DNA of 64,000 nucleotides. Source: Pocillopora verrucosa (taxonomy: Eukaryota; Cnidaria; Anthozoa; Scleractinia; Pocilloporidae). Both the position numbers and the translations under genes were made by a program. The notes below the pieces were generated by a model that saw only the letters and a list, made by a program, of their open reading frames with translations, was not told where the DNA came from and did not search any database. The stretch spans positions 10,174,938 through 10,238,937 of the forward strand of contig NC_089312.1 of assembly GCF_036669915.1 (NCBI RefSeq), in the 5' to 3' direction. Numbering within the stretch: the first letter of the stretch is position 1; every line of letters begins with the position of its first letter. This document shows, piece after piece, positions 1-64,000 of the stretch.

Positions 1-579
1 AACTTCCAGAAGTGATTAACATTTAACTTCTCCCTAGAGTATCCATACATTACCTAGCAAACAGGTAGTAAGAATACTCAAACTTATCAGGTAAACATTA
101 TCTTGATCAAAAACCAAATTCTTGTAACCAATTTACAAGGAAATGTGTAGCAGTTAAATGGGAGAATTACCAATTAGATCTTGGGAGTTAAAGGGTTAAG
201 ACTTTCACTCTCAAAAACATATCATTCGGTAATTCAGCTCCTTACTGTCTGCTATACAATTTTGAAGTTAGTTCAGGGGAATCAATAAAATATTGGAATT
301 GGATCAACTAATAACCCCCTAATTGATATTTTCTTTCCTCTCATCACTTGTCTGCTTGATGTAGTGCTGACACTGTAACGGAAGATTCTTTCTTGGTCAC
401 TCTTGGGGGTTAATAAGGTTAAGAATAAGTAATATCTTTATAATTAAAAGATAAAATGACAGTTTTAACAGAATTTGAATTTTTTTTTAATCAATACACA
501 TAACTGGTAATTGCATGCTTCAGCCGAGCCAGAGTGTTCCATTTGTGCTAGTTCCAAATTACATGTATAGCATACAAAC

Positions 580-3500
580 CTTGATGGTTTTGTCTCTGGA
601 TCCTGAAACAATTAGTTCTCTAAAGCAGTCCACACTGTGAACTTGTCCAGTATGCCCAAGGTATAGGCCAGTACATATTCCTGTTTCCAGATTCCATGTG
701 CGGACTGACTTGTCCATACCACATGTTAACAACTGCCCTCCAGTAATCACAAACTTACTGATATCACCCTGGTGACCACCAATGGTCATCAAAGGTTTCC
801 ATGAAAAATGTCCTCCCTTATTGTGTTTTCTTATCTGATACAAGATAACATCAGCAGCTTGGGCAACAAAGAGTTCACGATGTCTTCCAAGTTGAATCCA
901 CGGCATAAGGCTAAAAATGACAAAAGAGTATTTTAGATGCGTTTAAACTGTTCATGTCCATTGTGAACCCATTGATGCCCAAGAGTGACAAGCTTCTAAT
1001 TTCTTCTTTCAACATCTCCCCTGAATCAAGCATTAAGGCCACAAGAATAAGGGCAAATGATCACCAACTAAAGAAGCTCTTGATGGTTAAAAAAAATCCT
1101 TGTCAGTACCCTTGAAAATGCAAGGTTACTGCATGGAGAATATGCATACTGATATTTGAGTTAATAGAGGCTTAATTTTCAACAATTACATCCAGTTGTG
1201 TACAAAAATTAAACAAGAAACTCTGCTCTCTAAGTGCTCATTTTGATTGGCTGCAAGGAAAAAAATTATCATACAGGTGATAATTTCAAAATGCATCCAT
1301 CCAATTAATGGATATAGAACTGATCAAAAATTTTAAACGATTCACCCACTTAACACTTTCACCTTAGGAGAGATTGCCATCTAATTTCTCCTTACAGTTT
1401 TACTGCTGAATCAAACAATGAAGGTCATGAGAACAGAGAAACGGATCACCAATTAGAGATTCTCTTGATAGGAAAACAAATTCTCCATGTCAGCTCCATA
1501 TACATGTAAATAGAATGATGTTTTAAGAACAGTATTGAGAATATAGATACCCATGTCGAAGTGCAAAGGGTTAAAAAGAACATTGCATGAAGTAAGTTGC
1601 TTGATAGACATGAAGCATTACTTCTGGATAAAAATCAATTTTTTATTTTGATTTACCCTGTATGAGCATAAGATAGGGCTAAAATTTATTAGGGTTTTAT
1701 GGTACAGAAGAGTCCTTGACTTTTGCTCAGACAAAATAATTTGGTTTTATCAACTGAGTTGATAAAGTAAATTGGCCAGCACATAAAGAGTTTCTAAAGC
1801 TGGTACAGTAAACAATTTAAAACTCAGTTGACAAAACCAAATTATCTTGTAATGATCCTCATCAATGCAGCACCACAGCTTCTTCAAAAATTTTGACAAA
1901 AAGGTATGAACTTACTTGCATTTAAACCTGATTATAAATCTGTCTTTACAATATCCATGTGTCCAGTTCCATGAGACTCTACAAAGCTCTTTCCAGCTAA
2001 GAAGGCCCCTGATACATAATTCAAGTTATGGTTACTATTAAAACACTCAGGAAACAAGATGATGATTGAAGTCACTGTAATAAACAGTGGTCACTTCTGT
2101 AGCTAAATTCAATGGCTATAAGACCTTAAATACACTTTCTGGCAAATAATTTCTAAATAAATGCATTTGGAAGTTATACTACCATTACTGAAAACACTCC
2201 CCTTAGCCCTGATCAAATGAGGATGTATTCCAAAATACCTCCAGGTTATGTTTATGTTGATCAGCACTAAGAAAAATTTCATATCTTGCAAATTATACTC
2301 CCACAATTTTTGAGAAATTGGGCAGCCCTTAAAATTTAAGGTATGGGGTGACTCCTTCCATATAACTTGAGCTGTATTTTTATTCTCAGGGGGGGAGGGA
2401 GGTTCCTTCTAGAAATACACTAATGGGGATGTGTTATGACTGGGTTTGCATTTTCAATTGAGTTACTGGAATGGGTCACACATTTTTGGGGATTTTTGAG
2501 CTAAGAAAATTTGGGTAAGTAAGATTTCTAATTAAAAACTTATTAACTTTAGGGTCATGACAAAATTACATTTACCCAAATGTGACAAAGATAGGGTATA
2601 TAATTGGCCACAGAGTAGACTATAATAGGAGTGGGAGTTCTGAGAGGTCAGAAGCATGTACCCAGCAAAAATTGACCTTAGTAGTTCCCATGTGGTTTAT
2701 TCACTGTACAAGAGAGGGTTTATTTTATTATGCAAATCAAATATCTTTAATATTTACTCATATCCCTTTTTAACTCCCAAGATCTGATTGGTAATTCTCT
2801 CATCTAGCTGCTAGACATATCCTTTTAAATCAGTTATGAGAAGTTGTTGTTTAATCAGGACAACTTTTACCTGATAAATTTGAATATTTTATCAGCAGTT
2901 TGCTGGATTATGTAAGGATATCACTAGGAGAAGTTTCACATTGATTACTTCTGGGAGTGAAAGGGATATCCAATGCATTAGAACATCTACTACAAATACT
3001 TTACTTCTCACAATATGACTGGAGTATCAAGACCTAAAATGTCCAAAATCTTGACAAATTTAAATTACCCTATGATTTAATAAGTGTCTCTTCCCTAGGC
3101 CATAATGTCAAATAAGCACCCCTCTTGAATAAGCCCCCCCCCCCCCCCACCACCCTCCTCTTTCACTCTCTCAACCCTTTAACTCCCAGATCAAATTTGT
3201 CATTGTCCTTATTGTCAATCATACATTTCTTACAGTGTTAGTTCAGGGAATTTAGTATTGAACTAATCATCCCCAAGTTCATATTTTTCCTCATTCTCAT
3301 CACTTATCTGGTTGATATTGTACTGATATTGTAAGGAGAAATTCTGTCTTGGTCACTCATGGGAGTTAAAGGGTTAAATAGTAAGGATACAAGGAAAACC
3401 CTGTTTTTAATTGCCACTTTCTTTATAACTCTTTAAGCTTAAACTACAGCAGATTAAGAACAAGGGAACAATAAACTCCCCCCTCGATTAAGCACCCTCC

Positions 3501-3857
3501 TTTCCTCCTTTAGCTAAAAATTTCAAACAAGCGTCCGGTTGTTAATTCGAGGAAATACGGCGGTACATGCCCCAAGCCACGTTCTCTGCCACAACCAAAG
3601 TACCCCGAGGGGACCTGTGTGGGGCTTATCAATCTGTTTTTAACTTACGTTTTGTCGAAGGAATGAACATTAACACACTGCAAAGCAATTCTTCTCCAGA
3701 TGGAATCATCCTTCGCCACACGATACAGATTCCTACTTACACGAGACAACACCGACAGGCTTTTTGTATCACAGAAACGTAAAATGGCCAACAAGACATC
3801 GTCAGGCAACGTGTTCAAATTTATGACGCACTTGGCCTCGCTCTGGTTCGACGGCAT
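580..3857 (-). CDS. F-box/WD40 repeat protein, N-terminal part (runs off left edge)
   Basis: Two exons are visible on the minus strand. Exon 1 (3857-3649) starts with ATG and encodes an F-box of about 45 residues (key words LPDDVLLAILRF and DSIWRRIAL). It ends at a strong donor, ACgtaagt. Exon 2 (910-580) follows an acceptor ending tttttag, and the split codon joins in frame (phase 2 to phase 0). It encodes WD40 blades with GHQGDIS, LLTCGMDKSVRTWNLETG, GHTGQVHSV and LIVSGSRDKTIKV, then a donor AAGgtttgt in phase 0, so more exons lie beyond position 1. F-box/WD40 proteins are substrate receptors of SCF ubiquitin ligases: the F-box binds Skp1 and the propeller binds the substrate. The intron (911-3648) is packed with dispersed repeats. 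I cannot tell which FBXW orthologue this is, and a small extra exon in the intron is possible. Confidence 0.85.
978..1575. repeat. Two copies of the 'ctaatttctcctta...aaagggttaa' dispersed repeat
   Basis: Two adjacent copies of about 200-230 bp lie in the F-box/WD40 intron (roughly 978-1180 and 1345-1575). Each reads, in order, ctaatttctcctta, ctgaatcaaac/g, aggtca/cacaag, gatcaccaa, ttctccttgtcagc-like and gagaatat-gcatac words. The family recurs at 44220-44425 and 53000-53200, and inverted at 31280-31410, 34370-34575 and 38573-38762. It has no coding capacity and behaves like a MITE or SINE-like element. Confidence 0.7.
1737..1845. repeat. Fold-back MITE
   Basis: Inverted arms at 1737-1767 and 1816-1845 share ataatttggttttatcaac / gttgacaaaaccaaattat around a loop of about 48 bp. 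It is followed by a 'gcagcaccacag' tail. It belongs to the same family as 41329-41525, 40740-40870, 48880-49060 and 53205-53405. Confidence 0.7.
2765..3376. repeat. Second 'aactcccaga...gggagttaaagggttaa' repeat family
   Basis: Two copies (about 2765-2970 and 3170-3376) are bounded by 'ctttaactcccaga' and 'gggagttaaagggttaa'-type ends. Related copies occur at 40-199, 220-425, 33205-33420 and 61822-62005. A 15-nt C run (from about 3137) separates the two copies. There is no coding signal. Confidence 0.65.
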
Positions 3858-4110
3858 TGAAGAAAATCAACGACGAACTACAAGAAACCAATCCCTTTTC
3901 AAACAAAGGCTTCGCTGTATTTCTCATGCTAAAGAAAGTAAATAATTATCTGTTGGAGCAGACTGTGCAACTTCTCAACCCGAATGTAATTCTCCACAAC
4001 CAAAACACTAGTTCCCAGTTTCTCGCATTATTTCTTTCTTACAGATCCCAGTAGGTCCCAGGATTCCTTGACGAAATGTCCCCTACGACCCCGTGCGGCA
4101 CCACACGAGT

Positions 4111-4347
4111 CCTGCAAACTGCAATACCTCTGTCAATTACCTCCTTGCAATTGGTTGACTACCAAAGACAGACGAGTAGAGATTCTGTGAGCTCGGTGTA
4201 TAAACGAACAAGCAAACCAAACTGCTATCCTGCAAACTGCAATACCTCTATGAGTTACTCCTTTGCAATTGGTTGACTACCAAAGGTGGACGCGTAGAGA
4301 TTCTGTTGACTCGGTATATAAACGTACAAGCTAACCAAATTCCTCTT
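4111..4347 (+). promoter_or_regulatory. Tandemly duplicated 118-bp CCAAT/TATA-like segment
   Basis: The segment beginning cctgcaaactgcaatacc at 4111 is repeated from 4229 with about 85% identity. Each unit carries an inverted CCAAT box (attgg), a direct accaaag word, and a TATA-like gtgtataaac or gtatataaac near its end. The arrangement resembles a duplicated core promoter. It lies about 250 bp upstream of the F-box gene start, pointing away from it towards the acyltransferase gene at 5541. A short ATG frame (4370-4435, 21 codons) follows the second unit. The promoter role is inferred from motifs only. Confidence 0.4.
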
Positions 4348-5540
4348 CTTGCGACGTTTTTCGCAAATGGAGGCAATAAGTAATAAAAAATCTCACCTTG
4401 ATGTGTCGAGTTCAATATTTTCTTGCTTGTGACAGCTACTCTATGTTCATGCTTAACGAACCTCAAAGTCTTTTTCCGCGGAACTATCTATCCATCAGCT
4501 GAGGTACTTCGCTGCGCCTGGTTCCATCTTGGTTCCTTGATGTGGTGATCCACTCACTAGGTCCTCAGCTCGCAGATAGCGTAACGGCCTTAAGGATCAT
4601 GGAGACTAAAGGAGCAATTTGAGAGAAGAATTGAACAAGTTATCTAGCCAATATTCACGGGTTACCCTTTAGCAAGGCATAGCATCAGTAGGTCGCCTTC
4701 TTCAGGTTATGCTGAAGGGATTGGCAGAAGCTGTAGGATGTTCCAGGCGTGGTTGCTGGATCTACACTGAAAGATCTTTCGTAGGTGAAAAGACGATAGA
4801 CAAGACTTGACCGATTTTAAGCTTTATAATAATCTGAATTACATATGCATTCTCAGTAATGACCTACTGGAGGACAGAAGCATAGATGGCGTACGTTATA
4901 ATCAACAATTTTTTTTCTTTGCCATATAAAACGAGATAGATTCCAATTGCAGACAGTTACTAGAGTACTAAAAAGTTTTCCCGTGCATGTGTTGCATTCT
5001 GATGTTTGCTGTTTATTACGATATGTTTCATCCACACTGCGTTTTTTTGTCGTTAAGATCATTACTCTGAGTGGGATTTTGGCCTGGTGTGCCACCCCTG
5101 TGATCTTCAATGGAGTTAACCGACCATGGCGTCTTCATTGGAATGCTGCAGGCAGATGTCACAACATACTAGATGTGATCAGCGATCTGTTCTGAAGGGA
5201 GGCTCCACAAAAATGTTTTGGAAATGGAAATCCAAGCGAAAATGAAAAGGAAAAGAAGTGCAAAGATGCCTATAGCCGATATTATAGCGACCTTTACATA
5301 AATCCTTGCAAACTAGAATTTCTGATTCTTTTAAATCCGTCAAGCGTGTCTCCAGATGCTGATAATATCACGAGGTGTGCATTCAGAAATCTATGCTATG
5401 AAATCTATGATCAGGAGACCATGACACAAAAGCGGGTGACGCTCCAGAGATCCTACACTAAGTTCAAATAAGGAGGTAAATATCTGCTACGCCTTTAACT
5501 GCCACAGGTCTCACTCGAGATTTAAAAAGGATCGCTGACG

Positions 5541-7166
5541 ATGTTGATCTCGTTGTTTCCGTCGATTTCACCCCTGGTTATATGTTGTTCAGTCGTTCTT
5601 GCCGTTGGCATTGCGTGCCTACTTCGCCATGTTCTGATGCGTCAGAATGAAGACGAAATCTCTCACACGGGTACTGGAAAGATTTCTCGCCGACTAGGTT
5701 CCTTCGAAAGATACTTCTCAATCATCGCCTCAGGATACAGCACTTGCTACCTGAACACTGTGCTCCTGCTGGAATTTAAAGTAAAACTTGATCCAGGGCA
5801 TCTGAAAACAGCTCTGCTTATGTTGTCCGAACGATTTGCATTACTACGAATGCGTATAACTGTCGATAATGTCTTCCAGCAATGTTTTGAAGAGATGGAG
5901 GACCCGCAAAGTTTGGAATTTCAAACAAGAATGGACATAGACTCAGAAAACTGGATGAGTGCGTTCAACGAACATATCAATTGTGCACCATTTAACACTG
6001 AGAAAGGGCCTTTATGGCGTGTAACACTACTCAGGGAGACTACTGAAAGCGAAGGTGAAGGAATTCTCTACAAAAATGCGTTGTTATTTAGTTTCCATCA
6101 TATCATTTGCGATGCCCGATCTGTGTTTGAATTTAAAAACAAACTGCTGCAATTCCTGGGCTCACTGTACAACGGGAAGGCCATGAAAGTTGAAACTCTA
6201 GCGTTTCGTCCAACACTGGAGCGCATGACATTGAATCTAACCAAACCAAATATTTTGGAAAGATTGCTAATTCCACTGCTCGTGGGGTGCAGTAAGCTAA
6301 GCGCTATGATTCGCAAACCCAAGATGGCAAATTTATATTTATTAAAGTTTCCTCCCAATGTTCGTGATTCACTGGCACAGACCACGCACGCAATACCTCG
6401 ATGCTTAACTAAAGAACAAACAATGGCTTTAGTAAGTTGCTGTAAGGCCAATGGTTGTACAGTGCACGGCGCTATTACTGCAGCAACTCACTTAGCCATG
6501 AAACAAATTATTGAACCGGAGCAAACTGAACAAAAACCCCCGTTATTGTTTGACAGTAATTATACTGTTGACATCCGACAACAATGTGAACCCAAACTTG
6601 GAAGAGAAGAGTTTGGGCTGTATGCAACGTTCGATGCACTTCAAATTGAAGTGAAAGGCACAGAGGAGTTCTGGGATTTCTCGCGCACTTGTACAAACAA
6701 AGTTCACCGAAAGATCGACTCAGGAGAGCACATGAACTTTTTAAAATTAATACAATGTGTGAACTTACCATCCTTGTGGAATTTATTTTGTTCTGAAACC
6801 AAGCATGGACAACGAAAAGAACTATTCAACTTGACTAACCTCGGAGTTCTGTCCATTGATCAAGAAGGAAAATCTCCCTACAAGTTTGCTGGTGCGTATT
6901 TTGCCGTTCAAAGTGCCAAGTTTCCTTTTATCACTGGAAACGGAATATTTACGATCAATGACCAGCTGTACTGGACCGTGGAATATATTCTGGAATCATT
7001 ACGAGATCTCGAGCGCAAGACTTTGTTGATTTATCACTTCGTATTCTCATGGATGCCTGTATCTCTTAAATTACTTAACATTTCTTCACCGAAGAGGAGG
7101 CAGCCAGTGGTAATATCCACCCCTAATCACCTCCACTCTAGTGAATGGTTGCTTATTATATACTAA
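5541..7166 (+). CDS. Condensation-domain-like acyltransferase, membrane-anchored, intronless
   Basis: Single open frame of 541 aa. Residues about 8-30 form a hydrophobic segment (LVICCSVVLAVGIACLL) followed by basic residues, so a signal anchor is likely. The body looks like the chloramphenicol-acetyltransferase/NRPS-condensation fold: the sequence FHHIICDARSV holds the catalytic HHxxxD motif at residues 186-191, followed by a typical helix. A later block (FGLYATFDALQIEV) sits where such proteins have the DFGWG-like strand, although that motif is not conserved. Nearest described relatives by pattern are alcohol O-acetyltransferase/PapA5-type enzymes, which transfer acyl groups from CoA or carrier proteins to alcohols or amines; the substrate here is unknown. 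The lack of introns contrasts with most neighbours and could mean a retrocopy or acquired gene. The first ATG of the frame is taken as the start, and a run of stops upstream supports this. Confidence 0.75.
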   Translation: MLISLFPSISPLVICCSVVLAVGIACLLRHVLMRQNEDEISHTGTGKISRRLGSFERYFSIIASGYSTCYLNTVLLLEFKVKLDPGHLKTALLMLSERFALLRMRITVDNVFQQCFEEMEDPQSLEFQTRMDIDSENWMSAFNEHINCAPFNTEKGPLWRVTLLRETTESEGEGILYKNALLFSFHHIICDARSVFEFKNKLLQFLGSLYNGKAMKVETLAFRPTLERMTLNLTKPNILERLLIPLLVGCSKLSAMIRKPKMANLYLLKFPPNVRDSLAQTTHAIPRCLTKEQTMALVSCCKANGCTVHGAITAATHLAMKQIIEPEQTEQKPPLLFDSNYTVDIRQQCEPKLGREEFGLYATFDALQIEVKGTEEFWDFSRTCTNKVHRKIDSGEHMNFLKLIQCVNLPSLWNLFCSETKHGQRKELFNLTNLGVLSIDQEGKSPYKFAGAYFAVQSAKFPFITGNGIFTINDQLYWTVEYILESLRDLERKTLLIYHFVFSWMPVSLKLLNISSPKRRQPVVISTPNHLHSSEWLLIIY

Positions 7167-9000
7167 AACAGTGAGATAATGTAGAACGAAAATATTATTT
7201 TATCTCATTTATTCCTGCAGCGTTTACAATGTTTTCGGGCTTAAGTCCCACGGGAGATGTTCGTAGGTGAATAGCAAAGGGCATTCGGAGTAGCCAATCA
7301 GAGCGCGCCTTCAACGCTTGCCACTATTTCAATATGCAGCTTTTTCGAGAAAAGTGGCGAAAGTTGTCAGAAAAAAATTACACGTGAAAATCTCGAAAGA
7401 TAGCCTGGGTATCTGGTAATCAAAGAATTAATAAGACAAATAAATATAATGAAATCATCAAACCCGTTGTGCCTCGTACGTATATTGAGTCTTGAGTTAA
7501 GGAACCGTGACCTGAAAACTACTTAAAATACCTTTTGGCGTTGTTGTGTGCACTTGTATGCTTTTTCTTTTCCACAACGTTTCTCGAGACAGCTTTATAT
7601 TGAAATCAATTATATTCATTAAGTTTCCTTAGTCATGTGAACGGGTCAAGTCATAACGAAGAATTTAATGGTTGCAAGGGAGGATGAGTGAGAGAACTTG
7701 AAGATATTTTTTTAAACTATTTTTAAACTTTGCGCCACGCTCTAAAAGTAGTTTTTAAACTCCTTTCAACGGCTACGCGGTCAAAAATCGATTAATCAAA
7801 ATCACGTCATTGGAAATGTTTTAAATTTTTTCACGTTGGAGATAGGCAATGACACTAAAATGTTAGTTGCGAGGTCACCGCTGTTTTGCAACATTTTCTC
7901 CAAAAGCTCCTTCCACCTGGGAACATCTGCGACTATTCGCTTAGGAAGTCGTGGAAGTTTGCTCGTGAGCTTAGCGTAAGGATTGTACATATTTCTAGCT
8001 TTCTTATTTCATTTAAACTTATTTATGTACTTTATATATTCTTTTTTAAATAAATCGTCATATGTCTTATCGATATTATTTAGTCATAGCTGGCTATATT
8101 ACATTCAGATTAATTAATCTCAACGTAATTCAGCCAGCTATGGTTACAATGTATTAGTTCATAAAGTATTTTATCTATCTTACCAGAAAAAAATTGGCTT
8201 GTGCAAAGCTCATCTGTGGTTTCGTTTTTCTTTCAAACACAGCTATCACATTTTCATCCACCCAATGCCCCTATATTTCGATCGTCTCCGCTGACCTAGA
8301 ACGCAGGTACATACTAAGGCGCACCCTCATGAGCACTACCATGTACTGTTCCTTTCGCCTTCTTTACAATTTTCCACCGGCATCTGGAAGCAAAAATATC
8401 TTTAGGTACAGGAGAGAGTAGATCGGTAACCTGCCTTCTCGCCTGGTGTGGAAGTCGTTTACCCACCGAAGTATAAAACTCCTACAGACATGGAGAAGGT
8501 GTCAGATGTAGGCCTGTATACATTGCGCTTTTGAAAGTCACTAATTATGTTGATAGCAGTGCTCGATTTTTTCCACATAAAGCTCAAAATTATGCTCGTT
8601 TTTGAAAATTATGCTGCTTTTTCCTAAAGTATGCTTTTTAAAAAGAAACACAAAACAAGTCCAAATTATATATTTTTATTGTTGATAAAGCATACTTGCT
8701 TTTATAAAACATTGTTACCACTGGATTCTGCTGGACTTAATGCCATATTAGGAGCGGTTTATGCAGGGGCAGCGCCAGGAATTTTTCCTTACTGGGGCAT
8801 TACTGGGAACCGTAAATATTAATGAGTAATATTGGCGCGATAGCGATAAAGACGAGTGACGAAGGCACAAGAAACCGGGCCTAAAAGTATGCTAGCACAA
8901 TCCATACGGACCCAGTTAGATGTCAACATTGGAGTTTTGTTATTCGCATGGATCAGATCACCAAGGTATAGAGTTAAACTATTTTTTCCGCGATTCTAAT
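7167..9000. other. Intergenic DNA downstream of the acyltransferase gene
   Basis: No gene is recognised. An AATAAA at about 7439 could serve as poly(A) signal for the preceding gene. A near-perfect palindrome sits at 8085-8142. A degenerate 'attatgct'-rich repeat lies at about 8545-8640. Short open frames here have no family signature. Confidence 0.5.
8085..8142. repeat. 58-bp near-palindrome
   Basis: Arms catagctggct (8085-8095) and agccagctatg (8132-8142) are perfect inverses. Nested inside are attac/gtaat and the central palindrome agattaattaatct. The whole could form one long hairpin. It is probably a tiny MITE or a remnant of transposon ends. Confidence 0.6.
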
Positions 9001-9029
9001 AATTCTCCAAGCTACTTATTCCAATAATT

Positions 9030-9270
9030 TGCTTGCGCTACCAAAGAATTATATGCCAATGCGAGGAGCCGTGGCTTTCGAGACGGCCAGAAGAGATGCT
9101 GTGTTGGAGAAACTGAGAAGAAGGCCACAGCCGCCCTGAGCCTCCCTGTCCAAGGATTCCCATGCCAAAAGTGTGGCAGTGCGTGCAGATCAAGGATCGG
9201 TTTGCACACTCACCAAAGGGCGTGTCGACAGGGACGACAAAAATCCCACAAATCTTCCGACCTGAGGAAC
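9030..9270 (+). pseudogene. Non-LTR retrotransposon C-terminal zinc-finger remnant
   Basis: In the plus frame around 9160-9260 the translation reads FPCQKCGSACRSRIGLHTH followed by QRAC, a C2H2-like finger with the SRIGL-H core. This finger typically closes ORF2 of several invertebrate LINE-type elements. Upstream, in another frame, AFETARRDAVLEKLRRR resembles the basic linker that precedes such fingers, so a frameshift separates the two pieces. No reverse transcriptase core is present, as expected for a 5'-truncated copy. The family assignment is from memory of the motif. Confidence 0.5.
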
Positions 9271-10300
9271 CTGCCGTCATTATTACCTAAAAGACGGCGC
9301 AGCCACACGGTATGTTGCCTGTACCAACCAGTTTACGACAACTTTATGTTCATCGCGCCGATCAGATTTCGGCAGTGGGGCTTACTGACGAAAACTATGA
9401 AAAGTTACTTTGGATGAGATGGATAATTTACAAGTAAGTTTTTACTATATGTTACTAGAATTTGAGCGCAGAAACTGAATTGTGTCTGGAATTTCAAACT
9501 TCCTTCTTTCCTTATCTAACACTTTGCAGAATTACATGCGAATTACATAAATTTCTCGTTTACTTCATACGTTTATATGGTAGAAATTTCACTTTTACAG
9601 GATGTTTAATCGCAATGCTACCTGGATACCTTCTGTTTTAGGCGCGATTGCAAGTTGCTTTAATATTCAGAAAATTTCTTTTGATCGGTGCAGCCTTGTT
9701 GGAGCCTTTCGTCTAAACCATTGATAAAAGTTTCTGTCTTTCACCGACTATCCTCTGCTTCATGACAATTCTCACGCTTGAAGATCAACGACCTGGATTT
9801 CACATCAGTTCACGCAACCGGCCGACTACCCATTCGTAACCAGCGTTTTACAGCTTTGAGAGAAAAAATTTCTAAAAATGTATTAGAACAATCCCTAGGA
9901 AGAATAAGAAAAGAAAGTCTTCATAAGTTACCCTATTTTTATCGAAACTTTAAATCTTAGAGCATAGAGCATAAAGAAGGAGCTTTTATGATAAGACTCT
10001 TCGGAGTGTGTCCGGAGATCTTCGGGTTTCTTCGGTAATCATCGCGCCCTCTCAAAAAAAAAATTGCACAATGTGGGCTTTCAGATCTATGCGCGCTGAG
10101 CTGAATAAGACTTTTATTTTAATTATTAAATTAATCGCGAGGTACGAAGTTGTCGGCGCCAAAAGTTTTCTTCGCTCTCCTGAATTGTGTTGTCCAGTTC
10201 ACACGCAATTATTTGAGCATGAAAACTTTCTCCGTGCTGTATTCTGATATTTGTTGTTTATGACGATATGGTTCGTTAGCTATCAGTCTGGTGGTTGAGT
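9271..10300. other. Intergenic DNA between LINE remnant and duplicated block
   Basis: No gene is recognised. An open frame at 9778-9960 lacks a convincing start and a known family. The stretch 10200-10275 resembles 4970-5035 (gttttc/gaaaactttctccgtgct...gtattctgat.tttg.tgttta.gacgatatg), so both are remnants of one dispersed repeat. Confidence 0.4.
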
Positions 10301-11145
10301 GCCCAAGGACAGGGCTGGGAAGGGGGTGAAATCGACACTGGACTATGAGTCGAATTTACTGTCCCCAAGTGTGTTACTGAGGAAAATCCGAGCAATTACA
10401 TTAATCGTGAACAATTATAAAAGAAAAGAAGAAGTGCTTACTGGGTCCTTTAATCATCAATACATAGTTAGAGGTGAAATAAAAAACAGTAGACAGCTAA
10501 TGGCACTAAGAAGCTAATTCTGATCTAATTACTCTGATCGTATGAACTAATCTATAGCGGTTTAAATTTTTCGTCGAAAATTTTCCAGAGAAAATTGATT
10601 TTTTGCCTTTTTGTCGCAATAGAAAATCTTAGTAAAAGTGCCCAAAAAGAATTAAAGCCTTGGAAAAACTCGAACCACAACATATGAATACACAAGAGGT
10701 TGCATTGACAGAGCTGAATAACGTCTGCGCATGTCACGAACTCGCTCATGAATCCATAGCAACATCACATATTAATAAAAATGGCGGAAATTTTCAAAAT
10801 GTTGAAAACCTTAATGTCCTTTATCCATTGCAGCGTGCTACTCAGCAAAACTGAACAGACTGTCACTGATCGAGTACCATACTGACCTTATTGTATTCTT
10901 AGCCTGAGAAAATAGATGTACGGTTTCTTTTACTCTAATGTTACCTTGGCTTCAAGCTTGAGCATGCCAGAGTTGCTGACATGCGCAGATATGTTTCAGC
11001 TCTGCCTGTTGCATTTACCTCAAGCTATTGATTTCATTGCGTCCTCAAAACGTGATTTATTATGCAGAAGTTTAAACCCGAATTTTCTATTACTTTTCTT
11101 TAACTTGAGACCCATTGCGCGTCCTCACATCAGTTTTGACCCGAG

Positions 11146-14100
11146 TTACTTAATGTGTTTTGCGATAAAAGAATTCCTTCCTCTAGGATTTTGTGGCTCT
11201 CTGGTGAAGCGATCTTGGCCAACATTGGCCGACTCCCAATATTCCGAGCTATCTTTCACGTTAGTTGTCATGAGCCAAGTGGTCTTCAAAACTTCCTTTC
11301 CCTCGTCGTTCCGGTATTGGCCTGACCAAGAAGTGGTATATAATCCATCCTGCAAAAAGAGAGAGGAAAGACTCTGTCCGTCGGTTCTTCCTTAACTGAA
11401 TATGGCATCCACGCTGTATGATACATTGATCTTCAAACTTATCATTCGGTGGTTTACCAACTAGGTTTGCAAATCAACGCATTAAAAGAAAAATTTAATG
11501 CGGAATTCAAACCTTTTCCTTCTGGTACCGCACTGGAATAGTGTCACCTTAGGTCTGTAATGTTTTTCTTTTCTTGTACTATTTTCGAAACGAGAGCGAG
11601 TGTATCCAAACACCGAGAAAAAAATGAAAGCACGAGGCTGTAGGCCGAGTGCTTTTATTGTTTCGAGGTGTTTGGATACCCCGATGAAACGCGAAGCACG
11701 AGTTTTGGGATAACTTCTCATGATCACTCTTAACAAAATAATAATAAAATCCTTCCAATTAGAATTGTTTGCTGTCTAACATTCCTTCCTCGATAATTTC
11801 AGTATCAACGATGTTTTTTACCGGCGTGATTAATTTGTAATTATGGTGCGATTTAATTTATTCTGAGATGTGAAAGTTGCTGGAGTTGCCAGCGTTTGCA
11901 GGTTGTCGTTCAGTCAGGATGTATACCGCAACAAAATCGTTCGAGAGATTTCGGCAGCCGAAAAGTGTGGAGGATGAGAAGAAAAATGTTGATAATGCAG
12001 TACCGAAATCAACAGCTTATAAAATCAAATCGTCGTGTAAGGTTTTCGAGGAATGGAAACAGAATCGATTAGTGAGGTCCTGTACTTTGGAACCCGGCGG
12101 CCTTCTTACCACGAAAGACTTTGAAGAAGGAGTACAAACTTTGGACACGGCCATTACAGATATGTCTGCATGCAGTGTGAACTACTGGCTGTCGAAGTTC
12201 GTTCAAGAAGTAAGCAACTCTTCTGGGGAACGCTATCCTATCCCCATTTGCGGACTGAAGCGCCACCTTTCTGAAGTAAATGGAAGTGCTGCACTGAACC
12301 CTTTGTCATTGTGCATATTTTAGTAGTATATACCACTCTCACTGGAGAGTGATATACTGTTTTTCATTGGGGATCCAAACACATGCACGTGATGTGGTAT
12401 ACATCTTGTGGTTGGTAGTTGACCTGGTGAATATCAATGAGTTTGAGAAGGTCATATCCAAATTGACACTTCTGAATCTAAATTGAGTCCTAAAGCAATT
12501 TCATAATACAAAATGGCCATTGAAAATTCGATCCAGGCGATACTAATACCCTATTTCAGAATTACAAGATTGATAAGTTGTTTTTCATAAACCTTTGTTG
12601 TTGACAAATCACTGAGAGTAATATAAAAATTCAATGCTCATTAAAAAAAAACAAAAAAAATTACTTCGCTGAAGTTTTTCAAGACTAGCCCATGTCACTG
12701 ACAGAAAAAAGTCGCTTGTCTATGCTTCGAAAGAACCACTGCTTATCCATTGGGAGGGCCAGGCAACGCCACGCCCTTAGGGAGATGGGATAGTGTCTCT
12801 GCCTCTGAAATAACTTTGTTAGAGAAATCCAGCCAGTGACGTCTATAGGTGGAAAAAAAAACTTTTGGATGGGAAAGAAACCAATCGCAGTGAAACTAGA
12901 TTCATTGTTACTCGCCAGTAGTAAACTCTTGGATCGAACAATAGACAAGGTAGTCAAGGGTCGTTTTCATTTCGTCTCAGTTGTACATGTGGCGCTGAAG
13001 CGTTATCCGCCTTAGGAATAATATATATTTACATCTTCCTTATTCAGTTTCCATCTTAATATCCAGGTGAAAAATTTAGGTAGGCTAGGTGGGCTACTTA
13101 ACTACAAATAAACTGTGAAGGGTATGCATAAGAACCAGGACAGAAGAACACACAAAAAAACGAAAAGCTTAGTACTCGCACTTCTTTTTCTGCTGAATGA
13201 GCAACATGCATAGATAGCAAAACCACTACACTGATACGTTACCATCTCCAGACTTACTTCAAAATTGACCACGAAGCCAAGCGTAGCTGGTACGCCTTTT
13301 CCCAAACTGCCAATCAAACTCTCTGCATCTTTGTCTGTAGATCCTGGAGCACTGTTCACATACACGCCCTTCAATTCTCCATCGGCAGACTGGAAGATTT
13401 CCATCTGGGAGCCCAACTCGTTATACCACTTTCCACTCACGTCACCTATGGAGTAAGAGTTGGTGATAACTGAAGTGACCGCATAATGCTTGACTAATTA
13501 TTTTATTTAAAATCATCGGCACTTTACATATATGTTACTACTTCTGTTTTCGGTAAGTTTTGAGTTTTAAACTTCAAAACTGCACAGAAACGGTCTTAAA
13601 TTTGTAAAGTCATAGCCTTATTACAAAAAGCCGGGAAACCAAATTTCCTTGAATAGGAAACGATACTTTAAATAGTGTTTTTGAGACTTAAAAATTAGAG
13701 CCAACAATAGTCAAATTACAGCATCTCAGAGCAGCTATCAGACGTGGCATTTCTGCAAGGTCAGCGACGCTAGAAAACTATCATGAGTTCAAGAAAGCGT
13801 ATTTTATGCTGTTTTTTATGCAATTTTTTGGGTAGGCAGAATTATCAACTCGGCTGGAAAGGTGAAAAGACATCGAATCAGTTGTGTTCAAAGTCAAGCA
13901 TGGTCTGTGCCTGCTAAATTTCTGTGATTTATTTGTTTGTTTTTTTCCAAATGAGATTGAAATCAGCTGCAAATTTCTGTTTTTTGGAGGCACGACATCT
14001 AAATAGCATTAGAGAAAGAGCTATTTAAACTTTTAGGAAACTTCCCGCTCCACATTCCTCGATTGTTCCGTATCGAGCCCTCTTCCTTACTCCAGCTTCT

Positions 14101-15945
14101 ACAAAAAATACAGTTACAATTCCTCTTATTCAACAAATTTAAAATCAATGATGAAAGGTGACGCGTTGAAGAAATGTTTCTTTGAAAACTACTAGACTAA
14201 TGCCCCTTAATGACCACGCTCATTTTTTCTTTTTTTATTGTTATTGTCACTATAAACATTTTTAATTATTATTATTAAGTGCATTGAATTTGAATGAAAA
14301 AGTTTGAACTAATAGCAAAATCTTATTTTATAGATACCATTGTCCATCTTTCCTTAATCCCAGTATAGAGGCGGAAAATAAGGACCAATAAGGACTGGGA
14401 ACGAATACCTACCGTATTCTGTGCAAGCCATAGTAGAGTCCTGATTTGTGCTAAATGCGTAACGTACTGAACCAGTGTTGACCAAAGAGACTCCCCTTCC
14501 TCCTGATAAAGGCCATTGTTCCTGAATGAAAAAGGAAATTCTGTGTAAATGAACCTCGTCATGTGGAACCTCAGATCTCTGTTTGTAGTCTCGAGCAGAA
14601 ACCCACTGTTTAAGTCCATACCCTATCTCTCGGTGTGGACTTTAAAAGCATATCATTGTAATTTCATTCCGATTATTTCAAAATTCCCTTAGTGTGGGCC
14701 CGAGTGCCCGGGCGTGGACTTGAGTCTGTGTATAAACGTTTCATTTTTATCCCGAATACTTTAACCCCCATATTATCCCTGCCTAAAAATCAACATAAGC
14801 CTTTAACGTTCTACTTGATTACACTGACAGTAATCATCTTGAGCTGACATGGAACACAATTCATTTAAACTTGAAAACCCAAATCTTATCTTAAAATTTT
14901 ATTGTGCTCAGTTCTCAGTCTTATGAATTTAATGAAACCAGCTTTCATTTCGCCACACGGAGGATGTTTTTGAAGACATTACACTGATCTGTTAATTTAA
15001 ACATGATGCCTTGTATGCCACCTACAATAATAACTACGTATCAAAAAAATCCACGCCCTGGTAAAGTGTTGGCGTTTTGCAAACAAAGTTGAATTTTCAG
15101 CTCAAAGGAATCATAAATAAAGCCGGTGGGACATGTGTTGAAAATAGGATTTTGTGCGCGACTTGTTCCTTTCTTTTATTGGATCACTTAATCGAGTCAC
15201 GTGACTTCTGCACATGATTCAATCCGCCCTCAAGATCAAAGTCTGAGAAATTTCCGGGAATATATTCGTTTCTCACAGCATTGTTTTTCTATACGCAGGT
15301 TTGCTAATACTGACATACAAGGTATCACTTCCAGATATGAGTGACGTTTTGACATCGTGATTAACACAATTAACCCCCAAACTTCCGTGACTGACTGAGA
15401 CAGAATTTTACAACTTACAATATCTACAGATAAGCCATGGGAATAAAGAGAAATAGTGTGTATTAAAACGAACTGAGAAAGCGACTCGCGCGGGATTTGC
15501 ACCCAAAAGTTTTGTAATCGTTGCATGAATAAATCACTTAAAAACCATCTCTTTGAGCGATATTATCTCACTGTTTTAGCTTGCACTAAAAAAAAACCAT
15601 TTACCTCAGTGTCGGTGAGTAGTGGTGGATATTTCCTCTGCCGCTTCGCGGCTCAGTAAATATCCACCACTAGCCCCCTCCACTTCAACTGGCGGATCGT
15701 TAGTTGATCCAATACCAAATTCTCCGAACTAGCTGCTTAGGAATTTAAGGCAGACAGTTAGAAGAATTCCTAATTAGATATTTGGGGTGGAAAGATTAAT
15801 TAGTTTTGCTTTGCAAGAATAAGAAACTAACCCCTGACGTTAACTTGAGGGGATAAGATCGCGCTACCACTGAAATGCAGGCTGCTAGACAAGGTTTCAA
15901 AAACCGCGACAACGTTGTGCTGTGATGGGGTGAAAGTCTCAACAT
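11146..15945 (-). CDS. Avidin-family biotin-binding protein, copy A
   Basis: Four minus-strand exons join in frame to a 204-aa protein: leader 15945-15832, linker 14521-14413, avidin N-half 13445-13258, avidin C-half 11349-11146. Every junction has GT-AG sites and matching phases. The leader has basic residues and a short hydrophobic stretch (CLAACISVVA), so it may be a secretion or mitochondrial signal. The linker is not recognised. The avidin domain (about residues 78-190) shows WYNELGSQMEI, GVYVNS, LGFVVNFE, TTSWSGQY, KEVLKTTWLM and YWESANVGQD. By the streptavidin pattern, N83, S87, Y103, T143, W145, W162, W175 and D183 match ligands N23, S27, Y43, T90, W92, W108, W120 and D128. Asn105 replaces S45, Phe136 replaces W79 and Tyr141 replaces S88. 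Avidins are tetrameric beta-barrels that bind biotin, often as defence proteins. An upstream in-frame ATG at 16029 is a possible alternative start. Confidence 0.9.
11574..12455 (+). mobile_element. DUF3504/Crypton-type insertion inside avidin A intron
   Basis: This stretch is missing from the matching intron of avidin copy B: flanks 'tttttcttttcttg' and 'caaattgacacttctgaatc' are adjacent there. Near its left end are inverted words gtatccaaacacc (11602-11614) and ggtgtttggatac (11667-11679). Near its right end is a hairpin gtatataccactctc/gagagtgatatac (12326-12357). It carries an open frame with a DUF3504-type domain and inserted antisense to the host gene. Exact ends and target-site duplication were not resolved. 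Confidence 0.6.
11877..12323 (+). pseudogene. KIAA1958/QRICH1-like DUF3504 (Crypton-derived) protein, N-terminal fragment
   Basis: A 148-codon open frame; the first codon given is TTG, so the true start is unclear. It matches the N-terminal pattern of DUF3504 proteins such as KIAA1958, QRICH1 and ZMYM: VPKSTAYKIK, FEEWKQNRL, a loop, then CSVNYWLSKFVQEV, GERYPIPICGLKRHL and EVNGSAALNPL. These descend from the tyrosine recombinases of Crypton transposons. The spacer between YP and CGL is shorter than usual. The frame stops at 12321-12323 before the recombinase catalytic core, so the protein is truncated and unlikely to mobilise itself. Confidence 0.65.
15620..15672. repeat. Hairpin repeat with GCCGCTTCGCGGC loop (copy A)
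   Basis: Perfect 15-bp arms tagtggtggatattt (15620-15634) and aaatatccaccacta (15658-15672) flank a GC-rich ccgcttcgcgg core. It lies between the avidin linker and leader exons. The copy in avidin B (22627-22681) keeps the core and right arm, but its left arm has decayed. Confidence 0.75.
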
Positions 15946-16364
15946 TCTCCTTTCTCTGTTTTGAGAACTTCGGAATCTGCAGGTATGAAAAGGACTGATT
16001 AATTTGTGCTGATGAATTTTTAAGATCATTGAAGATCAATGAGAGAGGCTCGGAAAAAATGGATGTATGATAAGATTACTTAATAAAAAATTTACGCCCT
16101 CCTATTTAACAGAACAGAAGAACTATTTAACATGCAAGACGCCATAATCAAATTTGGTCGTGCTTAACAAAATTTAATGAGCTGGCATGCAAGCGGGCCT
16201 TACACGATAACTAAAGTCAATATCATTAAGAGTAACCTACCAAGAATCAAATGTTCATCGATTCTTTTATGTTGCTTCCTAAAAGGCGAATATTAAGCTC
16301 TATGGAAACTTTGTTTAAACATATTTCATTCCCTTTGTAATAAACAAATTTTGGGGCCAATGTG

Positions 16365-17465
16365 CTTTCAGTTACAGAGTAAACTTTTTGCATCAAGTGA
16401 GAAAAATAACAGTCGTGTTGGCAAAAGCTAAATCATTTATATTGCGTACAGGGTTGTCACGGGTGAAGCAAACCTTTCCTCTAGCGCACCTTTTCATTGT
16501 GCGGTTCACCAACATTTCAAGTATATTTACATTTCAAATACGAAATGCTGTTATCTTCTTCAGCCCGGGGGCAACGTTTCGCTAGTTTTTTGTTTGCTTA
16601 CTTTGATTTGTTTGGTTCCCACGACATATCAAAATAACTTCGTTGATTAATCCCATTAATAGGAAATCAAATATTCCGCTAAGCATGACTTGTTCAAACA
16701 CAAATCACAATATTTCAAGTAGTTCTAAGAAATTTGATCAGTCGTAAATTGTGAGATTTAATATGCGTGATCAGTTTTACTCAACAATGTGCCATTTTTA
16801 GAGGACAAAGACCAGTCAAACTTCTAAACACCAGACAAATTGCAGCTGATTGATTGATTGATTGCGATGGTGATTGACTTAGCAAACATATTATGAACCT
16901 TTGTCATAAAACCGAAAATTTCCCAAACCACACGTGCTCTTCTTGGTCCCTTTTGGGTCACGTGGCGGTTATATGACGTCAGAACAGTTAACTTTTCTCG
17001 CGAATGTTGACCGATGACCGTCGTGCCACATGAACGAAGCGCGATTGAAGATGGTGGAATGATGACGCACATTCTGAACATTGTAGTACTTTGCTCTTTT
17101 AATGAGCTTTTACAAACAAATCATTCATAGATTTTCCATTCGTTCTGATATTGTACTTTCCAATGTGTTCGTTGAACTATTAAACAAATCACTTAACGAC
17201 TGTTCCCACAAAAAAGAAATCAACTCCAATTAGTTTCCCGACAATTCCTGTGTTTCCTAAAGCAGAGCTGTATGGCTGGCGTCCGAGCAGGACAGAGTGA
17301 GTCCTTTGACAACTAAGATTAACGACAATCCAGGTTACACAGTAATGACAATATTTGGACATTTCAGATCACGGTAGGACAAATAAAAGGCAAACTAAGA
17401 ATCATAACACCACTTGTTGCAAACCAAAATACAAGGCGTACTAGTAGGTTTTAGTTACTTCTTGT
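16365..17465. repeat. Repeat block with 'tgacgtca' unit, first copy
   Basis: The block holds two recognisable modules. One has a GTTAC..GTAAAC word followed by 'gagaaaaat...gcgtacagggt.gtca.gggt.aagcaaac' (16370-16480). The other has 'cccaaaccacac.tgctct...ggtc' leading to a CRE-like tgacgtcag, then 'gaatgttgaccgatga' and 'tgatgacgcacatt' (16915-17090). The second module recurs at about 18684-18880, 23666-23850, 24760-24860 (partial), 26431-26620 and 27036-27240. No protein family is recognised in either strand. Confidence 0.7.
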
Positions 17466-19190
17466 CGATGTCGGCTCGACAAACCTTTGATACAGATTTG
17501 TAATCGCCTAGAATGAGAATATTACAGCGTACTTCTATACACTGAAAAATTCCAAGAGCTTAGTGGAAAGAGCAAGAATCATTTACCTTGGGAAGCTGAC
17601 GTAGCCCTTGTCGCCAAAGGCACAATTTTTTTCAGTGAACCTTCTTCGCACGAGCCCTCTCACAGTCCTTGGCGTAATGCTAAATACCGTTGTCAAACTT
17701 CCTTATCATATGCCACCAGTCCACCCCCTCACCTGTCAATAACTGCACACAAGTAATAGCCTGCTCGCGTGTACTGCGTCTCACCGGGTTTGCGCAGACA
17801 ACGATCTTTCCTAAGCTGTCACAGGAGGATTCGTGAAATTCAAATCAAATGACCATAAACAATGTTTTAAACTTAGTTTACTTCGTAAACTTTTCGCTGA
17901 GAATGAGAAAAATAAGTTTCGCGGTTTTAAATGCTAATTCTTAGTACAATTCCAGTACAGCGTCTCTCTGGGTTTGCTGCATACAGCATTCTTTCCTTAG
18001 CTATCAGAGGAAGATTCCCGAAATAAAATCGAGCTGCAGAATGACCCGAAACAATGTTTTCAAGTCAGTTTACCACGTAAACTTTTCGCTGAGAGTAAGA
18101 AAAATCATTTGCGTGGTGGATAATGCTAATTCTTTTACATCACGTACAGGGTCGTCAAGGGTCAAGCAAACTTTTCCTCCTACGCGTTTTTTCAATGTAT
18201 GACAACCTGGCGCACCAATATATCAATTCTATGTACATTTAAATATCAAATGCTGTTCAGTGTCGTTTTCAGCCTGAAGGCAACTTTCTTTTTCTTTTTT
18301 TCTTACTTTGATTTGTTTGGTTGCCACGACATATCAAAATGACTTCTCTTATTTATCAATATATAGTTATACCACAGGTATATAGGTGCCAGCTTTAAAG
18401 GAGATCAAATATTCCGTTAGGCATGACTTGTTCGAACACAAATTACAATATCTCAAGTGGTTCCTAGAAATTTGTCAAGTCTTAAAATGTGTGATTTAAC
18501 TTCTGTAATCAGTTTTATAAAACACTGTGCAATTTTTAAATCACAAAGACCATTCAAACTTCAAAAAACTGGACCAAATGCAGCTTGTTTGATCGATCGA
18601 TTGATTGATTAATTGATTGACTACGACTGTCATTGACTCCGCAAAAAAATTATATGAATCGTTATTATAAAGCTGGAATTTTTCCCAAACCACACATGCT
18701 CTCATTGGTCGCTTTGGGGTTACATGACATCTAACGTTTTCAAGTGGTTCTATGACGTCAGAACAGTGAACTGCTCGCGTGAATGTTGACCGATGACTGT
18801 TGTGCCACATGAACGGAGCATGATTGAAAGTGGCGGGATGATGACGCACATTCTAAGCATTGCAGTATTTTGCACTTTTATGAGCTTTTCTAAGTAAGTC
18901 ATTCATAGATTAAAGTTAAACTAAGAATCATGACACCAGTTGCTGCAAACCAAAATACGAGGCCTACTGGTAGGTTTTGGTTACTTCTTGTCGAAATCGG
19001 CGCGACAAACCTTTGATGCAGCTTTGTAATTACCTAAAATGAAATTATTACGAGGCACTTCTATACCTTAAAAAACACTAAGAGCCTCGGGTAAAAGAGT
19101 GAGAATCATTAGCCTTGGGTAGGTGTTTCGACCCTCCTGGCCAAAGATACAATCTGTTCCAAATTACCGATCGATAAAAATACTTCACCT
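17466..19190. repeat. Complex repeat block C1
   Basis: Direct copy of 25213-26670. It contains a dimer of a unit of about 184 bp (17773-17945 and 17957-18140), each with 'ctttccttagct..cagagga.gattc', a gtttac..cgtaaac inverted word and 'gctgagagtaagaaaaat'. The block then continues into the tgacgtcag module. Open frames here are not conserved in frame between copies, so it is read as non-coding. Confidence 0.65.
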
Positions 19191-19264
19191 TACTTCCACG
19201 GTGTATCGCTTGTTATTGTCTTACAGGGACAAGTAACCTAGAAAAATTGCCTCGCATGTTAGAA

Positions 19265-19370
19265 GCGCCCAACAATTAGGAGTCAAATCCCGTCGAAGCC
19301 AGGCTTCCTAATTCGTGCGATTGCAATAATTGTGGCTCATCTGCGAGGATCTTTCCCTTTTTTACCTGGA
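19265..19370 (+). repeat. Degraded tRNA-derived SINE tail
   Basis: The words 'gagtcaaatcccgtcgaagcc', 'tgcaataattgtggctcatctgcgaggat' parallel the B-box and body of the better preserved SINE at 35550-35700. The A-box end is not clear. Confidence 0.45.
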
Positions 19371-19731
19371 TGATCAAATCTTTTTGATGCTATCGAATTC
19401 TTTCGAATTGCTGTCCTCGTTTAAAATTGGCTTTCCTATGCACTGGGTGCCAGGTTTCTCTCACGACATTAGTGACAGACGGACTAAGGACGCTTTACGG
19501 ACTATGCACATCAACCTGTGCCAATTACCCCGAGGAGGGTGGCAATGGTTTAAGCCAGAATAATTTCATATGATTTTAAATCCTCAAGCTTTAAGCTTTC
19601 CTTTCGCTCTGACAAATGGGCTGATGCTCGAAATATCACGGGCTTATCGGCTCCTTGCATAAATTGTAGTCAGGCTAGGCGCTCTTACTCAGCTAAGTTC
19701 CTGTGGGTGAAGCTAAGGCTGGCTTAGTGTT

Positions 19732-22096
19732 TAGGAACAGGGCAGGGAAAGGAGTTCGGAAAATCCGAGCAATTACATTAATTAAAAATAATTATAAAAG
19801 TAAAGAAGAACTGCTTACTGGGTCCTTTAATAATCAAACGCATAGTAAGAGGCGAAATAAAAAAAAAAGTAGACAGCTAATGGTACTAAGAAGCTAATTC
19901 TGATTTAGTTACCTTGATGGTATGATCTCATATAAGGTGGTTTAAATTTATCATCGGAAATTTTCCAAAGCAATTTGATTTTTTTGCCTTATTGTCCCAA
20001 TAGAAAATCTTAGTAAAGGTGCCCCAAAAAATTTAAGCCATGGAAAAACTCGAACCACAACATATGAATACATAAGAGGTTGCATTGACAGAGCTGAGTA
20101 ACGTCTACGCATGTTACGAACTCGCTCATGAAACCATAGCAACAGCACATGTTCATCAAAATGGCAGAAACTCTCAAATTGTTGGAAACTTTCAAATTGT
20201 TGAAAACTTTAATGTCCTTCATCCATTGCAGCGTGCTACTAAACAAAACTGAAGACTGTCGCTGATCGCGCCCAGCACATATACCGACATTATTGCATTC
20301 ATAACCTGAGAAGATACATGTGCAGCTTTTTTACTCTAGTGTTACATTGTTTTCAAATAATAGCCTGCAAGAGTTCCCGACATGCGCAGATATGCTTGAG
20401 CTCTGTCAGTTGCATTTACTTTACGCTATTGATTTCTTTGCGTCCTCGAAAAGTGGTTTATTATGCAGAAGTTTAATTAAGCCCTAATCTTTTATTACTT
20501 TTCTTTAATTTGAGACCCATTGCTCGTCCTCACATCAGTTTTCACCCGAGTTACTTTATGTGTTGTGCGACAAGAGACCTCCTTCCTCCAGGATTTTGTG
20601 GCACTCTGGTGAAGAAATCTTGGCTAACATTGGTCGACTCCCAATATTGCGAGCCATTTTCCAGGTTAGCTGTCATTAGCCAAGTAGTCTTCAAAACTTC
20701 CTTTCCCCCGTCGTTCCGGTATTGGCCGGACCAAGTAGTGGTATATTTTCCATCCTACAACAAAAGAGAGGAAAGACTCTGTCGGTTCCTCCTAAACTGA
20801 AAATGGCATCCACGCTGTATAATACATTGATCTTCAGACTTATCATTCGGTGGTTTATCAAATCAACGCATTGAAAAATATTTTAATGTGGAATTCGAAC
20901 CTTTTCCTTCTGGTACCGCACTGGAATAATGTCACCTTAGGTCTATATTGTTTTTCTTTTCTTGGTTGTACCCAAACTGACACTTCTGAATCTAAATCGA
21001 GTCCTAAAGCAATTTCATAATACAAAACGGCCATTGAAAATTAGGCGATATTAATACCCTACTTCCTGATTAAAAGATTGATGGATTGTTTTTCATAAAC
21101 CTTTGTTGTTGACAAATTACTGAGAGTAATATACAAATTAAATGCTAATACTAAGACCAAATAAAATTAATTCGCTGAAGCTTTTCAAGACTAGCCTAAA
21201 GTCGCGTGTCTATGCTTCGAAAGGACCACTGCTTATCCATTGGGAGGGCCAGGCAACACCACACCCTCAGGGGGGAGGGATGGTGTCCCTGCCTCGGAAA
21301 TCTTTGTTAGAGAAATCCAGCCAGTGACGTGTACAAGTGAAAAAAAAATTTTGGATGGGAAAGAAATCAATCGCAAAGAAACTAGATTCATTGTTACTTG
21401 CCAGTAGTAAACTCTTGGATCGAACAATAGACAAGGAGGTCAGGGGTCGTTTTCATTTCATCTCATTTGTGCTTGTGGCGTCATCCCTCAGCAATAATAT
21501 ATATTTACATCTCCCTTATTTAGTTTCCATCCGAATATCCAGATAAAAAATTTAGGGAAGGCCCATCCTCTCCAAAGCTAGTTATTTTAGGTGGGCTACT
21601 TAACCTACAAATAAACTGTGAAGTGTATGCATAACAACCAGGACAGAAGAACACACAAAAAAAAAACAAAACAAAACAAACCAAAGCAAAAGCCTAGTAC
21701 TCGCACTCCTTTTCCTGCTGAATGAACAACATACATAGAAAGCACACTATCACACTAATAAGTTACCATCTCCAGACTTACTTCAAAATTGACCACGAAA
21801 CCAAGCGTAGCTGGTACTCCTTTTCCCAAACTGCCAACCAATTTCTCAGTAAGAACTTCAGAACCTGAGGCACTGTTCACGTACACGCCCTTGAATACTC
21901 CATCGGCCGGGGAGCACTGGATGATTTCCATCTGGGAGCCCAACTCGTTGTACCACTTTCCACTTATGTCAGCTATGGAATAGGAGTTGGTGATAATTGA
22001 AGTGACCGCACAATACTTGAGTGTGGTAATTATTTAGTTTAATTTTGACTTATTACTTACTTTGATGATGAAAATGAATCATTTCCATCATTTTTA

Positions 22097-22130
<34 letters not shown>

Positions 22131-24124
22131 CATTGAATTGAAATGATGAAGTTTGAACTAATAGCAAAATCTTATTTCATAGTTACCATTGCCCATCTTT
22201 CCTTAATCCCAGTATAGAGGCGGAAAATAAGGACCAATAAGGACTTGGCACCAGTACCTACCGTAATCTTGGCAAGCCATAATAGAGTCCTGCTTTGTGC
22301 TAAGTGCGTAACGTACAGAACCAGTGTTGACCAAAGACACGCCCTTTCCTCCTAATAACGGCGATAGCTCCTGAATGAAAACGAAAATTCTGTATAAATG
22401 AACCTCGTCATGTGGAACCTCAGATATCTGTTTGTAGTCTCGAGCAGAAATCCGCTGTTTAAGTCCACACCCTATCTCTCGGTGTGGACTTAAAAAGTAT
22501 ATAAATGTAAGTATATAAATGTAATTTTATCCCGGATATTTCCTAAGAGTGGGTGAGAGGCTCAAAGTGATATTACCCCACTGTTTTAGTTTGCACTAAA
22601 AAAAGCTTTTTATCTCAGTGTCGGTGGCTAGTAAAGCATATTTCCTCCGCCGCTTCGCGGCTCAGTAAATATCCACCACCAGCCCCCTCCACTTCAACTG
22701 GCGGATCCTAGGTTGATCCAATACCAAATTTTCTGACAAGCACCTTAAGAATTAAAGGCAGACAGTGAGGAGCATTCTTAATGTGATACTGGGAGTGAAA
22801 GGATTAATTACTTTTGCTTTGCAAGAACTAGAAACTAACCCCTGGCGTAAACTTAAGAGGATAAGATCGCACTACCACTGAAATACAGGCTGCTAGACAA
22901 GGTTTCAAAAACGAGACAACGTTGTGTTGTGATAGGGTGGAACTTTCAACATTCTCCTTTCTCTGTTTTGAAAACGTTAAAATCTGCAACTGTGAAACGT
23001 ACTGATTCATTTGTGCTGATAAAACGGGTCCAGGCGCGAATAGCCTTTTCCATTTACATTGTGTTAGGAAATCATGGTCTTGACTCAAAACAAAATGCAT
23101 TCTAGATCGGTCCGAAACCCGTTGTGGACATATTTCATTCCCTTTGTAATAAACAAATTTTTGGGCCAATGTGCGTTCAGTTACAGAGTAAACTTTTTGC
23201 ATCAAGTGAGAAAAATAACAGTCGTGTTGGCAAAAGGTAAATCTTTTTTTTTTTTTTTATTGCGTACAGGGTTGTCACGGGTGAAGCAAACCTTTCCTCT
23301 GGCACACCTTTTCATTGTGCGGTTCACCAACATTTCAAGTATATTTACATTTCAAATACGAAATGCTGTTATCTTCTTCAGCCCGGGGGCAACGTTTCGC
23401 TAGTTTTTTGTTTGCTCACTTTGATTTGTTTGGTTCCCACGACATATCAAAATAACTTCGTTAATTAATCCCATTAATAGGAAATCAAATATTCCGCTAA
23501 GCGTGACTCGGTTCAAACACAAATCACAAAAAAGTTTCAAGTAGTTCTAAGAAATTTGATCAGTCTTAAATTGTGAGATTTAATATGCGTGATCAGTTTT
23601 ACTCAACAATGTGCCATTTTTAGAGGACAAAGACCAATCAAACTTCTATATTATAAAGCTGAAAATTTCCCAAACCACACATGCTCTTCTTGGTCCCTTT
23701 CGGGTCACGTGGCAGTTCTATGACGTCAGAAGAATTAACTTTTCTCGCGAATGTTGACCGATGGCCGTCGTGCCACATGAACGAAGCACGATTGAAGATA
23801 GTGGGATGATGACGCACATTCTGAGCATTGTAGTACTTTGCTCTTTTTATGAACTTTTACAAATAAATCATTCATAGATTTTGGGTTCGTTCTAACATTG
23901 TACCTTCCAATGTGTCCTAAAGCAGAGCTGTGTGGCTGGCGTACGAGCAGGACAGAGTGAGTCCTTTGACAACTAAGATTAACAACAATCCAGGTTACAC
24001 AGTAATAACAATGTTTGGACATTTCAGATCACGGTCAGACAAGTAAAAGGCAAACTAAGAATCATGACACCACTTCTTGCAAACCAAAATACAAGGCGTA
24101 CTAGTAGGTTTTAGTTACTTCTTG
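19732..24124. repeat. Segmental duplication, copy B (with avidin gene B)
   Basis: About 4.4 kb collinear with 10305-17465 but more compact, since it lacks the DUF3504 insertion and two other stretches. Between the linker and avidin exons it has a (TTA)n microsatellite (22097-22129). Similarity to copy A ends abruptly at 24124 after 'ttttagttacttcttg', where an inverted block begins. Confidence 0.85.
20551..22952 (-). CDS. Avidin-family biotin-binding protein, copy B
   Basis: Same exon plan as copy A: linker 22370-22262, avidin N-half 21972-21782, avidin C-half 20754-20551, with identical intron phases and intact splice sites. The avidin domain keeps WYNELGSQMEI, GVYVNS, LGFVVNFE, TTTWSGQY, TTWLMT and YWESTNVSQD, so the biotin-site pattern, including the Asn and Phe replacements, matches copy A. 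The N-half is one codon longer and has an extra Cys. The leader exon (22952-22840) has lost one base relative to A in a T run near 22905-22915, so the A-type start codon leads to an early stop. The frame that joins the linker stays open upstream to 23205 and offers other ATGs. Either the start has shifted, or the copy is silenced, or the base is a sequencing error. The three downstream exons show no defect. Confidence 0.85.
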
Positions 24125-24129
24125 AACCT

Positions 24130-26030
24130 GAACTAAAACTGAACAGCATTTGATATATGGATACGCCAGTGTGCCATTCATTGAAAAAACGCGCAGGGGG
24201 AAAGGTTTGCTTGACCCTTGACGACCCTGTACGTGATGTAAACGAATTAGCATTATCCACCACGCAAATGATTTTTCTTACTCTCAGCGAAAAGTTTATT
24301 TGGTAAACTGAGTTAAAAACATCGTTTCGGGTCATTTTGCAGCTCGATTTTATTTTAGGGAATCTTCCTCTGACAGCTAAGGAAAGAATGCTGTATGCAG
24401 CAAACCCAGAGAGACACTATACTGGAATTGTACTAAGAATTAGCATTTAAAACCGCAAAACTTATTTTTCTCACTCTCAGCGAAAAGTTTACGAAGTAAA
24501 CTAAGTTTAAAACATTGTTTATGGTCATTTTATTTTAATTTCGCGAATCCTCCTCTGAAAGCTTATGAAAAATCGTTGTCTGCGCAAACCCGGTGAGACG
24601 CAGTACACACAAGCAGGCTAATATTTATGTGAAGTTATTGCCAGGTAAGGGGGTGGACTCGTGATATATGATAAGGCAGTTCGACAACGATATTTAGCAT
24701 TACCCCAAGGACTGTAAGAGCGCTCGTGCGAGGTAGGTTCACTGAAACAAATTGTTAAAGCTCCGATGACCGTCGTGCCACATGAACAGAGCGCGATTGA
24801 AGATGGTGGGATGATGACGTACATTCTGAGCATTGTGGTATTTTGCTCTTTTGTGAACTTTAACAAGTAGGTCATTCGTAGATTTTCAATTCGTTTTGAC
24901 ATTGTACCTTCAAATGCCTTTGTTGAACTATTAAACAAATCACTTAACGACTGCTCCCAAGAAAAGATATAATCAACTTTAATTTGTTTCCCAACGATTC
25001 CAATGTTTCTTAAAGTAGAGCTATATGGCTGGCGTCCAAGCAGGACAGAGTGTGTCCTATGGCAAGTAAGATTAACAACAATCCAGGTTACGCAGTAATG
25101 ACAATATTTGGACATTTCAGATCACGGTAAGACAAATAAAAGGCAAACTAAGAATCATAACACCACTTGTTGCAAACCAAAATACAAGGCGTACTAGTAG
25201 GTTTTTAGTTACTTCTTGTCGATATCAGCTCGACAAACCTTTGATACAGATTTGTAATCGCCTAGAATGAGAAAATTAAAGCGTACTTCTATACCCTGAA
25301 AAATACCAAGAGCTTAGTGGAAAGAGCAAGAATCATTTACCTTGGGAAGCTGACGTAGCCCTTCTCGCCAAAGACAAAATTTGCTCCAATGAACCTATCT
25401 CGCACGAGCGCTCGTACAGTCCTTGGCGTAATGACAAATACCGTTGTCTAACTGCCTTATCATATGCCACGAGCCCAACCCCTCACCTGTCAATAATTTC
25501 ACACAAATATTAGCCTGCTTGTGTGTATTGCGTCTCACCGGGTTTGCGCAGACAACAATCTTTCTTAAGCTGTTAGAGGAGGATTCGCGAAATTCAAATC
25601 AAATGACCATAAACAATAATTTGAACTTAGTTCATTTCGTAAACTTTTCGCTGAGAATGACAAAAATAAGTTTCGTGGTTTTAAATGCTCGTTCTTAGTA
25701 CGATTCCAGTACAGCGTCTCTCTGGGTTTGCTGCATACAGCATTCTTTCCTTAGAGTTCAGAGGAAGATTCCCTAAAATAAAATCGAGCTGTCAAATGAC
25801 CCGAAACGATGTTTTTAACTCAGTTTACCAAGTAAACTTTTTGCTGAGAGTAAGAAAAATCATTTCCGTGGTGGATAATGCTAATTCTTTTACATCACAT
25901 ACAGGGTCGTCAAGGGTCAAGCAAACTTTTCCTCCTACGCGTTTTTTCAATGTATGACAACCTGGCGCACCAATATATCAATTCTATGTACACTTAAATA
26001 TCAAATGCTGTTCAGTTTCGTTTTCAGCCC
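24130..26030. repeat. Large inverted repeat (arms about 0.6 kb)
   Basis: 24130-24740 is the reverse complement of about 25380-26030. For example, the sense word ggtggataatgctaattctttta near 25870 appears inverted near 24240. Both arms carry the 'cagggtcgtcaagggtcaagcaaac' word. The centre (about 24755-25213) is in direct orientation and matches 17005-17462 and 23750-24120. One inversion within a tandem array explains this. Confidence 0.75.
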
Positions 26031-28260
26031 GAGGGCAACTTTCTGTTTCTTTTTTTCTTACTTTGATTTGTTTGGTTGCCACGACATATCAAAATTACTT
26101 CTCTTATGATCAAAATATAGTTATACCACTGGTATATAAGTGCCAGCTTTAAAGGAGATCAAATATTCCGCTAGGCATGACTTGTTCGAACACAAATTTC
26201 GATATCTCAAGTAGTTCTAAGAAATTTGTCCAGTCTTTAAATGTGCGATTTAACTTCTGTGATTTGTTTTATTAAACACTGTGCAATTTTTAGATCACAA
26301 AGACCATTCAAACTTCAAAAAACTTGAACAAATGCAGCTTGTTTGATCGATCGATTGATTGATTAATTGACTACGATTGTTATTGACTCCGCAAACATAC
26401 CATGAATCGTTATTATAAAGCTGGAATTTTTCCCAAACCACACATGCTCTCATTGGTCGCTTTGGGGTTACATGACATCTAACGTTTCCAAGTGATTCTA
26501 TGACGTCAGAACAGTGAACTGCTCGCGTGAATGTTGACCGATGACTGTTGTGCCACATGAACGGAGCATGATTGAAAATGGCGGGATGATGACGCACATT
26601 CTAAGCATTGCAGTATTTTGCACTTTTATGAGCTTTTTTAAGTAAGTCATTCATAGATTAAATGTCATGTTAATGTTAAATGTTAAATATCAAAATGACT
26701 TCTCTTATTTATCAATATATAGTTATACCACAGGTATATAGGTGCCAGCTTTAAAGGAGATCAAATATTCCGTTAGGCATGACTTGTTCGAACACAAATT
26801 ACAATATCTCAAGTAGTTCCTAGAAATTTGTCAACTCTTAAAATGTGTGATTTAACTTCTGTGATCTGTTTTATAAAACACTGTGCAATTTTTAGATCAC
26901 AAAGACCATTCAAACTTCAAAAAACTGGACCAAATGCAGCTTGTTTGATCGATCGATTGATTGATTAATTGATTGACTACGATTGTTATTGACTCCGCAA
27001 ACATACTATGAATCGTTATTACAAAGCTGGAATTTTTCCCAAACCACACATGCTCTCATTGGTCACTTTGGGGTTACATGACATCTAACGTTTTCAAGTG
27101 GTTCTATGACGTCAGAACAGTGAACTGCTCGCGTGAATGTTGACCGATGACTGTTGTGCCACATGAACGGAGCATGATTGAAAATGGCGGGATGATGACG
27201 CACATTCTAAGCATTGCAGTATTTTGCACTTTTATGAGCTTTTCTAAGTAAGTCATTCATAGATTAAAGTTAAACTAAGAATCATGACACCAGTTGCTGC
27301 AAACCAAAATACAAGGCCTACTAGTAGGTTTTGGTTACTTCTTGTCGAAATCGGCGCGACAAACCGTTGATGCAGATTTGTAATTATCTAAAATGAGATT
27401 ATTTCGTGGCACTTCTATACCTTAAAAAAACACTAAGAGCCTCGGGTAAAAGAGTAAGAATCATTAACCTTTGGTAGGTGTTTCGACCCTCCTGGCCAAA
27501 GATACAACCTGTTCCAAATTACCGATCTCGCACGAGCACTACAGTCCTTGGTGTAATGCCAAATAGTATTGTCTAACTTCCTTATCATATGCCACAAGCC
27601 TACCCCCTCATTTTTCCATAACTGCACACGAATGATAGCCTGCTCGAGTGTACTGCGGCTTACTGGGTTTGCTGCAGACAACGTTCTTTCCTAAGCTGTT
27701 AGTAAAAAGATTCCCGAAAATCAAATCGGAAGACCAGAAACAATTTTTTCACTCAGTTTACTGAGTAAACTTTTCGCTGAGAGTGAGAAAAATAATTTTC
27801 GTGGTAGATAATGCTAATTCTTTTACATCACGTACAGGGTCGTCAAGGGTCAAGCAAACTCCTCCCACTGCGCGTTTTTTCAATATATGGCAACCTGGTG
27901 CACCAATATATCAATTCTATGTACATTTAAATATCAAATGCTGTTCAGTTTCGTTTTCAGCCGGGAGGCAACTTTCCGTTTCTTTTTTTCTTACTTTGAT
28001 TTGTTTGGTTGCCACGACATATCAAAATGACTTCTCTTATTGATCAAAATATAGTTATACCACTGGTATAAAAGTGCCAGCTTTAAAGGAGATCAAATAT
28101 TCCGCTAGGCATGATTTATCCAAACACATATTTCAATATCTCAAGTAGTTCTTGAGATATTAGTTTTCCAGTGTTTAAATGTATGATCTAACTTCTGTGA
28201 TCTGTTTTATAAAACACTGTGCAATTTTTAGAGCACAAAGACCATTCAAACGTCTACCTT
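25213..28260. repeat. Repeat blocks C2, C3 and C4
   Basis: C2 (25213-26670) matches 17466-19000. C3 (about 26691-27520) repeats the second half, including the tgatcgatcgattgattga-rich stretch and the tgacgtcag module. C4 (about 27520-28260) repeats the first half. Copies differ by scattered substitutions and small indels, so they were made at different times or have drifted. No gene is recognised. Confidence 0.7.
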
Positions 28261-31200
28261 ACCTTCCATTGCTAATTTTCTCTCTAAATTCGGAATTATT
28301 TCTCCATAAATGAAAGATCCTGCATTCAAATGGTTGTTTCAATCATCGAAGCTAACACACCGATCTATACATCGGGAGGTCATCACTTTGGTGGTGATTC
28401 CAGAATCGTAAAAATCAACACAGCTTGTAGAACTGGGAAATGTTTCCGCTACACTCGCTATCATCGGTTGAAATATTTTTGTGTGACGGATACAAATTAA
28501 CTCCACTCAGAGTCTGACAAGAGCGCTAAGCAAACAAAACAGACGAAAGCCCTCATTAATAAGATCTTATGAGCGGATGTCGGTGGTTTGTAAAACATTA
28601 GGTTGAAAGGACTTCTGTCCCTCGTTAGTAAAATTGGACACCACAAAGTTTACGAGTTTTAGTCGAACCGTGAAACCTTTTCTCGCCAAGTAGGTATATA
28701 GTGCACATGGCCTATCGATACTTTCCAAAACGGCCCGGCTCTTTAGCCCGGCTCTCAATTAACCTTAATTGAGCGCATGTCCAAGGTGCCGCCAATGATC
28801 ATTAGAGCCTGCCGGGACGAAGGAACTAATACATCGGTTTCCCCGGCCCAGGAAGGTGGAAAAAAACCCACAAATTTCAAATTCAAAAGGTATAGTGTGG
28901 ACAAGGCCTTAAAATTACAAGACATTTCGAACAAGTATCGAGGAGGAGAAAGAGTCAAGGAAGCTTTTGAGATGCGTTGATAAGTACTTACGGGAAAATG
29001 TTAACCTCTTAATTGATTTGAAGATGTGAAAACCTCTTACGGAAATGTGGTTGTTCGCGACTTTCTCTTCGCCGCTCTTATTAATTGCTCCCTAAATTTT
29101 ATGATAAGAAAGGCAATGACGGGAAGGCACGAGTTGGTGATTCATTGGTCTGTCAGCTTTGGAAAAAGTTAGCCTTAGAATTAATTTACATCTGATTTGC
29201 GTCCGTAATATACTTCGTAATTTTCGTGCGTAAGATGCTTCCGGAAGATATAAGGAATGGGAGCATTGAAAGTATAGTGCATTAAAATGTAGAAAACAAT
29301 ACAATCAGGAGCTGCGTATCTTTACAGAACAGGGACGAGAGTTGACCATTTCTCGAAAATAATCGGTGCCGAATCTTTGCAAGAGCAGTCATATTCCTCT
29401 GCTGGACCCTCCTGAGAGGAGACTTAAGGTATGAATAAACTGTGACGAAGGCCACAATTAAGATGTGACACGTGAATTTGACTAGAAGGTGAACGTTATT
29501 CGAGAATTTATGAAACTGTGTGAGGCGAGATTTAACATCCTGAAGTATATTTGACTCTTGAATTTTTTTTTTCTTTACGTGAAAACCTCAAGATTTCCCC
29601 GAAACCTTGCACACAAGACGAGAGATTAGAAATTTTCCCTTTTCTATCCGTGACGCATAAACTCAATTTTCGAAAATTCGCTGGAGTCCTGCAATATCTA
29701 ACCGGTCCTCTTTCAGCTCGAATTAGTTCCAACGAATTCAAGGATTGAGTTCCAATTTGCTTAAGTAAACCCACGGTTCTTCAAAAGGTTAAGTAAAGGC
29801 TAACTTCAGTAAAACATTATCTTCTCGAAAGCCAAGCTAGCCTTGTCAGTACACCAAGACCTGTTCAAATCATAGTCAAAAGAGTGTTGATAAATTCATA
29901 CATCCTGCTTACTGGGTTATATCCACTTACGACTCCAAACCCTAAAGAAGGCAACAATAGCTGACATGGAAGAGTGTTACGATAAGGCCATATGGTACAA
30001 TCCAAAACTACCAATAAATATAACGTTTATACCGTCACAATTATGGGGCCGTTACAAAGTACCAGAATATGACTCCATGCTTTATCGATGAATGAGAAAA
30101 CACGAGCCTTTTAACTAAAATGACTACAATTTCATTTAAAAAAACTTAGAGATCTTGACTTACAGGCTACCGGAGAAAACTGAGTCCTGAAAGTTACGGA
30201 GACTGTTTTGGGTAATTGTTTCTTGAGCTGTCTCCACTAATGGCGTAACTGCTGCTTCGTATCAAAAATATCACCATGTTACTTTTCTTTTTTTTAATCA
30301 CGTCAGAAATAAAAGGAAACCTCCAGGTAGTGCCGTTGGTAGCAAAGTTGATTCACAGTGGTATAAAAGATGAGTGAAAACTAAGGTTATAGGATAAAAA
30401 AAACTGACGTTCACTGAATAGGAAAATATAACAAGGTATGGTCCGTTAAGCTTTTCTTTCAGTAGGGAAGCTGTTCCTTTTAGCGTTGATTGACGGTGTG
30501 GAAAGCAATGTACCCTTTGATGCCAGTTTATGTTAAAACTAGATTTAATCACTTGTTAGGAGTCATGAAGTTAGTGGCACTGCAATCCAACATTGCATTG
30601 TCATAGAGCTTAATAAAATAATTTTACACATTATGCATTAAAGATGTTTTTTTCTTTTGTTGTTTTATACCAAGCTCAGTTCTTATAAGGTGTTCACTGA
30701 AAAGTGAAGTGAAGTGAAGTGAAGTGGTGTCTGAAAAGTATATGCAGTAATAAATAAAACCTTTTGAGGGTTTTCCCCCCAAGACAATTAATGTACCCGC
30801 TAGTAAAGTCTCTGATAGAATATCGATAAAATAATGGTCTAACTCAACATACGGTGGAAAAGCCGCATATAACATCACATTTAAAGCCATAATTTCTGAA
30901 TTATGGAAGAAATCATTGCTCAGTTACTCAAAGATATACATCCCCCTCAGATATGGCCAGATTTGTGTAAGGTCAGGGGTTAGAGTGAACAGTGAACTAA
31001 AGAAGGCTTCTCTGGGTTGCTTGTATACATCAATCGATAATATTTACCCAATCTTTCGTTCTACTTATACCCTACGTGCCACAACACTGAACAGTTGACT
31101 ACTTTAAAAAAAAAAAAAATGTTGAAACCCCACTGAATGTCATTTCATCCCTAAGTGTTGATATATTCTGACCAATAATTTATTCATACCCTTGCATCAA

Positions 31201-31609
31201 CTAAATCACCTTCAGGTCCTTCATGGGGACAGCAAAAATCTTGTTTTGACATGATAGATGGTCCAAGAAAGACTTGGATACCTTTTAACCATTTACCTCC
31301 TTATATCAGCACACACACTCTCCAAACTATTCTCTATAAATTTCCTAATGTACTGATAGAGTTAATTTGTTTCACAATTAGATGGTAGCCACTCTTTTAG
31401 GTAAAGGGTTAGTAGAAACAATTTTTAGCACCTCATATCACATCTGGTGCCTTATATCTACAAATCTCTTGGGGCAGATGGTTTATGATAAAAGCAGCTC
31501 TTACAAAAGATTTTTCTACTGTACTCCTATATATATTAAGTAATACTATTAAAGATGATCCAATTAAGAAAATAACTACAGAATTTGTTTATGCCATTCA
31601 CTTGCTGCA
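28261..31609. other. Intergenic DNA upstream of the 3' end of RAB24
   Basis: No gene can be supported. Open frames at 28755-28980 and 29532-29774 exist on both strands with no family signature. A (GTGAA)n microsatellite of about four units lies at 30703-30726, a short A tract at 31106-31118, and an inverted 'aaagggtta' repeat at about 31280-31410. Confidence 0.4.
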
Positions 31610-34600
31610 TCACAACTTTATACCACAGCAGGTCATCCTTCCAGGTTGTGAATGTTCTGTCAACTCTAGAGTTGGCACCTCACCATCTACTGTTTGAGCA
31701 GAGAAAAAAGATACAGTTAAAAAGGAAATTGGCCACAACAGAGTGAATCAAAAAAGCCTAGAAGTCTCTTGAGTTTCAACATTCAGTTTTCTGAATGCTA
31801 TCAATAACACAATATAACATTATTTTTCATAACGTTACTTGATGCATGTATGTGAGCTAAGCACTACCTTTCAGTAATGATAAGACAATCTTGATTTTTG
31901 GGACTTATGGCCAGATTTGTGCCCTAAAAATGTGTATGTTTATAATCATAAGGGGCAATTATGTCAGGATTCTTTTTTAATCATCTTGTGGCTTTTTTAT
32001 CCTTTTAGAGCACTTAAAGTGCCAAGCTTTGCAAGCTATAAAAAGGCCATTTTTTTATCCAAAAAGTGAAGGGATACCTTATTCCCTGACTAAAAATTCA
32101 CTGAATCTAAGGGTGCCATATAAGCAATAAGGGCTTCTTGACATAAATACAGAAACAGAATTCCCCAGGCCTGAATTTTGATTCCTTGTGCAAGCTCAGA
32201 ATTTTTCCCTGTCTCACCCTCATGACAAGGTTAAAAAACATCTTTTTCTCTTCATTCAAAAGTATCATTACTACCAATTTTCCATTAAAACCACTTCATC
32301 TAATTTTCTAGGGGACCTAACCATACAAGGGTGATTTTGTAATAATTTCATATGATAATAATTGTAACATTTAGAGGAGCATTCAATGGTACTTAAGAAT
32401 ATTTCCCACAACTGCTGTGCATCAACAGTACTTACCAAATTCTGACTCTTCTTTTGAATAGTCCTGGGCGAGTTCAAAGAACAGCTCCTCTGCAAAGAGA
32501 GCACCAGAACAAACATTCAAACACTTTGTGATAATGTCAAGTGTTTCCAGGAAATTGAAGAAAGTTGAATTTACATCTTAGAAGATGAATTTTGTTGGTA
32601 GAAATTCATTATTTGACTATTACATAATAAATGTTATTTGCCAGGCAGGAGGTCAGTATGAGGAAAACTGTGCCAGAGGTCTTGTACTTCCATGAGGACT
32701 GACTTAGGGTGGTAAATAACTTATTTATATTCATCTGCTGGTTTGCTTGTTTCTGCTTTACAGCAAATTGCAGGGGGAAAAAATTATGAGAACAAGGTCC
32801 ATATCATAAACTGCTGGACTTATTAGAGTGTATACATTAGCCTCTGGGATTCAAGGATTCAAGACATTGGCTGCTGGGATGCTTCAGAAAAAAATTATAA
32901 TACCCAAGTTCTTGCAGTTATTCCAAACTTGTTTGCTACTAGAAACAGGGCTGGGGTAAACATCTGACCCACAAGAATTTAAAATGATGCTTCCAAAGGA
33001 TTTAGTTTCCAATTCCATAGTTTTAAATAAAACATTCAGGATCGAGTTATAGTTAATCTGAATTATAGTTTAAGATTGTCTGTGGCCAAAGCAGAAAATG
33101 GGATATCAAATTTCTGTGAAAAAGAGGGGAACTTGAAGAGTTTGAATTTCAAGGGAAATCTTATTATGTAATTTTCTGAGGAACAGAAGTGAAACTTACT
33201 TATTAACCCAGCCTTTAACTCCTATGAATGACCAAGAAAGAAATACTCCTTACAATATCAATATTTAATCAAGCAGGCAAGTAATGAGAACTGAGTTAAA
33301 TTTCAAGTAGGGGATTATAAGTTGATCCAGTACTAAATTCTCCAAACTTAAATCATAAGAATTGTATGCCAGACAGAAATGAGAATTATTAATGAGATAT
33401 TGGGTCTGAAATGGTTAACTCCACCAAATACACTCTCCTCACTACCCAAAGTTCATTATAGATACATACCAACATTGTGGCCAGTTTTACTTGAAGTTTC
33501 AAATACTTTGGCATTTATTTCTACAAAAAAAAGTAGATTTTTACTTTGGTATTGATGAATACAGTAGAAATAAACTGAGCTTCAATACGTGCAACAATGT
33601 TCCATGTAGAATGACTACATACCGTCTGCATAATCTGTTGCAGAATGGTAATCGACTTGCCGTAGCTTTTTGTCATTTTGAACCATGTCATACTTGGTGC
33701 CACACAAATATATTCTGCAACCCTGCAAATAGTAAGATTTTATGTTGAGAACTTTAGGCTATCTACAGGTAGGAAGCATTAGTCATACAAAATAAAAAAA
33801 TCACATATCCTAGGTTAAGTGGTTTGCTCAAGAACTAAACACAACACTTTCCCCTTCTCCCATCCCCACTCCCCCAGGGTTACACTGACCACTCCCAGCA
33901 GGCTAACTGCAAGGCCACCTCATGACCATCACAAACCCTTACATTTAAAATTGTATAAGTAATGACTGATCTAAAGAGTTGAGTGGGAGTTCAGACAAAG
34001 TATGTGTTGGGAAAATTGTCAGACCCCTATTCACTCTCACATTTATTACATACATGCAACACACTTAATGTCATTCTCAAACAATTTCAAATGTTGTTTC
34101 CTTTATATCAAATCAGGATAGATAGCATTGATACAAAAGCAATTACCAAATGTATGCCAAATGTATTTTCGAAAATATAATCAAATGATACTTACGTCTT
34201 CATAAGTTTTTAGCTCATTCACCCAGTACTTTGCTCGTTCAAAACTAGACTTTTCTGTGAGATCTGCAAAGAAAAAAAAAAATTCAAAGCCTTCTAGTTA
34301 ACTCAGGTATTTAGACACAGACTTAAGTTTTGCAAAAAGCAATGAATAAAATACACTGCCCTCATCTTTTACCCTTTCACCCTAAGATCAGTGTCTATAT
34401 CCTCCAAACTCTTCTCTATTCATTTCCTTTCCTTTGACAAGGAGAATTTGTTTAACAATCAGAGATTTCTAAGTTGGTGATCATTTCCTTTATTCTTACT
34501 ATCTCAATGAATGATTCAGCAGTATTTCTGTCAGGAAAATTAGATGCTGGTCACTCTCAGGGTCTAAATGGTTAAAAGATCTGATAGGTGCTTACCATAA

Positions 34601-36729
34601 CATAACACTGCTGCCTTAGCTCCTCGATAGTAGATCCTACTCATAGCCTCATACCGCTCAGAACCAGCAGTATCCTGTAACAGCAAGGTAATTAATTAGT
34701 ACAAATAATGCTGAAATTTGATCAACAAAATTGTAAATTTTCAAACCTCCTAAAACATCCTGATAATTATTAGCTTACAAATTCCTGTTAGGTTTGTCGC
34801 TACTCATCAGCTGCATCAAGCAGATGGAAACACAAAAATGAAAGGAAACTATTTTTACCAGACATCCTGAAGGAAATTTTGTCTAAGGATTTTTATTTTT
34901 TCACATTAAAGCTACTTGCACACATTTTTTCTTGTCATTAAGTTCTATTCTTTCTTATCTAAACAGCCAGATTCAAAGGTTACTTGTTAGTACCTCTGTT
35001 CTATTAAGGGAAAAATTAACTACACATTAAGCAAATTAGGCTGACACATTGTATTAAATGGATATTTGTGAGAGTCCCAAAGATGTCTGCTCACATGGTT
35101 TTAATTGCTGATAATTATTCATTACACAATTAGCTGAATAACTAAACACACTTTGAATTATTATCCATTGGAAATCACTTTTGTTGCAGTGTACATGTTC
35201 AATAAATGATCACAGACCCCCTGTGCCACTCTCTTGTTCTTAACACATTTTGCCATCCTCTGTGATCTATTGGTGAACAGTTATATTGCAGAATAAATAA
35301 ATAACTCACCCATATTCCTAAAGTAACACATTTACTCCCCACAGTGACTTTCTTGGCACCAAAAGCTGCTCCTATAGTCTGGTGCAAATAAAGAAAACAA
35401 TTTGTTTTAATCAAGGTGTTTCTTCAAAATTGCTATGACAACAAACTTATCACAACTTTAATGAGATGAATAAATAAATAACAAATGAATAAAAAACTTA
35501 ATTGTGATCAGATTCTTCCACTGGAAGAAATGTTGCTAGCTACCAATGTGTAGCTTCATAGTTCAGCTGGTAGTAGCACCTAATTAGTATTTGGGAGGCT
35601 TGGGTTCAAATCCCATCAAAGTCTGAATTTTTTCAGGTCTCTTTTCTGCAATTGCTGAAATTGCAGCTCACCTACAAGGATTATTGCTTTACTTGATAAC
35701 ATGATAAACAAATGTCACATTATTTTTCTCAGAATTTAGGTCACCAACAATTGTAGGGTCAAGCTGTCAATTGAGGATCACAACATTGTGACTGTCAGAC
35801 TGCTAGTCTTCATCAGCATATGCAGCATTTGATATTTGAACAAATCTTTGGTATCATGAACAAAAAATTGTTGCTGTGGAAAGTTCTGCTGTTAAAAATA
35901 TTGTCACTGGTGAGACACACCTTGAATAAAATCTGTGATCTGATTCAATCTAACATCAAAACAAACCTTAACATATTTATCACTTGTGCAAACCAGTCAC
36001 TTAATATGGTGAAAAAAAACGAGAGAGCAAGAAGAGAGGACTGAAGACTAACAAATAAAATGAATGCGACCAGATTGTAGACATTCTTATTACGATTCTC
36101 CCTGTTATTTAGTTTCAGCATATGTAATGCTAAAAATGTGATATATCAAAGTTCATGTACATGACCAAGATCATACCAACAGCTTCATTTCTACCTCATC
36201 TTTCCACACTCCACAAATCTCCACAGTAAGACAACCCTGACAAATCTGACTACCCAGAAAACTACGGACAGGAAAATAGATCTCTCGAATCATCTTTGTT
36301 ATTAATTTACTTCTAGAGAGCGAGCTCCCCTAGCCAAGACAAAATGGAGACTACCGCTTTCTCTCTTTAAATATCCCTTCATTTGAACTAGAAGAGAATC
36401 GGTACGATTGTACAGTACAACTATCATAATTCTTGAGATAATTAACTTCACCCCACTATGAGTAACAGTCTGTATTATTTGTAGACAATAAAGAAAATGG
36501 CCAATGATAGTTTCTTAGGTCGGTCATGTTACGGCACAAATGCTTCACTTGACCAGAATCACGATATAGAGATGGAGCTGTTTACATTCCTTAATTGTTA
36601 GGAGAATCTTACATTCTGATATGGAACGCTATCGTTGAATCTTTGGTGTAAATATCTTTCAACTAAGCTGGTTTTTCCACTGAATTCCTTTCCCAGAAGA
36701 ACCACTTTCGCATCTACTTTGGATCCCAT
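31610..36729 (-). CDS. RAB24: Ras-related GTPase Rab24
   Basis: Eight exons on the minus strand: 36729-36613, 35378-35310, 34674-34596, 34263-34196, 33722-33623, 33520-33470, 32489-32436, 31689-31610. All junctions are GT-AG with matching phases and sum to 205 aa (human Rab24 is 203). The P-loop reads [10 protein letters not shown] (residues 12-21). Switch II is [11 protein letters not shown], with Ser where other Rabs have the catalytic Gln. The guanine motif is GTKYD (Thr for Asn), and ETSSKTG follows. The Ser and Thr replacements are hallmarks of Rab24 and predict weak GTP hydrolysis. Rab24 acts in autophagy and late endosomal traffic. The C-terminus is CCGIKL, so the two cysteines are followed by four residues, again atypical for geranylgeranylation. 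The gene is head-to-head with METTL21A. Confidence 0.95.
35205..35275 (-). repeat. Fragment of the 'gatcacagatgatgtcaaaa' repeat family
   Basis: Inverted partial copy of the repeat also seen at 41625-41890 and 43955-44205 (words gatcacag-gatg, aagaacaa, gtggcac). It lies just outside RAB24 exon 2. Confidence 0.5.
35550..35700 (+). repeat. tRNA-derived SINE in RAB24 intron 1
   Basis: An A-box-like tagttcagctgg (about 35559-35570) and a B-box gggttcaaatccc (about 35602-35614) are spaced as in a tRNA gene. A SINE body follows: 'tttttcaggtctcttttctgcaattgctgaaattgcagctcacctacaaggatt'. A tRNA cloverleaf is no longer intact. It sits antisense within the intron. Confidence 0.6.
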
Positions 36730-37117
36730 TTGACCTCGGGTATCTCAGCAACGCATGGCATAAACGGCCCGGTAGGTTTCTCTGATTTGTTGTTACAAGA
36801 CAGAGAATAAAGTAGCACAGCCAAAGCCCAACTGTTATTTCACAAGCTGTAATTTCCGTCACATCATTGCTGAAATTAATCCATTTCGCAGAAAATGAAT
36901 GTGAGGAGACTGGAACTGATAAGGATAAGTACGCCTGATCGAATTTGTTCTCCATCGCACAAAGACTTGGCTCCGTTTCCACTGATCTCCATTCGTACGT
37001 ATTATGCCAGTATTTTACGACATTCATACATTACCGTGGTCTACTTCGTGCATGATACAGTTATTGTTTTGTTTTTTCATTATTTCAAATCCCTGTTCTC
37101 CGGCTAATTTCACGCAA
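36730..37117. promoter_or_regulatory. Divergent promoter region, RAB24 / METTL21A
   Basis: The two start codons are 388 bp apart on opposite strands, so the interval must hold both promoters and both 5' leaders. No TATA box is obvious near either start. Sharing of elements is inferred from spacing alone. Confidence 0.5.
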
Positions 37118-37750
37118 ATGGCCATAGTTCCGTACGACCCGTCATCAGTTTTCCTAACCCCTTTCCAAGCCAAAGAAAGAAGCTTCGAATTTGCAGGAAG
37201 AACTTTGACAGTCTTCCAAAATTGGAATGAAGTTGGTGTTGCGGCGGTCGTTTGGGATGCAGCAATTGTCCTTGGTCGATATTTGGAGAAGAAAGCCCCT
37301 GAACTTCAAGGAAAGAAAGTAATTGAACTTGGAGCTGGGACTGGTGTTGCAGGAATTGTAGCAAGTTTCTTAGGGGGCAAAGTGACTATAACAGATCGTA
37401 AAATGGCTCTGAATGTAACGAGAATGAACGTCGAGGGAAACCTAGGCGAGGACCAGAGGACTGTTGAGATAAAAGAACTAGAATGGGGACAAAATGTGGC
37501 ATCGTTTTCGCCACCTTTCGAGTATATCTTAGGTGCAGACATAGTTTACATCGAAGAGACTTTTCCTGATCTTTTGAAAACTCTGCTAGACCTGTGTGAC
37601 AGAAATTCTGTTGTCTTACTGTCATGTAAACTACGTTATGACAGAGATATGCGGTTTTTTAAACTTCTGTCAAAACACTTTCACCACGAAATTGTTTTGT
37701 ATGATAAGGAATTAGACATTAATGTTTATAGAGCGAGAAAGATCAGCTGA
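37118..37750 (+). CDS. METTL21A: Protein-lysine methyltransferase METTL21A
   Basis: A single-exon 210-aa frame (human is 218). The start at 37118 (MAIVPYDPSS) matches the family N-terminus MALVPYEE; an open extension to 37004 is probably leader. Seen in order: VGVAAVVWDAAIVL (residues 39-52), SAM-binding motif I ELGAGTG (70-76), ITDRK (91-95), and the post-motif ILGADIVYIEETF (137-149) with the D-x-x-Y signature of the MTase family 16. Family members of this type trimethylate a lysine of Hsp70 chaperones in the cytosol. The C-terminus VYRARK parallels IYEAQK of the human protein. It is divergently arranged with RAB24. Confidence 0.93.
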   Translation: MAIVPYDPSSVFLTPFQAKERSFEFAGRTLTVFQNWNEVGVAAVVWDAAIVLGRYLEKKAPELQGKKVIELGAGTGVAGIVASFLGGKVTITDRKMALNVTRMNVEGNLGEDQRTVEIKELEWGQNVASFSPPFEYILGADIVYIEETFPDLLKTLLDLCDRNSVVLLSCKLRYDRDMRFFKLLSKHFHHEIVLYDKELDINVYRARKIS

Positions 37751-39262
37751 ACAGTTTTGTAACCTATAGGTCTCAACAAGAATATCAGAGAGTGGTATTG
37801 AAGGCCCAAATGGTTGTTTGTTGTTACAAATCATCACGTTTCATGTCAAAGAGGCAGTCTGATCAAACATGGTAACACCCTTGACTAGTTCTTCATAGTG
37901 AAACAAGTTTTCATTACAAAGTGTTACATCGTATATATGAACATGTAGAAAAGTTCTTATAGGCAGTCACAAAAGCCTGATATTAAAAGACATTTTAAAG
38001 CTGTTTGGTATGAGTCAAAGAAAACAGTCAAAGACTTGTGTTTTTTCTGTTACTTCAACCCATGTCCAACTCTCTGAAGAAACACTTTGATCAGGCAGGA
38101 AGAAGTCACAATAATCCACACAGATCACTGATTTCCTAATGTGTTTAATTAGTTTAGAAGTTGTTATTTGCACAGTAGGTGAAAAGCAGAAGGATTAGGG
38201 GCTCTTATTCAGCAAATGCAACTCGCCAAGTAAGCACATCCAGGACAAGTTTGACACCACTTCCTCTGAGCCATTTTCTGTTGTTTGAACTGTCACTGAA
38301 ATGTGTCCAAGATCAATCCTGAGGTATGTTCTTTAAAGCAAGATGAGTTGTTGTCCAAATGCCATGGGTAACATGGTTTTGTATACATGCAGCCAACCCA
38401 GATTCTATTTGGGTGACACCACAGCCTAGTGTTTAGATTGCTGGACTTCTTATCGAGAAGTCTGGGTTAGAGACTTGTTTGCACCATTGTGATGTGTTTT
38501 TGAGGAAGAAGCTTAACAATCACACTGTCTCTCTCACCCAGGAGTAAAAATAATGGGTGGCATGAAAATTCAACCCTTTACACCCTTAAATTAATATGCA
38601 TATTTTCCTTACTGATCTCCATACAATTCTAAAGATGCGAACAAGGAGAAGTTGTTGAACAATCTAGAACTTCTTTAGTTGATTATCATCTCTTACATTT
38701 TTGTAACCTTCATGTTTGATTCAGGGGTAATGTTGGTTACTCTTAGGGATCAGAGGATTAAAAGCAAAACTAGGATTTTCACAAGGGGGGGGGGGGGTTT
38801 CACAGTTGATTTTCAATGCACATTGCATGAAGTAACTGCCCCTCATAGTGTATCAATGGCCTCACTTTTATATAGCAAGAAGGACTGACAAATGGAGTAC
38901 CTAAATGTAGTACTCAAAAATATTCATGTCTTATGGATCTTGGATCTTATGTAAAACTAAATTATAGTATTTTTATGCTACTGACTTGGAAAAGACATAT
39001 CTTAAAAAGTGATGGAGGAAAGAATCACTGGCTTCTCAAGTATAACCCAATCAGCTATGCCCATGAATGTTAAATTTTTTTTTATTTTTTTAGCATTTGC
39101 ATTTCATGACATAAATTGTGTAGTAAGTTAAATCTTTGTGAAATAGTTACTGAGTAAGGATATGTTTAAAATTTAACAATGCAATGCAATTGAGGCTACA
39201 GAACCATTAATTTCTGACAAACATGTCAGTCAATTCCAAAATATGAAGCAGGGCTTAGCCTG
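37751..39262. other. Intergenic DNA between METTL21A and TMEM129
   Basis: Contains a tRNA-derived SINE (38405-38565), an inverted 'aaagggttaa'-family repeat (38573-38762) and a G run of about 12 near 38786. No gene is recognised. The two genes converge here and must both end transcription in this interval. Confidence 0.5.
38405..38565 (+). repeat. tRNA-derived SINE
   Basis: The head resembles a tRNA gene (cctagtgtttagattgctgga ... gggttagagactt). It is followed by the invertebrate SINE body 'gtgttttgaggaagaagcttaac.atcacactgtctctct..cccaggagtaaa.aatgggt'. It ends before the next dispersed repeat. Confidence 0.55.
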
Positions 39263-41543
39263 TCATCTTGTAATAAAACACACATCCAGCATACAGAATT
39301 TTGCTCGGCATGTTGGACAAGGAGAGGTACTAGCCAACCATCTTTCTGGCTCTTGTTGGTTCTGGCGACTGGCAAACCATTTCCCCATACAGTCTATACA
39401 CCACATTGGCCTGCAATAACAGGGGACACATTCTCCTTCTCCGGACAATGCACACATCTTTTGTAGTTTAATGTTTGCTGGATGTTGCATGCAACCAATG
39501 CAAGGCTCTGGTTCCTTTGGGGTAAAACATAAAAGTACTTTGTCAGCTATTAATGAAATATCATGAATAGGCATTTACTAAAAAAAGACTTGATCAATTA
39601 AAGTTAAAAATAATGTTATCACAGGAACAGTGTATACTTAATTACTAAATAAGAAGTTTACATCATGTAATTATTTTTTTTAAATCAGAGATTCCTTTTT
39701 GCTGAGAAAATGGATTACAACAACCACTGTCAATAAACAGACACTTTTTAGTTCATCAGAACATTTTCAAGCAAAAACATAATCCTTGTTGATTGCTTAA
39801 TACAACTGTCCAATAATTAATGCTTACATGCTCAAATAAATGAGATTAGGGAGGGCAATTCACTCTTAACTTAATCAGCTTCATGCCTTGTCTTGCTTTG
39901 CGGGTTATTTAAGTGGGAGAGCACTAAATCATTTATACATGAGTGTTAATTGGGGTAATTGTTATGATTTTTGAGATCAATTCAACTGATCTCACTGACA
40001 TAAAGAGAGGACTTGAAATTAAAATGCAGTTTCCAGCTGACCTCCTCCTCCTCTTGTAACTGGTACACTTCATTTTGGGACACCTGCTCCTTGAAGGCTT
40101 CAAGAAACTTATCACTAAGTGACTGATGTATCACAACATTTCTTGCATTCCTAATTGGGGCTTGTAGCTTCTCTCTCAGGTCACCATAATCTGTAGAATT
40201 GAGCCGGATCACAAAAGGTTTAACACCTGGAGTTATACTGGACACCCTGATATTCAAGAACTGCACAGCAACATTACTCTCATGAGAAATGTCATGGTCC
40301 TCAGCATGAATGATTGACAGGTGAACATCAGGTTGATGTGCAATGTTAACTTTATAGGCTGAGCATTTCACAATCCAAGAATCTGTGATGTAAAGACTTG
40401 TTCCCCCAATGATTGATGAGAATTTAGTAATGCGACGGAACTCTATGTTCACACTAGATGCAACAGCTCGCCATGGAGTACCATGTTTAAGTAAAAGCTT
40501 CACAAATGGATGGTTTGACCTGTGAAAAAAGAAACAGAAAGTTTTTAACATACATACATACATGCATAAATACTGGCATACATTTTCTCACCATACTTAA
40601 AATATCACAAAAGTTTGAGAACATGGACTCAAGAAGGAAATTATTCATGTCCTATTTGGAACTTAAGGCTACTAGTAAGAGCTGATTTGTAAAAGCCATA
40701 CATGTAAGAGGTAAGTTTCTAAGTAAATAAACCATGGTGCTGCATTGTTGGGGGGGTATTACAAAGTAATTTGCTCTATTAATTGAGTATATAACGTGAG
40801 TTAGCCAACATGGAGAGTTTCTAAAGGCAACTTTTTAAGCATTAGTCCTTTGTCAGAGCAAATAAGTAAAGGCAAAATACATTTAGAGATAGCTGACACA
40901 TCCAGCCATTGGCCAAATTCTCAAGAAAGACAGAAATTTATGTTTTCCTTTGCCTTGCCATCCAGACTGCCTCAGGTTCCTTTTATTTTGTATAGCTCAT
41001 TCCACTTAATTCAATGAAAGTGTAATGTTCAAACAGTCTTGCTATTAAAAAAAGAAGGAGAATAAGGTTTCTCTTCATGCACAAGCTTACCATTTATTCC
41101 AAGACCAATATCTAGCACAGATGACACCACCAAGAACAATACCCAAGCAAACCAGTAGCAGTATATTTGCTGCACCACCTCCTCTGGCTGGATTGAATAA
41201 ATGGAGCTCAGGTGAAACTAGTCCTAAGCCAATATAGTAACCTGAGGTAAGACAAATAAAAAAAAGCCCTTTGCATCAGTATCAAATAGGTATAATATAA
41301 ATAGTCCCAAAGTAATCTTTTGTTTAACAGGTAATTTGGTGTTAACAACTGAGTTGAAAACGTAAATTGGCCACTGTAAAGAGTTAAAAGTCTGATATTT
41401 CAAGCATTAGCCCTTCCACATAGCCTTTCATCAGAGTGTTAACCCTTCACTCTGATGTCAGCCTTTTAACTCTTTATGGTGGCCAATTTACGTTTTTAAC
41501 TCAGTTGTTAGCACTAAATTACCTGCTATACTCTCCCACTGAT

Positions 41544-41579
<36 letters not shown>

Positions 41580-42334
41580 ATTCATTAATCTTTTGTTTAC
41601 ATCATAAAATTGTTTCACTTATAGATTCTAGATCTGTTCAGTAATTGATCACAGATGATGTCAAAAAGTGGTAAGAACAAAATGGTGGCACACAAGGCAC
41701 AGCCAAGTGTGTCACATACTGATATTCTTATCACATCTTGACGTTTTCTGTGATGTGTTACTTTACAGACCCACGGCAACATGGAATGTATTTGTTTTTT
41801 ATGATAAAATGCAAAATGTTGTTGATAGAGACCTCTTACGTCACGCATGCATGACATCACGCCTCTGTCCTCGAATAGATCATAAGAAATTAGTAATTAA
41901 ACCACGTGTAGAGTTTATCTTAATCATATAATTTATTTTCTCGAAGAATTGCTTTTATAATGAAGAATGGGAAATCTTGACAAATTATCATCTTGTGTCT
42001 TGACCTAAAAGGTTTCCTAGTCCCTGCGACAAATACCCAAGTGTCATATATTTACCACGCCCAAAAATTTAAAGATTATTCAAAGCAAATAAGAAGCTCA
42101 AAATTCAAGAAGCACTCGAAAAACTTCACCAAGTGGAAGAAACGAATGAAGGAGAAGTGTCGATGTGGTCCTCCTTAAATGATAACCAACGAAGTCCATA
42201 TCTTCACTTCCTAAATAACTGGACAATATATTTTGTACAGTTAATCCAGCACTCACGAACTCCCTCGGAGGTGCTATGAAACACAGTGCCACAAGCACAT
42301 AAGCAAGTGTAAACACAATAATAATTTGCTCCAT
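39263..42334 (-). CDS. TMEM129: E3 ubiquitin-protein ligase TMEM129
   Basis: Four minus-strand exons: 42334-42130, 41241-41091, 40519-40042, 39514-39263. All phases agree and give 361 aa (human 362). The N-terminus (IIIVFTLAYVLVALCFIAPP) is a membrane segment followed by the family block AGLTVQNILSSYLGSED and YHLRRT. A second membrane span, NILLLVCLGIVLGGVI, lies in exon 2. Exon 3 holds WRAVASSVNIEFRRI and the conserved cytosolic part. Exon 4 carries the C-terminal RING of the C4C4 type: CIGCMQ, ECVPCYCRPMWCIDCMGKW and PCPTCRAKFC. TMEM129 is an ER-resident ligase that works with derlins in retro-translocation and ERAD. A fold-back MITE sits in intron 1. The gene is head-to-head with RABEPK. 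Confidence 0.95.
41329..41525. repeat. Fold-back MITE with 63-bp arms in TMEM129 intron 1
   Basis: Left arm 41329-41390 and right arm 41463-41525 are near-perfect inverses, sharing caggtaatttggtgttaac and gtaaattggcca words. The loop is about 70 bp with a partly mirrored 'tcagagtgttaacccttcactctga'. It is a longer, cleaner member of the family seen at 1737-1845. Confidence 0.8.
41625..41890 (+). repeat. 'gatcacagatgatgtcaaaa' repeat, copy 1
   Basis: It aligns over about 260 bp with 43955-44205: 'gcacagccaagtgtgtca', 'ttctgtgat.t.tt', 'acggcaacatg.aat.tatt', 'tagatcataag' are shared in order. One copy is in TMEM129 intron 1, the other in RABEPK intron 3. Confidence 0.6.
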
Positions 42335-42510
42335 TTTGGATTTACCACGTTAAGAACGAGAAGAAACTGGCACTAGAAAAAAAATAAACCATGAGATATT
42401 TCGAAGAGTAACTGCTGATCTATGAAAGGCTCAGTTTCAAAATGGCGGCAACTTGAAGGCGTTCTAAACTTACCGAAACACATTAGGAGAAACATCGGGA
42501 ATTACAGCAA
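42335..42510. promoter_or_regulatory. Divergent promoter region, TMEM129 / RABEPK
   Basis: Only 176 bp separate the two start codons. The interval holds aaaatggcggca at about 42439-42450, a match to the YY1 consensus (AAnATGGCGGC) that marks start-proximal promoters in animals. A similar aaaatggcgg lies just before the TTI1 start. No TATA box is seen. Confidence 0.55.
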
Positions 42511-45500
42511 ATGGAGATTCTTCCGATACTTGAGAGGAATGACTCACCAAAATTAAACGTATGGTATGTTCTGTCGCCTGAAGGTGATGTCCCATGCGTG
42601 AGAGTAGGCCACACATGTAATTTCGTTTCTGAACCTCCTCGTGTGTTGGTTATTGGTGGCGCCAATCCCGATGGATCGTTCGCCGATGTGTATATATTGG
42701 ATCTAGGTTTGTTTTAAAGTTTTTGAGTCCCTATATTCCTATGGAAAAAACCTTCCTAAAATTATCCCCACGAGTCCGGATAATCGAGGTTCGACTGTAT
42801 AATTGTATGTGTTTACTGATATTCAATAAGTCCTGAAAGGATTGCTCTTGTTAATAGTACCAGTCATTCTTCAACCTGGAGGGAAGTTATCTTTAGATTT
42901 AAAACAGTTTTTATAATCAACATATGGGAATAAAGACGTTCTATGTTGTTAAGCTATTGTTTCATTTTTGTAGATAAGTTTCAATGGAGTAAACCAGACT
43001 GGCCAGGTATTAGCAGTCGTTATGAACATTCAGCTTTTATTCCTGATTGTGATCAAAAGAAAGTTTATGTATTTGGTGGAGCTCAGCAAGCCACAAACTT
43101 GAATGACGTTCAAATTCTTGACCAAGGTACGTGGTACTCGTAATGATAATAAAGCTACTCTAAAATGTATTCATCACTCAACTAGAGCTTCGTCAAGATG
43201 GTATAATTTTGGCCAAGTTTGCTTTGTTTTGTTTCCTTTATTATTTTTATTTTTTTTATCTATTCATACATAAGATTAAGTTTAGCACTCTAAAATCGAG
43301 CATCTACTGCTTCAAAAAAATTTTTAGCAATTGCAAAAATGGTCTAAAGAAAAATAAAACTCCCCCAAAATTATCACTTGATAATTAAAACTACCTTGTA
43401 CCAGTGTGTGTATAACTCTGTTAAGTTCAAGGGTACACTGTGAATCAAACAGATTTTTTCATATTTAAAGTTTTGTGGCTTCTACCTAAAGTTACCAATT
43501 ATGACAAGTAGTAAGATTGAAACATAGTTAGAGACAGTAATGTTAAGAAAAGCAGTCAATAACTTAAAGATGTTAAAACATTATCAGTTGAATTAAGTTG
43601 CCTTTTTCACTACTTGGTAGAAAATGGCAAATGGGAAACAGCTGAAACACATGGAAATACACCATCACCAAGAACCTGCCACAGCATGGCATCTGTTGGC
43701 AGTAAGTTCTATGTGTTTGGTGGAGGATTAAGTGGTCCTGACCCTGTTCCTGATGCAGCAATACACGTTTTTAATGCTGGTGAGTTCAGGAACGACGTGG
43801 AAACATGTTAAGAAGCATTGTTTGGAATTTGTGCTTATAATTTCTATGTAAACAGCAACATCAAAGTATTTGAATCCAGGCTAGTTGTACTAACTTTTTA
43901 ATATGATATGGTTTTGTGAATTACAACAAGTTTAACATATAGATTCCATGTAGCTATGTGTCTGTTGAGTAATAGATAACGGAGGATGTCAGTATGTGGT
44001 AAGAACTAAAAAGTGGTATGTGAGGTGCAGCCAAGTGTGTCATGAATGTTGTAAACCACATTTTGATGTCTTCTGTGATTTATTCTGAAACAGACACACA
44101 GCAACATGCAATCTATTTCTTTTATTTGGTAAAAAAGAAAAACATTGCCAATTGTTATGCCATCCATGTGTCCGTCCTCCCATAGATCATAAGTATGAAC
44201 CAATCAAAATGCCTATATAATATTAATCCTTTGAGCCCCAAGGATGACCAGCATCCAATTTCTCCTTACATTATCAACCCTGAATCAAACATTTAGGTCA
44301 CAAGAATAGAGGAAATGATCATCAACTTGATTGTTAAACAAATTCTCCTTATCAGCGCCTCAGGAGATGTATAGAGAACAGTATGGAGAAAATGCATTCT
44401 GATGTTAGGGTGTAAAGGGTTAACAAAAAAATGGAGTGTCTGTTCAGTCACCTCCTTCACACCCCCTTTCCCATTTTTCATGAACTGAGCATCTTATAAG
44501 AAAGTGTTTTTACAACTGTTCCAACTCTACAATTGCAGGTACTGAATGCTGCAGAATTTACTAATGAGGAATTAATATATCTATATTTTTGTTAATTTTC
44601 AGAGGACAACAGCTGGAGTCAACCTGATGTAAGTGGAAATCCTCCATGTTCCAGACATGGTCACATATCAGTGGCAGTCGGAATTTATATCTATATTCAT
44701 GGTGGAATGGCTGGCACCAATATCTTTGATGATCTCTATAAATTTGACACTGGTAAGAGGAAACCTATAATACTCCATCAGTGTTGGGGCTAAGTGCCAG
44801 CTGCTGGTGAAATTTTCCTGGAGAAAATGGCCTTTGCTTTGTAGTTTATCAATTTCGTCATTCATTGAATGAGATCCTAAAAGAATCAAATGACAAGCCC
44901 AATAAACTATTAAAAATTAATTTTTAGGAATGAAATATGTTTTATTGGAAACTAAATGATGATGTAAACCAATTTACTGGTACTTTTGAAAATTATACTC
45001 ATCTCTTTATATTCAGTGAATCACACTTGGAGTAAAATTCAACAAAAGGGTCATGCCCCATCCTCGCGCACAGCACATGCTGCAACATCCATAGGAAAAA
45101 AAGTGTTTATCCATGGTGGAATGAGTGCAGTGGGAGCTGCATTGGATGATGTGTATTCTTTAGATACAGGTTGATAATTTTTATCTTTTTAACTTAGTGT
45201 ACGAAACACATGAAGGCAAATGCCATTTGTGTTTTTGTGGTGCGTGATGGTTTGAAAAGTTTTCAAATCACTAGAAGAGACCATAAATCACAAATACACA
45301 GGCAGTTTGTGGGATTCTTTTGATTATTACATCCTCAATGAAAATCACTCTCTTATGCTACTCTGTACTTTCTTAGAGCACATTAGGAGAAACACTTTGC
45401 AACAATTTTGAAAATGCTTGAGCATGTTCCTAAAATTGTAGACAATGATTGTGGTACACAAACTAAGCAATGTGAAAGTTGTACTGTTTTATCCATCTTT

Positions 45501-46160
45501 TAATACTGTACTCAAAATCTGTTATAAAACAATACAGAAACCCATATTGTTGTCGATAACCTATTTGTACATCCATCATTGACCAATTAGATAGTAATGT
45601 TAATTAAAGTAAACAGCTATTTGCACAACTACTCTGAAATTCACTATCCACTGAAAGAAAATGCCCTCAGAAAACTGTATACTAATTTGTTGAAAGTATA
45701 ATTGTTATGACCTCTAATAATTTAAATATATCTGAGGTAATGACTGATGTGCTTTTTTCTTTATTTAAGAAACCTTAAGATGGACACAGATATCAATTGA
45801 CGGACCCAGTCCTGCACCACGACTTGATCACACTCTTTGTGCAGTGGAAATTCCTAAGCCATCAGGTACTCACAGCAATGGTGAATTTTCCATTAACCAA
45901 TGTCATGACAGCATAATGCATTATAATGTCCTTGTTAAATAAAGAAAAGTGTGAGATGTTTCAAGCAAATGCTGAAGTAAAACAAAAAGTTAATACAGTC
46001 TTCTGTTATCTGTTGTTTTATATCAGGTGACAGTACAGCTGAAACTGCAGAAGAAAAGGATAGAGAGATATTACTGTTGGTGTTTGGTGGAATGGACACA
46101 CAAGGAGAAATTTTCAATGACTGCATAGTTTTAAGACCTGAAATTGTAAATAAAAACTGA
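42511..46160 (+). CDS. RABEPK: Rab9 effector protein with kelch motifs
   Basis: Seven plus-strand exons: 42511-42706, 42974-43126, 43621-43779, 44603-44752, 45017-45169, 45770-45865, 46027-46160. Every intron is phase 1 with GT-AG ends, and the spliced frame is 346 aa (human 372). Each exon carries about one kelch blade, with repeated FGG/HGG cores: RVLVIGGANPDGSFADV, VYVFGGAQQ, FYVFGGGLSG, IYIHGGMAG, VFIHGGMSAVG and LLVFGGMDTQGE. The N-terminus (LPILERND...WYVLSPEGDVPC.RVGH) matches the RABEPK start. RABEPK/p40 binds Rab9-GTP and aids endosome-to-trans-Golgi traffic of mannose-6-phosphate receptors. The uniform intron phase fits blade duplication by exon. Confidence 0.95.
43955..44205 (+). 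repeat. 'gatcacagatgatgtcaaaa' repeat, copy 2
   Basis: Partner of 41625-41890, in RABEPK intron 3. It is directly followed by a member of the 'ctaatttctcctta' family (44220-44425). Confidence 0.6.
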
Positions 46161-47288
46161 TAAATTTTTTTTTAAGGAGGCTTTGTTGTGTTCAAAGATC
46201 TGAGTGTGAATTGATCTGTGTAAAGTGGTAGTCATTACTGTTGTGTATTAGGGTTCATTATATACCACTATGGAGTAAAGTGTGCACAGACCAAGTGCTC
46301 TACACAACTGCTTTATTAGAATACCATGGAGTTTATTACACACGATGATATTGAGCATTATCACATGACTGTGTTCAAGGGTGGGCAAACCAATAGAATA
46401 AAGATTATGTAATAGCTAAAGTATTTATCCAAATAGGAACAAACACTACAATTACATTCTTCATTGTTTGTGTTACATTTGGAAAATGGATGGGCAATAG
46501 ATCACATTCTTGGCAAGACCTTCTTGAAAACTTTACCACTTACAGCAGGGTCACCGTTTGAACAAGCTAAGACAACATATGAACTTGGCCACCGCAATGC
46601 AAATGCAAATGTTAGTAATAAAAGGTGTCCTGCTAAGAGGTTGGTTGATAAAGGAAGGTAAACCACCCTACCAGAATTTAAAAAGCCAACGTTTTGGGAA
46701 TTATCCTTGATGAAGGGCTGGTGCTACCTAGATTTCATCTGTGGCTAGGCATCATTTCTTGAGTTTATAACTGTAGCTGCCAACCAAAGAATGACAAGTA
46801 ATCTGGCAGAAGGCCAAGCTGCTACCCTCCACATTTATTCCCAGAAATTCTCCCAGGCAGCAGGTAAGCACATTTCTATTTTCCTATACAGGCATTTTTT
46901 TACACAGGCAGTAACTCCTCACAAGGATGGAGTCAGATTTGCTCAGTGTAACTGTTGTGGTTCAATTTTATCCTTGGTTCAAATGTGCCTTTCTTTTGTT
47001 TTTGGGTATTGTAATGTATGATAATGAGTTTGAAACAAAGTAAAATAAAATTTGAACCAAGGATAAATTGAACTACAACATAACGATGCAAAGCAATGGC
47101 TATCTAATTTTTAGTGGAGGCATTTCCACTCCCCTCATCATCCCCCGGCCGCACCCCCTATTCTAATCTATAACCCAGATCCCCTCTTCTCGGTAAGAGG
47201 GACACAACATGTCAACATATATAGACACATTGTACCAGAAAATCAAAATGGCGGTAGAAGTGTGAGTTGTGTTTTCGAGTTGCGGATC
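46161..47288. other. Intergenic DNA between RABEPK and TTI1
   Basis: Holds repeat fragments, a fold-back MITE at 46950-47082, and the TTI1 promoter. A six-codon upstream frame (ATG GCG GTA GAA GTG TGA, 47248-47265) precedes the TTI1 start by 23 nt and overlaps a YY1-like aaaatggcgg. Confidence 0.5.
46950..47082. repeat. Fold-back MITE
   Basis: Inverted arms of about 30 bp: tgttgtggttcaattttatc (from 46950) continuing ttggttcaaa, and the inverse ending gaactacaaca (about 47050-47080). The loop is about 70 bp. Confidence 0.75.
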
Positions 47289-50200
47289 ATGGCTCCTGAT
47301 CCCAGTGAATCATTCAGAGAGCTTCGGCCTGTCTGTATAAAACTTTCAAAGGAACCTTCACCACAAAACATCAAAGATTTGGAGGCTAAACTACGGATTT
47401 TAAATCCAGCGCACCTCACCCAACTGGTAGAGTACGTGTTGTTTCCTCTAAAACTTGCCTTGCAGAGCAGCAATGCTACAAACGAAGTACAAGAAACAGC
47501 TGTTGGATGCATCGAAACTCTCTTTAGACGTGCACGTGTTTGTCAGCTGAGAACATTTGAAGAAATGTTTAATTACATGTGCATGCTTCTAAGTTCAAGG
47601 GAAGGGGGTCCGGGTCACTTGGCTGACATTCCCGAAGAACTTAAGCTGAATGTCGTCAAATGTCTCTCTTGCCTTCTCCAGAGCTCATCACTTGTGGTTA
47701 GAGGTGCATTTTATTCACCACGTCTGCTTCCAGTTCTTGGGCATTCAGTGAGCGTCTTGTTGGCATTGTCAGGAAACGAGAAAGCCAGAAATTTAAGAGT
47801 GTGTGCCCTTGAGTGCCTCAGTTATTTGGCTTGTTGCAGCGAAAACTTTGGTTGGCAGTCAGAGGTCGGAAGCGATCCTCAGCAGCAAGATGACAGGCTC
47901 GCATTACAAGATGCAATCAAGGATTCTGTAGCACAAGCATTTGCTTCATTTGTACCTGGAATTTCAACAGCTTTATGCCGAATTATTACAGGAGACACTA
48001 AACAAGGCCATGCGGTTATTACCCAGGCCATCTCTGTGTGGGGGGACGTTCTTTCTTTAGTGATGAATGATAAGTATTTGCCAATAAAACAATCAGAGGA
48101 TAAAGACATCATTACACAACTTATGTCACTGACTACTGCAGATAAGTGTAATGAACCACAAGAAAACCCAAAACAAGAAATTTCAAGCTCAAATCCAGAA
48201 GGAAACGATAAACTGCAGCAGTTAAAAGTTGACAGAAGTTTAGAATGGTTTCAGGAGACAGGAAAAAAATTAAAAGTTGTCATTGGAAGACTTAGTATCA
48301 TTTCTGCACACTCTAACTGGAAAGTGCGACTTTCATTGGCAAAGTTCTGTGACAAACTTCTTGAAAACTGCAAGGACTCATTAGAAAATTGTGCATCCAC
48401 TCTGGTGGATCTCTTGGTTGGATTGACTGAGGATGATTATTCACAAGTGGCATCACTCAGTAAAAAAGCCCTAAGTAAACTTTCTGAAAGACTTGGAAAT
48501 GGTGAGGACTGTTATCTATGTTTTTAGGCTTTGCCTATTTTGGTACAGCTAGAAAACTTATTAGGCTTCTTTCTGGTTGTGATTTAAACATGAAAAAGTG
48601 GGATCAATATCAGTATCTAGGCAACTGCCCACCTACCCCTCCCCTAACCCAACAACAGTCTATTAATAACAAGTTAGGGTTAATGTTGGGTTAGGGGAGG
48701 GGTAGGTGGGCAGTTGCCCAGATACTGATATTGATCTAAAAAGTGCAATAATAGAGCACTTACCATATGCTTTCATTTTTTGGTTCATGTTCAATGTGCT
48801 TTAATGATATCTTATCTTAAGTTAAACTAGGTTAAGCTGTATAGCTATCACGTGATAATTTGAGTTGATATAAATTTGGCCATAGGAGAAAGTTTCTAAT
48901 TAAAAGCTTGTGTTTTATCTCTCACTCTGACTAAGGGCTTACACTCAAAACATCAGTTTTAGAAACTCTATACGATGGCAAACATACAGTATCAATCAGA
49001 TGATGAACCAAATTATCCCATATACCCACCACAGATTCAGCACCGTAGTTTCTTACCCCTTACCCCAGAAAGTTATGCCTTCTATAGGTAATGGTTTTGT
49101 GTAAAACCAGGTATTATAAAGGAAAAGTGCCATCCATGACCAAAGTCAAATAAGTTTTTTTAATTGTTTATAAGCGTTGTTGAACAGATTTTGCAGACTA
49201 TTTGCCTACTAGACACTGAGTCAAAATAGATCCACTTGTCTTTTTGTATTAATTTTTTTTTATTTCTTAATTTACTAGGTCCCAGCCCACTGAACTCCAT
49301 GTTGGAGGAGAATCTTCATTTAGCATTGACATCACTCCCTAGACTCATGAGAACAGGGGATGATGCTCAAAAAATCCAAAGCCTTAACCTTGTTCTTGGT
49401 TATTTAAGCCTCCTTGGTAACCGGCTTTATAACTTGCTGAATTCTTCATCTTATTTGAAGAGACTTTCCCTTGCCCTGATTCAGGTATGAGGAACTTTAA
49501 AATTCTGATATGTGTACAGTGTATTTGCAAAATGTTTAGAATAGAATAGAGGTGTCATGAAAAAAAGTTTCTTTGATTTAACAATAAGTGATAAAGAGGA
49601 ACAGCATTTTTACCTCTCTACAGTCTTCAAGTTCTAATGAAATCTGAAATTATCAAAATTAGCGAAACTCAGGGGCAGATCCTGAAAATTGTGGTAGAGA
49701 GTGCTGAAAAAATTTTGTGTAGATTATAAGATCATTCCATGCATGGGATTAGCCACAACATGTGGACATGATCAGGGTGACACCATATTATAGTGCCTTG
49801 CAAAAAGAGTTTGGGATCATGAACTGTAAATCTCCCCATGTGGGGATACTTCTCAAAGTTATGTGAGTCAAAGCTGTCAGTATTAGTGCATCCATAGATG
49901 ACTTATGTTAAAGCAAAGCATGTCATGTTGGAGTACTAGTCTTTCACAACCCCTTTAAGAGAAAAACTGATCAGTACTAATAGCCAAGTTAGAATATAGG
50001 TATGTTTTATAGGATATATCACGAGGTTTGTTCATGACAATAATCTCAAGTCTTTAGAGCAGTCTTTTTTTTAATTCTTGTTTGATGAGGCAACAACACT
50101 TTTATTCCACCTTTTTATAAGATAGAATAAATTTACAGCACAGCTAGTCCTTTCTGTAAAATTGCAGAGCACTATGGAAACCCAAAAACAGGCCTTACTT

Positions 50201-53200
50201 CATCCTTCAAACTTTTACAGGTTCTAGAGTTTGATGTTGGTGATGTGGGAATTGTAGAAGAAAAAACACCATCTTTGTCAGAAACAGCAGTTCTACCATC
50301 AGAGACTGAAGGACAAAACCCAATGTCATACCTAGTAAACCAGTTCACAGCCAGCACATATCCAAAATACCACTTCAAGCATTTCACAGATGAAAAAGTT
50401 AAGGTGGCTGTGAACCAAATTTGTCGTACCATTGGTTACCATGGCAACCTTCCTCTTGTGGTTGATCACTTCCTTGACTTGTTTCATGAATCAAAGCTGT
50501 ACCAGAAGCAAGCTGTTTATATTTTGAGTGAGATTGTAGTGGGTTCCTCACAAGGAGTAGCAGATAGTAACACAACTTTTTGTAATGGTAAGATGTAGAA
50601 AATTAGTTTTAAGCCAGGGTCTCCAATTTGTTTGAAAGCTGAAGGCAGTTAAGAAAGGTCATTTTGGACATCATGTTGATTTTTCTGATCACACTCAAGA
50701 CCATGAGCTATTTGGTTAAAATGTTCCAAGCACATGAACCTTTGAATCTTGGAATTTGAAACTTGCAATTGAGTTAAACCTCTGAACCTGTTTATGATAA
50801 ATTATGCTTTAAGTTAAACTAAGAAATGACCCACGTACAAATGTTTTTGATAGTATTTCAATAAATGTATAACTGTTCATTAGGAATTAATTTAGTTGGC
50901 ACAGTGCAGCTGATGTTATCCTCAGCTTTATTCATGACAGGAAAGTTACTGCTTGACTAACGTGCGGCTTGAAACCAAGGTTTCAGTACTTTTGCTGACA
51001 ATAATCTGTCAAGAAAGGTATACAAATATCGTGCATTAATTACTTTGTATAAGTTGATACACCTCAAAATCCTGAAACACCCTACACTGGAAATTTTGGC
51101 TCTACATTTTTTCCTAGAAGCCAATTGAAAAAATAGTTACTGGTATTTTGTTTTCCCTGCAGGGACAGAAGATGACCACAAACTGTTGAAAAACCATAGC
51201 AAAAACTATAAAGAGGTTCATGATACTGTAGAACTCCTAATTACTGAGTACATTTCAGACATTAACTGGAACTTGGTGACATCAAATCCTCAAGTAATGC
51301 CTTCACGTAAACCTGTCACAACAGACCCACATGATTTCCTCACTGTCAAGAAAGAGACCAAGTTACGAAAAGCACTACCTTTTGAAGTTTTGAATAGCAA
51401 TGTGCAACTCAGCTGTTTGTTGCTGGAAGCAATCGGAGTGTTTTCCACTGTTATTCCTTTGCAATTTGAGGCATTTTAATGCAGGTTCTTTACCCCATCA
51501 TGGCTAAGCTAGGAAGTGACAATGCCACTGTAAGTCGCTCAGCATATGAGACTCTGGTGAAGATTTGCCAGAGCTGTGAGTATGAATCAGTGGATGACCT
51601 GATTTCCAGAAATGCTGACTACCTAGTGAATGCTATATCTCTGGATTTCAAGTATGTTTTCATGAACTGTCAAGCTCCTTGTGCTAAGAGTGATGATCCA
51701 GTACAGTAACCCAGGCATTCTTTCCATTATCGAGGACACCCTCATGGATATATTTTCAGTTATTGATCTCTATCCTGATGAGTTACTGTACCTTTTGATG
51801 AAAGTGTTAAATGTCCTGGTTCTTATGATAAAGAAGTGGTTTCCAGCTCCAGTGAAAGAAGAAGTGATCAAGGAGCCTAAGGAAGAGGTACAAGTTGTAC
51901 TCACAAACCTTTTTTTTTTCTACAAATCAACCAAGTTCATTACAAAATATAATTCTTTATTTGTAGAAATATTTAAGACACATAATTATAGTGTCAGTAT
52001 ATTAAGGGTTGATACTTGAATATTAGGGTATAAGGAAGCTTATAGTGATCCATAACTTCTGGGGCATATCTGAATCAATTACTGCTTGGAGTATTGCTAC
52101 TTCTGCTGGACAGTATGTTTGATGTAGTCCATTGTAGTTTGCCCCAAATGATTTGGTTAAAATTCCTAGACAGCGAGACAGGTTGGTCAAAATGATCCAA
52201 CAACTGGCTCATTTCTCTTTTTATTCTGGTAAACTTGCCAGTTATTCCAAAGGCTTTTAGCTCAATTTTCAGCAGGGAATCATGGTGTCAATGACCCTTA
52301 ATGCTGTTTACTTTGTAATTCACAGCCTGGTTACTCAAAATCTTTTTTACAACCCTGGGGAGAATACGAATTAATTGAAAGTGTCTCTGCCAGGACCACA
52401 TGGTGCATAAAGAAGACTGGGGTTCATACAAATCTTTTATTTCATTTGTTTTTCTTGACTGTGATGAGGTAGGCTTTCTTTACTTAATGCTTGCTGATTT
52501 GCATAGAAACCAATCAGCATCTGTCAAGAGGGACAGAATTCTGAGTTTAACAAAGATGAGGATACTAACACAACACCAGACCAGATACGGCAATATTTCT
52601 TGGATTATCACAAAAGAAAGCAACAAGCCATGGGATATGTGGATGAAAAAGACCTTGAGGGAACAGAAGCAAAAGATTGGGAGGAAAAGATTGAAGAGGA
52701 ACAGTTTGAGGCAGACAAGAAACCTGAAGTGCCAAGACATGTTAAATATGTAAACAATGGTGAGCCAGTTTGCAATGTATGGATGTAAAATATTATTTTG
52801 TCTTAGTGGTGGGCTTTTTTCTGGAATCTAGTTAAAAGAGATGAAATTTTTAAACTAGTTTTCAAGGCTTAGAAAAAAGCAAAGTGAGAAAATAGAGACT
52901 AAATAATGAATCCTAGGCTGTTTTTATTATTTCATTATGCACATTTACATTGTGTAACAGTCTCTTGATTACATCAAGTCTGAAACGCCACAACTTGAAC
53001 CCCTAATGGAGACTAGCATCTAATTTCTCCTTGGCGTGCAATATCAGTCCTGGATCAAACACTAAGGTCACAAGGATAAAGGGAATGAAACCAATCAAAG
53101 AGGTTCTTGACTGGTAAACAAATTCTCCTTGTCACCACGTTAGGAAAGTTATAGAACAGTGTGGAGAATATGCATACTGATGTTAGGGTGCGAACGGTTA

Positions 53201-55408
53201 AAGTGGGTAAGTTTCTAAAGAAACTGTGGTGCTGTGTCAGTGGAAGGGTATAACAAAGTAATTTAGTATTATCAACTGGGTCAATAATACCAATAATACC
53301 AATAGAGTTTCAAAGCTGGCTATTTTGAGTGTTAGTCCTTTGTCAGAGCAGGCTAATACTGGATACATCAGCTTTGAAACTCTTAACACTGGCCAATTTA
53401 CACTTAGCAACTCTGTGTTTCTTTTGCAAAAATAGTATTGATATTAATACATCAAGATGGTTGCACTTGGGTTTGGAAAGATGGTTTTATTGCAAATTGT
53501 ATGAAAGGATCTTTAATTAATGAATTTTTCTAAGGAATCCAGTATAACTGGGTATGAAACCTGCATGGATTACTTTTTGTTATGTAGGTGCTGGAAAAGT
53601 GTGTACATTTCCTGTCATCAAAGTCTCCATGGCTACTTCTCTTAGTGCTGGATACAATTGACATTGGTGTTCAGGCCATTAGCCAGTCAGAAGACCAACT
53701 CCTTCCCATGATTCATCGCTTGTGGCCACCAATGGTTAAGAGATTCACAGATGATGAACAGGTAAATGAGATGGAAGTTTTTTCTCATTATTTTATTTGT
53801 TTCTATCCATTGTCTCCAACTCCTTGTTTGCAATTTTGCAAAAGTGCCTTGTCAAAAGGGCAAAAACTGTCATACCATAATCTGACAATTTTTTTTTTCC
53901 TCTTTCCCTCAAGTACAGACTTAATGGGTTAATATCAGTATCTGAGCAACTGCACGCTTACCCCTCCCTGAACCCAACATTAACACAATTTTTTTTATCA
54001 GTTGATTATCATTGGTTAGGGGAAGGTTAGGTGCTCAGTTTCTCAGATACTGACATTGATCTGACTTTACCTACTTACTATGTGACCAAATCTGAAGAGC
54101 TAATGACTGTGTGCCGTTAATAACATGCACAAATTACCATGATTAAACAAGAAGTAAACTGTTTCATTTGTCTCCCACCTAACATTGCATGTTCTTGTTG
54201 CAGGTGGTAACAATCAAGGCTGTTTCTGTTTTGTGCACCATGTGTGAAGCATCAGGAAGCTTTATGTACCGTCGAGTTATCAAGGACACCATTCCATCCA
54301 TTATTGCTTTTCTTGATAACAGGCGTCAGTGAGCCTAAAGGCCGCCCAGTCTACTCTCAGTCTCAGTCATTCAAGCAGCAGCTGGCCATGTTGAAGAGCC
54401 TGGGTCGGTTGTGTAAACAGTTAGAAATTGGTGAAACAATGCTTTGTTCTGTAGTGTGTTTTGTACCCATTAACCTCAGCTTGCCGACAGCCTAAGCTAC
54501 TTCAACAAGTATGTGATAAAGCACCTAGGTAGAGCATCAACCATGAGCAGAGCACAAGCTTGTTCCTATGTAACTGTGTCAAAAAAGAGGGGCCCTGAAC
54601 AGTAACCACTCACATCCATGTGGGAGGGTCCCTTGAACCACCAAACCCATATACTTGATTTGATGGGCAATATGCAAATGTAGCAATAGACCATTGACAG
54701 TGAAGTGTAACAATACTTCAACGTTGTAACAGTTTTGATACAATTTTACTTGGTTACAAAAAATTGAATATTTCCTTTACAAATATCCTCCAAAAACTCA
54801 TCCTACAGATGAGTGTTACAATACTTGAACATTGTTAACAGTTCTGAAGCACTTTACTTGGTAAAAAAAAAAACCAAAAAAATTGAATATTCCTTTACAG
54901 GATATCCTCAACCAAAACTTCACCCTACATAGCCAATCAAAATCACAGCTTTGTAACTTAGAAGACTTTTTAAAAGTAACCAATCTCTTATAAGTTTGTG
55001 TACCATTGGTTTGACCTTAATATCTACTTGCGATTGTTCTTAGCAGTCAGCAGTTGATGCATTTACAGACTTTTCACTCAGCTGATCCAGACTTCATCTG
55101 GCTGAGCTATGAATGACTGATAACCAACTTGCCCAGGAGAGCTTACTAAACCACCACATGAAACATCCCAGCCAGTCCTACTGGCAGGAGTTCTTCCACA
55201 AATGCAGAAGAATATGGCTGAGCATGTAAACATGCTGTTTATCCAGCCTGTAAATAGCAACCAAGTATCGTGGACTTTTTTTGTTGAAACTGGTCTTGAA
55301 CTTGTTTCTGAGGAGCTATTGTTCTTGTTAGCAATTGTTTGGAATCCTCCCCGGGCCTGTCCTCCCCTCCCCGTCCCCCTCTCGTTAATGTTGGTAACAG
55401 GAACATGA
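47289..55408 (+). CDS. TTI1: TELO2-interacting protein 1, 3' part frame-broken
   Basis: HEAT-repeat scaffold of the TTT complex (TELO2-TTI1-TTI2), which helps Hsp90 mature PIKK kinases such as mTOR, ATM and ATR. Exons: 47289-48501, 49279-49484, 50221-50587, 51163-51887, 52507-52749, 53588-53761, 54204-54508 and a last one from about 55051. The first three are clean (SFRELRPVCIKLSK; FASFVPGISTALCRIITGD with TKQGH; LALTSLPRLM; GYHGNLPLVVDHF). After that, similarity to human TTI1 jumps between frames. A base seems missing at 51474-51477 (stop at 51477). Frame returns near 51675-51682. Further breaks lie near 54321-54326, 54451-54458 and 55100-55130. Splice sites remain good throughout, so either sequencing indels or recent decay is possible. 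The end is uncertain; a C-terminal-like block (CPGELTKPPHETSQP) is in the frame closing at 55408. Confidence 0.85.
48602..48736. repeat. Fold-back MITE with about 50-bp arms in TTI1 intron 1
   Basis: Arms 48602-48652 and 48684-48736 are near-perfect inverses (gatcaatatcagtatct ... agatactgatattgatc, with cccacctacccctccccta inside). The loop is about 30 bp. A diverged relative sits at 53931-54062 in TTI1 intron 6. Confidence 0.85.
53000..53405. repeat. Two adjacent dispersed repeats in TTI1 intron 5
   Basis: 53000-53200 is a member of the 'ctaatttctccttg...ggttaa' family, and 53205-53405 is a member of the 'gtggtgctg...aactgggtcaa...ggccaattta' fold-back family. They occupy half of the intron. 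Confidence 0.6.
53931..54062. repeat. Fold-back MITE (relative of 48602-48736)
   Basis: Arms aatatcagtatctgagcaact (from 53931) and the inverse ending gatactgacattgat (54046-54060) flank a loop of about 40 bp; more diverged than the copy in intron 1. Confidence 0.7.
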
Positions 55409-55649
55409 GACTCCCTGTAAAAAGCTTCACATTGAGACAACAGTAGGGTGTTTCAACAAAACTTGATGAGATTTAGAGCTTTTGCTTTAACAGTCTATTG
55501 AAGTTGTATGGTCCACGTTGTATTCAGATTTCTTTATTAGTTAAATGTCGCGCTCAGTAGAGTCGGCAAGTTATTAAAATCTTTCTTGTTTTGATAAATA
55601 AGTTATTGTTTCTGCAAGACTAAGTCATGCCAAAGGTTCTTTGGTATCA

Positions 55650-56290
55650 AACAGCCTGCACATGATAAACATGTAGTGTTCAGGTATAATCTAGCAATAG
55701 ATTTTGTACTGTCTCATCCAACTTCTATGCAAGAGGAGATGTGTTTATTTTATCTACTGACTCCTGCCTTGGACCCAGCCACTAAAGTTCTTGTTTTGGC
55801 TTTGGCAGTCAAGTATTGAATTGTTTTCAGTAAGTACGACGGTTTGTCAAGTTATTGGGTGACATTCTTCTGAACGTGTTTAGGTCAGTGTTCTGACAAA
55901 TAATGCTTGATCTTTCAAGGTCATTCGGCCAGCATACCCACTACTGCCGACCGATAAGTAATATAAAAAGCGTGAGCTATACAGACTGTATAGAGTTTCA
56001 CAGTAAGAGAATTCGACCAGAGTTACTCATCATAAGCATGAGTCGATCAGATTCGATCTGTCAGTCAGTGTGTTAGAGGAGAGAGAAGGATACAAAAGAG
56101 GTAAAAAAATAAGTAAAAGAAAATAAGTGATAGAAATAAAGTGCTGTAGGTAGAATGTCTTAGAGGCCGGAGAGTTCAGGAATAACGGGTCGAAAACGAT
56201 TTTCATTCGATAATCACTTTGGTCCCACCGTCCCCGCGTGAGCGCCGAAGCACATGCTTTTTCTGTGTTTTGTGAGAACTGAATCTTGGG
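55650..56290 (+). mobile_element. Possible solo LTR or LTR fragment
   Basis: A strong TATA box (tataaaaag, 55962-55970) is followed 165 bp later by AATAAA (56135-56140) and then a 'gataatcactttggtcccaccgtcc' stretch. This is the promoter plus poly(A) order seen in LTRs. No protein-coding part, second LTR or target duplication was found, so a plain promoter is equally possible. Confidence 0.25.
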
Positions 56291-57347
56291 CCGAAGGAAT
56301 GCCCTAAGTGACTATCATTTGTTGTTTTTTTTCCCTTCTGGATGGCCTCACAGAACTTGTCAAAACACTGAAATTGATCTTTTTTGGAAACATTGTGACT
56401 TATTTCGTCATTTTTTTGTGTTAAGTTTTTTTAACGTTAGGTTCACACGTGAAAATATCTGTGGGAGGTTACGAAACAAGAAGACATGGTATAAACATTC
56501 GTAAGAATCACTGATAATACTATTTGAATAATTATATAGTCGCCTTATACATGTGAATATGAAGCAATGCGCCTTTTAATTAAACCAAATTCGTAAACCT
56601 TACAATTAAAACGAATTAATGAAAAATATTTGTTGGGAGCAGATCTCGCGATTATCGAAATTGATCTCTCTAAATAATCTCGTACTTTTATTTTAAAAAC
56701 TATTAATAAAATCTTTTAAAAAGCCAAATATCGATTACAATTGTTAATTATTCAACGAACTGGAGGCGAATAGTACTTGCGAGTCCCTTCCAAACCAGCC
56801 AATCAGCGTGCGCAAAATCACTATTCCCCACTGTGGAATATATTTAATAAAAGAGAATCGAAAACAGTTTATAATCGCTTGACTAATATTATATATGAGA
56901 TATATAGTAAAATTTTACCGGAAATAGGTAAGTACAAGAGAATTATGATCCTTGATCAAGTAAAATGTCCTAAAGAAATAATAAAATAGACCTCGCAGCA
57001 ATTCGGAGATCATCGGTGAACTTAAAACAAATATAAGATGCAATAAATTCATACACGATGATTAAAATATATAAAAAAATGTCCAAATTTTGGATCTCAA
57101 TTTACAAGACTCAGCAATTTGAGATTCGTAAGTCTGCATGTCGCATATCTGCTACAGTTTGCCCAACATTGATATTACAGAAGACTGCACAAGGACAAGT
57201 CAAGAGTCCCTCAGCGAGCGTAGCTGTTCGTCAATTAAAGCCGTTTGGTTTCTTACCCGGCGATCGGAATAAACTAGTCAGTCTTGATTTCATGTTAAAG
57301 CAAACCTTTTTTGCAACATAATGTACACTTTCTGACCAAGCTTGATC

Positions 57348-57483
57348 GGTCAAGATGGTTGGATATTGGCCTCGTTTCTTTTTTTCTGTTTTGTTTTTGT
57401 TTGTTCTTATGGACCTCGACTTTGTCTCAGTTGATAAAAAAGCAGAAAAAACAAGACTTTGCCACTATCCAGCCATCTTGACC
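57348..57483. repeat. Fold-back MITE 'ggtcaagatggctggat'
   Basis: Arms 57348-57370 (ggtcaagatggttggatat + tggc) and 57461-57483 (the inverse, 21 of 23 matching) surround a loop of about 90 bp that is itself partly mirrored. A fragment of the same word occurs near 43190. Confidence 0.75.
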
Positions 57484-60400
57484 TCACGGTTAATGAATTA
57501 ACGCATATACACTGTTTCCCGCCATTGAAAATACCAGCAGTTTGGCAAGGAGCATGCGTCAACCATCCACTGCAGTTCCTTCATGTTTACGTAAATAAAC
57601 CCTAAAAGTGAAATACTGTGCTGGATGCTGCGAAAAAAAAAAACAAACAAACAAACAATCATAGGACGTGACATCAATTCAGCATCATATATAGTTTCTT
57701 ACGCCCAGTATCGTAAACAATTTATAGCGACTGTTGTCAAATAGCTGTACAAACCTTTTGCCAGCATGCATGAGATCAAACGCCTCATTTATTTTGTCGC
57801 AGCGGCATCTTGTGATATATTATTATATCCAGTTTTCAATATTCCAGCTATATATTTTCTCTGCAAGCTGCGTAATACCATCCTTTTCCTTTAAACCCTG
57901 GTCGAAAGCGTTTAAAAAAGGTCAAATGTTATTTAATGAACTAATTTGATGGTGTGTCAATGGACAGGCCCCACAATTCAATGATGCGTTTTGGGAGGCG
58001 AGCCAACAAATCGCACCATAATTGTCTCGTATGGTGATTTTCAAGGGTCACAAAATAAAATACAACTTGAGAAAAACTAATTTAAATCACAGACAGAACG
58101 AAGATAGCAGACGAAGATATTCCCTTTTCCATATTTCAGTTTTCTTCATCTGGGGAGTATATATCAGTGTTAGGTTATAACAAAAGTCAGCAGCTCAAGC
58201 TTAGAATGAGGAAACCAATTTTGAAACGGTTAGAAATAGATAACCTTGTATCGTCGCAGCAAACCTCAAGTAAATTCTGAAGAACTACACACAAATGCCA
58301 TGTTTGTCTCCACTACACAAGTAATAACACAGGAGGGTACACCAAATAAGTTTATTTAGGGAAGCCTGCCGAGAACCAACCTAGGCATATATAGCCCGGG
58401 GAATGCATACATACATATATTCGCAACTGGATATACCATATACACTCCTGATATACAGTCAATTCCTTACACATTAAAAAAAAGGTATACATTACTACCA
58501 TGACAAACTGCACCAAGTCTGGAGTAACAGAGAGGGGCCAACCGCTTACAAGGACATAACTACGGTTAAACAGACCAGAAAAAACCTGCCCGAAAAAACC
58601 TCGTTGGGGAAAAACATGACAGGAAATCTGGGTAGGAACCATGGCCCAAACTCCGATCAGTTGGCAGCCCATCCTACGAGGCTTCACAAGGCTAAGACAA
58701 TATGTTTTCAAACTAAAATAAATTTGTCATCAATCCGGGAGAGGGGAAGCGGTTGCGTTCTGAGGCCTAGACATGGATATCACGTACTATACTTTCCCTT
58801 AATACCACTGCATCATTACCCATGCTGCTCGTGCCTAAGGCCCAGGCCTTGTCGTATCTCGTGCCGACAAAATATTTATTTCTGCCTTCTTCGCAGACTC
58901 ATTCGTCCAGAAATACCATTTTTTCCGGTGGCGGGGAATCTAAATGTTCTGAGTTTTGAGATTCATTCTACTACTCTACTTTTCTATGATCATAACTCCT
59001 ACCTCCACAAAGCGTTCCTATAATGGTTCTTCCAAAAAAACAATCTCTCGGATTTAGTTTTAAGTTCTTCACCTTGAGGAGCTATTCCAACAAGCAACAG
59101 TTTTTACCAAGGATAGGGTGACGCGCTTCGAATGCAGCCCTCTACAGAAAAATATGGAAAGACAAACTTCTTTCCAAGATATTTTTTCAAAAAGAGTTGG
59201 ATTGCCATGCGGGCTTTTCCTCGCCTCGAAGAGGTAGTAGTAAATACTGCAAATTCAAGAAAGATGTGTAACAAACCGGCCACAATGATGGTTTAGGAAA
59301 GTTTATGAGTGCTCCGAGATGATTCGAGGCCCCAGCCATGCCGTGTTTTTCATATCATAGCCGAATGCTTTCTCACACGTGCTGCTGAGAATTCCAGTCT
59401 ATTACTTTCGATTAGATCTGACACACTTTCGGTATTGCCGTTCAAAGCAATGTTTGCCACAAGCATTGCGCAAACACAACGAAGTTTCTAAAAATGACGG
59501 AATCGAAGATAGTGTGACGGATTAAGGCGTCTGCTGGAGTGGCGCCAGCGCTGACTCTAAAACTTTATTCCAGACGACAATGAGCTAAAAAAAACTAACG
59601 CGATTGAATTGATTTTTAGTAGACTTGCGGTCAGTTTACATCATACACTTTCAAGCAAAGCATTTGTCGACGAGTGGCAATCAAGAGTTCTATTTACCAT
59701 GGTTTCAACGTTTCCCAACACATTCAACTGAGTAATTCACTCCTCCTTCATTCATTTCTTTCAGACCTGCAAATTACATTGATCATGACAGCTTAGAAAC
59801 GGAATGTCCCAAGGAAAAACGTCGTTAAAGGTTACGTTTTGACTTAACTGCCAAGCAGAGTTTTGTAAGTTGTAAGCGACTGAAGGTAACAAGTCGACAA
59901 AGAATAAATATTTACGTGACCATAAATTCAACATCAAAATATCGTTTTTTAACGCTGTGGAAAATTTGTCCTACCGGTTTGATAGGCTGTTCATTATCTT
60001 TATGGTTGACGCCTTCAGTGAACCAAGTTCTTTAGCTGCAAGGAAAAACGCTGAAATGATTTGTAATTGACAACAACTTAAAGTAAAACTTCGTACGTAC
60101 AAGAAGAAAAAAAAAAAAACAAACAAATTCATCCAAGTCAGTTTTAATTACGCATCCGTCCGATTTGTAATGTTAGAGGAGTTAATTAAACATAACTCTT
60201 ACAGCAGCGGCAAAACAAAATTCCGCTTTCTGAAAATCTTCAAATCACTTATTTTCCACTATTTTATGCAAAAATTGTGAGTCCAATGTACAAATTGAAG
60301 TACAACGCTATGTCGCTTACCAAGTTGAATTTCTCCGTTTAATATCATAACCAAATATTTCTCGTGGCCCCAGCAGCCTTACACCCCATCACTGCGGAAA

Positions 60401-61710
60401 GTCCCACTCCACCCAGTCACCCACACAGCTGTGCTTGACCCAGGCTCAACCTTAAACGAGATAAATAATAAAAATGAGTTTTAAGTTGTTCACAGCCGAC
60501 CGCAGAGAAGCAATAGTCCATGCAGTTGTAAGACTTGTATGAGTTCGACCACCCAAATTTCCCTTCTTTCCCCCCCCCCCTTCTTCGTACTCCCCCTCCC
60601 CTCCTCCTGACTTTGGATTTTGAACGTCTCCGAGTTTGGGCAATTTTAGAGTTCAGGCCTAAGGGAAGGGAGGAGAAACAAACTCTCACTGGTTTCCCAA
60701 TCCTCAATGAACTTGCTCCTACTCGTTTTTCTTGCGCTATGGTATATCAAACAGTAACATGGAACAAGTGGAGCAGTTTTTGTCATCATCCTGCCAAAGC
60801 ATAGAAATCAAAACCTGTCGCAACTCGATCAATGCTATTTTTTAGCATGCGAAGACCGATTGAACGAATTCACATCAGTCAATTTTCTTTGGGCTGGTCG
60901 GCCAAGAAGTGATTACCTTAGGTTGCTGTAAGAATAACACCAATTCGCAGAACGCTCTTGACCCAAACCTTGGCTACATTGACAGCAGCACCGTATCCAT
61001 TTGGAACACATAGCAACTAGGAGACAATCCCCGCTGTATAGGACCACTCTCATCTATCGGTAAAAAAAATTGATCACTGGACGAAAAAAACGGCTTTGCA
61101 CCATATTTTGCGCAGCGCAAATGTCAGCAAATCTGTTCCAAAGCCGTATCAAAAAGTGATGTTTTTGCAAATGGGGTAAATGCCACATTTGCTTTAGATT
61201 TAACCGGGGGTAGCAAATCCTGGTACACACACTCTTGGCAACAGCTATTTCTGGGAGGACAGCGTATTCGCCTAATGCACCGACTCCCAGAAGCTGACAC
61301 AAGAGGTTTCCCTCGTGACTTGGACCGTTTTGTACCATCAAGCATCTCACCTCTAAATGCGCCCTCCCTGAAGCATTTAAGCGGCAAATAATTGGTGGTA
61401 AATTCAAGTGAAGATTATAACAGCAGCTAACAGAATTACGTCTTTCTAAATTTTTGGGGAACACTTTCTATGAATTCAGGATCCATTTCAAAGAAATCGT
61501 TGTGGAATTTCCGAAACAAAACTCTTGGATATCAAATGAGCTTGAAACTCTGGTGCGGGCGGTTTTTTAAAATTGCCTAGCAACCTGGCCGCGTGCCTAT
61601 GACGTCAAACTTCACTTTTATCCAACTTAGTCTCTTGACGATCTGTGAACACAAAGACAGTCTTGACGTAAAATACGCTTGTGGTGCAATAACAAGAAAG
61701 GCCATCAAAA

Positions 61711-61800
61711 ATGGCGGCGCCATACACAGTCGAATACTTTGTCACATTTGAACACAAAATTCTAACGATTGTCCTGGGGTTTCAAAATGTAGAAGATTAA
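61711..61800 (+). other. 29-codon ATG frame on a YY1-like motif
   Basis: The ATG lies inside aaaaatggcggcgcc, a good YY1 match and a fair start context. The frame MAAPYTVEYFVTFEH... ends at 61798-61800 with no recognised family. A tgacgtca CRE-like site lies about 110 bp upstream (near 61600). It could mark the start of an undetected transcript. Confidence 0.25.
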
Positions 61801-62982
61801 ATTTTTTCCGTATACTTTTTAACCATCCAGTCCTATGAGTGATCAAGACAGAATTTCTCCTTACACTTACATTACAATATCGAGCAGAAATAGTAAGTAG
61901 GGGATTATCAGTTGAGCCAATACCGGATTCCTCTAGCTATCATCATAGGAATTGTACGGCTGACAGTAAAGGCGACTGACTCGAAGATCGTGCGAGCGAA
62001 TGGTTAATCAAACTGCGTTGGTCTCCAACCCTCCACCCCCACTGATTGCAGCAATATGCGACGCATATCGCAGCAATCGCATCTAAAAGGATCTCAATGG
62101 TCTGACGGGTTTTTAGGGCTGACGGTTACTTTCTTCTTTAAGCGAATAAAATCAAAAAAATTAGGTTAGTTTTTCTTTTACGACTCAGCGGTTAAATTTG
62201 GTCATTTTTTCCCTCTTTAAACGCCCCAATGTTTGGTCTTTTCACGGCTAACGGTTACTCCCCCTCGCGGTCATTACTTATAAATTGACTTTGGCAAAGA
62301 TCGCAAACTTGCTCCCTGTAGGGTGGTTTGTAGAGTATGGTACCAGCGAAATCGAAATACTTGTGCCTTGATCCTCTGGGAGAACTCACAGTTTTCTCTG
62401 TTCTATTGGAGGTTATGGTCTGGTATGGCGCCGTAAGAGAACACATCCCGTCCTTCGCGAATTCCTCACTACAATTACAAATTCATTTTTAATCGAGCTT
62501 CCTTCCTCGACTTTGCCCCGTCCTGACTACTTAAGTTCCGCATGATACACCACAAATTTGTCTCCACCAAATTCTTCTACTCTACTGACACAAAATTAGT
62601 CCTGGAGTTTTCTTGCAAATGCACACCCCCGCATTGAGCCGAAGCCGCGGTATCACTAGTGATCACCTTTGACCAAGAGAGGATATTTAGCATTTTCAGG
62701 TAAATATACCCAAGGTTAGTCAGTTTTGCAGGCAAAAAAGGGACCATCGTAAGCGGCTCAAATTGTCTCCTTTGCACTGCAAATTTTTGTTTTGACATTT
62801 TTCAGCGGGGAGCGCAAAAGGTCGCAAGGCGGAAATCACTTGCGAAAATTGACTGCTCCCTTCCTCAGGCCCTCCGTCGCCTACTTCCCACTCGCCTGAT
62901 TTAGTCAAAAGAATGACGTTTGTTTTGCAGTTTTAAATTTCGTTCTAGATATTTCTATTGTTGTTAGTGTTCCACTGTAAAC

Positions 62983-63037
62983 ATGGTCGTGATAAAACTA
63001 GGTACAAGAGTATTGCATGTCGTACTCGTACTTTCAG
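62983..63037 (+). CDS. Possible signal-peptide first exon of a gene beyond the window
   Basis: An ATG in good context (aacATGG) begins MVVIKLGTRVLHVVLVLS, a basic n-region plus hydrophobic core. It is followed directly by a donor TTTCAG|gtgagc in phase 1, the usual phase for secretory first exons. The frame continues open past the donor, but its residues look non-coding. No second exon is visible before 64000, and random occurrence cannot be excluded. Confidence 0.35.
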
Positions 63038-63287
63038 GTGAGCAACTGCGAAATCTTGAAACAAGCAGAAATGATCATTTATCCACGGAAACTGATGCTC
63101 AGAAATCCTTCCGCAGACTGTCATTTAGAAACCATATATTCAACCGGCTTTATTTTCATTTCCCGATGGTACTCAACCTTGCTTGTGAATCGTTAGGTAG
63201 CCTCCGCGAAAGCTACTTGATTCTAGTAACATTTGATATACATGCAATCCAGGCTTCTCACTGAGGGACTCCTTCACCCAATACTTT

Positions 63288-63516
63288 CAATAATCCCACT
63301 TGCTTTCGTGACCAAACCCTCCTGGTGAAAACTTCGTCTGAATGGTCCCTTCCGGAAATTTTCGGCTGAGTGACATCCACACAGCGGCCACGAAGCTTGA
63401 CGCGGACGTCTCCACGTTTAGGTGGAGCCACCTCGATGGGTGTCTATGACAAAGGTGTGTTGGCTTCCAAGCTACGGCAGCGCGGCATGTAATAGGCTGT
63501 AAAAAGCACACAAACA
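63288..63516 (-). pseudogene. Class III alcohol dehydrogenase (ADH5-like) exon, frame-broken
   Basis: On the minus strand an acceptor (tgctttttacag) is followed by PITCRAAVAWKP, the start of exon 2 of class III alcohol dehydrogenase / S-(hydroxymethyl)glutathione dehydrogenase (family pattern KCKAAVAWE). The next family words appear in other frames: TPLS, then IEVAPPKRGDVRVKL, then FPEGT-like, then GGFGHE and, after one extra base, ASGIIES (family GHEGAGIVES). At least four single-base insertions or deletions and a TAG stop break the frame. The Cys-His catalytic zinc ligand word (AVCHTD) is not intact. It may be a decayed pseudogene or an error-rich stretch of a real gene. Further exons would lie leftwards on this strand; none was recognised. 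Confidence 0.6.
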
Positions 63517-63523
63517 TAAACAA

Positions 63524-64000
63524 TCAACAACTAATAGTAACTGACATGATAGGAAAGTTCGCCTCGTTGGTCGACATTATTTTATAAAGCCACCCACGGT
63601 AGAAGCAAAATAGCACCTACTATGGAGGAAGAACCCTTCTGATTAGAGGTTGAACGAAAATTTCCCATCAAATGCCAAAAGTGAACCAGGAAAATAGAAT
63701 TGATCAAACAAGTTACATTGAAGGACCTTATTATCGGATAGGCAACAATAACTAACCCAGGCAAGCAGAGTGTAGTCCTGTTCCGATTTACCTCTTAAAA
63801 TACTGGAAAGTTTACTGGAATACAGAAATGTTTTTAAAAAGTCGCTACCAGAATTTCAATCGTTGCCACCAAATTTCTTGATATTTTTATCTAAATGGAA
63901 TGCCATTACGAAAGCCCTGAATACGGGATAACTTTCGGGGTTTTCTTCTCCGTATTTTGGTTTTCTTTCCCTTCTAGGAAAGTTTTTGAATGAAATAACT
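63524..64000. other. Right-edge sequence without recognised gene
   Basis: About 480 bp with no family match on either strand. If the ADH-like exon belongs to a gene, this would be its first intron and upstream part. Confidence 0.3.

Follow-up and report, generated by a model that had tools for sequence, protein, structure and literature searches.

Gene structure and duplication at the locus

The window, a stretch of 64,000 nucleotides from the coral Pocillopora verrucosa (contig NC_089312.1, positions 10,174,938 to 10,238,937 of the forward strand), contains two avidin genes, A and B, which stand in tandem on the minus strand and have matching exons, GT-AG splice sites and intron phases of 0/1/0. 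Their identity as avidin genes is near certain. Against the Pfam Avidin profile (PF01382; curated cut-off 24 bits) A scores 94.2 bits (E 8.8e-27) and B 90.7 bits (E 1.1e-25), far beyond chance; no other Pfam domain was found in the A model, and the B model has only one sub-threshold DUF. An earlier, sequence-only reading had assigned both genes to this family, and the profile search bears it out; the WYNELGS, TTxWSGQY, TTWLM and YWES..QD motifs that it listed are present. The features are as follows.

15832..15945, minus strand: gene A exon 1, ending in a donor site of phase 0; either a 5' untranslated exon or a 38-residue leader of mitochondrial-presequence-like composition
14413..14521, minus strand: gene A exon 2, the linker; an in-frame ATG at 14429-14431 begins the 136-residue form, represented by database protein P0001
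13258..13445, minus strand: gene A exon 3, which encodes the barrel's first half; splice sites, Pfam match and join in P0001
11146..11349, minus strand: gene A exon 4, which encodes the barrel's second half and the basic tail and contains the stop codon; joined to exon 3 in P0001
22840..23010, minus strand: gene B exon 1 region (uncertain), one base shorter than A within the would-be leader
22262..22370, minus strand: gene B exon 2, with an in-frame ATG at 22278-22280; the part upstream of it is found in P0002 and P0049
21782..21972, minus strand: gene B exon 3; splice sites, joins in P0002
20551..20754, minus strand: gene B exon 4; splice sites, join in P0002
16319..16826, no strand: sequence upstream of gene A, sharing 97.2% identity with 23128-23648
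23128..23648, no strand: DNA upstream of gene B, the partner of 16319-16826

The pair arose by duplication of a block: the B unit (19.8-23.6 kb) aligns over almost its whole length, at 81-97% identity, with segments of the A unit (10.4-16.8 kb), which is the longer, having extra intron stretches that are absent from B. Exons 2-4 are 86-88% identical between the copies, against 97.2% for the upstream DNA, and our own Nei-Gojobori count gives a dN/dS of 0.84 (41 changing and 13 silent differences), so the protein is fast-changing, and purifying selection on it is weak or masked. The four-exon plan said to be shared by both genes holds for A and for exons 2-4 of B, exon 1 of B being uncertain. 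The start in B that matches that of A (22952) is frameshifted because B lacks one base present in A, and it is followed by a stop after only 15 codons; the open frame of B begins at another ATG, at 23010. The leader that had been ascribed to both copies can therefore belong to A at best.

Genes near the pair are of ordinary animal type (an acyltransferase-like frame, METTL21A, TMEM129 and TTI1), and METTL21A is 84% identical to its counterpart in Oculina patagonica, 79% in Montipora foliosa and 55% in Nematostella, which marks the source as a stony coral, perhaps of the robust clade, and agrees with the cnidarian origin proposed from the letters alone. No further avidin copies occur within about 9-10 kb either side of the window.

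Exon joins and database proteins

A 204-residue model of A, leader included, was searched against 5.8 billion proteins and returned 16 matches, every one with an avidin domain and each covering between 32 and 76% of the query. P0001 corresponds to gene A from the exon-2 ATG through the stop and differs from it at one of 136 residues; P0002 corresponds to gene B with one mismatch besides the first residue, and begins slightly upstream within exon 2. The junctions of exons 2/3 and 3/4 are spanned by P0001 in A and by P0002 in B, and exons 2-4 are therefore joined in both genes. The contigs from which both proteins derive are short assemblies (source code lgn), which we take to be built from public reads, probably of transcripts. 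The join of exon 1 to exon 2, on which the proposed gene structure also depended, is in none of the database proteins listed for this query, and the exon-1 leader of A is absent from all 16 matches. In one paralog, P0010, exon-1 sequence is fused straight to exon-3 sequence in a different reading frame, which fits an exon 1 that is transcribed yet untranslated there. Fourteen database proteins read from exon 3 into the intron at 'NFE'; these were retrieved with that same pattern, and therefore prove that such genomic copies exist while giving no rate.

Among coral short avidins, the avidin-related protein 4/5-like of Montipora foliosa is 61% identical to the query and the 'Fibropellin-1' of Acropora cervicornis 51%. 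A further relative of 105 residues, P0017, was found later and stands outside the alignment described below; at T35 it carries Val, at N118 Asn, and the Gly-Arg tail is missing from it.

Avidin genes elsewhere in the genome

The genome (353 Mb in 52 contigs; best candidates scored) contains six avidin genes or more, of which A and B lie on contig C1, three on C4 and a single one on C12. A profile search (10 matches) and a protein search (12 matches) converge on the same six. The tandem pair is real and makes up only part of the family, with four further genes on C4 and C12.

The C4 genes are near-copies of one another (93-99% identity in the main blocks and 88% in short pieces), each with an intact 204-residue frame in the predicted splice model and the same 0/1/0 phase plan as A and B. 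Exon 2 of the C4 genes has no in-frame ATG, and they therefore need an upstream start in exon 1. All three have Leu at the W110 position. The C12 gene (L009; avidin match E 4.3e-64) is modelled as a signal peptide followed by two avidin domains, in each of which the Trp residues of the classical pocket and both disulfide Cys are retained. Its hydrophobic C-terminal tail resembles that of a GPI-anchored protein, and the product may be anchored in that way.

The N-terminus and a possible mitochondrial leader

Two firm positions on the N-terminus were abandoned. That the proteins certainly lack a leader, as the starts of P0001 and other database proteins would have it, was dropped because the C4 paralogs need an upstream start; that they certainly possess one was rejected because the listed database proteins are without it and that of B is frameshifted. 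Gene A may make both a leader form and a short form, and gene B probably makes the short form only. With A at -3 and G at +4, the ATG in exon 2 stands in a strong context for initiation, which speaks for the short form. Gene A can, however, be read in frame with a leader whose hydrophobic stretch would fit a signal peptide as well.

Mitochondria are the compartment of most biotin enzymes, and one alternative is that A and the C4 genes encode a mitochondrial avidin, with a presequence in exon 1 and a role in biotin buffering or carboxylase restraint, B having partly lost its start. We consider this somewhat unlikely. It is consistent with the upstream start that the C4 genes require, and with the character of their leaders, which are arginine-rich, acid-poor and amphipathic; with hydropathies of 0.24-0.58 these have no hydrophobic core and are therefore not signal peptides, and the start of the C4 peptide is mitochondrial-presequence-like, as the leader of A would be. 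Only 1 of 501 ATG frames in the window is at least as presequence-like as the leader of A, and for two C4 copies the counts are 1 and 0 of 502 (the leader's own frame was omitted for A and B, hence 501), although these counts use simple features picked after the leaders had been seen, and count overlapping frames apart. The leaders of A and C4 are also weakly alike, 47 of 5000 shuffles reaching their score; for the shared part of B's leader, which is not independent of A, the figure is 13 of 5000, and for leader and linker of A together 146 of 5000. Between A and B, 10 of the 18 differences in leader and linker change the amino acid, where 74% is expected (P 0.08).

Several of these signs have a counterweight. 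The 204-residue query returned no leader-bearing protein among its 16 matches, and the Montipora foliosa protein (P0009), which begins 12 residues ahead of the first-strand motif, is without the leader. That of B, besides being frameshifted, is unremarkable (42 of 501 frames at least as presequence-like), and the C4 splicing is itself a predicted model. Linkers alone are unlike those of C4 (3234 of 5000 shuffles reach the score for A and 1057 of 5000 for B), and some wrong-frame readings outscore the right frame (20 versus 16 for A, 29 versus 19 for B); homology of the A and C4 linkers, plausible by eye in the multiple alignment, was abandoned on the shuffle test and this control. A wider proposal, that corals have mitochondrial avidins (C4 and A, the leader being split over exons 1 and 2) alongside a double avidin, from a second gene of the same genome, that is anchored in the surface membrane of the cell, is in our view rather unlikely.

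Fold and biotin pocket

The structure model of P0001 predicts an eight-stranded antiparallel avidin barrel (pLDDT 81.8, residues 127-136 below 50). The only Cys of the 136-residue form lies close to the N-terminus, and the usual position of its disulfide partner holds none. Fifteen coral short avidins were aligned, P0015 and P0017 having been left out, and across them N12, L14, S16, Y33, T77, W97 and W110 are kept, with D at 118; the ureido-binding and ring-stacking residues are thus retained, save that P0010 is without Y33. Of these residues, W110 reaches across subunits. Other pocket positions have changed, T35N, W70F and L99M in 15/15 rows, and S75 to Y, F or H in all 14 rows with a letter there; at S75 the bulk of the new side chain might reduce binding. 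The Gly-Arg of the C-terminal tail is invariant over the 15 rows.

Taken together, A and B likely bind biotin, perhaps less strongly than egg-white avidin does. A barrel that has lost biotin binding and serves instead as a structural element, or binds a different ligand, in the manner of sea-urchin fibropellin, would accord with the fixed changes at T35, W70, S75 and L99, with the loss of W110 in three of three C4 copies, with the weak constraint between A and B, and with the Fibropellin-1 label of one relative. We judge it quite unlikely, however, as all 15 of the coral short avidins in the alignment keep W110 and have the uncharged Phe in place of W70; the change that virtually abolished biotin binding by avidin, according to PMC8033661, was the fibropellin pattern of W110 to Lys and W70 to Arg.

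Phylogenetic position

Corals group with animal avidins with support of 96/88 in a tree of 43 rows and 100/99 in a second of 35, both unrooted and with chicken and this genome's own sequences as the only rows of known animal origin besides the corals; the second tree lacks P0010, P0014, P0016, P0017 and P0026, among others. Transfer of the gene from bacteria was rejected, the coral sequences being on the animal side. The 16 coral short rows form a single group in the first tree (82/90). In the second, the short coral avidins join two environmental proteins with signal-like N-termini, P0018 and P0020 (90/88), and the C12 gene joins chicken avidin (90/88), a placement to be read with caution given the long C12 branches.

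Interpretation

We put at roughly 40% the probability that A and B are tandem animal-type avidins of a short, intracellular, single-domain coral subfamily, likely to bind biotin and acting most plausibly as a biotin sink. The genes, the joins of exons 2-4, the pocket residues and the animal ancestry are established and the fold is a prediction; the intracellular location, the biotin binding and any defensive role we infer. Under this reading of A and B as intracellular avidins, the protein would fold into the predicted barrel, its conserved yet altered pocket would most likely bind biotin, it would carry the conserved basic tail, and it would remain inside the cell as a stored protein that takes up biotin. 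Fungal tamavidins have been proposed as a protection of mushrooms and, by analogy, a stored coral avidin might starve microbes, symbionts or feeders of biotin. A point against this reading is that avidin loose in the cytosol might damage the biotin enzymes of the cell itself.

The roles previously suggested for the pair, biotin sequestration against microbes or control of symbionts, would most simply require export, which the sequences do not favour. An ordinary secreted avidin, with a signal peptide in exon 1 and a defensive role outside the cell, is very unlikely: the exon-1 stretches are about as hydrophobic (2.63 in A, 2.87 in B) as those of three relatives with signal-like N-termini (2.7-3.0), and known eukaryotic avidins are secreted and may protect their producer, as stated in a 2021 survey (PMC8033661), but the corresponding C4 leaders have no hydrophobic core, the clearly different C12 avidin of the same genome does have a signal peptide, the 136-residue form has its single Cys without the usual partner, and a secretory signal was found in 0 of 14 coral N-termini (six shorter than 10 residues and eight scored for hydrophobicity; P0014, P0015 and P0017 left out), most of which are automatic gene calls, some plainly begun upstream or at non-ATG codons.

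If A and B are intracellular, as we favour, or mitochondrial, they would break the rule of secreted avidins as it appears in PMC8033661, and they would raise the question of how the cell retains biotin for its own carboxylases. Were the mitochondrial reading true, avidin would regulate or store biotin for the animal itself and would not be a weapon alone. Biotin in corals may pass among host, algae and bacteria, and an internal binder could then matter for symbiosis.

The statement that no well-described pair was known from corals proved too strong, since the Montipora foliosa database entry, named as an avidin-related protein 4/5-like, and two papers precede it. In the first, on the proteome of Pocillopora acuta, an 'avidin' spot assigned to the host was lower at high temperature after four weeks (PMC5792016); in the second, Avidin-like is a marker of epithelial cells at the base of the tentacles in Hydractinia, a cell kind that expresses venom-type genes (PMC11876637). 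A dedicated description of a coral avidin gene or protein was not found in the freely available journal literature searched. Hence, the pair is not the first report of a coral avidin; the new element is a subfamily that is likely intracellular, next to a double avidin of surface type.

Comparison with known systems

Chicken avidin and the avidin-related proteins (PDB 1vyo, 2of8) share the family and domain with the coral copies (1vyo match E 4.3e-16), and chicken avidin lies on the same side of the tree. Chicken avidin is an exported protein; the coral proteins differ from it in lacking the Cys partner, in the replacement of N118 by Asp, F79 by Trp and W70 by Phe, and in their basic tail. With the fungal tamavidin 2 (PDB 2zsc) the contrast is one of ancestry, two fungal avidin-like rows falling on the opposite side of the tree from the corals. 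The short avidins of Montipora foliosa and Acropora cervicornis belong to the same subfamily as A and B, with the short N-terminus and the Gly-Arg tail in common. The name 'Fibropellin-1' is misleading for the solitary avidin domain of the Acropora protein; fibropellin has EGF repeats alongside its avidin domain, and Pfam meets none in the A and B models. The C12 gene shares the avidin family with A and B, but has a signal peptide, two domains and a hydrophobic tail. The Hydractinia marker, compared here by its description and not by its sequence, is likewise a cnidarian avidin-like gene, from a hydrozoan, with expression seen in situ (PMC11876637).

Structure and flanking DNA of genes A and B

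Regions upstream of the tandem genes A and B (window 16319-16826 and 23128-23648, respectively) are 97.2% identical, and exons 2-4 with their introns are 86-93% identical; the high upstream identity is consistent either with recent gene conversion or with a conserved control region. Long repeats, 92% identical to one another, also lie upstream of the avidin genes (window 17011-18914 and 24763-26662), and further partial copies of these reach 28.3 kb in the window. Intron 3 of gene A contains an insertion (window 11577-12454), absent from gene B, which is probably a mobile element; it includes a 149-residue frame with weak likeness to QRICH1 (E 1.6e-4, below the cut-off).

Other avidin genes in the genome

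Contig C4: avidin genes L010, L011 and L012, nearly identical to one another, at 15.548-15.663 Mb
Contig C12, L009:1931-2159 and 4604-5427: avidin gene model of two exons

All three C4 genes have a predicted mitochondrial-type leader, and leucine occupies the position of W110, a biotin-pocket tryptophan of avidin. The C12 model places two avidin domains between a signal peptide and a hydrophobic C-terminal tail, and its predicted product would be a membrane-anchored double avidin, an architecture not known to occur naturally.

Related database sequences

Four database fragments (P0015, P0056, P0087 and P0119) comprise exon 3 continuing into intron sequence similar to that of gene A; in each of them the exonic or the intronic part departs from both genes, and they may represent other copies, alleles or related corals. 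Two database avidins of source ena, P0030 and P0046, group with the bacterial and fungal sequences in the unrooted tree, and by simple features only their N-termini, too, resemble mitochondrial presequences. Table 2 of PMC3740780 gives a dN/dS of 1.65 for a pair of avidin-related transcripts that are attributed to Symbiodinium C and D; the pair could be algal or else coral host sequence.
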